Below are positions 1 to 64,000 of a DNA stretch of 64,000 bases, piece by piece. Under the pieces are notes generated by a model. The model was not told where the DNA came from. It saw nothing but the letters and a program-made list of their open reading frames with translations, and ran no database searches. The position numbers and the translations under genes were made by a program. Source of the stretch: Turritopsis dohrnii (taxonomy: Eukaryota > Cnidaria > Hydrozoa > Anthoathecata > Oceaniidae); assembly GCA_027922465.2 (NCBI GenBank), contig BQMF02000337.1, forward strand, positions 248,001 through 312,000, in the 5' to 3' direction. Every line of letters starts with the position of its first letter. Position 1 is the stretch's first letter.

Positions 1-914
1 GAATTGGTGGTTTCAGGCAATGAAAATTAGAAAAAAAAACCCTTAAATGCTTCAAATAGACCTTTTCATTGGTTTTTCAAAGTTAATTTTGGCCAAAAAT
101 ACAAAACAAAATGCTAGGACAGCCTTTCTGCATCTTTTCTGAAAGTCAAAGAATAGTGCCTTGATAAGAAGAGCTCGAAAAATGAAGAAAAATTAACTAA
201 ATCCAATATGAGTTTTTCCAAACTTTAGTCTCATATTAGCTCTTAAATAAGAATATTTGAGTGAATTTGACTATTGATTGTTAAAATATCCCCACTAGAG
301 AGTTGATTTCAGAAATTTGAAAATTTTGCTATGTTGGCGTCGGCCATTATGGACCTGCGAAAATGCAATATTTTGAGAAAAATTTTCCACTAAGCCTGAT
401 TTTTTGCTCAATTTCTGGGTAAGTAAGGCCAAAAAATGAGTTTAGATTGTGCAGAGGGTTATTAAACATGCAAGACTAACATAATCAAAAGAAAAAATTC
501 ACTTACCTCATTTACAACTATTTCCAGGCTCCTTTGAAATCAGTACATTTTGCGAAAATTTGCTGCTGAACGTACTTTTGGGCCATGATATTTAGATCTT
601 CAATCAAAAAAATTTTCTAACTTTTCAAAAAGGTGAAACTACTATGGCTGTACACTAAGTACACTCATTTTCAGTGATTTTAAGGCACTATACAAAAAAT
701 TATGACCTATCAAAAATGCTATCACAAACTTTTTCACAAAAATATTAAAAATGGCTTAAATTTCGTGTCGCGGTAACATGAAAACAGAAAGTTTTTGACA
801 AAAATCCTTTTGGTTTCAGCTTTTTCTCTAGAAAATGAACAAATATATATCAGTTTGGTAAGATTTTGATAACATTAGTATCACAACCTGCCTGAGTCAT
901 AGAAAAAATTGCTC
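1..914. other. AT-rich stretch without a recognisable gene
   Basis: No ORF with a recognisable domain, no tRNA and no clear inverted repeat was seen. The sequence is AT-rich with many homopolymer A and T runs, as in intergenic or intronic DNA. Confidence 0.5.
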
Positions 915-916
915 TA

Positions 917-1942
917 CAGGCTTTTCATTAAGATGCGATCGATCGCTCTCGCGCTTGGTAGGGAGCTCGTAAAAAGATGTTGGCGATCAATTAATCGCTC
1001 TCGTCAATTACACATTGGGTTCCATATTTTTTGATTCAAATAAAAAGCATCCCAATGTTTGTTTTTCTCTTCTCTTCTTGGTTACGCAACGCAATTTTTT
1101 TTGATACCGGGGGAGAAAGAAAAAAATTTTCGAAAGATATTGTTTTAGTTCAATTAATAAAATTCAATGAGTTAGAGATATCTTTTTTATTTCTTTTTGC
1201 TTAATACACCTGTTAAAGGATCAGATTATGTGATAAACATTTTGTGAAGATACTTAAAAACTTTTCAATTCTTCTTCCGTTGCAAAAACATGTCACAAAA
1301 GTAGCCAATGAAAAACATTTTAAAATTGCACTGGGACAATGGTAAGAAGAGAATGAAAAAGAAGAATAAGAAAAAAAGTTATAAATAATTAATTTTTTGT
1401 TTAAAATGTTAATAATCAAATGTAATGTGGCGATTATTGGCATCATTTTTAAGATGTGCGCGGGCGGCGATAAACGTATCGTATCGTAAAAATTCTTAAT
1501 GTTCTTATCGCTTACCATCTTGAATAAAAAACGGAAACCAGTCTGACTGAAACTAGTGGTATATTACCGAACTTTTCGTCTTCGAGGAATGGGGATAGTG
1601 GCGAAAGGAAAGTCAGTCAGAACCCCTAGGATTCTACATTAGTAGTGTTCGGAGTGGCTCCGCCTACTTTCCTAGTACAAGCAAATCAGCTGATTCCGTT
1701 ATGGAAGTAGGTAGAGGAAGTTTGAAACTTTCTAAGGGTGCCGAACATAATTTTTGTAGTTGTCTGAATGTTTGAAAAGACCTGAGTAATTCTCATTTTT
1801 GACGAGTGTTCATAGCAAAATTTAAAAATCGCGCGCGTCAAAATTGATTTACGAGAGCGATTTGCCTAAATTTTCGCGCGCGATGTCTTATTTACCAGAC
1901 CTTTTCTTCAATCTCGTTGCTTTTTATTCCGTGAAAAGCCTG
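917..1942. mobile_element. TIR DNA element, about 1.03 kb, TA-flanked
   Basis: The ends are an 11-bp inverted repeat, CAGGCTTTTCA at the left and TGAAAAGCCTG at the right, each bordered by TA. Just inside both ends are similar subterminal blocks rich in CGCG and GCTCTCGT. This fits a non-autonomous TA-targeting element (Tc1/mariner-like MITE). The ORF at 1213-1518 (minus) has no recognisable domain and I do not count it as a gene. The short TIR leaves doubt. Confidence 0.4.
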
Positions 1943-1988
1943 TAATATTTTGACAAATTGTTGATCTTTGGGAAAGATACGACCTAAA

Positions 1989-2744
1989 TCATCTGTTGGT
2001 GACGCCTCGAATACCATAGTATGAAAGTTTTTTGCATAAGATTTCGTGATCTACAGTGTCAAAGGCTTTTTGGAGATCAACAAAGACCCCGATACCAAAC
2101 TGACCTTCGTCGAGGGCTTTGCGAATGCGCTCAGTGATGTTGATTAAGGCATGAGTAGTAGAGTGCCCTTTCCTGAAACCAAACTGTCTCTCGTACAGAT
2201 ATTTATGTTGATCAAGAAAAGAAGAAAGGGGAGAGTACATGAGTTTTTCTAATAGTTTTTCAATGTTGGACAAAAGTGAAATAGGACGGTAATTAGAGAT
2301 TTCCAAAGGAGAGCCTTTATTTTTGTAAACAGGAACAAAAGAAGTTTTAAGGAGAGTAGGAAACACACCAAAGGAAAAAGAAAGATTAAAGATTTTTTGA
2401 AGAGGATTACAGATTTCATGTTTAAGGAGTTTGAGTATGGTTACATTAATGCTAAAAGGACCACTAGCTTTTTTATCAGGTAAGGATGAGATTAAATTAG
2501 TAATTTCAGCAGGGGTAACAGGAGATAATTTCAAAGTTTTAGTGAATTTTTTGGGTTGCTTCAAATAGGAAGAGAAGTGTTTTGATGTGAAAGGGATAGT
2601 GGTTCTTATAGTATCAGCGATAGAAGAAAAATAGTTGTTAAAGGCATTGCTTAGTATAGAAGGGTCAGAGGTAACTGAGCCATCAATAGATAAGGAGAAG
2701 GAATTAGATGATTGAGAAGATTTTACAGAAATTATTTCTTTCAC
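1989..2744 (-). pseudogene. Reverse transcriptase N-terminal half of a LINE
   Basis: The 251-residue ORF shows hallmark non-LTR reverse transcriptase segments: YRPISLLSNIEKLLEKL (fingers region), FGFRKGHSTTHAL, and FVDLQKAFDTVDHEIL, which holds the first catalytic Asp of motif A. It ends shortly after YYGIRG, before motif C with the catalytic Asp pair. An active enzyme would copy its RNA at a nicked target; this copy cannot. The upstream endonuclease remnant is in another frame. Nothing suggests a host function. Confidence 0.8.
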
Positions 2745-3027
2745 TCCAATCCATATATTTTTAATGTTGTTAAGGTTTGATCTAAAGTATATAATTCAGA
2801 ATAATGTTGTTTTTTGCTAATTCTGCAGAGAGAGACAATTTGGTTCCTATGGCGTTTATAATCATTGTGGAGCTTAGATTTCAAAGTTGGATCAGATGTT
2901 TTAATGAACTGTTTGAGAAGTTTATCCCTGGTTATTATAGACTTCTTAATCCCTGGTGTAATCCAAGGTTTTGATAAGAATTTGATTTGTTTCTTTGTCA
3001 GTTTGATGAGAGGGAGATGTCGATCAA

Positions 3028-3276
3028 TTAGGCCATTAACTGTAGCAAAGAAATATCAAAAGAAAAATTCATGTCACAATTCGTCAGCTTTATTCTTTCA
3101 TCCCAGTCAATCTCAAAATAGTCTAGAATGAAATTGGTTTTGTCAAAATTAGACCAGTCACGTTTGTAGACCGGTTGGTTTGATGAAATTTGTTTAGAGT
3201 CGTTGAACAAAAGTATGAATTGTGCTAAGTGATCGGATAGAATGAAAGAATGACAAATATGTTTGGTTAGTCTCAC
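3028..3276 (-). pseudogene. LINE endonuclease C-terminal remnant
   Basis: An 82-residue ORF begins near ILSDHLAQF, which resembles the SDH motif that closes apurinic-type endonuclease domains of non-LTR elements. It continues with the DWSNFD and DYFEIDWD type of linker seen between endonuclease and reverse transcriptase in invertebrate LINEs. It lies directly upstream of the reverse transcriptase ORF on the same strand. The full endonuclease is absent. Confidence 0.6.
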
Positions 3277-3300
3277 CTGACTCGTTGTTTGAAATTGAAG

Positions 3301-3995
3301 AATTGAGTAGTTGGGAAAGTTGAGATATTCTTATCTTTGCAGTTTGAATTAGCTGTTGGTCATATCTTAGAATTAGATTTCTATGGGTTTTGTTATTACT
3401 TTCGCAACTTATAATATATTACAAAATATATTTTCATCTTGAACAGGAGCTCTCTTTGAAGTATTCAATTTATAAATAATATGTAAAGTTGTTTTAAGGT
3501 GACCATATAATGAAGATATTTTTAGCAGTTTAATGCTACCACTGTTATATACTTTGTAGAAAGGAAGCAAATAACATTCCTGTATTATAACTCTGAACTG
3601 TGAAAACAAGTTACTTTACTTTTGCAGAATTAATCTCCCTGACTAAGTTATATAATTTATCAAATTAGGTGCTTGCAAATAATGTGAAAATTTTTGTTTT
3701 GAAAATTGTTTCCAAGAGAAAATGTTTTTAAGACAATCACACCTTAATGATAGACATTTTTGTGTGTATTTTCATATTTTATCACACAGCCCTTTTACGC
3801 ATAATTTTTCACCCGAAAATTTCTACCTCTACTAAAGCTAAGGAGGTATTATAATTATTTATTGGAAGCTCTCTAGTTGCAATCAAACAAAGATGACTTA
3901 TTATAGAATAGGTAACCAAAGATTTGGATGTTTGGATATTATAAACAAACAAATGAAAGTGTCTAGCTATACAAATAAATACATAATTGTTCCAC
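3301..3995. other. Gap between the LINE and the Ginger gene
   Basis: No domain-bearing ORF was found. The short ORFs at 3409-3609 and 3809-4117 (both minus) have no recognisable features. The 3' part is the likely 5' flank of the transposase gene; a terminal inverted repeat for that element was not identified here. Confidence 0.4.
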
Positions 3996-4087
3996 ACAAA
4001 GTAGTTCCTTATGCGAAGTAGTGCTCGCCGACCATAGTCGACATAGTGTCCGTACTTCGTGTAATTTGCAACTACTTTGTATAGGTA
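3996..4087. promoter_or_regulatory. Palindromic cluster of ACTACTTYG motifs upstream of the transposase gene
   Basis: Two motif copies on the minus strand (about 3996-4006 and 4013-4022) face two on the plus strand (4053-4060 and 4071-4080), forming an imperfect palindrome centred near 4037. The last copy extends to ACTACTTTGTATAGGTA, which matches 15 of 17 bases of the reverse complement of the satellite right arm plus its flank. It lies about 100 bp before the chosen ATG. A role as promoter or transposase-binding site is inference. Confidence 0.4.
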
Positions 4088-4186
4088 GCTCACTTTACCA
4101 TTTTGAAGTATATGCATGTGAAGTACACGTGCTCAACGTCGTCAAGCCAACTCACTACTAATAAGTTCAATAACTTTACAACAAGA

Positions 4187-7100
4187 ATGTCTTCATTTCA
4201 AGAAAAAGAGTTTAACCTCTGGTTACAAAGTCAAAAGAACAAGAATAATAATGCTATTATTGAAGATGATACCTTTGCGGAAATATTGGCCTGCTTAAAA
4301 ACTGGAAAAGGTAAATAATAATGGGATTTTCTGTGTGCAGTACTGTCAGACTGCAGTACATGACATAACATCTTCATATAACTTTCTGTTAACAGTTTTA
4401 TTTCATTTGGTGCATATATGAATTAAGAAATGTTTACTGTGTATATACTAGTAGATTTAGCTTTTTTAGGAGGAGACAACAACCAATAATTTTGAATATA
4501 ATGACCTATAAAATTATATTTCAATACCGTGAGTTCGAGATTCAACTCTGTGAGGCGAGATTCAACATGCCAAAATCAAACTGCATCTGGTCAATAATTT
4601 AAATACATTATATTTTTAAAACTAAACCAAGTTATACAACACAAAAAAGATTTAAAGCAATCAAAACATTCATGAATGATTACCATTTAGAGAGACTCTG
4701 GCTGGCGCTATTTCCTTTTCGCACCCCCTATTTTTTTCACTGAAAACCTTTCTATACAGCACAACAAACATGTACATAGTGAAAAAAACATCTAAAATAT
4801 GGATGTTTTTGGCTGTACAAAGTCTTTTAACTCGTGTTGGGATTTGAAGAGCTCAAAGGCCATTTTACATTCGGCTATAATGTAAAAAAAAATTATTTTG
4901 GAGTGTAGTATAGATTATGTCTTGGTTCAGATATGCGATGTTGTGAAATTTCGAAATTATCTTGTTGAATGTTGTGGTCTGGATAATGGTGTTGTTGAAT
5001 CTCGCCCCACAGAGTTGAATCTCGGCCCAATCACGGTACACACATTACAATAAATACAATTTGATTAAGTTAAAAATTTAAAAAAATCTAAGGTTAACAA
5101 AGAAGGAAATTAAAACAAAAAACTAAAAATTGGTTAACCATACCAAAACGAGGGGATAGGGTTCCACAAGTTTTCCACAAGTTTCCACAAATTTTGAATA
5201 ATGTATATTTTCTGAGTAGATAAGATGTAATCCAATAGAAACTCCATTGTAATGTCATTTTTATATTTGGTGAAACATTGTAAGAGAGTATTACCGAAAT
5301 AGTTTTCTATGAGAAACCCCTCTTATTTTGCACCCACAATGATTTCTTAAATAACAATAGAAAGCAAAAAAGCAATTTACTTAACAGTTAGCTTTTTTTG
5401 GATTGGACTTGGATTGGATAGTGAATCAGAGATAAAATTAAGTTGCAATTATCACTCTTCTCAATAATTTTCTGTCATTTCTCAATCCACCACTAATTAA
5501 TTATATAGCTTTATAGAATAAAGATATCTATCAAGAATAGAAGTCTTGAGAAATTTCATGTAGTATTTCATCTATGATAAATCCAAAAAACAATTAAATA
5601 CAAGAATCCCAAAGATCTCGGATTACTTTCCAAGTGGGTTTCATTGAAATTTCACTTGAACATCAGTAAATTTTAAATCAAATTAGATTACATGCACTAA
5701 ATTCAACCTAATGAAAACTAAAGCACCTAACACAAATTTTATCTTTTCATTTACGTTGTCAGGTTCAAGGAAAATAAAGAAACGTATACGAGGTCATAAG
5801 TACCAGTTGGTTTCTTACTTGAACTTGGGTATTCCTGAAATGCTTTGTGCTCCATCCAATGAGGTGAGACCTTTACTATTAACAGTGAATTTTCCTTGCC
5901 AACCCATGTTTTTAATGTACACACACATAGCGCTTGTTCCATCATCTATACAAATTTATTCTTTTAATTGTAAATCAATACAGTAACAATGGCCAACCAA
6001 TAAAAGTATTTCAAAATGCTCAAATTCTACTTTTCATTTTGCAAACACTGTGCTTATAGAGTCACTCTGTTCTTGGTCACTATAAACAAGTAGTGAAATC
6101 AAGTGCAATGTTCCAAATAATACAACGTGTTCATTGTGATGTCTTGCAGCACTCAGGAGTTCTAAAGACATATCAAATGGTATGTATTTATAAAATCTAC
6201 ATAACTAAACTATCAATGAAAAATTGCTATATATACATGACTTGGATATATATTGTATTTTTATGTATTTTCATTAAAATAATTTTTCTTAGATTTCTGT
6301 AGATCATGCTCATGTGCCCAGATCAGCTGTTGAGAAATTTATAGCAAATTGTGAAGTGTGTGCTTTAAAAAAAGTTTGTAGTAACAGTGCTCCTTTAAAA
6401 CCCATCACTTCAAAAAAACTGCTTGAACGAATCCAGGTAAAATTAAAAATTATTTGAAGTTGATTTTCACCTCCTTTTCATACAAAATTAAATTGCTACA
6501 CTAATTATATACTTATATACTGGAAATTTGATGGATCTTTCAGAATTCATGCATTTTGCCTATTTGTGGTTTAAACTTCAATTTTATTCCATAAGCCGCT
6601 TGTTTTGCATTAATGAACAATATAAGAGAGTAGTTAAATGGTAAAACACCATTAATGGTTTAATGGAAATGGAGGTTCGATTCCTCCCTCTCTTCATGTT
6701 ACAACCTATATTTTTAGTATATGACTGCTTTTTCTTCCATTATACTTTATCCTTTTCAATAACATTTAGATTTAACTATTTTTCAGATTGATCTTATTGA
6801 CATGCAAAACCAACCAGATGGAGACTTTAAGTTTATTGGTCACATTGTTGATCACTACTCAAAATTTAGAATTTTTTTTCCAATGGTGACAAAATCTGCT
6901 GCAGAAACTGCAAACAACTGTATCAACAGGTTTTTTTCCATCTTTGGTCTGCCCCAAATTATTCATTCTGATAATGGAACCGAATTTGTTAATGATGTGT
7001 TGCGTGCTGTTACAGTTCTTTGGCCAGGGAAAAGTTCCTTTATCAGAGGTTCTCCTGGGCACAGTCAGTCACAAGGTTTAGTTGAGCAGGGCAACAATAC

Positions 7101-10100
7101 CTTAAGAACAATGATAGCAGCAAGATTTATCAAAGAAACGAGACTTGAATGGGTTAAATGGTTGCCAGAGTTCCAATGTAAATCTCTTCCTTCAACTGAT
7201 CAATGACAAGACAAAGATCTCCAGATTATTTATTCACTCAAAATGCATTTTTATTTTTAGTTGCAATGAATGTTTCGTATGTACGAAGTATTAAGAAATC
7301 CCCTTACGAGGTAGTTTTTGGACGGAAACCTAATATTGAAAGCATAAGTTTGCCTAATGTCTATGAAAATTCGGATGCCGTTGTTAATTTTTCAATATCT
7401 CAACCACAAGTTGAGGAAAATTTGAAAAATGGAGACACAGATTCAGAAAAGGAAGAGGAAGAAGTAGTGGTTGATATGGATGAACGTAAATGTCCTATTT
7501 CTGATTTTCATTTTTGGTTTTATTTTAGAATGTTGCACACCCTTGTGTATATCAGGTTATGTTTTATTTAATACTGTTAAATAAAGCTTTCAGTTTTATT
7601 GTATATAATTTTAAGATGCCCATACCATTTGTGATAATGTTGGTCGAGAAGAGATCGTAATTGCAGAGGAGATGGAAAGTTTTGAAGAATTGTATGAAAG
7701 TGAGCGGCAAAGAATAAGGAAGGAGGTTATTGATAATATTGAGGAAAATGCTGAATTCATGAAATTGAAACATGAGAGAAAAAGGAAAAGATCTGTGAAA
7801 AATTTCAACATTGGTGATAACGTGGTACTTCATCTAAAGAAGTCAGAACGTAGAGGTGCAACACTGCCCAATATTCCTTGTGTAATTATCTCCAAAACAT
7901 CTTGTAGGATACAACCACAGTATCGTCTGATCTGCGAAATAGGTGTAATTTCAAAATTAGTTAATGCATCAAGGTTGAGTATGTATCCTGGGGAAGTGGA
8001 AACTGGAGACAAAAATATTCGAGTAAGCATAAGAGAGGCAGTTAAAAAGTTATTGATGCCTCCCATTTGGTGTACATGTGTAAAGATACCGTGTAACCAA
8101 AATTTATGTAAATGCTATGCAACTGGCACGATTTGTTCTTCTCGATGCCATAAAGAAGATAATGGATATTGTCAGAATAAAGATAAAAGTTCCATGCATG
8201 GTTAGTATTTGCTAAGTATAAGCATTTCTTTAGATGATGTTTTTTTCACTCTCTGTTTACTTGATCTTGATTGCTTTTAGTACAAACAACAATGAATGAG
8301 GATTTTTCAATGGACCAATCAGAAATTATAGTTCAAGAAACGTCTGGTATGTATAAGATAGCATATTATATGCAGTTGATGACCTGCTGCTCAAACAGCA
8401 TTCATGTTATTAGGAATGAATTAAACAATGTAATATCACATAGAGTAAATTTTTGTTTTCTGTAGACAATCAAGTAATCACGCAAGCAGATACGGAGCCT
8501 GTTACCGAGCATAATTCAAACATAAAAGGTACGTGACTGCTGTTATTTTAAGAAAAACAGCATAATTTTCAGAATTGATTATCCTTGGCTGTTGTTAAGG
8601 ACAAAACATACAGAATTTTTTTCCTTCAATTTAAATATTTTGCTTGCTTATGTTTCAGATTTTGAATTGGATGGTTGTTTGAGAAACACAGACTGAACAG
8701 AACAAGCCACATTATTTTATGACATTAATGGACTTAACTGCATGACGACTGACGTATTTTACAAAAATTTGGACATCTTACTGATGTAGGAAACTTACTT
8801 AACCAAATGCAAACATTATCTTTCCAGGTAACATGTTAATGATCACTGACATAGTGAATGGGATCAAGACGTCATTATCTTATGATAACCCTGTGAGTAG
8901 AGCATGTAAAGCAATATAGTTTTAACCTATTCATTTTGTATGCTCTTTGATGTGGTTTTCAAATTTATAGAATCATGAGCAGTGCATTCTCCTGTTGGAT
9001 CGCCTTAAGTCATTAAACCTAACTGCTGGACAGTTGATGGAATATCCTGATGTTGTGAAGGCTATAAAATGTGTATGTATCATAATAATTGTGTACTTGA
9101 TATTTTGTTTTTATCTAACTAAAACCTTTACATTATTACATAAAATGTTTATACTCTTTTCTTTTGGAAGCTTAAGAGCTACAACAAGAATGATAATATT
9201 CGTTGCATGGCACAATCATTGCATAGTATGTTAGAAAAGAAATTTATTCAATCGACTGTTGATCGTAAGAAAATATTTGTTGGCTTTACATGTTATTCCA
9301 TAAGACATCTGAATGAGTCTTGTAATTACAACTTAACTGGTTCATCAGATTCTTTCTTTTTCAAGGAGTAAAGGTTACCCTGCATTTATATCCCCTTTTT
9401 GACAAAGTCTAATCTTAATTGATTGTCGATGACTTCACAGTGTTTACAATGGTCTAGATTATTAAATAATACATAAATGTTTCAGATAAGAGCCAAGACG
9501 AGACAGAACAAAGTTCATTATTGAACAAATTGAACATTGACTCTTCTTCTGAAGAAGATGATGAGTACTTGAGTTGCATAATGTCTAACAAATTTGGTGA
9601 GTGTTTAGTAAGAAAAGTAACGAGGATCTTATTTGTGGAAACCAATTTTTTGATACCTTTAATTCCCCTTTCTATAGTAAATGTGAATGAAAACAAGGAA
9701 ACTGCTATTGGATGTGAAGGTAATTATGTGGACAAAATATGGTTTTCTTAGTTGATGTGTTGCTTTTTTGTGATTAATCAATAAAATTTTTAATAAGGAA
9801 CTGAAACTGTAATGAAAAGTCAAACCGACCTCCTCATGTTATCTGATGTCGCTACTAATCAAGGTAATATGTCCAATTGTATCTTTTTCTTCATCAAGTA
9901 TTTTTTTCTAGAGGTTTTTCTATGAATAGTGCAAAATTGAAATAACGTGGAAACTATAATGTTGCAATGAAATTAAGCAAACATTTGTCTTTTTTATCAG
10001 AACGACTGGATGTTGCACAACATAGTGTTGCAGAACATGGCAATATATTAGAAAAACCAGGTAGTGTACCCTTTCTTATGGTTATCGCCTTTGAGATATT

Positions 10101-13100
10101 TCTATAATGTATGGTTGGCAGTAACTCGATATGATACTTAGAGTGTATTGAGAATTACAAACTTTTAGACGCAGCATCTGCTTCCAATGACCATCAACCT
10201 ACACCTATTGTTAAGGAGACCAGTAAGTATTTTTTCTATATCTTGTATATGTTTTTTCTGGTTATTATATAATCACCTCTGTAACTAAAACAAATCTCGA
10301 ACTTAATAGTAAATGTTCATTATATAGATTTTAAGACTAAAAAGACGTGCCTGCTTATCCTTTTTTCCTAGGTGATGTCAGTCAACATCAAAAACTCAAC
10401 GATGATCAGAATGAAGACACGGATCTTTTTCCAGCTTTCGGTGCTGATACATTGAGTTCCTGGCTTTCGTGTTTTGAAAGCTCTTCCCAGCTGATTGTTG
10501 ACGATCTTGTCTTTTGTTTCCTTTAAGGTGATGTCAGTCCACATCAAAAACTCAACGATGATCAGAATGAAGACTCAGATCTTTTTCCAGCTTTCGGTGC
10601 TGATACATTGAGTTCCTGGCTTTCGTGTTTTGAAAGCTCTTCCCAGCTGATTGTTGACTATCTTGTCTTTTGTTTCCTTTAAGGTGATGCTAGTCCACAT
10701 CAAAAACTCAACGATGATCAGAATGAAGACACGGATCATTTTGGCAAATTGACAGCAACTGTTTCACTGCAAGCTGGTACTGTTACCCTTTATCCTTTGT
10801 TGCTTCATTTATTTATGCTTAAAATATTTAATAGCTCTGCTTGCGGAACCCTGCTCATTTACCTTAAGGGGATTTGTTTTGCGTGGACTAATTTTTGCAA
10901 GCCAAGGTTTGAGAGCGTTTTGTATGGATTAATTTTGGTGAATTTGGTCAAAATTCTCAAAAGTCGCAAAAATTAATCCACGCCAAAAAAATCCCCATAA
11001 GGTAAATCAATATCAACATCAGCTTTAATGAAACTGCTAATTAATTTAATTTTATTCATGTACTGGATAGAAGTCAAGAAAGACAGTTTATTAGTGGGAA
11101 AAGAACCGTCATGCGGCGATAGTTCACTCAAAGGTGTTTCATTTTTGTTTTTTATAATTTTTAATGCATAGTCCCCATCACTTCATGTACACACCTTGAA
11201 AACGCCTGAAAACTGGGGCAGGACCGGAATTTTCCAATCATTTCTCCCCTGAAATGGTGAGCAATCTGTGCAGTGGTTCGTAGTCTCAATAATACATTTC
11301 TTAATTTTTAATACTAAGCTTTCATCAATATTATAGACGGGAAAGATGAAGAAAATATGCCTGTAGCAAGTACAATTTCAAAAGGTCAAGCTGATGGTTT
11401 ACTTACTGGGGCAGAGAATGGTAAGGCAGTTTAACAATAACATGTTCGTGGGTTGCTATTTATTGAAGATATTTGACTTTAAAAGGAAATTGTTTATCTA
11501 TCCGTTTTTAGTGTCACCAAAGTTGCATTTGAGATTACCTACTCGTATGCAGAAACGCGGAAGACCCAAAGGAATCGAATTTTCAGTTATTGGGCGAGAG
11601 AAGAGAAGAAGAAAAATTGGCGCAATAGCATTCACTAATTTGAAAATTGCGGAAAAGCAACATAGAATGTTAATTTGGTTGTTCGGTGAAATAAAGGGAT
11701 CTATTGTTTTTAAAAAGAAAAGAAAAGTTACTGCTGCAGAATTAAGTAACAATCAATCGAGTATTGCTGACAGCTTTTTGGATGACGCTGTTGATGTGAA
11801 ATTGTTGTTGCATTTTTTTTCTAAGCCAGCATGGAGAAAATTTAATTCCTTACTCAGACAAAAAGGTGTCATATTTGATTATGTGTAATATTGTATGTCA
11901 GTACAATTTCTTCATAATACAAAAAATTCTTTCCTCCTCAGAAAAAATTCAATCATGGACTTGCAGAAAATGCAAAACCAAAATACAGGACGGTGACCAT
12001 ACCATTGCTTGTGAGTGCTGCTTAAGTTGGTTTCACCTAAAGAAGTGTTCTGGTTTGATAAAGAAACCGAAAGTGCGAAATTGGTTTTGTTCTGAATGTT
12101 CTGGCAGTAAGTTCTCGATACCATTTTTAGTTTTGATCATAATTTTATCGTTTCCTTGTGCGTATTGAAAATTTGTGTTTTAGGTAAACCAACAGAACCT
12201 GTAAATGAATCAACTGATGAATCTGACGACTCTCTTACTCGAGAGTTTAAAAAAGTACGTTTACACCCAAACAAGAGCGCTTGGGAAAAACACACAGAAT
12301 CAAAATTAAAGAAAACAAAGCGTTCGCTAACTCAGACTTCACCATTTTCCCTGTCCTATGAAGACCTGGTTACGTTGAAAGAAGGTTCATACATTCTTGG
12401 TCAAGTCTTAGATGCACTACTTATTCTTTTCAGTTCATATTTATTTCGAGCCGGCATCAATGTTTACCTGCTTCCTGAAACATTTTTTTCAAGAGTTTCA
12501 GTTGATACGACACTGGAAAATACCATCCCTGATGATTTTGACGGCATCGATTTCGTTGTTGCAGTTTCCCATGCGACTAATCATTGGGTTCTTGTCATGA
12601 TAGACATTGCAAAACAACAAGTTTTATATTTTGACCCTATGTTCACTTTCTTGAACATAGCAAAGCAGCAACATGATCTTCAAATCATAAACAATATTAT
12701 TTGGTATCGTATATTGTGTGAACCCTTAGATACGAAACCACCTTCGCGAGTTTGGGATGTTGTATTAGCGAAGGATTACGAAAATGATTTTGGGCAAAAG
12801 TTACCTCGCCAAACCTCAGGCTGTGATTGTGGGTTATTTTGTGTCATGTATTTTTTTTACATTGGAAAGAACTGTCAATTCGACTTCAGTGTCAAAGACA
12901 TGGGATGCATACGGAATTGGTGTAGCGCCTTGCTGACAGAATTCCACAATGATAGTTTGACATCGAAATACACCAGGTGGTTAATGGGGAAAATGGGAAA
13001 CGATAGACTTGGTTCATTAAAGTTGAATCCTAAGGTAAAGACAATCGTTTCTTGGTTTTTGAACATGTCTCAATTTTTCTAGTGTATATATAAAGTATAT

Positions 13101-13472
13101 ATAACCGTCTATGATTTTATTTATTAGGATGAGATGACTTCTTCAGATGATGAACTTCATGAGAACGGGAAGAGAATGATCGAACTCTTCAAAAAGTCGA
13201 AAAAAGACGGGACGTTTACAAAGATAGTGGAAGATTCCCAAGATCCAAGCAAAAACCCGTTCCTGCTTTTGCCAGAAATCTATAAAATGCCCATTAACGC
13301 CCTAGAGTTAGTAAAGGAAGAAAATCCTGTTTTCTTTGAAGCATTCGAAAACATGAAGGACGGTCATGGGACATCCGTCTATTTGACACAAGAGTTGAAA
13401 CTATCACCTGGGAAAATAACAACTGACCGTTATAATTACATTAAGACGCAAATGATGCTTTTAGATCAATAA
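4187..13472 (+). CDS. Ginger1-type transposase with IBD-like, PHD and Ulp1 protease domains (26-exon model)
   Basis: Exons in my model: 4187-4310, 5763-5863, 6060-6179, 6293-6436, 6787-7177, 7261-7485, 7529-7555, 7616-8200, 8281-8346, 8466-8528, 8828-8892, 8971-9072, 9171-9264, 9486-9596, 9678-9719, 9798-9863, 10001-10060, 10169-10222, 10372-10440, 10528-10596, 10684-10776, 11337-11420, 11512-11865, 11942-12106, 12184-13034, 13128-13472. All introns are GT-AG, phases agree at each junction, and the sum is 4,470 nt (1,489 aa). Domains in order: HHCC finger, DDE integrase core, GPY/F-like region, Cys-rich segment, LEDGF-IBD-like bundle, acidic micro-exon linker, AT-hook, PHD, Ulp1. Ginger1 transposases are known to resemble Gypsy integrases and to carry OTU or Ulp1 proteases. 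There is no reverse transcriptase, gag or LTR. Element ends were not located. An earlier in-frame ATG at 4103 is possible. Acceptor 8657-8658 opens an exon that soon stops, perhaps an alternative end. Domestication is possible. Confidence 0.8.
4527..5036. mobile_element. MITE with about 36-bp TIRs in intron 1 of the transposase gene
   Basis: Both ends read TA-CCGTGA inward and share a block containing GAGATTCAACTCTGTG followed by GCGAGATTCAACA, in inverted orientation. TA flanks each end, as expected for a Tc1/mariner-type target duplication. Length is 510 bp. No coding capacity was seen. Confidence 0.65.
6060..6436 (+). CDS. HHCC zinc-finger exons of the Ginger transposase
   Basis: Two exons (6060-6179 and 6293-6436) encode the N-terminal zinc-binding module of Gypsy-type integrases. 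The first gives the His pair (RVHCDVLQHSGVLKTYQ), the second the Cys pair in ANCEVCALKK. In retroviral-type integrases this module helps multimerise the enzyme and bind element ends. Both exons are phase 0 at their shared junction and lead directly into the catalytic core exon. All four ligands are present, which argues against decay. Confidence 0.8.
6624..6694 (+). tRNA. tRNA-like sequence, anticodon ambiguous
   Basis: A 71-nt stretch in intron 4 of the transposase gene folds as a cloverleaf: a perfect 7-bp acceptor stem (AAGAGAG with CTCTCTT), a perfect T arm (GGAGG-TTCGATT-CCTCC), a weak 3-bp D stem with GG in its loop, and an anticodon stem CCATT/AATGG. The internal A box (TAGTTAAATGG) and B box (GGTTCGATTCC) match the pol III consensus, and a T5 terminator follows at 6711-6715. 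The anticodon loop has 8 nt instead of 7, so the identity cannot be read. It may be a pseudogene or a SINE head. Confidence 0.45.
6787..7177 (+). CDS. DDE integrase core exon of the Ginger transposase
   Basis: This exon encodes the rve-type catalytic domain. The first strand IDLIDMQ carries the first acidic residue (model Asp165 or Asp168). HSDNGTEF gives the second Asp (residue 225). GHSQSQGLVEQGNN gives the Glu (residue 263), 37 residues later. The reaction is strand transfer of element ends with two metal ions. The closest remembered relatives are KRBA2-like and other Ginger-derived proteins. The exon ends in phase 1 and joins 7261 through an 84-bp intron, continuing into a YEVVFGRKP motif typical of this group. 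Confidence 0.88.
7616..8200 (+). CDS. GPY/F-like and cysteine-rich exon of the Ginger transposase
   Basis: After a charged helix, the segment FNIGDNVVLHLKKSERRGA followed by an NIPCVIISK strand and a YRLICEIGVISKLVNASRL strand pair resembles the small beta domain (GPY/F module) after the core in Gypsy-type integrases. The exon ends with a block of regularly spaced Cys and one His (WCTCVKIPCNQNLCKCYATG, then CSSRCHKEDNGYC), like the terminal Cys-rich motif of KRBA2-type proteins. It probably binds zinc. DNA or chromatin contact is inferred. Confidence 0.7.
8828..9264 (+). CDS. LEDGF/TFIIS-N-like helical domain exons (candidate integrase-binding domain)
   Basis: Three exons (8828-8892, 8971-9072, 9171-9264; model residues about 616-703) encode a helix-rich stretch. 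By eye it follows the pattern of the LEDGF/p75 and HRP2 integrase-binding domain: I-x3-IK-x-SL, then DN in a loop, then CI-x3-LD-x-L-x-SL, T-x2-Q, a DVVKAIKCLKSY helix and AQSLHSML near the end. The loop Asp that in LEDGF contacts lentiviral integrase (Asp366) appears kept, and the Phe406 position is Tyr. The alternative is a generic TFIIS N-terminal domain. I judge the fold assignment likely and the binding role unproven. Confidence 0.55.
9486..11420 (+). CDS. Train of phase 1-1 micro-exons encoding an acidic linker
   Basis: Nine consecutive small exons (111, 42, 66, 60, 54, 69, 69, 93 and 84 nt) all begin after the first base of a codon and end after the first base of the next, so each can be skipped or duplicated without changing frame. 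Exons at 7529, 8281 and 8466 follow the same rule. The peptides are rich in Asp, Glu, Ser and Gln (for example SSSEEDDEYLS) and have no fold signature. The likely role is a flexible linker between the integrase half and the PHD-Ulp1 half, with possible alternative splicing. Confidence 0.65.
10372..10776 (+). repeat. Exon-intron unit triplicated in tandem (156-bp period)
   Basis: Starts at 10372, 10528 and 10684 show the same exon (peptide DVSxHQKLNDDQNEDTD). The first two copies also share the following intron up to the acceptor. Copies 1 and 2 use a weak donor, GTGCTG; copy 3 diverges after the shared core and uses GTACTG. The period of 156 and exon sizes of 69, 69 and 93 all preserve frame. 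This is a recent internal duplication that lengthens the linker. Confidence 0.85.
10862..11002. mobile_element. Small palindromic MITE (141 bp)
   Basis: Ends read CCTTAAGGGGATTT and AAATCCCCATAAGG, with long near-complementary arms around a short centre, flanked by TA. The CCTTA terminus resembles other MITEs in the window (23103 and 58970). It sits in an intron of the transposase gene. Confidence 0.6.
11512..11865 (+). CDS. AT-hook exon of the Ginger transposase
   Basis: Near its start the exon encodes KRGRPKG, a canonical AT-hook core, followed by a basic stretch (REKRRRK) and a helical region of unknown fold. AT-hooks insert into the minor groove of AT-rich DNA. Coming just before the PHD finger, it suggests chromatin or AT-rich DNA targeting of the transposase. 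The exon starts and ends in phase 1 and joins the PHD exon in frame. Confidence 0.6.
11942..12106 (+). CDS. PHD finger exon of the Ginger transposase
   Basis: The exon encodes a compact Cys4-His-Cys3 finger: WTCRKCKTKI, then IACECCLSWFH, KKCSG, and a closing NWFCSECSG with the conserved Trp two residues before the last Cys pair. PHD fingers read histone H3 tails or unmodified lysine. It spans model residues about 1041-1090 and is followed directly by the protease exon. All zinc ligands are present. Confidence 0.85.
12184..13034 (+). CDS. Ulp1/SENP-type cysteine protease exon (C48)
   Basis: The exon carries the catalytic set of Ulp1 proteases in order: His in NHWVLVMID (model residue about 1225), Asp in LYFDPM (about 1242), the oxyanion Gln in PRQTSG (about 1301) and Cys in GCDCGLF (about 1307). 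Such enzymes cleave SUMO-like proteins from targets. Ginger1 elements are known to carry Ulp1 or OTU proteases in this position. An acidic N-terminal stretch links it to the PHD. The domain looks complete and unbroken. Confidence 0.88.
13128..13472 (+). CDS. Terminal exon of the Ginger transposase, unknown tail
   Basis: The donor at 13035 and acceptor at 13126-13127 join in phase 0, giving a 114-residue C-terminal tail that ends at a TAA. It has an acidic start (TSSDDELHENGK) and predicted helices but no domain I recognise. A second intronless reading of the previous exon would end at 13082 with a different short tail. Confidence 0.6.
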   Translation, partial: DEMTSSDDELHENGKRMIELFKKSKKDGTFTKIVEDSQDPSKNPFLLLPEIYKMPINALELVKEENPVFFEAFENMKDGHGTSVYLTQELKLSPGKITTDRYNYIKTQMMLLDQ

Positions 13473-13675
13473 TACGCATACATAAATGAATACCATATCC
13501 ATTTTTGCAGGAGAGAAAACCCAACCCTAACCCGACTTAGTGGTAACATTTGTTTTTCTTCAATTCGGATTTAAATTTAGAACGAAAGTGCAATGTTTTG
13601 GGTTAGGTAAAGATTTTGGACAAGGCATTCATTTATGTACTAAGTGTAAATATTACTGATGTAGACTAGTTCTAT

Positions 13676-14434
13676 TTAATTGTACTTTGTAACTATATAA
13701 TGTACTAGATAATGTTTGTTACGAGCAAATAGTCGCAGTTGGGATTTAGTTTCGGTCGCACTAACTGGATATAAAAATCTAGAATCTCCATAGTTCGAGA
13801 ATCGAGAATCGAGAATCACAGTGTCAAATAAATATCTATCGGCAGTATTGAATTCCTTCTGGTCGATGTAACCTCCATTGGTCTTTGCTTTATTAATCAT
13901 TTCTATGGTTAAGTATTGATAGGTCATTGGTCTGGAACACTTAACACGAACAAATAAATACGTAGCAATAAATCTCGTTGCAAACGCCAGTTGAGATGCC
14001 GACACGTTTCGTTCGTCTCTGCATTCTTGTAAGATGTCCCTAAAACGATTGATGTGATATGGGATGACGTTTTCCATTTCGTCCAAGGTCGCCCAACTGT
14101 TTCGAGCAATGAGCGTTTCCAAATCCAGATTGCCAGAATACTCGAGTCTCTTTCTTTTTCCCAGATTTGCTTTACCACGTCGTATGTAAACTTCGGTGAC
14201 GGCAAAACAACGTAATGTGCTGTCGGATACACCGTTCCCTTTTCGAAAGTCAAGTATGTCTGATATTGATTTTAAGTAATTTAACGACGCCGAACAACTT
14301 AGTTTCCAATCTTCTTCAAGAGTTTTAAGGAAGTCCATAATGATGAAGGGTGTACCCAAGCAACAATCGACGAATTCTTCGGTTAAACACAATTCTGATT
14401 CCAGGTCGTCAAAACTAGCCATTAAAAATTTCAT
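13676..14434 (-). CDS. Transposon-associated ORF, tentatively tyrosine-recombinase related
   Basis: A 252-residue ORF runs toward the transposase gene. Segments such as RCFAVTEVYIRRGK, LDLETLIARNSW, FATRFIATYLFVRVKCSRP and MTYQYLTIEMINKAK belong to a family that I recall as abundant in cnidarian and other invertebrate genomes and that I associate with Crypton-like tyrosine recombinases. The C-terminal part where the catalytic Arg, His and Tyr boxes would lie is short or divergent, so activity is doubtful. A start at the internal Met (MASFDD, about 14419) is as likely. Its 5' end lies only about 75 bp from the satellite. It could also be an exon of a larger gene. The function is not established. 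Confidence 0.4.
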   Translation of the reverse strand: MKFLMASFDDLESELCLTEEFVDCCLGTPFIIMDFLKTLEEDWKLSCSASLNYLKSISDILDFRKGNGVSDSTLRCFAVTEVYIRRGKANLGKRKRLEYSGNLDLETLIARNSWATLDEMENVIPYHINRFRDILQECRDERNVSASQLAFATRFIATYLFVRVKCSRPMTYQYLTIEMINKAKTNGGYIDQKEFNTADRYLFDTVILDSRFSNYGDSRFLYPVSATETKSQLRLFARNKHYLVHYIVTKYN

Positions 14435-14508
14435 ACATCGTTATGCACATTGTTTTGCTTCTTTTTCAGACTTCCCTCCTCCACATGGTGTACGCAGCCA
14501 GTTCAAAA

Positions 14509-17500
14509 ACGTCTTTTTATGTAAAGGATCGTTCACGGGAATTTACCCGTTGGTGTCTGTTGGCTAGACGTAGAAACGAATTCTGAGAAGAAGTTACCAC
14601 TTGGTATGGCCTATGTGTACCTATACGAAGTGGTTCCTTTTTATCTAAAGGATCGTTCACGGGAATTTACCCGTTGGTGTCTGTTGGCTAGACGTAGAAA
14701 CGAATTCTGAGAAGAAGTTACCACTTCGTATAGCCTATGTGTACCTATACGAAGTGGTTCCTTTTTATCTAAAGGATCGTTCACGGGAATTTACCAGTTG
14801 GTGTCTGTTGCCTAGGCGTAGAAACGAATTCTGAGAAGAAGTTACCACTTGGTATAGCCTATGTGTACCTATACGAAGTGGTTCCTTTTTATCTAAAGGA
14901 TCGTTCACGGGAATTTACCAGTTGGTGTCTGTTGGCTAGACGTAGAAACGAATTCTGAGAAGAAGTTACCACTTGGTATAGCCTATGTGTACCTATACGA
15001 AGTGGTTCCTTTTTATCTAAAGGATCGTTCACGGGAATTTACCCGTTGGTGTCTGTTGGCTAGACGTAGAAACGAATTCTGAGAAGAAGTTACCACTTCG
15101 TATAGCCTATGTGTACCTATACGAAGTGGTTCCTTTTTATCTAAAGGATCGTTCACGGGAATTTACCAGTTGGTGTCTGTTGCCTAGGCGTAGAAACGAA
15201 TTCTGAGAAGAAGTTACCACTTGGTATAGCCTATGTGTACCTATACGAAGTGGTTCCTTTTTATCTAAAGGATCGTTCACGGGAATTTACCCGTTGGTGT
15301 CTGTTGCCTAGGCGTAGAAACGAATTCTGAGAACAAGTTACCACTTGGTATGGCCTATGTGTACCTATACGAAGTGGTTCCTTTTTATCTAAAGGATCGT
15401 TCACGGGAATTTACCCGTTGGTGTCTGTTGGCTAGACGTAGAAACGAATTCTGAGAAGAAGTTACCACTTCGTATAGCCTATGTGTACCTATACGAAGTG
15501 GTTCCTTTTTATCTAAAGGATCGTTCACGGGAATTTACCAGTTGGTGTCTGTTGCCTAGGCGTAGAAACGAATTCTGAGAAGAAGTTACCACTTGGTATA
15601 GCCTATGTGTACCTATACGAAGTGGTTCCTTTTTATCTAAAGGATCGTTCACGGGAATTTACCAGTTGGTGTCTGTTGCCTAGGCGTAGAAACGAATTCT
15701 GAGAAGAAGTTACCACTTGGTATGGCCTATGTGTACCTATACGAAGTGGTTCCTTTTTATCTAAAGGATCGTTCACGGGAATTTACCCGTTGGTGTCTGT
15801 TGCCTTGACGTAGAAACGAATTCTGAAAGGAAGTTACCACTTGCTATAGCCTATGTGTACCTATACGAAGTGGTTCCTTTTTATCTAAAGGATCGTTCAC
15901 GGGAATTTACCCGTTGGTGTCTGTTGCCTTGACGTAGAAACGAATTCTGAGAAGAAGTTACCACTTGGTTAGCCTATGTGTACCTATACGAAGTGGTTCC
16001 TTTTTATCTAAAGGATCGTTCACGGGAATTTACCCGTTGGTGTCTGTTGCCTTGACGTAGAAACGAATTCTGAAAGGAAGTTACCACTTGGTATAGCCTA
16101 TGTGTACCTGTACGAAGTGGTTCCTTTTTATCTAAAGGATCGTTCACGAGAATTTACCAGTGGGTGTCTGTTGCCTTGACGTAGAAACGAATTCTGAGAA
16201 GAAGTTACCACTTGGTATGGCCTATGTGTACCTATACGAAGTGGTTCCTTTTTATCTAAAGGATCGTTCACGGGAATTTACCCGTTGGTGTCTGTTGCCT
16301 AGGCGTAGAAACGAATTCTGAGAAGAAGTTGCCACTTGGTATAGCCTATGTGTACCTATACGAAGTGGTTTCATTTTATCTAAAGGATCGTTCACGGGAA
16401 TTTACCCGTTGGTGTCTGTTGCCTAGGCGTAGAAACGAATTCTGAGAAGAAGTTACCACTTGGTATGGCCTATGTGTACCTATACGAAGTGGTTCCTTTT
16501 TATCTAAAGGATCGTTCACGGGAATTTACCCGTTGGTGTCTGTTGCCTTGACGTAGAAACCAATTCTGAAAGGAAGTTACCACTTGCTATAGCCTATGTG
16601 TACCTATACGAAGTGGTTCCTTTTTATCTAAAGGATCGTTCACGGGAATTTACCCGTTGGTGTCTGTTGCCTTGACGTAGAAACGAATTCTGAGAAGAAG
16701 TTACCACTTGGTTAGCCTATGTGTACCTATACGAAGTGGTTCCTTTTTATCTAAAGGATCGTTCACGGGAATTTACCAGTTGGTGTCTGTTGCCTAGGCG
16801 TAGAAACGAATTCTGAGAAGAAGTTACCACTTGGTATAGCCTATGTGTACCTATACGAAGTGGTTCCTTTTTATCTAAAGGATCGTTCACGGGAATTTAC
16901 CCGTTGGTGTCTGTTGGCTAGACGTAGAAACGAATTCTGAGAAGAAGTTACCACTTCGTATAGCCTATGTGTACCTATACGAAGTGGTTTCTTTTTATCT
17001 AAAGGATCGTTCACGGGAATTTACCAGTTGGTGTCTGTTGCCTAGGCGTAGAAACGAATTCTGAGAAGAAGTTACCACTTGGTATGGCCTATGTGTACCT
17101 ATACGAAGTGGTTCCTTTTTATCTAAAGGATCGTTCACGGGAATTTACCCGTTGGTGTCTGTTGCCTTGACGTAGAAACGAATTCTGAAAGGAAGTTACC
17201 ACTTGCTATAGCCTATGTGTACCTATACGAAGTGGTTCCTTTTTATCTAAAGGATCGTTCACGGGAATTTACCCGTTGGTGTCTGTTGCCTTGACGTAGA
17301 AACGAATTCTGAGAAGAAGTTACCACTTGGTTAGCCTATGTGTACCTATACGAAGTGGTTCCTTTTTATCTAAAGGATCGTTCACGGGAATTTACCCGTT
17401 GGTGTCTGTTGCCTTGACGTAGAAACGAATTCTGAAAGGAAGTTACCACTTGGTATAGCCTATGTGTACCTGTACGAAGTGGTTCCTTTTTATCTAAAGG

Positions 17501-20500
17501 ATCGTTCACGAGAATTTACCAGTGGGTGTCTGTTGCCTTGACGTAGAAACGAATTCTGAGAAGAAGTTACCACTTGGTATGGCCTATGTGTACCTATACG
17601 AAGTGGTTCCTTTTTATCTAAAGGATCGTTCACGGGAATTTACCCGTTGGTGTCTGTTGCCTAGGCGTAGAAACGAATTCTGAGAAGAAGTTGCCACTTG
17701 GTATAGCCTATGTGTACCTATACGAAGTGGTTTCATTTTATCTAAAGGATCGTTCACGGGAATTTACCCGTTGGTGTCTGTTGCCTAGGCGTAGAAACGA
17801 ATTCTGAGAAGAAGTTACCACTTGGTATGGCCTATGTGTACCTATACGAAGTGGTTCCTTTTTATCTAAAGGATCGTTCACGGGAATTTACCCGTTGGTG
17901 TCTGTTGCCTTGACGTAGAAACCAATTCTGAAAGGAAGTTACCACTTGCTATAGCCTATGTGTACCTATACGAAGTGGTTCCTTTTTATCTAAAGGATCG
18001 TTCACGGGAATTTACCCGTTGGTGTCTGTTGCCTTGACGTAGAAACGAATTCTGAGAAGAAGTTACCACTTGGTTAGCCTATGTGTACCTATACGAAGTG
18101 GTTCCTTTTTATCTAAAGGATCGTTCACGGGAATTTACCAGTTGGTGTCTGTTGCCTAGGCGTAGAAACGAATTCTGAGAAGAAGTTACCACTTGGTATA
18201 GCCTATGTGTACCTATACGAAGTGGTTCCTTTTTATCTAAAGGATCGTTCACGGGAATTTACCCGTTGGTGTCTGTTGGCTAGACGTAGAAACGAATTCT
18301 GAGAAGAAGTTACCACTTCGTATAGCCTATGTGTACCTATACGAAGTGGTTTCTTTTTATCTAAAGGATCGTTCACGGGAATTTACCAGTTGGTGTCTGT
18401 TGCCTAGGCGTAGAAACGAATTCTGAGAAGAAGTTACCACTTGGTATGGCCTATGTGTACCTATACGAAGTGGTTCCTTTTTATCTAAAGGATCGTTCAC
18501 GGGAATTTACCAGTTGGTGTCTGTTGCCTAGGCGTAGAAACGAATTCTGAGAAGAAGTTACCACTTGGTATGGCCTATGTGTACCTATACGAAGTGGTTC
18601 CTTTTTATCTAAAGGATCGTTCACGGGAATTTACCCGTTGGTGTCTGTTGGCTAGACGTAGAAACGAATTCTGAGAAGAAGGTACCACTTCGTATAGCCT
18701 ATGTGTACCTATACGAAGTGGTTCCTTTTTATCTAAAGGATCGTTCACGGGAATTTACCAGTTGGTGTCTGTTGCCTAGGCGTAGAAACGAATTCTGAGA
18801 AGAAGTTACCACTTGGTATAGCCTATGTGTACCTATACGAAGTGGTTCCTTTTTATCTAAAGGATCGTTCACGGGAATTTACCAGTTGGTGTCTGTTGCC
18901 TAGGCGTAGAAACGAATTCTGATAAGAAGTTACCACTTGGTATGGCCTATGTGTACCTATACGAAGTGGTTCCTTTTTATCTAAAGGATCGTTCACGGGA
19001 ATTTACCCGTTGGTGTCTGTTGCCTTGACGTAGAAACGAATTCTGAAAGGAAGTTACCACTTGCTATAGCCTATGTGTACCTATACGAAGTGGTTCCTTT
19101 TTATCTAAAGGATCGTTCACGGGAATTTACCCGTTGGTGTCTGTTGCCTTGACGTAGAAACGAATTCTGAGAAGAAGTTACCACTTGGTTAGCCTATGTG
19201 TACCTATACGAAGTGGTTCCTTTTTATCTAAAGGATCGTTCACGGGAATTTACCCGTTGGTGTCTGTTGCCTTGACGTAGAAACGAATTCTGAAAGGAAG
19301 TTACCACTTGGTATAGCCTATGTGTACCTGTACGAAGTGGTTCCTTTTTATCTAAAGGATCGTTCACGGGAATTTACCAGTGGGTGCCTTGACGTAGAAA
19401 CGAATTCTGAGAAGAAGTTACCACTTGGTATGGCCTATGTGTACCTATACGAAGTGGTTCCTTTTTATCTAAAGGATCGTTCACGGGAATTTACCCGTTG
19501 GTGTCTGTTGCCTAGGCGTAGAAACGAATTCTGAGAAGAAGTTGCCACTTGGTATAGCCTATGTGTACCTATACGAAGTGGTTCCATTTTATCTAAAGGA
19601 TCGTTCACGGGAATTTACCCGTTGGTGTCTGTTGCCTAGGCGTAGAAACGAATTCTGAGAAGAAGTTACCACTTGGTATGGCCTATGTGTACCTATACGA
19701 AGTGGTTCCTTTTTATCTAAAGGATCGTTCACGGGAATTTACCCGTTGGTGTCTGTTGCCTTGACGTAGAAACGAATTCTGAAAGGAAGTTACCACTTGC
19801 TATAGCCTATGTGTACCTATACGAAGTGGTTCCTTTTTATCTAAAGGATCGTTCACGGGAATTTACCCGTTGGTGTCTGTTGCCTTGACGTAGAAACGAA
19901 TTCTGAGAAGAAGTTACCACTTGGTTAGCCTATGTGTACCTATACGAAGTGGTTCCTTTTTATCTAAAGGATCGTTCACGGGAATTTACCCGTTGGTGTC
20001 TGTTGCCTTGACGTAGAAACGAATTCTGAAAGGAAGTTACCACTTGGTATAGCCTATGTGTACCTGTACGAAGTGGTTCCTTTTTATCTAAAGGATCGTT
20101 CACGGGAATTTACCAGTGGGTGTCTGTTGCCTTGACGTAGAAACGAATTCTGAGAAGAAGTTACCACTTGGTATGGCCTATGTGTACCTATACGAAGTGG
20201 TTCCTTTTTATCTAAAGGATCGTTCACGGGAATTTACCCGTTGGTGTCTGTTGCCTAGGCGTAGAAACGAATTCTGAGAAGAAGTTGCCACTTGGTATAG
20301 CCTATGTGTACCTATACGAAGTGGTTCCATTTTATCTAAAGGATCGTTCACGGGAATTTACCCGTTGGTGTCTGTTGCCTAGACGTAGAAACGAATTCTG
20401 AGAAGAAGTTACCACTTGGTATAGCCTATGTGTACCTATACGAAGTGGTTCCTTTTTATCTAAAGGATCGTTCACGGGAATTTACCCGTTGGTGTCTGTT

Positions 20501-21215
20501 GCCTTGACGTAGAAACGAATTCTGGAAGGAAGTTACCACTTGGTATAGCCTATGTGTACCTATACGAAGTGGTTCCTTTTTATCTAAAGGATCGTTCACG
20601 GGAATTTACCCGTTGGTGTCTGTTGCCTTGACGTAGAAACGAATTCTGAGAAGAAGTTACCACTTGGTATAGCCTATGTGTACCTATACGAAGTGGTTCC
20701 TTTTTATCTAAAGGATCGTTCACGGGAATTTACCCGTTGGTGTCTGTTGCCTTGACGTAGAAACGAATTCTGAGAAGAAGTTACCACTTGGTATGGCCTA
20801 TGTGTACCTATACGAAGTGGTACCTTTTTATCTAAAGGATCGTTCACGGGAATGTGGGTGTCTGTTGCCTTGACGTAGAAACGAATTCTGAGAAGAAGTT
20901 ACCACTTGGTATAGCCTATGTGTACCTATACGAAGTGGTTCCTTTTTATCTAAAGGATCGTTCACGGGAATTTACCCGTTGGTGTCTGTTGCCTAGACGT
21001 AGAAACGAATTCTGAAAGGAAGTTACCACTTGGTATAGCCTATGTGTACCTATACGAAGTGGTTCCTTTTTATCTAAAGGATCGTTCACGGGAATTTACC
21101 CGTTGGTGTCTGTTGCCTAGACGTAGAAACGAATTCTGAAAGGAAGTTACCACTTGGTATAGCCTATGTGTACTTCGTATAGGTACACATAGGCTATACC
21201 AAGTTGTAACTTTTT
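14509..21215. repeat. Satellite: about 54 tandem copies of a 124-bp unit with loxP-like inverted arms
   Basis: The unit recurs every 124 bp (GGATCGTTCACGG at 14526, 14650, 14774, 14898). Each has an EcoRI site and, in the best copies, an inverted repeat ACCACTTCGTATA ... TATACGAAGTGGT around a 13-bp centre. The right arm is nearly invariant; the left arm is often ACCACTTGGTATA or -GGTATG. Sub-variants (CTAGACG, CTAGGCG, CTTGACG) define a higher-order block of 11 units (1,362 bp): markers at 15801, 16145 and 16561 recur at 17163, 17507 and 17923. Two later units carry short deletions (near 19387 and 20853). ORFs inside are by-products of the repeat. Confidence 0.95.
21156..21213. repeat. Terminal inverted fold of the satellite
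   Basis: The last unit runs into its own reverse complement: ACTTGGTATAGCCTATGTG is followed after a short centre by CACATAGGCTATACCAAGT. The array thus ends in a hairpin-forming palindrome with arms of over 20 bp rather than by simple loss of similarity. Confidence 0.85.
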
Positions 21216-23050
21216 GCAGGACAACTACTAGTTGGTGTAGCCTATCTGTGGCCATGCAAAGCACTTCATTACCGTAAAACTGGTTTAAAAAATATATATA
21301 TATACTGTATGTCTACTTTGTTTAATGCTTGCATTCCTATGGAATGGGATTCACCTATCATTTGGTGATGTAGGCTAAAACAGGGACAAATAATTAGAAG
21401 AATCAGAAGCTAAGAAAATAACATTTTCTCACGCGGAAATGTCAATTAAATGAAAATTTGGCAAATTCATGAAACATTAAAATCTTGGGTAAGTATGAAA
21501 AAAAATGAAGAAAGAAGGATTAACTGCACATTATTATATTTTTTCTGTAAATATTTTGGCAACCACTTTGTAGAATCATATACCTAAGTATCAAATCAAT
21601 GCGTGAAATTTTATAAATAATTACAAAACTACTATGGTGAAAGACAAAAAGAAAGCTAATGAAAATTATAGAATTATTAGAAAAATTATTATTAGAAAAA
21701 AATTATAGAAATATTCAATATCGCAAACATGCATTTCATGAAATATAATAAGCTTTTAACTATATAAAATAAGTACTTTTCGGAAGCTCATTAGTTTGAG
21801 TGGTGTTCATTTAACAAAGTCATCATTAACACAGATATAACAATGAACTCATCAAAATGAAAAACATTTATGTAGAAGAAAAAATGAGTTTTCAAAGAGA
21901 ACATTTCTTTCTAATTTGATTGTCCAAAGGATGATTATTATAAATATCTAAGTCAAGAATAGATAGATACATAAACCAATACCGATACATAGTTTTGACT
22001 TATTTATTACTCTTCGTCAATAACAATATAACAATATAATAATAACAATACAAGCAGTATCTGCACTTGAAACAGGTTTCGCGTTTCGTATTGTTGCTTT
22101 TACTTTGAGAAACGATTATATGTCGGCGGCGGTATCACAGTTTTTGTTATTTGCACTTTTCCTTTATGGGAAGTAGACCTTGACATTGACCTCCCTTGAA
22201 CAAAGATAAGACCCAGCCATCTGTTTGTTACAGTTTAGTATTCTTTTTTGATATTCTGGTGAAAAATAGATGTTATCTATTTCCAACTAAAGTTTGTATA
22301 TACACCCAGGCACTGAATTAGGTGTTTCCCTACTTTCGATTTTATTAAATTTCTTGCATCCGCAAAAATTAATTCCGCAAAATAATGGCATTTTTGGGTC
22401 ATTTATCGGCAAAAATATATTCCTCAAAAATTTCTACCACAAACAATTTCTTCCCTTAAAGGTATAATAAATTTTCTCATATATATATATACAGTTTTTT
22501 TAATAGAATCACGAGGCTGAAATTCATCAAAACTTAAGAATTAAGATTCACACTTGGGCCCATAATTATGTAACCAAAAATTTTTAAAAGCCATAGAATC
22601 AAATCCAATGTACATGATGACTGTGGGAAATATCAGACATTCTTTTGTTAGAATTTTTCATGCTTTTAAACCCAGCATTCAAAAGTTTATACAAATCAGT
22701 CATTTTTAGATCGGAAATCATGTGCACAACATTCTAATGTTTTGTTTGAATGAGAAAATTTTACAAAATACAACAACACATTCATTATTGTTCAATGAGA
22801 GATAAGATAAGATGAGTGCCAGAAAGAGGAGGAAACAACTCAACAAATTTAAGAAATAATATATACCCCTAAACATCACATAAATAAAGCTCAGGTTACC
22901 CTTTTCCTAAAAAAAGTGCCTTTTGGATGTTCATAGTGCCCTTTTTCCTTGTGCCGGACGCTGCCCTTCCATTGTAGATTAGTTCCTGTCCAAACTTTAT
23001 TATCAAATCGGCCATAGTAAATGGAACCATAATAACAGCGGCCATAAGGA
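21216..23050. other. AT-rich gap after the satellite
   Basis: No gene with a recognisable domain was found. Contents include short TA runs (near 21290 and 22480) and a degraded repeat near 22370-22460 with a CCCTTAAAGGTA end like the small MITEs. The minus ORF 22891-23175 overlaps the MITE end and looks spurious. Confidence 0.4.
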
Positions 23051-24178
23051 ACTACTTCGTAAAATTGGTCACTACTTCGTGTGCGGAGCGCAAGTGCTAC
23101 TACCTTATCGGACAAAACAATGTCGGACAAAATTTTCGTCGGACAAAATAATTCGTCGGACAATATTTTCGTCACCCGTGGAAAATTTCGTCACTTTTGT
23201 CCGACGAATAATTTTGTCCGACGAAAATTTTTGTCCATTTCTTAAGTTTTGGAAAACAACATAAATTACTCAGTATCATCATTTATATGTTATACAACAG
23301 TATTAACTTTGAAGACATGCTACAAATCTTTCTACTTCCAATCATAAAATGTTCTACTTTTTTTCTATAAAAAGTTCAATTGTGCTATCAATGTTTTCAT
23401 CTAACAAGTTTTCAGTCAAATTTCAGATGTCTCACTGCTATTTTCATCATCTTCATCCAAAACGACTCGTGATGATTTTTGTGTTGCGATTGTGCTTTCC
23501 TCGTTAATTGGAGAAAACTTTCTTTTGATTCCAGGCTTTAAATACTCACCGTCACTATTTCAGTTTTCAGGGTTTCTTTCTACTTTCATTAAAAGAATCC
23601 TTACACGTTTTTTTTAATAAGGAACACACTTATAAGGAACGCGAGGCTGATATTTTGCCTCAATCTTAATGCTATCTCCGAAACTATTATCAGTACTGAA
23701 TATTCTAAAATCTGAGGTTAAAGATAAGGAACTGTGAGACTCAAATCAAACTTAATGTTCCTTATAAAGAAAACAACGTGTAGACATTTGTTTTAAAGCA
23801 GTATTATGTTTTATAATCTCTAGAACTATTTTGTTCAGTATAATGTTTTTTTGTTTTATTTCTAGAACTAAACCTCTTATGTTAACGCAGTTATGCTGTT
23901 ATATTAAGTTTATGTTATACATATTTCATTGTAGTAGAAAATAGAGGAAAAATCTTTAAAGCAGTTCATAAACATTCTTTCTTTATCAAAGAATGAATAT
24001 TATTCAAACTTTGGTTTCGGACAAAATTTTTCGTCGGACAAAATTATTCGTCGGACAAATTTTTCGTCGGACAAAATTATTCGTCGGACAAAATTTTCGT
24101 CACCCATGGAAAATTTCGTCACTTTTGTCCGACATTGTTTTGTCCGATAAGGTACTTCGGATAAACTCACTACTTCGG
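23051..24178. repeat. Four ACTACTTCG motif copies interrupted by a MITE
   Basis: Copies at 23051, 23071, about 23099 (split by the MITE insertion) and 24169 would lie within about 75 bp before the insertion. The stretch CATAAGGAACTACTTCGT matches, in inverted orientation and with one mismatch, the cluster at about 3997-4014 upstream of the transposase gene. They may mark the far subterminal region of the same element; this is inference. Confidence 0.4.
23103..24152. mobile_element. MITE, 1,050 bp, TIR CCTTATCGGACAAAAC
   Basis: Both ends read CCTTATCGGACAAAACAATG inward and continue with repeated GTCGGACAAAATT and CGTCAC blocks, each bordered by TA. The left end itself contains a nested inverted copy of these blocks. 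The middle 770 bp is AT-rich with no gene. It is a non-autonomous TA-targeting element, related by its CCTTATCGG end to the one at 58970. Confidence 0.75.
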
Positions 24179-24477
24179 TTGGAACACATACAGTTGTCTC
24201 TACTAGGAATTTGCCTGAACAAGACATCTCGTTCTGGTTTTGTATAGGGTTGTACATAGCCAATAGCATTAGCTTAAAAATGGTAAACTTGAACGTGTGG
24301 AAATGTGGTCGCAGCCAAACGACTTTTGAATTTTTCTTATTCCATCTGAATAAAGTGTTTGGAATATGAAAGGAAATTCTGTGCACCCAAGAAAAGGGCC
24401 GCAAAATGCTATATATATAGAATTAGGAGACATCTACTTGCTTTCTCCTTTGTACTAAAATCTTTCAGTAATAAGGC
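24155..24477. other. Short gap before the USP-bearing element
   Basis: No gene was recognised. It starts with the last ACTACTTCGG motif and otherwise holds unremarkable AT-rich sequence up to the 9-bp target site at 24478-24486. Confidence 0.4.
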
Positions 24478-24698
24478 TGAGCTGAGGGTTTTGTCAAGTG
24501 AGCCTCCTCCGTTTTAACATAGCCTCCGTTAAGCCTCCGTTAATGACTTGATGAACAGTTTATGGCATAAAATATATATATGATAGGGGGGAATCATTTA
24601 TCATTTTATTTCGATTATTGCGAATACTTTAATAAACCCAACACATCTTACAATCTGTAGTAAAGTCTCAAAAACATAATAACTTTGAAAACGACGGT

Positions 24699-24817
24699 AT
24701 GGCAGAACCGACAGACGACATCGATGCATCTCCACCGCAGCGAGCTTTTCTACTGTGTGGGTTCTACAGCAATGATCAGTTTACTGAGGCTGAACGTTTA
24801 CAAAATTACAACGAAGT
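24699..24817 (+). CDS. Possible first exon inside the USP-bearing element
   Basis: A short open stretch starts at an ATG (MAEPTDDIDASPPQ) and reads through to NYNE before a GTAAAG donor. It lies between the left TIR and the inverted subterminal repeat, a position expected for a first exon of the cargo gene. No domain is visible and the next exon is not certain. Confidence 0.3.
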
Positions 24818-24837
24818 AAAGGTTTTTGGGCATTTTC

Positions 24838-25090
24838 AATAGTTTTAAGACCATTTCTAGTCCATTGATCAGTTAACAGAGGCTGGTATCACAAAAAAAA
24901 ATTATAAACGGAGGCTGGCATCACAGAAAGATCCTTAACGGAGGCTGAGTGTTCTGACAGTCCAAAACTGATTTGCTAACGGAGGCTGTTCTCATAATAC
25001 AAATATACAACGAACAAAAGGGTTTTAGGTGTTTTTCAATAGTTTTAAGACCATTGATCAGTTAACGGAGGCTGGTATCACAGAAAGTTC
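24838..25090 (-). repeat. Left subterminal copy of the 168-bp unit (inverted)
   Basis: This block is the reverse complement of the unit arrayed at 28385-29235, with shared pieces such as TAACGGAGGCTG and CAATAGTTTTAAGACC. It contains one full copy and a partial one. Together the two blocks give the element foldback-type ends. Confidence 0.75.
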
Positions 25091-25341
25091 CTTGCATGTT
25101 TTCTAGATAATTTCTAAATTTCACGTGTCAATTTCTCATTTCAGATAAAGCTAGAGTCAAACTAAACGACTTCGCCTATGCTATTACGTGACATTCGAGG
25201 GAAATATTTCTGCTTCGTGATTTTTAACTTTTTCGTGATTTTTTTTTAAATTGAAAAAGAGAAAATGAAATTCAAACGTTGGTGTAAGAATAAAACAGTC
25301 AGCTGGCTAAAACCGCTGACCAAAAAGTAATTCTGAAAAAT

Positions 25342-26035
25342 ATGAGATTTTTTTGGATTTTTTTGAACATGGATAGCAAGCTCTTTTCTCACATTTTATC
25401 TGAAATGTTTGGAGAAAAAACAGGGCAGTTTTTCTATGGCAGACAGGAGGACGCTGCCGAATTCTACAGGGTTTTATGTCATCAAGTGGAATTCCCCTTT
25501 AACAATTTTGTGGAAACTGAAAGCAACGCAATATTTGGAATCACCCAAGAACAAGGTAGTATGCATGAATTGCAACTACACGAACGACACAACAAACACC
25601 GAGGTAACTTTAGGACTGTCCCTATCTAGTAAAGGGAATAAGCTGTCAGACATGTTGCTTCAGGATTTCGAAGATGTAATCCTTGATGATTTTTGTTGTG
25701 AGAAATGTTCTACCACTAGTTGTGCGAGCACAAAGGCAGTAATCAATGCTCCAGCTGTTTAACTCTTCAGCTGAAAAGATATGAGGAGGACTTGACAACA
25801 AAAAAGGAGGATTCTGTCATACCTGACATGGAAATTGAATTGCCAGTCGAGGGTATTAACGTCGTGTATCGCCTTAGATGTATCATTTCTCATAAAGGAA
25901 GCTCAGTTAGTGGCGGCCACTATTGTAACTGAGGACAAGTTCGTAGAAGTTGATGATCAAGTGGTGACTGTTGGGAGCACATTCACCAAAGATGTTAACC
26001 ACAACGGCTACGTTTTTGTTTACGAAAAGAATGAA
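25342..26035 (+). pseudogene. Ubiquitin-specific protease (USP) catalytic-domain remnant
   Basis: USP landmarks appear in order but in shifting frames: GRQEDAAEFYRVL (Gln-Asp box), a zinc ribbon (CMNCNY ... CCEKC), LTLQLKRY, the His box SHKGSSVSGGHYC and the closing VEVDDQVV ... YVFVYEK. Frame changes occur near 25550, 25759 and 25925. The Cys box (GNTCYMN type) that should precede the Gln-Asp box was not found. As written, the domain cannot be a working protease; unrecognised introns or base-calling errors could explain some breaks. USPs remove ubiquitin from proteins. Confidence 0.75.
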
Positions 26036-27351
26036 CTGCTCATAAATTCGATCAATAATTGGCTTCCTTTAAATTGCTACTTGCTGGTCTTAAACCAAGT
26101 GTTTCAGTATCAGACAGCAAGAAGATACAACGAAGTGCTGTCCTTTATTTGGAATAGAATAGATAGCATCGACCTGCATGCTTTCGGAAATCTTATAAGA
26201 GATCTGTCATCAGTAACCACCAGACAAGTATCATTGCAGAAAATATTGTCCCATGGTGCAATGTGCGATGGTATTGATTTGCTGAAAATTTTGCTATCAC
26301 TCCTAAACGTTTCTGATGTTTCATCCTATACCATGGAGTTCGGAGAAACAGTGACGTGTATGGATTGTGGAAAAATCCAAAGAGCTGTGAAACCAAGGCA
26401 ACAACTGATTTGTGCTGAAGTTTCAAACAGTGGTTTAAAGGAAGCTGTTGCCTCCAGTGAAACTATGGGAGCTTTTTGGTGCTGTAAGCGAAAGCTTCAG
26501 AACGTTTCAAAAATGGTTTTGTACCCTTCCAGGGCCGTTCTTATACTTTTTAAAAATCAACTGCAGAAATTAACATTTAATGAAACTGCAATATGTGAAG
26601 GATTCGATCCAGAATTGGGGAAATCATATGAAGCCTGCGTTATTCTCACAGGAAATGCAGTTCATTTTAGAAAAAAAGTGTGGTTTACCATGAATGAAAC
26701 AGGAAACATAGTAACTGGATCAAAATCCATCAAAGGCACTAACGGAGCTGCTTTATTCATCCGAAATGATCACGCATATCATGATGTTCCTGTAAATTGT
26801 TGGGCATTAAAAGAAAGAGGAAGTTCACCATCTGAAAATGGCATCTTATGGGAGGCCATTCTTGCTTTAGATTGTTGCCTTGGAAATCTCGTCACTGGTA
26901 AAAAGGAAATGATAGATATGTGGTTGAGATCCAAGATGCTCTCCAGGGACGATGTATCCATAACTGCATTTTCAACATTTTTTTAAAAAATGTAGCATCC
27001 ATATTTGATATCAACATTGGCAGTGTGAGATCTACAAGTTGCCGTGCCTTTCTAGAAAGCTCTTTTTCAAATCGCATACAAAATATGGAAACTTTCAGTA
27101 GGCACAAAACACGAAGCGCACTCAAGTTTGACGCCATTATATTTTGGTTTGATCAAGGAATTCAAATCCTGTTGCCAGAGAAAGAAACAATTTACAGAAT
27201 TGGTGGGGAATCTTTCTTTAAAGAAGGTAATGAATTAATTCCTTTACCAACAGATTTTCATGAGCTTTTATCTTTCCTCATTTTTCATAAATCTTCGAAA
27301 CTAAATTCATTCAGTGAGAATTTTAAACATGCAAAATCCAATCGAACTTAA
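26036..27351 (+). pseudogene. Second, divergent USP-like segment and C-terminal region
   Basis: The frame that closes the first USP domain stays open to 26986 and contains TVTCMDCGKI, AFWCCKRK and LYPSRAVLILFKNQ, which look like a degenerate zinc ribbon and the LxLKRF strand of a second USP fold. It continues with a YEACVILTGNAVHFRKKVWF stretch where a His box would be, without a GHY motif. A frame change near 26920-26986 leads to a further 140 residues of unknown fold. A tandem or pseudo-USP domain is plausible but not certain. Confidence 0.45.
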
Positions 27352-27432
27352 AACTTGAAGTTTATGTAGACATAAATTTACATAGTCTGAAACAATAAAC
27401 GCATTGATTTATTTGTTTTACTATTTATTTAC

Positions 27433-28383
27433 TTGTTTCATATGATATTTTCAGCCATGACAGTATCATCGAAAATCATCGAAATTGTTAAGCTGTTGAT
27501 GACATGGATCAAAGAAGGCAACTGTGAAGTCACTAAGTGTATGGCGCAAGATAAGGTTATCTCCAATGAGATATTTAATTGTTGGGACAAAAATCTTTTG
27601 TTTCTAACAATATTGTTAGATATCATTAATGGTAGGCCTATGGAATTACCATCACAGAAAGCTGCTAGATTGAGTGTTGTAGCCAGCTCGGTCCTACCAT
27701 TAAAATTGGGAAACCAATCTGGTATGGCTAGCCAAGTATTGACTGCTCTAAACGAAAGGATAAAGTTTGTTGAGGTGTTGAAGCCATCAGAAATCAGAGC
27801 AGTGCATTTCGACTGCTGCATATCCAAAGAGTCATCGATTTTACAGAGCAACATATCTTCCACTACCTTTGTGGCACGAATTCTGAAACGTAAAACACAG
27901 CTACAGTCGGGAAAACTATCAGAGGAATTGCTTCTCAATGTGTTGCAATTTCTTCAAGAAGTAAAAGGTCTATGCATACGGCTTACAAAGGTTGCCCCGA
28001 CTAACGATGAACAGAAGCGCTTGCGAGAAAGGAAGTTTTCATACACCAGTACCAAGATGGAGACAAAGATAGAAATTGAAGAAAAACTAGAGAAGGTCGC
28101 TCCAAGAATGCTCATCGATTGTTTCCATGCCTGCACAGAAGAAATGTTCTACGATCACGAAGAATTCTGTTACGTCGCATTCGATATTACGAAAGGAACA
28201 TATTTCCATTCACATGATTATATTGCTATCGATATTGTCCCGTATTTATTGAAAAAGTACCTTTCAGAGAGAACAGGATGCGACATAAAACACATTGGAG
28301 GTTTAATGGAAAGTCCTTATGACGAACTTTCATCTAGTAGTAGTGACAGTGATATATTATTGAATGTTATATTTTCATTATGA
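27433..28383 (+). CDS. Unrecognised 316-residue ORF in the USP-bearing element
   Basis: A long uninterrupted ORF lies between the USP remnant and the right subterminal repeats, on the same strand. The sequence is mostly helical, with a basic-acidic alternating stretch (TKMETKIEIEEKLEKV), several Cys and His residues in the last third and a Ser/Asp-rich end (SSSSSDSD). I see no DDE, zinc-knuckle or protease motif. It may be the C-terminal part of the same cargo protein or an unrecognised transposase; neither is supported directly. Confidence 0.5.
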   Translation: MFHMIFSAMTVSSKIIEIVKLLMTWIKEGNCEVTKCMAQDKVISNEIFNCWDKNLLFLTILLDIINGRPMELPSQKAARLSVVASSVLPLKLGNQSGMASQVLTALNERIKFVEVLKPSEIRAVHFDCCISKESSILQSNISSTTFVARILKRKTQLQSGKLSEELLLNVLQFLQEVKGLCIRLTKVAPTNDEQKRLRERKFSYTSTKMETKIEIEEKLEKVAPRMLIDCFHACTEEMFYDHEEFCYVAFDITKGTYFHSHDYIAIDIVPYLLKKYLSERTGCDIKHIGGLMESPYDELSSSSSDSDILLNVIFSL

Positions 28384-28384
28384 T

Positions 28385-29235
28385 TTCTGCCTTCGTTAAC
28401 TGATCAGTGCATCGTAAGAGGTCCTGGATCTTTTGAAAAACACCTATATTTGTATAATGAGAACAGCCTCCGTTAACAAATCAGTTTTGGACTGTCAGAA
28501 CGCTCAGCCTCCGTTAAGGATCTTTTTGTGATGCCAGCCTCCGTTAACTAATCAGTGCATCAGAAGTGGTCTTAAAACTATTGAAAAACACCTAAAACCC
28601 TTTTGTTCGTTGTATATTTGTATTATGAGAACAGCCTCCGTTAACAAATCAGTTTTGGACTGTCAGAACGCTCAGCCTCCGTTAAGGATCTTTTTGTGAT
28701 GCCAGCCTCCGTTAACTGATCAGTGCATCAGAAGTGGTCTTAAAACTATTGAAAAACACCTAAAACCCTTTTGTTCATTGTATATTTGTATTATGAGAAC
28801 AGCCTCCGTTAACAAATCAGTTTTGGACTGTCAGAATGCTCAGCCTCCGTTAAGGAACTTTCTGTGATGCCAGCCTCCGTTAACTGATCAGCGCATCAGA
28901 AGTGGTCTTAAAACTATTGAAAAACACCTAAAACCCTTTTGTTCGTTGTATATTTGTATTATGAGAACAGCCTCCGTTAACAAATCAGTTTTGGACTGTC
29001 AGAACGCTCAGCCTCCGTTAAGGATCTTTTTGTGATGCCAGCCTCCGGTAACTGATCAGTGCATTAGAAGTGGTCTTAAAACTATTGAAAAACACCTAAA
29101 ACCCTTTTCTCCGTTGTATATTTGTATTATGAGAACAGCCTCCGTTAACAAATCAGTTTTGGACTGTCAAAACGCTCAGCCTCCGTTAAGGATCTTTTTG
29201 TGATGCCAGCCTCCGTTAACTGATCAGTGCATCGG
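28385..29235 (+). repeat. Right subterminal array, 168-bp unit, about five copies
   Basis: TCAGTTTTGGACTGTC recurs at 28481, 28649, 28817, 28985 and 29153, exactly 168 bp apart. Each unit holds three GCCTCCGTTAA motifs. The copies are nearly identical, which points to recent amplification or gene conversion. The same motif fills the outer TIR at 29675-29720. Confidence 0.92.
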
Positions 29236-29906
29236 AAGAGGTCCTAGATCTTTTGAGAAACGTCTAAAGACCTTAAGTTCGTTGTATATTTGTGTTATGA
29301 GAGCTACGTTTCTTAACAAATAGCACGTGCTAATCTCCGACAATGAAGGCTTGTATATATTAAAGTTTTGAAGTTTATCCGCTTTTTTGATAATATTTGT
29401 TTGAAATATGGACGTAGAAAAGGTTCTTCGTTGGAATTTCTTATCATCCGCCACTCCATATATACCCGTAGGCGGTGTCGGTCGTCATCAGGAAACTGTC
29501 GGCCTTGGATCCTCCACCACAGAGGTCAAAACTGTTTTCGGTGATTTTTGAGTGGTTCCTGAGGATAAATAAGTTCTGAGTAAGTCTTTTGAATTGTTTA
29601 AAGAATTTTTAGGCAGTTTACATGGTCATCTATGGATATTATCATTTAACATGGTCTCATGGAATAAAATATTAACGGAGGCTTAACGGAGGCTTAACGG
29701 AGGCTACTTAACGGAGGCTCACTTGACAAAACCTGAGCTGAGAGTCCCCCTCTCTTCCTTCGTCAAAATATATGATCTCCTAGATAGCTGGCTAGTAGAC
29801 TGAGAATAGGTCCAACACCTTTCAATTGAAAACAAATTCGTGGAATATTAATTTTTCTTAAGCTTGATACGGCATATATGTGACGATTTAAGGGAAGTAT
29901 ATATAT

Positions 29907-31269
29907 GTGACGTTCCAGGGGATTTTGATAACAAACGATATTAACGTTAATATCGTTATTATCGTTAATATCGTTAATGGAACTACAGAGTAACGTTATT
30001 ATCGTTAATATCGCTAATATCGTTAATATGGTAAGAGCACAGATTACCGTTACTATCGTCAAAAAGTTTTGTTCAAGACATTTGTTTATACATTTCACAT
30101 ACGTGTGTCGTTTTATGAAGTTCTAAAATAACCGTGATTTAATTATTATTTCGCCAAATAGCAATAAATTCAAAACAAACTCGCTTGTTCATGACATGAT
30201 AAACTCTGATTCATTCAATTACGTGGACATATATTTTTCTAGAAATAACAAAGCACTTTTTTTTTATTTGTTATTCCTGTACCTTCAGCACAAATTTGAA
30301 AAGCCACTTTAAAATACCGTGTCATTCGATTTGGTAATGTATTATTTTGAAATGTACATTTGCAGGTAGCACGCGTTTGTGTATTAAATTGAACTTAATT
30401 AGCTGGTTCTTATATTCATTTGGAGATTAAAGATACAGAAGTAAGTTCGAAAGCAGGCACGAGTAGAAACCGTCTGCTATAATTCTTTTTTCTGAATTGT
30501 TCGACGGGTTGCCATTCTATAAGCTCTTGGGAAAAAAAAACTTTACATTATTAAAGACACGTTACATTAAAGTTTTTTTCGATAGTAAAACTTTTATTAT
30601 TATTCTTTCGAAAGACATTTCACTTGCACTGGGTGAAGATGTACCCTTAATTAAATTGATCGCAACGTTTTCAGTGATCATTATTGATTTTTGTCATTTC
30701 GTCGATAATGTTTTCAGGTTCAACATTGGGATGAAGGACGAATGTAGGAAGGGACGAATGAAAACATTTTAACGTCGGCTTGACGAGTTGCAAAAGTTCT
30801 CTTTTGAAATACTCACCTTCGTTTAAAAATAACATTACCTTTTCCTTCAGTTTGTTATGAAGTTTATGTGAAAGGTTGTCTGAAAGTTGTGTTTACACAG
30901 GGCTCTAAAACTTTACTTGAGGGTAATTCTAAAATTGAATTTCTTACGCCGTAATCAAGCGAAAGAAAGATTAATATACACGAAATGGTTTTCTTGTCAC
31001 AAATAAAATGATCACATGCTTAATATTAATGTTATTATCGTTAATATCAAAAATATAGTTTTTTTTTACTATAATTTCGTAATTATAGTATATATAATAT
31101 AAACGATAATAACGATATTAACGATATTAACGATAATAGCGCTATTAACTATAATAACGCAACGATAATTATTAGCGATAATATCGCTAATTCTATTGTT
31201 TTATTAACGATATTATCGTTAATAATTATCGTTAATATCGTTTGTAATCAAATTCCCCTGGAACGTCAC
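29907..31269. mobile_element. Palindrome-rich TIR element, copy 1
   Basis: The ends are GTGACGTTCCAGGGGATTTT and its inverse. Both subterminal regions are made of short inverted and direct repeats of ATATCGTTA and TAACGATA, able to fold heavily. The target is an AT run, so the duplication cannot be sized. The central part holds the small ORF at 30497-30772. Confidence 0.75.
30497..30772 (+). CDS. Small conserved ORF in palindrome-rich element 1 (91 aa)
   Basis: The ORF starts MFDGLPFYKLLGK and contains a hydrophobic middle. The neighbouring element (31735-31992) has the same ORF with a one-codon length difference in a lysine run and only a few substitutions. No known domain was recognised. 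Its retention in both copies may simply reflect recent duplication. Confidence 0.35.
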   Translation: MFDGLPFYKLLGKKNFTLLKTRYIKVFFDSKTFIIILSKDISLALGEDVPLIKLIATFSVIIIDFCHFVDNVFRFNIGMKDECRKGRMKTF

Positions 31270-31325
31270 ATATATATTATAACAATCGTTTTTGTGATTT
31301 ACTCTCTACTGCAAGAAGAGTATAT

Positions 31326-32494
31326 GTGACATTCCAGGGGATTTTGATAACAAACAATATTAACGTTAATATCATTATTATCATTAATATTGCTAAAGGA
31401 ACTACAGAGTAACGTTATTATCGTTAATTTTTACCGTTAATATCCCTAATATCAGTTATGAGAAGAGCACAGACCGTTTATCGTTAAAAAGTTTTGTTCA
31501 AGACCTTTGTTTATACATTTCACATACGTGTGTCGTTTTATGAAGTTCTAAAATAACCGTGATTTAATTATCATTTCACTTTGAAATATACATTTACAGG
31601 TAGCACCCGTTTGTTTGTGTATTAAATTGAACTTAATTAGCTGGTTCTTATATTCATTTGGAGATTAAAGATACAGAAGTTAGTTCGAAAGCAGGCACGA
31701 GTAGAAACCGTCTGCTATAATTCTTTTTTCTGAATTGTTCGACGGGTTGCCATTCTATAAGCTCTTGGGAAAAAATTTTACATTATTAAAGACACGTTAC
31801 ATTAAAGTTTTTTTCGATAGCAAAACCTTTATTATTATTCTTTCGAAAGACATTTCACTTGCACTGGGAGAAGATGCACCCTTAATTAAATTGATCGCAA
31901 CGTTTTCAGTGATCATTACTGATTTCTGTCATTTCGTCGATAATGTTTTCAGGTTCAACATTGAGATGAAGGACGAATGTAGGAAGGGATGAATGAAAAC
32001 ATTTTAACGTCGGCTTGACGAGTTGCAAAAGTTCTCTTTTGAAATACTCACCTTCGTTTAAATATAATATTACCTATTTCCTTCAGTTTGTTATGAAGTT
32101 TATGTGAAAGGTTGTCTGAAAGTTGTGTTTACACAAGGGCTCTAAACTTTACTTGAGGGTAATTCTAAAATTATTGAATTTTTTACGCCGTAATCAAGCG
32201 AAAGAAAGATTAATATATGCCAAATGGTTTCCTTGACACATATAAATGATCACATATTTAATATTACTAATGTTATTATCGTTAATATCGAAAATATAGT
32301 TATTTTCGTACGATAATTACTATATTAACAATAATAGCGATATTATCAATATTAACGATAATAACGTTGTTAACTATGATAAAGTAATGATATTTATTAG
32401 CGATAATATCGCTAATTCTATTGTTTTATTAACGATATTATCGTTAATAGTTATCGTTAATATCGTTTGTTATCAAAATCCCCTGGAACGTCAC
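31326..32494. mobile_element. Palindrome-rich TIR element, copy 2
   Basis: It begins GTGACATTCCAGGGGATTTT and ends with CCCCTGGAACGTCAC, bordered by ATAT, in the same orientation as copy 1 and only 56 bp from it. The internal sequence is closely similar to copy 1 but about 190 bp shorter. Confidence 0.75.
31735..31992 (+). CDS. Small conserved ORF in palindrome-rich element 2 (85 aa)
   Basis: This is the counterpart of the ORF in copy 1, with a few substitutions (for example V to A, I to T, G to E) and an earlier stop. Function is unknown; no domain was recognised. Confidence 0.35.
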   Translation: MFDGLPFYKLLGKNFTLLKTRYIKVFFDSKTFIIILSKDISLALGEDAPLIKLIATFSVIITDFCHFVDNVFRFNIEMKDECRKG

Positions 32495-32510
32495 ATATGC
32501 ATCCATGATC

Positions 32511-32895
32511 TTACACTTAAACTTCATGAAAAACTGAAGGAAACAGGTATATTATTTTATTTAAACAAAGGTGAGTTTTTCAAAAGAGAACTTTTGTAAC
32601 TCGTCAAGCCGACGTTAAAATGTTTTCATTTGTCCCTTCCTTCATCCAAATGTTGAACCTAAAAAACATTATCGTAATGAAGTTACATAAGTCAACAATT
32701 ATCACTAAAAAAGTAAAGATATGATAATTTAATTAAATGGTACATCTCCACCTAGCCAAGTGAAATGTGTTTCCAAAGAATAATAATAAAGGTTTAGCTA
32801 TCAAAAAATTTTTGTTTTTAATAATGTAAATGTTTCCTCCCAAGTGATAGAATGGCAATCCTGTCAAACAATTTGGAAAAAAGAATTATGGCGGA
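32511..32895 (-). mobile_element. Inverted, decayed fragment of the palindrome-rich element
   Basis: Reverse complement matches to the internal part of copies 1 and 2 are clear, for example around the AACTCGTCAAGCCGACGTTA block near 32600. It lacks TIRs and has many differences, so it is older than the other two copies. Confidence 0.65.
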
Positions 32896-34326
32896 TATTT
32901 TGGATCTGTACATGCAAGATCAGTGGCTATGTGTAAATAGCTCTAATGCTTAATTTATCAATTTAAAACAGGCCTTGCCTTAAAGAAATAGCAACGAGAG
33001 TTAGCAATCGATAGCGCACGCAAATTGTTTTGTGAAAATCACTCTTGTGAACATGAATTTACCCGAGTGATTTTCGAAATTAATAAAACCACTCTAAGAA
33101 ATCTACCAGCACCTATACAAAACAAGTTGTTTAACCTAATGAGCATTACTAGTGCTGCAAATAACTTTTTTACACCAGTGGTCATCGTGATCATTAAAAG
33201 TCAGTCTGCCGGTGATATGGCTATATTGCCGGTCAAGTCAAACTTGAAAAATGTAAACATTCCTTTTCACTTTTATTGTGAAGGGAGCTGGAAACTAAAG
33301 TGCTTTTTAATTTTATTGAATAACACGAAAATGAGTCCTGCTGGTACCACTTATGTTTTTATATTATTTTATGTAAACAAATGAATTCATAAACGAAGGA
33401 AATTTCAAAATTACCTTTGCAACGGTGGTCATTCTCCCTAGCAATAACAAATTGGTGAATAATCACTTAATATACCTAAGTTATCCTTCGCTGTCAATTG
33501 AGCACAGAAACTAATTATAAGTTGAGCATGTTTTAAAGAGTATCTTGCTATCCTTCGCTATCAATCAATCAATCACCGTTATTTGCAGCGTTATTTGTAA
33601 TCATTACTAACTGTTTATTTTTTTTAATTGATGCAAATGTTTTATTTTATTTTTATTTATTTTATTATAACTCGATAATAAATTTATGCACGCTCTACCA
33701 GGCACGGGATCGATCGCTCGCGTCTTGAAGCAAGGCTTGAAGCAATAAACGCAAAATTTTAAAAGTGTGATATATTTTGTTGAAAATTATAAAGCTAAAA
33801 AAATAACATGAAGAGATGTTACTTATGTGACGAAAAATTTTGCGTTTATTGCTTTTACTGTTTCCAGCTTACTGGCAATGAAGTTTATCAGTTTATGTAA
33901 TAGTAACTACGGTCAATTTGAGTGCATAATTCAATTTCTCATGCTTTTATAAACTCAAATAAGAAGTTATAAAAACTTAAGCAAAATATTCTGAATCCAC
34001 TACTATAAGATTTTGTGAAATGATGTTTAGATGTTAGGAGATTGTTACTTAGATACAGCTTGGTAAAATCACCTGAATTTTCCTTGATATTGTCGTTTTA
34101 CTGGATATCTCCTAACAAATGTCAAATATTTCCAATATATATTCTCCTAAATCACCTAAAAAACAGCTAAAAACTAGTGGGACTCCTGACCTTTATTGAC
34201 AATTGTACATTTAAAATTAAGCTCATCACTAAAAGCTTGAGAAGTATATACAGCTTTTAAGGATTGATCATTTTTTTGAACTTCAAAAGATTACCCTTGT
34301 TTGAACAAAAATATTCTGTTATATAG
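32896..34326. other. Gap upstream of ELP2
   Basis: No recognisable gene. The plus ORF 33025-33384 has no domain or splice support. A CGATCGATCGCTCGCG patch near 33708 resembles the end block of the element at 917-1942. The 3' part is the 5' flank of ELP2. Confidence 0.4.
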
Positions 34327-37300
34327 ATGACTATTAAAAGTGACTGTGAATTAAAGTATGTGGCATGTGGTTGCAATCGAACGACACAAGCTTTGGCATG
34401 GAGTAAAAATGGGTTAATTGCTTATGGTGGATGTAATTCTATTTTCGTTTATGAACCAAAGGTAGGAGAAAATGTTATTGGTTCTTATTTTTGTTGTTAA
34501 TCATTCAAAGTGTTCTTGTTACGACAGCAGGAATTAGAAACTTGAAGAAAGGCGATAGTCAGTTTACTCAATAACATGACATTACCAGAAATATGAATTA
34601 TTTTATTTTTGAATTTAAACATACACATTGGAGAATGCACATGTGTCTATTTGTGAAACAAATGCTTACTGTTTTAGAAGTTTGTAACATATGGAGAGAT
34701 AATATCAGTTCTCAATGGACATCAAGCAAGAGTAAATTGTGTCCATTGGATAGAGCAACACAAACATGAAGGTTGAAACAAGAAAATTCATGACAGTTTG
34801 TTTACCAGAATCACAATGTCTCTTTTATATTTCTTTGTTTTATTGTAGGCTTGGAGGTTATTTCCGGTTCTTCAGATAAGTCCATTATATTGTGGCGAAA
34901 AAGTGATAAGGTATGGTTGTTGGTATTCCTTCTGTTTCATTTTCCTTCTCCCTGACGGACAGCGTAATCTGTACTACCTAAACATGATTGTAATTTCTGA
35001 TGCATCAAACTTATCTCATAATTTCTCTTACTATTGAGTTTTAGTGGGAAGCTAAACAACACATGCTTGGTCATGATAATGCTGTGTGTTCGTTAGCCTC
35101 AGTAACCTACGCAGATAATGATCAGTCTGTGTCTTTGATTGGATCTGCTGCTTCTGACTCCACCGTGAGAATATGGAGAAGAGAAGCCTCCTCAGGTGTG
35201 GTACTTCTACTGAGGCTATATAAAGATGTTTTTAATTATATACTTAAAAACGTTTTTAAAACATAATTTCAAATCCACATTTTGATACTTGCTATAATCT
35301 TTCCAATATAAAGAATTGCCTTATTTTTTCATATATCTTTCGCATAGTTTGGGATTTTTATAGATTTTGTTTGCTGTCAAACCATGTCATTTGGAAATGG
35401 CTTTGTGCATGCACTGGACATGTGCACATTACCGAACAGTAAAGGTATATCCCTTCAGTTAATATTTCTGTTCATTACATTAAGAAGATCTTTATAATCA
35501 TTGCGTATATAGGCCGGTGTCTGTGCCACAAAAACTTGTCATGCCCGCTGTACAACTTGCAGACCACAGTTTCTATGCAGAAATCCTTGAGTTAAATATT
35601 ACTGATAACAGAACCAAAAAGTTCCCACTCATAACCTGGTCCCTTTGTTTGTAAATTGGGTCTAAAGTTCCAGTTTATCGGGTCTATTGTTTTGTTTCGT
35701 ATGTGAACGATTCTAAGTGTTATGTTCTAGTGCATATTTTACAGACTTATGTTTCGGTGGAGCTTGCTATTAGAATGTGCTTATATTTCAGGTCTGTAAA
35801 ATACTGTTGTTAAAAAAACTAAAGATGCTAACTTTAGTTATGAAAAATAATTGAATTGCTCACCACGTTGTTAGGGGATAGCTTTAAGGTGGAATGCTTT
35901 CTTCATTTTCCTGGGAACAATAATGAAGAAACAGTTAAGAAAATATTGCAGAAGACCTTTGATACTTTTTAAAATTCACATGAACAGTGGTTAGCATCAC
36001 CAGAGGAACTGGTTCAGCGTGTGTCGTCTCAGGTTTGTTGTTTTGTCATCCCCCCTCCTCTCTCTTCTCTCTGGAGGATGGCTGCCGTTTGAATATTGTT
36101 TATATATAACTATCGAAAAATATGAAAGCCTAAACAGTAGCACTGCTTAACTAGGGTTTAGGCACACAAAAACCATTGTAATTGAACCAAACCAAAAAAA
36201 GGAAAAACAATCCTCAGTAGCCAGTATTACTAAGCGGCTGTCCTATTATATAACAATATAACTAGAAAAATGGTAAATAAGTAATTAAACGACGTTGTAA
36301 CTTCATTAAAGGTTAAGACTAAATTTTACTGAATGTAAATGTGTTTTTTGTATCGAAATCCTATAAAATATTATCAGCCTTACTCTCTATAATATTAGAT
36401 GCTGCTTTATAATCTACTTATCCTTTGTTTAAGGTAGCATTATTTACCTTTTTAGTCAATTACCAGGATAGTCAGTTAGATTTCAGTTTACACTATCATA
36501 GCAGTTGCTACAGAAAATGCACAGATAGCATCTAAAATGGAAAGAGCAAGGAAGGGTTGCAAGTAGTAAGAAGTCATCAAGTACAGTAGTCAAACCTAAC
36601 TGTTCTAAGCAAAAGCTTTACCCAAATTTCCTGGTGCATTAAGATCACATAGAATAAAACTAGATCTGGCATTTTGGAAGAGGTTTGCGTCATTTGCGAA
36701 AAGGGAAGTCCTTTGTTAGGTCAGAATTGCTTTCAATTTATTAGATGTTGGTTATATTACAACATTTTCTCCAAAGGTTTTAAAGAATATATTTTCTCAT
36801 AAATTGAGTTTTCATGTGTGTGCACAATTGAAATATACATCTTTGGGATTCGAAAAAAATATTCCACTTAGTAATGGCTATGACATCAGATGTTGGCGAG
36901 CTAAGACTTAAAAAAGACCATGCTGTTGAATTATAGAAAGGAAGTTCATCATAAAAGTGTTATAAATGTGTATTCAGTTCACAAAAGTAAAAACAATACA
37001 TTATACCACTAGTCATTGGAATTATTATTCAATTACATTGATGAAGGAGTAATCAAACTGATTGAGACTGTCATGCCGAAAGAACTGTATGATGAGTTTG
37101 TCAGAATAGTTAGAGATAATAAGGGTTTAAATGCCTGGACATGGTAGATGGAGAGTCAAGCCAAAGATAATGTCAAAGTTTAAAGAGAAACTATGTTTTC
37201 ATGATCCACCTGAAAAAAGCATTCAGTAATGTTAGAATGAAAGGTAGTAGTGAAAGTGACACAGAAAGTGAACGTGAATTTCAACAAGAAGAATATTTCA

Positions 37301-40300
37301 ACAAATCTGTCAACCAGCTTCTAATTCATGTAGTCCATCTGTAGAAATCAAAAAGAAATTCCAGATGAGTTGTTTGTGGCCACCCAAATCATCATAGCTG
37401 ACATTAAAGGAGTGTTTGAATCCTCTTAATCTTTTAAACCTTTTTGTCTGAATGTCTTGGTCTTTCTGATGACACCACATTAGATAATGTGTAGGAGTTT
37501 AAACCAAAAGTTTTGGTTGTCACCCAAGATATGATATTTTCATCATTAAAGGGCACAAAAGCATTATCTTTAAGCATGGAAACAAGGCAGATAGCAGGCT
37601 CTAAAAAACGTTAATTCAAAAGTTGAATGGTTTTGGGCATGGTGTTTCCCATTCTATTGTTAGATCCCATGAAACAGCACTTGCTTAAATGAATATGATC
37701 TCTGTAGCTCTACCATCAGTTCACAGTATTGTGTTCACAACTTTTGTTTGAAATAACATTGATTTCAGAGTAGAAACAAGATCAACACATAGATATGGCC
37801 AATGGTACCATAATTAAAATAAGCAGTGAAGAATCTGCATCAAATGAAGGATTCCAACCAGTAAAGAAAAGTGAGCGATCTTTGAAAGAACCACTCATAA
37901 CATTTTACGCTTTGTATTGGGGAAAAAAGAATATGTGTGTAACTCAATGACAGTACAGATTAAGCCTTGGTTGTCTGAATGAACAGGAATTTCTCCTGGA
38001 ACAACTTATTCTAACATCGAAAGAATTTGTAAAATACATCTTACATCTTACCTAGTTGGACAGGTAAAATGTAAGATGTTAATACCACAATGTCACAGGC
38101 ACCTCTACATTTTACAAAATACTCATGTTGCGGATGATGTTACGGATAATATAAGAAACGAAGAAATATGCGTTGATGATTACGATGATGATTATGATGA
38201 AGACTATTTGATACGCTTATTTGTCGACTCTTAATCTTCTACTTTCTGCGTTTCACTTAGTAGTTTATAGTGATTGTAAAAGTCATGTCTTAAACGTTTC
38301 CTTTCATGTGTTTGCAAATACCCGCGTACGACTTGCCATGAAAATTAGGCAACCTACGTCAGAAATTGCTTAATTACATGAATTAAATGGATTTATCTTT
38401 ATTGTCCTCTCCTGTTCACTTTGATTTTCATAGTTTCTGGTTCATATGAAAGCAAAAATTAGGTGAACAACAAAGAACCACACACCTCCTCCTGAAAGCA
38501 TGGGTAAAATCCAATAGTCGTCTGTGTTCCATAAATAGTCTACAATACATTTTCAGATATATGTTTGGTAGGAAACTTTGTTCTGCATTAAATTTGCTAT
38601 ACAATGATATATAAAAAAGTTTTTTTCCGCCATATTGAATTTTTTCTTCTTCTTATGACATCACAAAATGTGTTTTTGGGTTATTACGTCATAACGGACC
38701 AGCGAATTTGTGGGAACTTTTTCGTTTCAGAACCACTACGCACCCCTTAACATTATTCCAGCATAAAAGTGTGGTCTGCAAGTTGTACAGCGGAATATTT
38801 TTTCTGAGCATCTTTTTGTTACACAGACGCCGGCCTAATAAGAGTGCCAACTGTTTATTTTTGTATGAGATTGCAGAAGGTAAAGAAGAATAAGTTTTGA
38901 TAAATATAAGAATCTTTTGAATTTTTTTTCAATATGAATAAAGAAACCTGGAAAGCCCACCACTGTAAAAAACAGAAGCCATACTCTTTTTGATAGTACA
39001 ACAAGTCCTGCAAAGTGACTTGAAGGGTAGTACCACTATTAAACTTAACAACAATGCTCAAAGTGATGTGTTTTCGTTTTCTTGCAGGTGTACTGTTAGC
39101 TTGCGGCTGCGATGACACTGTCATCCGACTGTATGTACTCAAAGAAAAGCTGGTAGATTTATAAGACTTTATTCTGCTCAACTGTATGGCATAAGACAAT
39201 ATTTCATGTAAACAACATAAAAGATAGATTTTACTTTGTAGTTCGAACATGTATTGAATTTGATTGGGCATGAAGATTGGGTTCGATGTCTGGCATTTAC
39301 CAAGACATGTAATGTATCTATTATATATTGTCACCAATTAAAATATAACTGCTCTTTACTGTGCATTTCCAATTTTTCTTCTGTTTAAGATTTTTGTATG
39401 CAATAATGGTATATAAATTTGCACTGTAGTGGTTTTCTGTAGTAAGCCTTGTTTTTTGTATGCTTGCAGCTAAAGAAACAGATGTTTTCCTGGCAAGTGG
39501 CTCTCAAGATACCTATGTGCGTTTATGGAAGATATTCAGTGATACCAGTGAACTGGAAACCAACAGTGATGATCTTGCATTGAAAGAAAAAGCATTTGTT
39601 AGTAGTGATGAAAGTACGGAATTTTTGAAAGTTGCATGAAGTTTGAAAGTTCATTGCACCAACACTAATGTGCTTGAAAACAGGAACCACTTTGTGATTG
39701 TGAATATCTTTATAGAGTTTCACGTCGTTTTGGAATCAGTACTTATTGGACATGAAGGTTGGGTGCAAGGGCTTTCGTGGGGTCCCTTCCATAACAAAAG
39801 TAAAGTATAATCTTGTTTTCCTGTACATTCTGGTAAAAAAGATCTACAAAATCTCTGTTAATTTAAATTACCATGGCTGTTTTGCCAAAATCGATAGTAC
39901 CTTGTTGTTGATCATTATGATTTTGTGTGTCTTAGCACCAACTCTCCTTTCTGCTAGCATGGACAAAACGATGATCATATGGGAGTATGATGACAGCAAC
40001 CAAGTTTGGCTTGATCAGGTTTGCTTGTTTTCAGAATCTGATTGAAACAAAGTCAGCCACATCAGGCATCTTTTCTCCACAGTGGTAGTATTGATGAGGA
40101 ATTACAGTTGACTCTCGAAAGCTCGGTCTCTAAGGAGATCGGGAAATTGTTCAAGATATCAATAATTCGAATTTCCAAGAATTGACATTGGTAGAAATTA
40201 CACTAACTAGCCGCCAAGGCGGCGTCACTCGCCGCCCATGTTCAGTATGCGTTGTGTCATCTTCAGATTTCACGAAAAATAAAATTAAAGAATTGGCAAT

Positions 40301-40418
40301 GATAAGTGTTCCCATGTTGTAGAGCTCGAAAAACCGATCAAAAAATGTATGGGATCGTTTTGCTACGACCAACCGTTACGGAGATATCGTTGATCAAATA
40401 TATTGATGACGTCATAGA

Positions 40419-40449
<31 letters not shown>

Positions 40450-43400
40450 AAAAAAAAAAAAAAAATAGACCCAAATTTTTCGTCACCCTATCGCCTGTAT
40501 CGCAGACCCCAGAAAACGTCAGTTATCCCTATTGGTTACGGAGATAATTTTCCCTAAATGTCGCATTCGATTAGGGTCTCAATGCAATGGTTTCACACTG
40601 ACGTCGCGCACAAGAAGAGAAATAATTTATTTGTGATCTTACATTGCTGACTCCCGATTTCTTTCGCAGTTCACATCTACCATTTTGCGTGACTTACAAA
40701 CAAACAAACAGACAAACAGAGAATCGGCTATTAATATATAGATGATTATGTCAAGGGACCAACAAAAAAGTTTGATTTGACTCCTTGATACGAGTACGAG
40801 TAATCGAGTATTTGACTTTTTAAGAGTCAACTGCATTATTTGCAATGATCCTTATAATTCTCATGATTGCTATCATGTTTGTTTAAATCCTTCATCAGTA
40901 GTTTTGTCTACTTACAGGCTCGTATGGGTGATGTTGGCGGTAATACATTGGGTTATTACGGGTGTGCGTTTGGTGCGGACAATCAGTCTGTTGTTGGGCA
41001 TGATTATCAAGGTGCTCTTCGATTGTGGTCAAGAGAAGAAAACATGGTAAAATTGATTTCATCGTTAGCTCTCAGAGAGTTTGATAGAAATTTCTTTTAC
41101 TCATTTCTAAACAGTGGGGAGTTGATTTTAGTTTCTTATATTATTATGTTTTGCTTTAGAGTGGGAATCAATGGAAATCAATAATTACTGTTAGTGGACA
41201 TTTTGGAGAAGTGGAGGTAATTGTTTTTGGTGACGTATTTTGTGTCTTACACATTCTGTCATAGCTTGAGCTGTAATTTAATTCAAATGGAATGAGATGC
41301 TTTGACATAGTAATATTTAAGTTGTGTTTGGCCGGTGACATATAAACGACGAGATAAGTAAAGCGCTTTAGTTTGTCGACAAGACTGTTGAGGCCTGTAG
41401 CGATTGATGGAAGTTTTGCCAAGAGAACTGCTTTAAGGTTCAGTTTAAGATGTTGTGACGTAATAGAAGGATGTATTAAAATGCTTGATGATATAGTGTA
41501 CTGAACTGTTACAAGATATGTTATAAAATCATGTTACATTTGGGACTGAATATTTTTTATTTTTGCAGGACTTTGACTGGGATCCTTTCGGAGAATTTGC
41601 AATCACTGTTAGTACTGATCAAACCACACGTCTGTTTGCACCGTGGAGGAGACACCAAGACCAAGTAATTGCCTGTTAGCTCTCGAAGTTGTCCTTGAAT
41701 TCCTTTTTCAAGCAATAATCTCAATCCCTTTTTATAGTTCACATTGTCAATGTAAAATTTCAGGAATCGTGGCATGAAATTGCTAGACCTCAAGTTCACG
41801 GTTACGATATGAAGTGTCTGGCAATGTTGAACAGGTATCAATATGCTGCTGGTGCACAGGAAAAGGTAAGCCCGAATCTGGGGTTTGTACTGTTTGTTTA
41901 ACGTACTTTTTGGTATAAAAGACATTATTTGGATGTTGTTAGTTGTATATGTTATGTTGTGTCATGCATGGATTTCATTTTCGTACTTTTTAATGTCTTG
42001 ATTTGTTAGAAGTTAGATATGTCCGCATTTGGACGATTTTGTCTGCTGGAAAATGCTCTAGGACCTCCTTCACAGGATCCTCATTGATAACAGTACCTTA
42101 AGGAACTGAATAGGCTATCCTGGGTAAATAAATAAAAAAATAATAATAATAAAGACACGTTATACATCAGTCTGTATTGCAACTTTCTACTATCCTGTTT
42201 CTCGTTGTTGTTGTTGTTTTAGGTTATTCGTGTTTTTACTGCACCCAAAGCCTTTCACGACACCTTCGCCAGTATATGTAAAATAAAAGAAGACAGCCAG
42301 GTTCGTATGGTTTGTTTTTCAGTTGAACAACCAGTGGAAAAACTCATCAAAAAGTCACTGGTACAAAGAGCATTTTCATTGAAATAGTGTTGCATATTGA
42401 GGTGTCTTTTTTCTTCGTAGTGACCTAAGCAATGAGCTGTCAGTTTGTTGTAGTGATTTGAGTGTTCCAAGGATTTTTGTTTAGTGAAAGCGAGGCCTTC
42501 TTAAAAACTTCTTGTTCTGTGTGTAGGTTGGGCAAACATTACCATTAGGAGCCACTATTCCAGTCTTGGGTTTATCTAACAAGGCTGTATATGAAGGCGA
42601 TATAAAGAGTTGGGAGAAAGACAAGGAACAACAAACACAGCCAATGAAAGCATCCGCATTTGCTAACGAAGATCCAGTTCCTTTCAATCCAACTTTGATC
42701 AGTGGTACGTTTTAACCTATCATCCAGTAATTTTTCTTATATCTTTTACACCTTCCAGGGGACAATTTTCTAGTGGGGAATTGTCCCCACACTAAGTTTA
42801 TGAAGAAGTCTATCCCAGCTTCACCTTGGTACGTATCTGTTATGTTGTTATACGCTGTAAACATTCTGTTTTTCTGTCCTCCAATGCTTCGTTCGTACCT
42901 CATGTTTGGACTTTTATATTGATAGTCTGGAATTAAAATGTCGGGTTCGAAGTTTGTCGGGTAAAGTCCGGAAAGGTTTTAGTCGCGTGCAAAAAACCCC
43001 AAAAGCCCAGAAAAAGTGATTATCTTTATTTCCAACAAGGGGGACAGTTTTGAAGGTTCCTTTGACAACATAGTGTCATCAGAACGAAGTGAAGCTGGAT
43101 TGTTTAACGCACCGACAATATCTGATGAATTTGTAAGCGTGCGTATAATGCTTAGCACTTCTCATTATATGTATACTTTGTTTAGAGCCACCTGTGGAAG
43201 ATGTGTTGCTACAGAATACTTTGTGGCCAGAAACTCAAAAGCTGTAACTACTTCTTGCTGATTTTTTGCTCGGATATCATCTTCCAAGTTGACTTATTGT
43301 TTGAAGCATTGCTGCGAAGGAGCACATTTCTATAGAAAAGCACACAAATATGCACGTAATTATATGAAGATGCTCTTCGTTGCGGTGACTTTTTAACGAT

Positions 43401-44929
43401 TTCGCCCACATACAGTATGACCAGTATGCAAAAGGTTATACTGTATGTTATTTCAAGAATCGTTTAGTGATTGAGTAGAAGTCAGTTTCCATTCCGAGTT
43501 TGTCATGTGGATTCTATCTTCACCTCTCCAGGTATGGGCATGGTTTTGAGCTGTTCGCTATTGCATCTTCTCATGCTGGAGATATCCTTGCCTCTTCGTG
43601 TAAGGTGGGTTTAAAGTTGATCATTGTGACTAAGTCCCCGCTTACACCATGCATTTATTTCTCTGCATTTTTTTTTCGGCATTATTTCTCTGTTTAGGCT
43701 TCGAAACCAGAATACGCAAATATTCTAATATGGGACACATCAACGTGGACTCAAAAGGATAGTTTAATCGCGCACACACTTACCGTCACACAAATCTGTT
43801 TCTCACCATGTGACAAGTACCTGCTGTCAGTTTCGCGTGACAGGACATGGGCTCTGCATGAAAGGAGCAGTGATAAGAGCTGCAGGTTTAGCCTCCTTCA
43901 AAAGACGGACAAAAAAACGAGCATTCACGCTCGCATCATATGGGCTTGCGATTGGACCAGCGACAGTAAATATTTCGCGACTGTTTCACGTGACAAAAAA
44001 ACGTTGATGTGGGGGAGAGACGATACAAACCAGTGTTGGTCGGTGAAGGGAGAACCACTCGATTTGGAACAGTCCGTGACAGCCGTCTCTATTTCACAAA
44101 GGAAAACTTTATCTGAAAGGTGGTACTCCGTATTTGCTCTTCAGACTTCTGCAACCTCGTACCTTGGGTCTTTGTGAGCGCCAAGTGTCCCTGGGTTCGA
44201 GGTTTGGTTTTTCCTCTGCCAGTATCTTTATCGTAATAAGTGACTTATGGACAAACACATGATATGATTTTATGAAAACTTGCGTTCCCCTTATAACATT
44301 GCAAAATTCTTTTAAATTCATTAATTATTGTATTTCAACTCTTTTCCTGAAGGCAACGAAAGTTCGTTCGAAAGTTTTAAAGAACGTTTTGAATTCATGC
44401 ATGTGTTTGTTTTACTTTTTATTCATTCATGAAAACCGTACGATTACGTCATTGGTAGAAGTTCACCTTTTGTGACTGCTGATAATAACATGTGTGTCTC
44501 CAGCAGTCTGGCGCGGAAATTCTGACAGAACGTAAAGCTCATTCTAGTCGATAACGTCAATTTTGCTTTAGGTATATTATCGCGCTTGGTCTTGAGTCTG
44601 GTGGTGTTCACGTGTTCAGTTTCTGTGAGAAATCCGAACCGTGTTGGAGCCTGGTGGAAACCATCTCAAAATCGTATCTTTTTCACCGCATACTTGACAG
44701 ATGCAAACGGCTTCATGATATATTATCTTTGATTTCTAAACGATGTTTTGTCTTAAGGTTAAAACACATCGTTTTCCTTTACCGCATGCACTTTAGATTA
44801 TGTCCCGTGCTGACTGTGAAACGTCTGCGATGGAGACCGTCGAAAGGACCGGACGAGATGCAGCTTGGCGTCTGCAGTAGCGATCACAGCTTTCGAATCC
44901 TAAATTTCCATAGGTCAATGTTCAGTTAA
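34327..44929 (+). CDS. ELP2: Elongator complex subunit 2 (WD40 protein)
   Basis: Exons: 34327-34461, 34678-34771, 34849-34910, 35045-35195, 35364-35444, 39088-39152, 39242-39308, 39470-39613, 39716-39799, 39936-40018, 40918-41046, 41160-41216, 41569-41664, 41764-41865, 42223-42300, 42527-42704, 43186-43243, 43532-43604, 43698-44119, 44572-44673, 44797-44929. All junctions are GT-AG and keep frame; the total is 2,394 nt (797 aa; the human protein is about 826 aa). The translation is a chain of WD repeats: [44 protein letters not shown], then [18 protein letters not shown] and [14 protein letters not shown], all typical of ELP2. It forms two beta-propellers that scaffold Elp1-Elp3 in the complex that modifies wobble uridine in tRNA. 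No break was seen; the gene looks functional. Confidence 0.93.
35512..38835. mobile_element. Decayed TIR transposon in ELP2 intron 5 (3.3 kb)
   Basis: Left end GGCCGGTGTCTGTG and right end CACAGACGCCGGCC are inverted, with further inverted blocks inside (GCTGTACAACTTGCAGACCA). The interior, mainly 36,500-38,250, has traces of coding sequence with many stops, including acidic and basic patches, but no family signature I can name. The target duplication is unclear. It explains the long intron. Confidence 0.6.
40207..40742 (-). mobile_element. Non-autonomous Helitron (minus strand)
   Basis: Read on the minus strand it starts TCTATATATTAATAGCC after an A and ends with a GC-rich hairpin (GCCGCC-TT-GGCGGC) overlapping CTAG before a T, as expected for insertion between A and T. 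The body shares the CGATATCTC and TGACGTCA blocks with the Helitron array at 62064-64000. It lies in ELP2 intron 10. Confidence 0.6.
40421..40463. repeat. Poly-C / poly-A low-complexity run
   Basis: About 24 C, one T, then about 21 A in a row inside the Helitron. Length is likely unstable and may be an assembly estimate. Confidence 0.95.
43300..43401. mobile_element. Small palindromic MITE, family A copy 1
   Basis: A short inverted-repeat element with GCTGCGAAGGAG at one end and CTCTTCGTTGCGGTGAC at the other and a CATTTCTATAGAAA block inside. Close relatives lie at 55890-55988 and 57346-57452. It sits in an ELP2 intron. Confidence 0.55.
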
Positions 44930-46631
44930 ATTCGGATGTTTTTGAACTGAAGAGGAGCGTGGAAATACATTTTTAATCCGGTTTTTGAACGACTTGGATA
45001 TGATGGAGGGCGGAGGCATAAAAAACAAACGAGTATTCTGTTCGCTCTGAATAATTGACGGGATTGGCGTATTTGGAGACTGGACTTTAAATGACTTATT
45101 TTCTGTGAAAGCTCGAAAAAGTAGAATTTTACGTTACGTTTTTGAAGGTTTCCGCAAATATAAACGTTTCCGAATTTCTGATCGAGTTTACTTTCTCCGT
45201 GAACAAAAAAATTGAGTACATTGTCAACGCTTCTATTCACTCTCCATCATGTATTCCAGGAAAGAGATTTTTTTAACTCCCCTATGTCTCCTCTTGCTAG
45301 TGACATTTTGTAAAAACCCTGAAAACTCCATAAACATAGGGTTTTTCCATAAAGACTAACAATCGAAGTCGTATTATATATTATATGGCATCACACGCAT
45401 AATCTGATAGCTGTGTTATGGTTTTGGTCTTACATACTCTTTGGGTTTTGTATTGAGGTCAGGTTACAGAGGAAGGTAAAAATGTCTGTCAAAACTTAAG
45501 AAAATTTTATTCAGAACACAGTGTCCGTAGGGAGGGACTTTCGCTTTCTGCAACGAAGTACTTACATAAAACAACGAGCCGTTGAAAGAGACAAACGGTT
45601 AGTTCTCAATAAAGGTCATCAAGAAGTGACATGAACATATGGTGGCTGTCGATGACCTTTTTGACATTTGGTCAAAAAGGAAAGTGATGGAGTTTCATTC
45701 CACAGTAGTAGTGTAAACCAACTTTAGTGAAAGTTTATTTGGACGGAGAAGCGGTATTTCGAATAAGATGTTTTCCTGCTTGTGTGTTTACAACACATGG
45801 GAATTTTCCTTTAGCTTATTTGAAGTAATGTGATTTTCTGTTTTTTTAGCACAGAATATGAGAATGAAAGTATTATCCTTTTTCGGCTAAATTGGAAAAA
45901 AACGTAGGGGAAAAACTTGCAGAGATTGGCGTCATCAATGATCATTTAAAAAATCGCAAAATGACAATGCAGCATAAATTAAGAACTTTTAGCTATACGC
46001 TGAACTCAGCTTTGAAATGGTGGTCTGATCATCATCGTACGAATATTTTTACTAGTCCTAAACTTTCCTTCATTTGAACATATATCAAAGGTAATAGAGA
46101 GCTGAATGGACTTTAAAATAGCAAGAAAAAGATGCGAGAGAGTAAAGTATTTTTTTCCTGAATTTCCCTCAGTATCCTCGCCCTAAAATATAGTTTTCTC
46201 TCTGTTGTTTTGATCAGCTGCTCTCTGAAATTTGACGAATTCCAAGTTGACAGGTATTATAAATGTGTATAAATTGCGTTGTATGCTACAACATGAATGC
46301 TGTTATTGATCAGTCATCATTCTGTGTCTGTAAACATAATAATGTGCTTAATCAGAGCATTCCCTCCTCTCTCTTCTGCTGATGGATGCTCCTTTTAATA
46401 TAATACAACACTAACACTGATCGTTGGTATTATTGTGTGTGGTTTTGCACAGTCAGTAAGTAGAAGAACTTGATTAAGTTTGATAAAACAGTTACACTCT
46501 TCAACTTGTTGAAAGCCTTAAACTTTAATTTAGCTATGGAACTTAATTTAGTTTGCAGTTTCGCCTACACAGTAATTTGACTTCAACGCAAGTCTAATTA
46601 AACTATTTCTCGCTTAACTTAAGCATATATA
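44930..46631. other. Gap downstream of ELP2
   Basis: No recognisable gene. Short ORFs (44926-45240 minus, 45892-46077 plus) lack domains. The first part is the likely ELP2 3' UTR and flank. Confidence 0.4.
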
Positions 46632-46785
46632 CAGTAGAATCCCGATAACTCGAACCCCCACAGGACCGAGAAAATAGTTCGACTTATGGAATGTTCGAGT
46701 TATCGGGGGTATTTTATAAGAAAGTATTGGTTCGAGTTATTGAAAGTTCGAGTTATCGGGGGTTCGAGTTATCGAGATTCTACTG
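46632..46785. mobile_element. Palindromic MITE, 154 bp, TIR CAGTAGAATCCCGATAACTC
   Basis: Nearly the whole element is inverted repeat: CAGTAGAATC at the left, GATTCTACTG at the right, with TTCGAGTTATCGGGGG repeated inside, and TA at both borders. Such ends are typical of pogo/Tc1-type MITEs. Confidence 0.75.
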
Positions 46786-46787
46786 TA

Positions 46788-48052
46788 TTTGCTTTTTGGA
46801 TATTTTTACCGTTAAAAGAAACAATCCACACCAAGATAAAGCTATATTTTGATGAATAGTATCATTATTTGGATCATATCACCTCGTAGAAAAATCTTAC
46901 ATGGAAAACGGAGTATATAGCTATATACAAGATATTTCCTTGACAATATTTAAAACAACTAACTAAGTGTTTATGCTGCTTAATTATATAAGCTACTTGT
47001 ATCTACTTTGACTTTTATAGCAGTTCTATATTCACCAAATTAGACGAATCATCCACTAACTTGGAGATATGCAGCTTATTAGCGGTGAATATCTACTGTA
47101 ACCTGTATTTTTGGACTTTCAACTATATATATAGAATTTTTCAATTTTTTTTTGTCAAAACACTCCCAACCATTATGTATACACTTTACAATCGAAAAGA
47201 TCGTGCGACCAGGAATATTTCAGTGTATTTTTTCATCTTTTCATTTTTACTGCACCTATTTATGTGCTATTCGGCTTATTATTAAACTTCTCCTAACTAG
47301 GCACCATTCCTCTAAATTAAGCTTTGTAGCTTGATTAGAAGTTGTTCCTAACTGTTAAAGACAAACAAAAAAACGTCATTTTCAAGTCATGGAAATGGTA
47401 ATTTTCTATTTTGAAGGAGTTTTTTATTTGAGCACACTTCTGGTGACAAACTTTTTTTCGATAGTATATATATGTAGCAATTGACAATGTGAAATTTAGG
47501 GGAAAATGTCTTGAGAACCGATACGGAAAATGGATGTTAGTCTGTGATATGGGGTATATGGAATGATGAAGGAATTTGTGACTATTGAAATCATTGGTTG
47601 ACGATATCTCAGTAGCGGTAATATTGCATGCAGAAACTGAGTCTAAACTCAGTTTGTCTTAACTTGTTTTTGAATAACACTGTGAAATTACATAGAAAAT
47701 AAATTTAATTCCAATCACTAAAAATCATTAAAAATATTTTAAAATAAAACAAAAATATAAATATTATAAGTAGTTACAATAGTTGAATAACACTGTTGAC
47801 TCATTTTTGAAGATCTGACTTTATCAAGCCAATTAGTATCAAAAACGACATCATTTGCAAGTATCTACTTAATGAAAGACAACCCCAATTTGGTTACATT
47901 AATACGAACATAATCATTGTTCTGATGCATTAAAAATGCTTTTTTTTCCTGCAAAATTTGCAAAATATTTTCCCGCAAAAATTTCTTCCCTTAACGTATA
48001 ATGCTTTTTATATATTTCTAGGTACTTTCGTAAAAAAAAGTTCTGGATTTTA
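46788..48052. other. Gap before the coiled-coil gene
   Basis: No recognisable gene. A faint copy of the GATATCTC repeat body lies near 47510-47625, and a small-MITE-like end (CCCTTAACGTATAA) near 47990. Confidence 0.4.
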
Positions 48053-48070
48053 ATGGTCCTCTACCTTTTC

Positions 48071-50074
48071 ATGGAAGATTGTAAATCTAGTCATAAGAAT
48101 AGCAATTCTGATAGTTTGGTTGTTACATCTCATCGTAGAAGTAGCTTGGGATCAACTTCAGCTTTAAATGTTGGTATGTCCATTTGAATTTTTACTGCTG
48201 TGTTTGTAGTGTTTTTGTTGTAAATTTATAAACTCACTGTAAATAAGACACGTTTTTTAAAAAATATTCTAAAGCAAATTTTGATCGTCATTCCTTTGAC
48301 ACATACATATCTTTTTAAGAAGCTGATTAAAATATGGAATTTTTTTTTGTGAAGTTTTATCCGATCTCTTTATAAAGATTTGAGAATGCCCTTTTTAAAT
48401 TCTCTTTTAGCTTTCAACGATCTAAAGAGACGTTATCTTGCCCAACAGTCAGAGTTAACAGAATCGAATTGTCATAGAATTCAAATGTCGTCTGAGCTGG
48501 CGCAAAGTTTAAGCACTATTCAGATGCTGGAACGAAAAATTGAACAACTTCAAAAATCTCTTCAGTCAAAAAGTTTTGCCTATAATAATCTTGAAGAGGT
48601 TTATAAGCAAACAAGAGAACATGAAGAGTCATTAATAAAGCATTCAGAGGAGACCCAGCATCTACTCGAAGAATCACTACAAAAATTACATAGGTGTCAA
48701 ATTGAAAATGAAGAAATCCGAAAGGAATGTCATCAGCTTACAAAAAAATTAAAATCAGCTGTAGAAGATAAGGCAGTGGTAATTTTTTTTCTTACCTTTG
48801 TTTCCTTCTGATATTTTTCATTTTTCTCTATGGATATTTGTTAAGCACATTTAATTTGTGTTCCTATTTTTTATCGATTATTAGCTTTCTCTTTCCCTTA
48901 TCTCTGATTGATATCATATCAGGGATAAGTTTGTCGGGGAAAAGTGACGAAATTTTTGCTTCGTGACGAAAATTTTCCCTGACCAAAATTTATAAGAAAG
49001 TATTAGTAAAATTTTGCAAAATGAAGAAAATTATCCCCGATAAGGTAACACTGAGAATGAAACTTAGGTATGTCCAAAATAAAATGAAAATGCCTGACAA
49101 AATCTAGATTACAAAACAAAATGAATTATTCACAACCCTGGAAACTTAAAACTAGTTCGAACAATTTGCTGTGTTTCTATCATCATGTGAAATTGCCCAT
49201 TATAAAATTATTTTTTCATTTTGTTTGTTATTCCCTTATTCGGCTTGATCTTATGGCTTTTCAGCTCGAAAAAGAACTCGAAACCTTACAAATTCCAGAA
49301 ATCAAAATCTCAAGCATTGAAGAAAAATTGATATATCCTGAAATGAAGTTTACCGGAGGGAAAAGTGAGTCTGAATCTGGATTGTGTGTATTAAAGAATC
49401 TGCAGCGTCAAGTACATCACCTGAACTCCGAAAATCAAACATTACGAACAAATGTGCATTGGTTGAGTAAAGAGCTGAAGATAGCCAAAATGGACAAATC
49501 CACGAATCGGATTCGAAGATATAGTGATAGTTTGGAGGAAGGTAAACAAAATGGCCGTCATTGTCATGCGAATGACGACAGCTGCAAAGACAATTTCAGA
49601 AATTCGTATATTCATAAGTTACAGAAAACTATTTTCACACTTAAAGAAACTCTAATGCATAATAATAAGATCATCAAATTTCTGCTATCCAAAAAAGTGT
49701 CCGTTAATGGTGACTTGAAGAATGGGAACTTTATATCACGTAGTGACAAAGTGAGTACAGAGCTCGATGTGAAAGGAAAACTAAGTATTATGAATCATTC
49801 GGACAAGTTGCCTGGTAATAAAGACAGCTCAAAAATGACATTTTGTGACAAAAGAACGGATGGAAATATATGTCGATTTTCCAACCCAAGTGTTTCTGGT
49901 ACATCTACATCTGAGGATATTTGTGTATCCAAGATCTTGACACAGTATACAGATATCAAGCTTCCTCCGTCTCTACTTGAAAATGTTCAGCTGTTACAAA
50001 CACAAACATATTTGACAAGTAAGACTTTACCACAGTATTCACAGCGAACATTTGACCAGCATGACTGTCACTAA
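48071..50074 (+). CDS. Coiled-coil protein, unrecognised (three exons)
   Basis: Exons 48071-48173, 48411-48778 and 49265-50074 join in frame to 426 codons; an in-frame ATG at 48053 could add six residues. The N-terminus is Ser-rich and polar. Exon 2 is nearly all heptad coiled coil (ELAQSLSTIQMLERKIEQLQ and onward) and exon 3 has two more coils, near its start and at YIHKLQKTIFTLKETLMHNN, followed by a low-complexity Ser/Thr/Lys tail. Centrosomal, cytoskeletal or adaptor proteins often look like this, but I cannot name a family. No signal peptide or membrane segment is visible. Further 5' exons cannot be excluded. Confidence 0.6.
48905..49046. mobile_element. Degraded CCTTATC-type MITE in the coiled-coil gene intron
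   Basis: A clear right end (CCCCGATAAGGTA) and internal GTGACGAAAATTTT blocks match the MITEs at 23103 and 58970; the left end (GGGATAAGTTTGTCGGGG) is degraded. Confidence 0.45.
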
Positions 50075-51751
50075 ATGTTATTATATGCTTTGTGACGTAT
50101 ATAAAGCGAAATTTCTGAGGAATTATTTTGAGGTGAATTGAATTTTATTTCTTATATTAAATATATATTTTATAGTATAAAGTGTTAAATAATTATCATT
50201 GTAAAAAAAGATCAATAGAAATGTTAACACTTATCTGGGATGTAAGATCTTAGCACAACAGTCTAATGGGCCTATTGAGCTCATCAGTAATTTACAGTTG
50301 CCCTAAATTCACTCCATAAGATCAATGTATTGATCTTCAGGCTTGCTATAGGATGTTGACGTAGCTGCTCTGCTATTGCTTTGGTTATTATTATAATGAT
50401 TGTTTTACAGAGTGATCATGGTGCATTAATATCACAACAGAATGATTTTTTAACAAGAAATTTGGATTCCTTTTGATTCATTGAGCATACTGTTATCTCG
50501 TAAATTTAATTTTTCACGAACTTCTTTTATGTAACAATTTTCATGACAGTAATCTGGTGGTTTCTTTTGCTTGATCAATTTACAGATTCTTGAATAATAA
50601 TAATTTCTGAGACTACTTTTTATTTTTCATTATTTTGGTCCCCGATGTTTATTGTGATTACTTATCTTGGTATGTCTTATCTTGTTTCGTATGTGATTCA
50701 TTTTGGTGACACTGAACTCTTTCATTACTGTATTGCTTGCATTACTGTACTGTTTGCCATTTTCTCATTATGATCATGACAGTAGGTTGAAGAGAAAATT
50801 GACTTGCGGAAGTAACTATTAAAAATGTGTTAGCTTTTCTGCACTGCAATAACTTTGTGATTTTATGTAAAAGTTACTTACGTTTCCAGAAACGTAATCA
50901 TGAATTTTTATGTATGTAGCATTTTTATTTTTACCAAATCAATTTGTGAATTATTGTTTTTTTCTATCGCAGAGAAATATCTAGTTTTAATATCATCAAA
51001 GATATTTTGTCTATGTTTAATGGGAATGGCAACAGTCAATGATGTATTAGTTATGAATGAGGAGATGTGTTTTTTACTAAAGTTTTAAGGAGGCTTAAAC
51101 GAAAATAGAACTGAAATGAAAGGAGACCTTAAAAGGGAGAATTTTCAGTATTAATCTTAAATTGTTTTATAAGATTACATGGAAGAACTGCAGTTATTTT
51201 TCTTTATTAGATAAAAATTCATCCTTTTCCAGTATTTTTAAGAGCATAACATCAAACAGTCATGGTGGTAAAATGAATGGCTTCAGTGTTGTTGATCAAA
51301 AGGTAAAAGCAATTTATCAATGTTTGTGTTGCTAAATGAGGCTATAACATCTCGAATTGCTTCAAAAAATATTTCTGCATATCCCATGCTGAGCAAGTAT
51401 GTTAAACTTCTTAGCTGTGATGCTTGACAGATACTTCTAATCAGTTAGCATCGATACATGGCAGCTGGAAAGAAAGATTTTCACGTTTGTGTATGTTCTA
51501 ACTACTCAGGTAGCAAGAAAAAAAATCGGTTTGTACAGGTATTATCATTTCTTAGTTACCTGAAAATGACAAGCGTAGTTAAGGATAAAGGCCAATTTTT
51601 TGAAGAAAGGTGTATGCTCTGATGTGACTTTTTTGGCATTGAATGCTTCCTTGATGACTAAGCAAGTTCTTTTTTGACCTCTTAGAGTGCATCAGTGATA
51701 ATTACTGTATTATGTTATGAGTGTCATGTTTGTTTTTGCTTCTCTCTGAAG
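50075..51751. other. Gap between the coiled-coil gene and TCAIM
   Basis: No recognisable gene. A possible upstream TCAIM exon could lie near 51275-51301 (ATG followed by nine codons and a donor), but its phase does not join cleanly and I did not include it. Confidence 0.4.
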
Positions 51752-51782
51752 GTCCGTTCAGTGTTTGAATGTGACATGGAGT

Positions 51783-54542
51783 ATGCAAAAGCACTTTTAC
51801 TCTGTAAAATCCACATTGAGACTGTTCTACTTGCTGGTACACCCTGATTTGTTTGAAGCGTATCCTCGAGAAAAGGTATTTGGTGTGTTTGTTACAAGAA
51901 AATAAGTTTTTCGGATGACCTCCATTGTTTGTGTGTTAACTGTTCATTTAAATCCAATATTTTAGCCAGTATTTCTCTTCAAAGTGCAGCGTCTCCATGT
52001 TCCTTCTTGTCTTTTATCAAAATCCAAATAACTTTATTGTCATTGTTACTTCTCAGCTTCTCTTGAAGCCTTTAACCTTTGAAGATCAATATATTGATCA
52101 TAGCTTCTCTTGAAGCCTTCAACCTTTGAAGATCAATATATTGATCTAAACGGAAAGGTTTTTCTTATAGAAAGTGAATGAGGAATCCTTGAAGTTATTC
52201 CATGAATATCTCGATGCTCTTGATAAGAATGCGTCGTCGATGCGCCAGCTTACTCTGACATTCTACAAAAGAGCAGAGAAAGACGATTCTTCAGTTGGTA
52301 GGGATGGGTTTTTTTCTTGTGTCAGTCAACGTCGCTTCTTGCACCATGCTCTGTTCGGCCACACTTACAATCAGTGTTTTCATGCATCAATATTCTAGTA
52401 AGTCTGGGTGTGTGTATTTCAGCAACTGCACTCATGCCAGCGAGACGTCCTGAGTATTTAAGTATAGTTCTAAGCTTGAAAAAGTCGACTGCTCCAGTTT
52501 ATCGCGCGTCAGTTGCTGCTGATACTAAACGTGAAAAATGCCTCATCATCGCTTTTAATTAAAACAGTCACTCCCTAAAATGAAAGTGGAATACCCCTCT
52601 ACAGATTTTAAAAATCTGAAGAAACTTCATAATATTTTATTCCAAAATGAAAACGTCTCCCGCATATATAATGGCGGTGGGCTTATACCCGCGTATAAGC
52701 CAGTGGTCCTATAAAAAGGGCGGGCTTATATGCAGGGTAATAGGGTATGACATGTAATCGGTGGATTAAGCCAATCAAATTCCACTACAATTATTTCTAA
52801 AGCATTTGCCATAGTAACAAGCATGGCCATTTCCGGATTGCTTTCTAAGAAAGGCAAAAACCTTTCGCACGAGTAAAATCATTTATCGTTAAAGCTAAGA
52901 GGGTCGACTGCTATTGGCGATTTAAAAGCACTTCTTTTCGAACACTTCCCTAGTGGGCAAAATCGTCAAAAAGTCACTTCGATGAAGAGAATTTTATGAA
53001 ACTTGTGTGTACCCTATTACCCCGTTTTTAAGCCCCCTTCAGATTTACGCCCATGGGCTTAAATCCGGATTCAAGCCCATGGGCGTAAATACGGACCCAT
53101 TTTCAGCATTCGAGAAAAAACAAAATCATTCTCAGGTACATCATTTTTTGATGATGAATTTGACAAATTAGTCAAATTTACACGGGCCTTCTTAAATAAT
53201 CCTTAATTAGTAAATGCCCTTTTTCTGTGGACACATATGACTACTGATTTAAGCCCATGGGCTTAAATGGGCTTAAATGCGGACCACTTTTTGAAAGAAA
53301 AAAACTTACTCAACATTAAAAATCCGCTTTTAAGCCCATGGGCTTAAAAACGGGGTAATAGGGTACATTAAAGGTAAGGTGCATGCATATAAATAATATT
53401 TCTTCGCAGTGGTTTTTCAACACATTTTCCCGCTGGGTGTTTCTCTTAGGAGAGCTAACCTTTGAAAGAAGGATGGCGTTGATAAATAAGAGTTCCTTTG
53501 TCCAAATATCTACTACATTATGTAAACAGTTTGTTTTTCTAAAGACATGCATAGAAGTATCTGCTACCTTAGAGGAAGTAAAAGTTCATCTGAATGCTCG
53601 GTCAAGAGAAAGTCTCATTCAAAACGTTCTTCGGCCGTTCAAAATCCAGTCGAAACAAACGACGTCGGAACAAACGATGTCGAGTATTTCCGACAAGACG
53701 ATCATACACAATGTAATGAATGAAATTTTACACGAACATCCCTTATATGGAAATATAGTTAGCGATTGGAAATTTTCCAATAAGTTCCAAAGAGATGAAC
53801 CGGTCACACTTTCCAGCTGGTTGAAAGAGAATTTGTCCAAAGCTCGGAAAAGGAAAAGAGAAGGACAATTTGTAAAAGCCGATAACGATCGTGTATTAAA
53901 ACGGCTGCAGCAAAAGTATGGAATTCGCACTTTTTCTATGGATGCGGCCGGTATCTTCTACTCGCACACTACCATTAACAGCGTGCTGAAGCAATTCGAG
54001 AAGCTGCTTGACAGAGATTTTAAAGGGTCTGCTCACCTACAAAAGCGAACGTTGACCCTGGACAATTTTACCGGCTTGGATCAGCTTAACCGGTTTGCGT
54101 TGAATCCAAAAGATGTCCCGGGCCTATGGAGACAGGTTAGGAGCTTATTAATGAACGATTTTAGTTGGTTTTTTTTTCCTTTGCCGCTGCTATGTCGGAT
54201 TGGCCAATAGTTATAAGGCGCAGGGAAACTTTGTGGATTGAAGCGCTAGAACGAAAACCCCCGGTTACTTATCTTGCAAAGTGTTCGCCCCTTTTTTATG
54301 TAGGCCGTATCCAATATCCCTAAAGATGTTCAAATTTTGTCCAAGATATCAGATGTGGAAGAAGAGTTATCTCAACGTAATTCTGGTTTGAGATTTGTAC
54401 GCAGCCGGTCCCATGCAACTTACCCCGCATGGAAATACTGTTCTGGGTTGCGGATTATATTGAGGAAATGTTGCATGCAACCTCGAAACACGGAGAAAAC
54501 ATTTCACGATATTTCAGCCGTCCCAGAATGGTGAGAGGAGTA

Positions 54543-54586
<44 letters not shown>

Positions 54587-55598
54587 CCATTGATGACATG
54601 ACTTTCACCTTAAGTCCACCTGTTGGTAATTCGTAAATGTTCTAATTTTCACTTTAGGCATGACAGTTTTACTTCCATTTCAAGAGAAGGGCAGTTGAAA
54701 ATTCCTTTACACGTATCTGCCGAAGCGCTAGATGCTTTCCTGATCCGAAATTACGTCACAATTAAGGAGAAGAGACAGGCTTATTTGAAGTAAGTTTGAA
54801 GTGATATAAGATTTAAAGAAAGAACAAAAGAGTAAACGTAAAAGTGACGTGTTTTATTTGCTCGCAAGAATGTATGGTGAAAGTCTTATAAATTTTGTCG
54901 TGGTTAGTAAGGCTATGGTCGGGTTCTTAAAACGTTTAATACCTGGAAAGAGACTGCTGTTCTCCATTTGAGATCATCACCGCTAGATGATGTTTGCTTA
55001 AAGTGGACTGATGAATGCACCTGCGCAGGAGCTCCGTAGAACACTTTCTTTCTCTGATATATACCGTTATCATGCTTATGAAGTGACTTTTAGCTCGTTG
55101 TTACTTCACATCAACCAACACTCCACCTTTCCTACTGAACTTTTATAAAAATCCTTCCTTCCTGTGTAACGAGTATATAACTGTTCTAATACTCAAGTGC
55201 TAATACCTACTGTTTTTTGTTTGGTAATATTTCGATGGCGTTTCAAATTAAAGGGGCGTTGTATATAACACCCGATGCTACTGCAATCCACCACTCACCG
55301 CCTCATACAAATGATAAATGTATTTCCGTTCTTGATAGTTACAATATTGTTTGTTTCACTTCTCTCTAGTAGCTTACAAAAGCAGCAGCGAGTACTTTTC
55401 CAGTGTCAACATCTTCTTGAATTGGACTCGATTGGTAAAGATTATCATATCACCGCAACGGAGGTAATCGAAGCCTGTCACAAACTATCAACATACGAGA
55501 ATCGGTCGATACTTCGGAATGCTTCGCTGCAGTTGAGTTCTTACTACAGTGTTTCCAACGATGGTTTGATAAGATTACCATGGAACTTCACCTTCTGA
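51783..55598 (+). CDS. TCAIM: TCAIM-like mitochondrial protein (DUF4460/DUF4461 family)
   Basis: Exons 51783-51875, 52171-52297, 53573-54135, 54304-54530, 54658-54789 and 55370-55598 give 456 codons with matching phases. Family landmarks appear in order: VHPDLFEAYPREK joined to VNEESLKLFHEYLD (N-terminal HPD-containing region), SWLKENLSKARKR, a central segment ending DVPGLWRQ, SISREGQLKIPL, and the C-terminal SSYYSVSNDGLIRLPWNF. Human TCAIM, about 496 aa, is mitochondrial and named for restraining T-cell activation; its biochemistry is not well known. Coding similarity continues upstream to 51752, so the true start may be in an earlier exon, which would also supply the mitochondrial presequence. 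No stop or frameshift was seen. Confidence 0.82.
52055..52147. repeat. Tandem duplication (47-bp unit) with a perfect palindrome
   Basis: Two copies of a 47-bp unit lie in TCAIM intron 1, each ending in the 16-bp palindrome GATCAATATATTGATC. A similar palindrome, with one mismatch, occurs near 50320. Confidence 0.8.
53012..53363. mobile_element. MITE, 352 bp, TIR CCCTATTACCCCGTTTTTAA
   Basis: Inverted ends of about 24 bp are bordered by TA. Inside are repeats of TAAGCCCATGGGCTTAAA, itself palindromic. A related half-element with the same end lies near 52670-52750. Located in TCAIM intron 2. Confidence 0.75.
54544..54583. repeat. (GTT)n microsatellite
   Basis: About 13 GTT units in TCAIM intron 4. 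Confidence 0.95.
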
Positions 55599-56331
55599 AA
55601 CCTGTTACATTATGTATGTATAGATGGCTTCATTCTTATTGGCTGATATTTGTGAGCCCTATATTCTTATTGGTTGATCTCAACCAAATGCATGTGAGGT
55701 ACCGTAATGTTGTTAGAGCTATGTTGTTTTTACTTTCGTCAGAGACTTTTTCTAATCCTTCTCTGGATGATGAGAGGATAGATAAGTTCAACCAATGAAC
55801 GTTAATTACTGTGTTTAGAGGAAATTTCTTCTTGGGAATGCATTGGATTTTGATCCCACTCCGATCAATCAATCCCAGTAGACAAATATGTTGAAAAATC
55901 ACTGCGAAGGAGTGCATTTCTATAGAAATATGCACATTATTCAATAAAAATACTCTTCGCCGCAGTGACTTTTTGACGATTTTGTCCATTAGGATGTTGA
56001 AGTGGTCATCTTGCGCAATTTTACAAAATAGTAAAGGGCTGATCATATGTTTCTACTATAGCACATGTTCCTACTATGCTACATGTACATTTTTTTCTCG
56101 ACCTAATGGTAATTCATTATCTTTAAAGGCGTATATGAGATAATAAGATATATATAGGATAACAGATAAAAATCTATAAATGTCATTTTATTTAGCTAGT
56201 TATTATAAATTTTGACTCATATGATTTCATTCAGAACTATGGATGGCGGAACAGGGGCGGTTGATATTACCCAATCACTAAACGTTTGGTAAACGACGCC
56301 ATACCTGAATGGTTGCCATTAATTCGTGGTC
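55599..56331. other. Gap between TCAIM and the glycosyltransferase-like gene
   Basis: No recognisable gene. It holds the TCAIM 3' flank and one family A MITE (55890-55988). Confidence 0.4.
55890..55988. mobile_element. Small palindromic MITE, family A copy 2
   Basis: Left CACTGCGAAGGAGTGCATTT, right CTCTTCGCCGCAGTGAC, with CTATAGAAA inside. It matches the copies at 43300 and 57346. Confidence 0.6.
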
Positions 56332-57301
56332 TTACTTTTTCGTTTCGAATGCTACTGATGCAGTGCTCATAATGAACAAATAGAACTTTGCAAGGATTCG
56401 TAACGTTGAAACCTTAAAAGTCCATATCATAACGTTTTCCATGCCATTAGCATTAAACATCTTTTTGTGCAATTCTGGAAATTTGACATAAGGTAAATGC
56501 TGTTTAACGTGAAATACGTAGGTGTCGTGAGAACCAACATAGGGGAACCCGTCATCGCAAACACCACGTCTAAGTGTACTTTTGCATTTAGAGGTGGAAG
56601 AATGCCTTGTCAAACAATACATCAATCTCTTATCTTGCAAGTGTTGATAATTCAATAGCTCCCATCCACTAGCAAACTTAACATCAACGTTGGTGATAGC
56701 AATCACTTCATTTTTGAAACATTTGGTAGCATAGTCAATCAAATGTGGCATCTCTACCTCCTTTCCCATGTAGTGTAAAACTAACTTGTTACCATGTTTG
56801 AAGTCGTATCTTTGAAGTAAGTCCAGAGCTTCTCGATGTTCTAGGAATTTCACCAGTTTCTTAACGAAAGGGTGGTTTAGATTCGCTTGTAGTGTGCTCG
56901 TCATTTCCAACCAACGAAGTTCAGGATCATTGCATCCGTCTTAAAACGTAATGTTGAGCGTACCTTTTATGCTTGGCGTAAACACAATCCGTGACAATGA
57001 TAAATTGGTTTTTAGGTGTATGCGTCATGTTTGGGCAAGCGAATTGTTGTACTACATGATTTTTGCCCGTTTTTAGAGTCGGAATAACCGATACATTTAA
57101 ACCAGGCAATCGTATAATAAATTCGGATTCAGATGGCACTTTTTTCGGATGTCTATTTACGAATGAAGGATTCGGTATGAACTTCTCCTGCATAAACAGT
57201 GTGTATTTCATCGAAATACACACGTATAAGATAATCGTTGACACCACAAGAAAAAAAAGTAATAGATTATTCATTTTCTTTTGCCTGAAATGAAGAAACA
57301 A
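56332..57301 (-). pseudogene. Type II membrane protein, glycosyltransferase-like, with frame breaks
   Basis: On the minus strand an N-terminal ORF (57301-56927) has a short basic cytoplasmic start, one membrane segment (LLLFFLVVSTIILYVCISM), a stem and a first strand IIVTDCVYAK. The second ORF (56910-56332), in another frame, continues with ELRWLEMTSTLQANLNHPFV, the strand IAITNVDVKFASGWE (a DxD-like site), GSHDTYVFHVK and ENVMIW. Near 56400 the likely family ending (NPCKVLFVHYEHCISS) is again in a different frame, one base away. This resembles a Golgi GT-A-type glycosyltransferase. Two single-base shifts mean a recent pseudogene or sequencing errors; a 16-base gap cannot be a normal intron. 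Confidence 0.5.
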
Positions 57302-57345
57302 TTTAAATTCTACATGAACTCAGTTCGTGCCGGGCAAATTTGTTG

Positions 57346-57452
57346 AAAGTCAGTGCGGAGGAGTACAGTTTTTAAAGAAAGGGACACAAATTTACACAGT
57401 ATTTCAATGGAACGCACTCCGTCGTAGTGATTCTTTTTTACACGCTTTTCTT
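57346..57452. mobile_element. Small palindromic MITE, family A copy 3
   Basis: Left AGTCAGTGCGGAGGAGTACA, right CACTCCGTCGTAGTGATTCT, the same arrangement as the copies at 43300 and 55890 but more diverged. Confidence 0.5.
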
Positions 57453-58396
57453 ATATAAACCTTTTTATAAGAGTTGACTGAATTATCAGATTTGGCTGAA
57501 AAATAAGAACAACCTAAAATAGGAACAATTCGTGATATGCATTCTCTTGCAATTTTCTCTCAAGCTACCGATGAAAGTTGTCATGTTGTAACCTCGTTTT
57601 CATGCGATTCATTGTTCCATTGATTTCATTACTTCATAACTTATTAATAGTGTCTATTACTTACAAATCCCATTCCAATAGTTAGAACGACTTTGCATAT
57701 TTAAAACGAGGCCATAATTCTGTGCATACTTAATCAGAATGATAAAAATAACTTCGTGACTCTCGTATCCTTACTTTTCATAAACGACACAAATGTCATT
57801 ATTGTGCAATTGGAAAACGAGACAATGGTTGCTGTGACGTTATTTTCGAAAGAGTCGATTTGAAAAGAAAACTGCTTAAGTTCTATCGTCAACCGTCAGC
57901 ATTGAAATGTGAACAACATTTAACAAAATTTCTTTTAAAGCCATTTTTGAATGTTTTGAAATCCGAACTTCCCTAAAGACCAACCTCATTTCAATACTTT
58001 TCTCTTATAAACTTCAACAACAAAATTTCAAAACATCCAATTTTCTTTCAATTATACCATGTTTGTTTGTTTTTCACAATACTTTTAGATACTTCCATAC
58101 AACCGTTCATTAGCATTCCTTTTACAGCAAAACTTCACACAAGACCACACTTTCTTCATGTGTTTCCAGGCAACTCATTTTTCACAAACAATACATTTTG
58201 CTCATCAGAAAGCAAAACAATACAACAAACCAAGTTTCAAATCAACCTAGTCACCAGGTGTTGTCACTCATCACCCTCGAGCAACATGCGTTCGTAAACC
58301 TCGTCTGGATTTGAATAAACATTAGGGAGATTCGTAACGGTAAAATCGACGAGCCTGTTACACGAAAAAAAATCAATTACTTGTGAGAATTTTTTT
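57453..58396. other. AT-rich gap
   Basis: No recognisable gene; the ORF at 58067-58297 has no domain. This is the 5' side of the glycosyltransferase-like gene. Confidence 0.4.
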
Positions 58397-58462
58397 AAAA
58401 CTGTTCAATTAAAAAGTTACTTTAGTTAAATCTCTGAAGTAACTTTTTAATTGAACAGTTTT
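58397..58462. repeat. Perfect 26-bp hairpin
   Basis: Arms at 58397-58422 and 58437-58462 are exact reverse complements (core CTGTTCAATTAAAAAG) with a 14-base loop. It could be a tiny MITE or a foldback transcript source; no further evidence. Confidence 0.85.
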
Positions 58463-58628
58463 TAAGCATCTTTTCTTGTATCAAAAGAAACATCATTACT
58501 TTACAGGCTCATTTCAAGTGTTGATGTGAAGTTGCTAATGACTTTGTAGGGAAAAATTCACGAACAACTCTATAAATCTATAGCAGTTGTTACAACTTAT
58601 CCTTGTTTGTAAAATAATTTTCTGTCGC

Positions 58629-58925
58629 CTGATCAGCGATGGTGTAGTGGTTAGTACCTTTGAGTGCGACCGCTGCGACCCGTGTTCGATAAAAATGGTT
58701 TTCACCGCCCCGCTGGGAACCGAGCTTTAAAATTATCTCAGTAACCAATAGAAATAACAGACGTTTTTTGGGTCCACGATATTGACCAAAAGTGGTGGCG
58801 AAACATTTAGTCCTAATTATTTTTGGGGGACGGGTCTGTGACGTCATCAAAACTTTTGATCGACGATATCTCGTTAACGATTGGTCGTAGCAAAACGACA
58901 TGCAAACGACATGGAAATGGTACCG
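58629..58925 (+). mobile_element. tRNA-derived SINE with a Helitron-like body
   Basis: The head has a good pol III A box (TGGTGTAGTGG) and a weaker B box (TGTTCGATAAA). The body contains the TGACGTCATCAAAA and CGATATCTCG blocks shared with the Helitrons at 40207 and 62064. The head could instead be an insertion into a Helitron. Confidence 0.5.
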
Positions 58926-58969
58926 TGGCTGTGTTACCGTAGTTATGGGATGATCGATATTATATTGTA

Positions 58970-59416
58970 CCTTATCGGGAAAAACTTTGTCGGTACAAAT
59001 TTTCGTCACCTCCCCAAAAATTCGTCATTTTCGTCATTTCGAAAAATTTCGACCTTTTTCGAAAATTCATTATAGCTTGTTTTCAGTTTCTTGACTCGCT
59101 TTATATATATAAATGGGGAAGTACTTATTGCAAGTCTTTAAGGCGCGCTTATCTCGGACGTAATGGTGAGGGTTTCCAGGATGTTCAAATGATCTTTGAA
59201 TAATGTTCGTGTAAATGTTGGAAAAACTTCCGTTTCTTAATTTGCAAGAATTTGTCTCTTTGCCCAACCCATTAGGATTTAATATCTTGGTGCCCTGTTT
59301 GCTTGGGGTGATCCCCCCAAATTAATCCACCCACAAACCAACAACGCACGTAAAAGTTCAGAAAAGGTGAATGTTTGACGGCAAAAATTCGGCCGACAAA
59401 GTTTTTACTGATAAGG
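58970..59416. mobile_element. MITE, 447 bp, CCTTATCGGG family
   Basis: Ends CCTTATCGGGAAAAACTTTG and CAAAGTTTTTACTGATAAGG are inverted, bordered by TA. CGTCACC and CCGACAAAG blocks are shared with the element at 23103. No gene inside. Confidence 0.75.
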
Positions 59417-59457
59417 TATCTCAACCAATATCTGCTTTCGTTTCGCACGCGCAGATA

Positions 59458-60195
59458 CAGTGGACTCTCGATATAACGAACCTCCAAGGGGGATTGAAAA
59501 GAGTTCGTATCGAGAGTTCGTTATATCGAAAGGTGTGAAAAAATCGGAAAATTTTGCCTAAATCGTTTAAGTCTCGTAACCCTTTCGAACAAAATGCTTT
59601 AAATTCGTATTTTCAGCTAGGATCCCCTTCAAAAGTAAAATGATAACGAGTTCGAATAAACACGAAACATTCGGTGATTTTCCTCTTATTTGCTACGCCC
59701 ACGTCGAAACAGTATTTTTCTTTCTGTCACATTCCTTTGCAATGCTCTTGTTTGTATTTTTGCCCTTCACAATTTTCTGTAGGGCTTTATATTTATCAGT
59801 TATGGAGATATTTCCATCTCGATTCACTCATCGTATACACTTCACCTTCTTTTATATTGCCTTACAGATTGTAGCTTTGTATATGTTTAGATTCGAATGG
59901 TCCGATTCGAAGCGTTCGATTTATTGTGAATCATAAAGTTCAATCTACGCGATGCAAACATTGTTTTTGTTATTCTTTGTAGCATTTCTTACTTTGAGTT
60001 CGTTATATCGAGGCTTTTTGCGTTTGAGGGACGAAAAATTTGGTTCGTTAAATCGAGAGTTCGCTATATCGGGGGTTCGTTATATAGAAAGGATTTAAAA
60101 GAGTTTCTTAAGGCAAAATCCAAGGGAAATGGACTTTGGTTCGTTATATCGAGATGTTCGCTATATCGGGGGTTCGTTATATCGAGAGTCCACTG
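59458..60195. mobile_element. pogo/Tigger-like MITE, 738 bp, TIR CAGTGGACTCTCGATATAAC
   Basis: The inverted ends are bordered by TA and followed by many GTTCGTTATATCGAG repeats on both sides. The hydrophobic ORF at 59640-59936 has no recognisable domain and is probably chance. TIRs of this form are common among pogo-type elements. Confidence 0.75.
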
Positions 60196-60351
60196 TAATA
60201 AATTATTTGGTTGATTAAATGTCCTGTAAATCTACAGTTAATTTATATGTTTTAGGGATGGACAATTTTCTGTAAGACGAGCGAAAGGTTGTTTTTTATA
60301 AAGTGGGGCACCTGATCAATGCATTGAATAGATGATTAATGGAGAACAAAA

Positions 60352-60675
60352 ATGTCATGGTGGTATTATAGCACTTCAGAAGGAGCAGTTCAGAGATGGG
60401 CGCTGACAACCCATGTCATCTTCCAATGTATTTTGCAACTGACAGCTGGTTTGAACAAGAGAATTTATGAACAGTCCCCAAAGGACTTGGGACCAACTAG
60501 GATATGTTTTGACCAGAAGTCAGTACAGTCTGCTTACACCATTTTATCCAACTGGAGAAATCCATTTTCCATTGAACAGGAGTTGTTGGTACACATACGT
60601 TCTAAAGAAACCCTAAGAACGAGGTTGATATGTTCTAGTGTAAAAGCCAAACCAGAAATGCAAATGGATATATGA
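60352..60675 (+). CDS. Orphan ORF fragment of an uncharacterised invertebrate family
   Basis: A 107-residue ORF with SEGAVQRWALTTHV, KDLGPTRICFDQKSVQS and SNWRNPF resembles pieces of a large uncharacterised protein family that I recall from cnidarian gene sets near transposon genes. It ends at a stop and no joining exons were found, so it is probably a stranded exon or fragment. Confidence 0.4.
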   Translation: MSWWYYSTSEGAVQRWALTTHVIFQCILQLTAGLNKRIYEQSPKDLGPTRICFDQKSVQSAYTILSNWRNPFSIEQELLVHIRSKETLRTRLICSSVKAKPEMQMDI

Positions 60676-60829
60676 TTTCAGCAAATGAAATAGGTGTGAC
60701 CGAATAGACCTTTGCCGAATTTCTGTTAAGACACCGTGTTATAGCCTAGCCTCGCCTAGTTTCGCCTCTTTTTTAAACTCTTAATTACTTCTAATTATTC
60801 TACTGGGGAACTGAAAGAACGAGTAACTA

Positions 60830-61465
60830 CAGTGTGTCTCAAAATGTTAGCTTCAGTAACTTTATTCTCAATTTTCTAAAAAATGAATAATGGTATAATA
60901 ATGAAATATATACCATTAGAAAGCTGAGTTTCTTGGCTTTCTATTGATGTGGTACCCATTAACTGGTTTTTTATATTTAGCTTATAATCCAAGAAAAAAA
61001 CAAGTGTTTTAATCTAAAAATTCTTAACGATCAATTAACACCCCGTTTAATGAGCAAAATATTCATTGTTGTTTATAATTATGGTATTGATTTTTTACAA
61101 ACCGTTTGAGAATTCTCAAAAATTGTTACCAAAAATAAAAAAAATGTTAACATAACATTGAAAGGTAGTTATTTTTTTAAACGTTTTTATTGTAATGATA
61201 ATTTTTCACTTGTGTTATAACTTTTGTTGTTTAATATTTTTATTGTTAACTGAGTTTTAATTGATCGTTAAGAATTTTTAGATTAAAACACTTGTTTTTT
61301 TCTTGGATTATAAGCTAAATATAAAAAACCAGTTAATGGGTACCACATCAATAGAAAGCCAAGAAATTCAGCTTTCTAATGGTATATATTTCATTATTAT
61401 ACCATTATTCATTTTTTAGAAAATTGAGAATAAAGTTACTGAAGCTAACATTTTGAGACACACTG
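60830..61465. mobile_element. Long-inverted-repeat MITE, 636 bp, TIR CAGTGTGTCTCAAAATGTTA
   Basis: Arms of about 210 bp (60830-61040 and 61258-61465) are nearly perfect reverse complements around a 220-bp AT-rich centre, bordered by TA. The terminus is typical of Tc1/mariner elements. No gene inside. Confidence 0.85.
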
Positions 61466-61467
61466 TA

Positions 61468-61950
61468 TTACTAAAGCCTGGTTTCAGAAATTACGATTAC
61501 GACGATTCCCTATACGTTCATCAAAGAAGCCTTGTAAACATCATAATCAAACTTCTTAACCTAAGTGTTGAATTTTCATTGCTTTGTGAGTAATTGTATA
61601 TGAATATTTTAATCAGCGTCGTCTCCGTTTTAGTCGCAGCATCGTACGGTTCGAACTCAGTTGACTCAGTTAACAACACAAGGCGCTTTATAGAAAATTT
61701 CTTAAGAGGTTGGAAACTTTTAGTTGCTTATAGAATTACGAGTGACAAACTCCATACTTAACTTTTTGTCAGTAGTCAACCTCGAACCCAAGGTTTGTTT
61801 CCTTTTTGATAAAAAGGCACGAAGTCGTGGGCTCGAGCACCAATTTTTTCAAAACAATTAAAAAAAAAAACAACTGATGCAAAAATGCATACAATCACCA
61901 ACATAGAGGACTTAAGGTGGGTAAAGCAGCTGAGATAATATTCTTTTTTG
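61468..61950. other. Gap before the AT microsatellite
   Basis: No gene, RNA or clear repeat was recognised. Confidence 0.4.
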
Positions 61951-62063
61951 TTATAATATTATAATATTATAATATTATATATTATATATTATATTATAAT
62001 ATTATAATATTATAATATTATAATATTATAATATTATAATATTATAATATTATAATATTATAA
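61951..62063. repeat. (ATAATATT)n microsatellite
   Basis: An 8-bp motif repeated through about 110 bp with one irregular ATATATT patch, abutting the first Helitron unit. Confidence 0.95.
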
Positions 62064-64000
62064 TCTACTTATACTAATCCGCAATCGTGCATCCCACTTT
62101 TATTTTAGAGAGTGTTGTGTTTTCTTAAAATTTACGGTCAAAATCTTCTTAATCGTGGTCATTTTTTCGTTAGACCATTGATAATTGACGATTAGTATAA
62201 TAGCACGCGGCGTGACGTCAGTTTTTTTACCTTATCACGGGGGATTCATTGCATTGCATCCCCAATCGAACGCAACGTTTTTGGGGAAATATCTCGAGAA
62301 CCAATAGGAATAACTGACGTTTTTAAGGGTCGGCGATACGGGTGATGGGGTGACGCAACATTTGGACCTAAATTTTTTTGGTACTGCGGCTATGACGTCA
62401 TCAAAATCTTTGATCGCTGATATCTCTGCAGCAGTTGATCGTAGCGAAACGATCCCATACATTTTTTTGATCAGTTTTTCAAGCTCTACAACGTCAGTAC
62501 ACTTTCCAGCCCAGATTCCGTAATTGAAATTTTCGTCACGGGGTTCTCACATGGGAACGGGGGATTCTTGCACATCCGTTTCGAAATTAAAGCCGTAAAA
62601 AACTTTTACGCAAGATACTATCTTATTATACTAATCCGCAATCGTGTGCAACACATTTAACTTAGAGAGTGTTGTGTATTTTTAAAATTTACGGTCAAAA
62701 TCTTCTTAATCGTGGCCTTATTTTCGTTAGACCATTGATAATTGACGATTAGTATAATAGCACGCGGCGTGACGTCAGTTTTTTTTTATCTTATCACGGC
62801 GGGAATCATTGCATTGCATCCCCAATCGAACGCGACGTTTTTGAGAAAATATCTCGAGAACCAATACGGATAACTGACGTTTTTTGGGGTCTGCGATACG
62901 GGTGAAAGGGTGACGCAACATTTGGGTCTAAATTTAATTTAGTACTGCGGATATGACGTCATCAAAATCTTTGATCAACGATATCTCTGCAACCGTTGGT
63001 CGTAGCGAAACGATCCCATACATTTTTTTGCTCAGTTTTTCAAGCTCTACAACATCAGTACCTTTCCAGTCTTGATTTCGTAATTGAAATTTTCGTCACG
63101 GGGTTCGCACACGGGAACGCAGGATTTTTGCACATCTTTTTCGAAAATAAAGCCGTAAAAAACTTTTACGCGAATTACTAGTCTATATATACTAATTCGC
63201 TTTGTGCATCCCACTTTTATTTTAGAGAGTGATATATTTGTTTAATTTTTACGGTCATCGTCCTCTTATGTGCGCGTAAAACCACGTAGATGCGAGAGAC
63301 ACTTTTTTCACGATCATTCCAAAAGCACGTGGCATCATTTGACGTCAGTTTTTTTTATGATCACGGGGAATCATTGCATTGCAGCCCCAATCGAACGCGA
63401 CGTTTTTGGGGAAATATCTCGAGAACCAATAGGGATAACTGACGTTTTTTAGGGTCCGCGATACGGGCGATGGAGTGACGCAACATTTGGGTCAAAATTT
63501 TATTTGGTACTGCGGATATGACGTCATCAAAATGTTTGATCAGCGATATCTCTCTAACGGTTGGTCGTAGCGAAACGATCCCATACATTTTTTTGATCAG
63601 TTTTTCGAGCTCTACAACATGGGTACACTTTTAAGTCACGAATCCGTAATTAAAATTTTCGTCACAGCGTGCGTACACGGGGGGAATGGTGGATTTGACC
63701 TAATGTTTTCTAAGTTAAGTTCGGTAAAAATTTTTTACCCGGGATACTAGTCTATATATACTAATCCGCGTTGTGCATACCACTTTTATTTTAGAGAGTG
63801 TTTTGTTTTTTCTAAATTTACGGTCAAAATCTTCTTAATCGTGGTCATTTTTTCGTTAGACCATTGATAATTGGCGATTAGTATAATAGCACGCGGCGTG
63901 ACGTCAGTTATTTTTGTCGTATCACGGGGGAGCCATTGCATTGCATCCCCAATCGAACGCGGCGTTTTTGGGGAAATATCTCGAGAACCAATAGCGATAA
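62064..64000 (+). mobile_element. Head-to-tail array of non-autonomous Helitrons
   Basis: Units 62064-62620, 62621-63181, 63182-63750 and 63751 onward (cut by the window) each start TCTATATATACTAATYCGC or a close variant. They end with a 17-nt hairpin (CGTAAAA-AAC-TTTTACG in unit 2) about 7 nt before CTAG, the Helitron signature. The body carries CGATATCTC, TGACGTCATCAAAA and CCCATACATTTTTTTG blocks. There is no Rep/helicase gene. ORFs inside (62235-62462, 62996-63181, 63361-63588) are repeat-derived. Confidence 0.7.

Follow-up and report, generated by a model that had tools for sequence, protein, structure and literature searches.

A Ginger1-like transposon of Turritopsis dohrnii with a predicted LEDGF/HRP2-type integrase-binding domain in its own integrase-type transposase

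Within a 64,000-nucleotide stretch of the 436 Mb genome of the hydrozoan Turritopsis dohrnii (contig C337, 248001-312000; hereafter the window), a Ginger1-like DNA transposon carries a gene whose predicted product joins an integrase core to an integrase-binding domain (IBD) of the kind found in LEDGF and HRP2. The kind of transposon is known; what appears from the sequence to be new is an IBD placed within the integrase protein, on exons laid out as in a host gene of the same genome. We consider it highly probable that a symmetric host exon module was captured once and then retained under selection. For the whole statement, in which the captured domain would in addition offer host proteins a place to dock, the chances seem to us evenly balanced.

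Results and discussion

The transposase gene and the identity of the IBD

The gene model lies on the + strand (4187-13472) and consists, with splicing predicted from the DNA, of 23 exons and 1,434 codons with zero internal stops; all 22 of its introns are of the GT-AG type. The integrase core comes first, followed by the IBD and then by a PHD-like and Ulp1 protease region. The features of the element are as follows.

3988..4008, + strand: left terminus (TGTTCC...), identical in the window and C127 copies, with 2 mismatches in C20 and 3 in C95
4187-4310, 5763-5863, 6060-6179 and 6293-6436, + strand: exons 1-4, N-terminus and H2C2-type zinc finger (gene model; Integrase_H2C2 profile)
6787-7177 and 7261-7485, + strand: exons 5-6, integrase core with D165, D225 and E263 of the model (rve profile; acidic triad aligned)
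7616..8200, + strand: exon 7, end of the integrase region and CXC-like cysteine stretch (TCR/CXC below cut-off)
8281-8346 and 8466-8528, + strand: exons 8-9, linker (gene model)
8828..8892, + strand: exon 10, IBD exon 1, phase 1 in and phase 0 out
8971..9072, + strand: exon 11, IBD exon 2, 34 codons, phase 0 at both ends
9171..9264, + strand: exon 12, IBD exon 3, phase 1 out
9486..9596, + strand: exon 13, acidic linker with the conserved stretch EEDDEYLSCIMSNKF at its end (DNA and peptide likeness among families)
9678..11420, + strand: exons 14-19, a run of short exons forming linkers, phase 1 at both ends (gene model)
11512..11865, + strand: exon 20, contains KRGRPKG (gene model)
11942..12106, + strand: exon 21, PHD-like (PHD 17.2 bits, cut-off 24)
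12184-13034 and 13128-13472, + strand: exons 22-23, Ulp1-type cysteine protease and C-terminus (Peptidase_C48 profile)
14513..21173, no strand: 124-base satellite, 53.9 copies, probably within the element, on its 3' side
24163..24186, no strand: candidate right terminus ending GGAACA, 7 of 24 positions mismatched against the reversed left end

The three IBD exons (8828-8892, 8971-9072 and 9171-9264) have AG/GT borders and form one continuous frame, so that the three in-frame exons of the initial annotation reappear in the stop-free model. Spliced, the domain has 85 residues (8833-8892, 8971-9072 and 9171-9263) and occupies residues 607-694 of the model; the same domain had earlier been placed at residues 616-703, a position that is corrected here. 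All of the motifs by which it was first recognized (IK-T-SL, a DN loop, C-I...L-D-R-L and AQSL) are present. The Pfam LEDGF model, PF11467, matches the domain alone with an E-value of 2.3e-10 (40.6 bits, cut-off 26.3) and the full model with an E-value of 9e-9 (35.4 bits, residues 613-693), and the TFIIS-type model PF08711 (Med26) reaches 17.7 bits with the domain, against a cut-off of 20.6. Lack of a profile match had been named in advance as a reason to drop the domain, and the PF11467 match gave no such reason. The best match of a single-sequence search of PDB was the IBD of HRP2 (6t3i, E-value = 2.9e-5), with LEDGF IBD entries next; when a 4-row profile of the transposon families was used, 6t3i was found at 2e-9, the best 23 matches were all HRP2 or LEDGF, and TFIIS first appeared at an E-value of 0.43. 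A profile-profile comparison with an alignment of LEDGF, HRP2 and the host gene gave 98.5 probability over 73 columns, from thin profiles of 4 and 3 rows. By these comparisons the domain is closer to the LEDGF/HRP2 IBD than to other TFIIS-type bundles, and the PF11467 score above the cut-off and the HRP2/LEDGF matches in PDB uphold the identity proposed for it by eye.

Other domains of the transposase and class of the element

In the full model, the Pfam family rve is recognized at residues 160-238 (38.5 bits, cut-off 32.6) and Peptidase_C48 at residues 1152-1281 (47.4 bits, cut-off 20.7). The three acidic residues of the integrase core (D, D and E) line up with those of homologues, and the integrase part matches a GIN1-like protein and a KRBA2-like protein. 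Integrase_H2C2 scores 23.7 bits against a cut-off of 25.5, with an H..H..C..C pattern that can be aligned with homologues, and the CXC-like stretch scores 18.4 bits (TCR/CXC, cut-off 23.5), with a cysteine pattern common to the proteins P0001, P0020, P0044 and P0002. For the PHD-like exon (score in the list above), a Pfam search with the whole protein listed no PHD match at E <= 1. KRGRPKG in exon 20 is presumably AT-hook-like. Neither PWWP, which together with the IBD defines the LEDGF/HRP2 protein family, nor a reverse transcriptase is among the Pfam families of the full transposase model. A Gypsy LTR retrotransposon was rejected as the identity of the element: the model has no reverse transcriptase, and the reverse transcriptase fragment at 1989-2795 (RVT_1, 51.9 bits) is on the opposite, minus strand, immediately beyond the left terminus.

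In the available part of Bao et al. 2010 (PMC2836005), Ginger1 elements are described as having a Gypsy-integrase-like transposase with an H2C2 finger and a DDE core, reported C-terminal domains (namely, OTU, Ulp1 and PHD) and 1-4 reported GT-AG introns; the word LEDGF does not occur in that text. The model of the present element likewise has a Gypsy-type integrase core, a C-terminal Ulp1, a PHD-like part, GT-AG introns and no reverse transcriptase, whereas its 22 introns and its IBD set it apart, and its terminus and target site deviate. The regions of the Ginger1 motifs YPYY and GPY/F align with homologues, with letters that do not clearly spell the motifs. Its end reads TGTTC as against TGTNR in Ginger1, and to the Ginger1 TIRs of ~40-270 bp corresponds a weak right-end candidate of 24 bases. 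The window copy is flanked by TAAT and CATA and not by the 4-bp duplication of Ginger1 (CCGG or CCGT/ACGG), and no matching target-site duplication was found at its ends; the left flanks of other copies are TTAT at C127, TATG at C95 and CCGT at C20, and the right ends of these copies were not found. Because the window copy has neither the TGTNR end nor the CCGG/CCGT duplication, the element is called Ginger1-like here and strict membership in Ginger1 is not claimed: the earlier assignment to Ginger1 agrees with the integrase core and Ulp1, but not with the end and the duplication.

The homology between the window and C127 starts exactly at the left terminus. The C127 copy is without the 124-base satellite, and its homology to the window resumes at 21580; the satellite is probably inside the element. 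The right terminus is possibly at 24163-24186, with some uncertainty. Behind the transposase gene, an open frame of 254 codons lies on the minus strand (13676-14440), for which a Pfam search gave nothing at E <= 1, and the copies at C127 and C567 end within it. Intron 4 of the transposase gene contains a tRNA-like sequence (6624-6695; Rfam, 52.5 bits) whose anticodon was not named by ARAGORN. At 10370-10742 a linker exon, including its splice acceptor, is doubled by a tandem repeat (156 bases, 2.4 copies) whose number of units varies among the copies.

An uncharacterized protein of Clytia hemisphaerica (P0001, 1,363 aa) shows 36% identity over 96% of the integrase-part query. Like the element, it has rve and C48 above the cut-off; unlike the element, it has no LEDGF match. 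After its CXC stretch is an NTCxxDTW region, which is also present in C14, C640 and family C (see below) and is not seen in the window model; a Pfam search with this stretch of C394 gave nothing at E <= 1.

Copies in the genome and selection on the IBD

IBD exons were found in three diverged families of Ginger1-like transposon in the same genome: family A (the window, C127 and C567), family B (C95, C686, C20, C64 and the relic C405) and family C (C394, C605, C7 and C667). Their spliced IBDs score 40.6, 42.7 and 33.5 bits, respectively, with PF11467 (cut-off 26.3), and an extra, weak match to IBD exon 2 lies at C567:191472 (E-value = 0.0017). The claim of an integrase-type transposase with an IBD of its own is thus, on predicted splicing, borne out by a single frame shared with the rve core and kept in all three families. 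A PF11467 search of the genome itself gave seven matches (the host gene, C20, C64, C95, C686, C55 and C46); absent from its results were the window, C127, C567 and the loci of family C, with exons that are singly too short. No transposon exon was found at C55, which has a stop within the match, or at C46, whose 458-aa frame has by eye the look of a Harbinger-type transposase, and both were rejected as IBD transposons.

From 1,223 candidate integrase matches in the genome, 150 were scored. Nine of the ten loci with at least 70% integrase identity carry IBD exons on the same strand, at distances of up to ~10 kb (C7 and C667), and the tenth, C303, gave no IBD match. None of the other scored integrase matches lies by eye near an IBD match, except the second piece of the C7 element, and tblastn found no IBD in C14 and C640 (5 kb each). 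A FastTree tree, built on 130 integrase columns with 24 loci and two proteins from databases, groups all nine IBD carriers with C303 in a single clade (local support 0.987). Since the carriers fall within one integrase clade, a single gain of the IBD, with loss or deletion at C303, would be the simplest account.

Between families A and B, DNA similarity is recognized by blastn (E <= 1e-10) in exons 4, 5 and 13 only; in exon 13, 55-62 bases are 87-89% identical to C20, C95 and C686. Families A, B and C all conserve a short acidic-hydrophobic stretch like EEDDEYLSCIMSNKF right behind the IBD (window 9548-9596), with counterparts in C95 (L014 ~5889-5942) and C394 (L039 ~4240-4280), and a similar stretch precedes the PHD-like part in the IBD-less C14 (L041). 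As a guess, this stretch might be a SUMO-interacting motif paired with the Ulp1 protease.

In the comparison of the IBD between families (NG86), A versus B gave a pS of 0.66 and a pN of 0.28 (ratio 0.22) and B versus C a ratio of 0.25, whereas A versus C was saturated at synonymous sites, with a pN of 0.33. Left out of the table of IBD ratios were c127, which has a stop, c20, with its exon 1 unjoined, c64, for which there is exon 2 alone, and c686, whose IBD protein is identical to that of c95. The integrase exon behaves alike between families but is more conserved (pN 0.11-0.15, pS saturated). Judged from these ratios, the IBD is under purifying selection between families. The ratio within family A (IBD of the window versus C567) is 0.56 on few changes, and that of the integrases of C394 and C303 is 1.5 on very few changes; such recent copies say little about selection.

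Transposons can take host exons along, and the IBD might be a functionless passenger captured by chance, as the ratio of 0.56 within family A and the seeming loss of the domain at C303 would allow; but with pN well below pS between families, the IBD kept in all three of them, and DNA similarity between A and B surviving in exons only, we regard this as barely credible.

Capture of host exons

A host gene of the LEDGF/HRP2 type is located on C576, in which one IBD exon alone scores 28.8 bits and the spliced IBD 65.8 bits; upstream of its IBD are charged linkers and, farther upstream, a PWWP-like exon recognized by eye, GDLVWAKMKGYPHWPARV. This gene and all three transposon families agree in the positions of the two IBD introns and in the phases (1-0-0-1). 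IBD exon 2 is 34 codons long in all of them except family C, where it has 32. This exon layout, common to transposon and host gene, suggests that the IBD was taken from a host LEDGF/HRP2-type gene, and from the narrow presence of the domain in one transposon clade we infer that the transfer went from host to transposon. A module that is entered and left in phase 1 fits the phase-1 introns of the transposase gene, which prevail in the part flanking the IBD. The residues of the window and host IBDs are identical at 22 of the 84 compared codons, an identity so low that the donor may have been an ancestor or relative of the C576 gene.

Compared with LEDGF/p75 and HRP2, the transposase has an IBD with a profile score above the cut-off and with the intron positions and phases of this genome's host gene, but its model is without PWWP, and its IBD sits on the integrase, whereas LEDGF binds an integrase from outside. 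The initial annotation had further held that the domain could bear on how the lentiviral interaction arose; any such bearing is indirect, the intron layout being common with the host gene and nothing linking the domain to lentiviruses.

A stop-bearing candidate exon before the IBD

Upstream of the IBD, families A and B have a candidate exon (8660-8695 in the window) with a proper acceptor and an early in-frame stop. Its counterpart in C95 is just 5' of IBD exon 1, and its first peptide is similar to that of the window. A single polypeptide with both integrase and IBD requires that this candidate exon be skipped. Used as an alternative last exon, it might give an integrase form without the IBD, and alternative splicing could thus produce forms with and without the domain.

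Entirely separate products, namely a short integrase ending at this stop and another transcript with the IBD, the PHD-like part and Ulp1, are decidedly unlikely in our judgement. Along with the candidate exon, its proper acceptor and its similar starting peptide in the window and C95, an ATG near the start of family A's IBD exon 1 would be in keeping with them; but the family B exon lacks an ATG, an argument against an independent gene beginning at that point, and the phases join integrase, IBD and Ulp1 free of stops once 8660-8695 is skipped. Even so, both products would come from one transposon.

Conserved residues and possible ligands of the IBD

Families A, B and C and HRP2 share an Asp at a place that we take, by numbering, to be that of LEDGF D366 and that is occupied by Lys in the host gene. 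At another place, which presumably corresponds to LEDGF V408, the transposon IBDs have an invariant Lys, and HRP2 and the host gene have A; this Lys may alter the binding of ligands. According to the available part of PMC2706977, D366 of LEDGF is needed for contact with HIV-1 integrase. The residues invariant across four aligned IBDs include DNP..QC in the first inter-helix region and a Tyr and a Lys in the last. MLL touches two inter-helix regions in HRP-2 (PMC7835958, in the part available), and the invariant columns would, by our own placement of the loops, lie largely in about these two regions.

The IBD could bind the integrase core of its own transposase, within one chain or across the multimer, as LEDGF binds lentiviral integrase, and thereby control the assembly or stability of the complex. 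We consider this unlikely. All three families retain Asp at the D366 place despite the Lys of the host gene, and IBD and core are in one chain of the model, both of which would suit such a contact; yet HRP2, which is unfused to any integrase, has the Asp too, and IBD-less Ginger1-like copies and homologues have similar cores, so the core generally does not need an IBD. A scan of the window transposase model found no FxGF, and hence no such internal ligand. That this DNA transposon has a self-contained pair, in which the captured IBD contacts its own core through the invariant Asp loop, thus appears doubtful; if it were true, the LEDGF-integrase partnership would have arisen independently a second time, with both partners in a single protein.

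The reading that we favour over contact with the transposase's own integrase is docking on host proteins, which we hold tentatively, at slightly less than an even chance. The usual host partners of LEDGF/HRP2 (MLL, IWS1, PogZ and MED1, for example) would dock on the IBD and thereby bring the transpososome to transcribed chromatin, and the transposase would go where proteins with IBD-binding motifs already sit. PogZ and MLL act in chromatin regulation. The invariant Lys at the V408 place may speak against ordinary ligand binding by the transposon IBD. In LEDGF, the N-terminal part makes the contacts with chromatin and the IBD binds cargo (PMC2706977 and PMC7835958, available parts). The "cis tether" that the domain had been called is therefore partly supported: the predicted IBD in the integrase polypeptide stands, but the tethering role does not follow from LEDGF. 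An IBD in cis would be a docking port and not in itself a tether, although the same model also contains PHD-like and AT-hook-like stretches.

PogZ and MLL are among the known ligands of the IBD (PMC7835958, available part), which would also suit a decoy that occupies host HRP2/LEDGF ligands and so blunts silencing or DNA-damage responses without any aiming of insertion. The sequence gives a decoy no preference over docking, fusion to an integrase would be unnecessary for it, and we think it very unlikely.

Occurrence elsewhere and significance

When the IBD region was compared with ~5.8 billion proteins, none of 197 candidates had an E-value of 0.001 or less. Protein searches with the integrase part gave 19 and 46 proteins, 61 of them distinct; PF11467 matched none of these 61 homologues, and a local IBD profile found nothing in them below an E-value of 0.41 (the window model, a member of that profile and hence not an independent control, scored 137 bits). 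A good many of these proteins are Gypsy-type polyproteins or short fragments, and only relatives with exact words in common are picked up by the search; absence of the architecture from other species is weakly indicated. It has been seen in this one genome, and no report of an IBD in a transposase was found in the literature searched (titles and opening abstract lines in one library). In humans, PWWP and IBD are combined only in LEDGF/p75 and HRP-2, according to the available part of PMC7835958.

With respect to lentiviruses, the arrangement is a mirror image: the lentiviral integrase binds the IBD of its host, whereas the integrase of this transposase would carry its own. Chromovirus integrases carry chromodomains, targeting domains that read histone marks directly; there too a domain is fused to the integrase, but the IBD instead binds short motifs of other proteins. 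The integrase of HIV must borrow its docking domain from host LEDGF, and the transposase described here appears to have such a domain built in. The matching introns make it a clear case of exon capture from host to transposon, apparently by the shuffling of a symmetric module, and a transposon with an IBD in its own integrase protein would represent an independent natural experiment on the aiming of integrases at chromatin.
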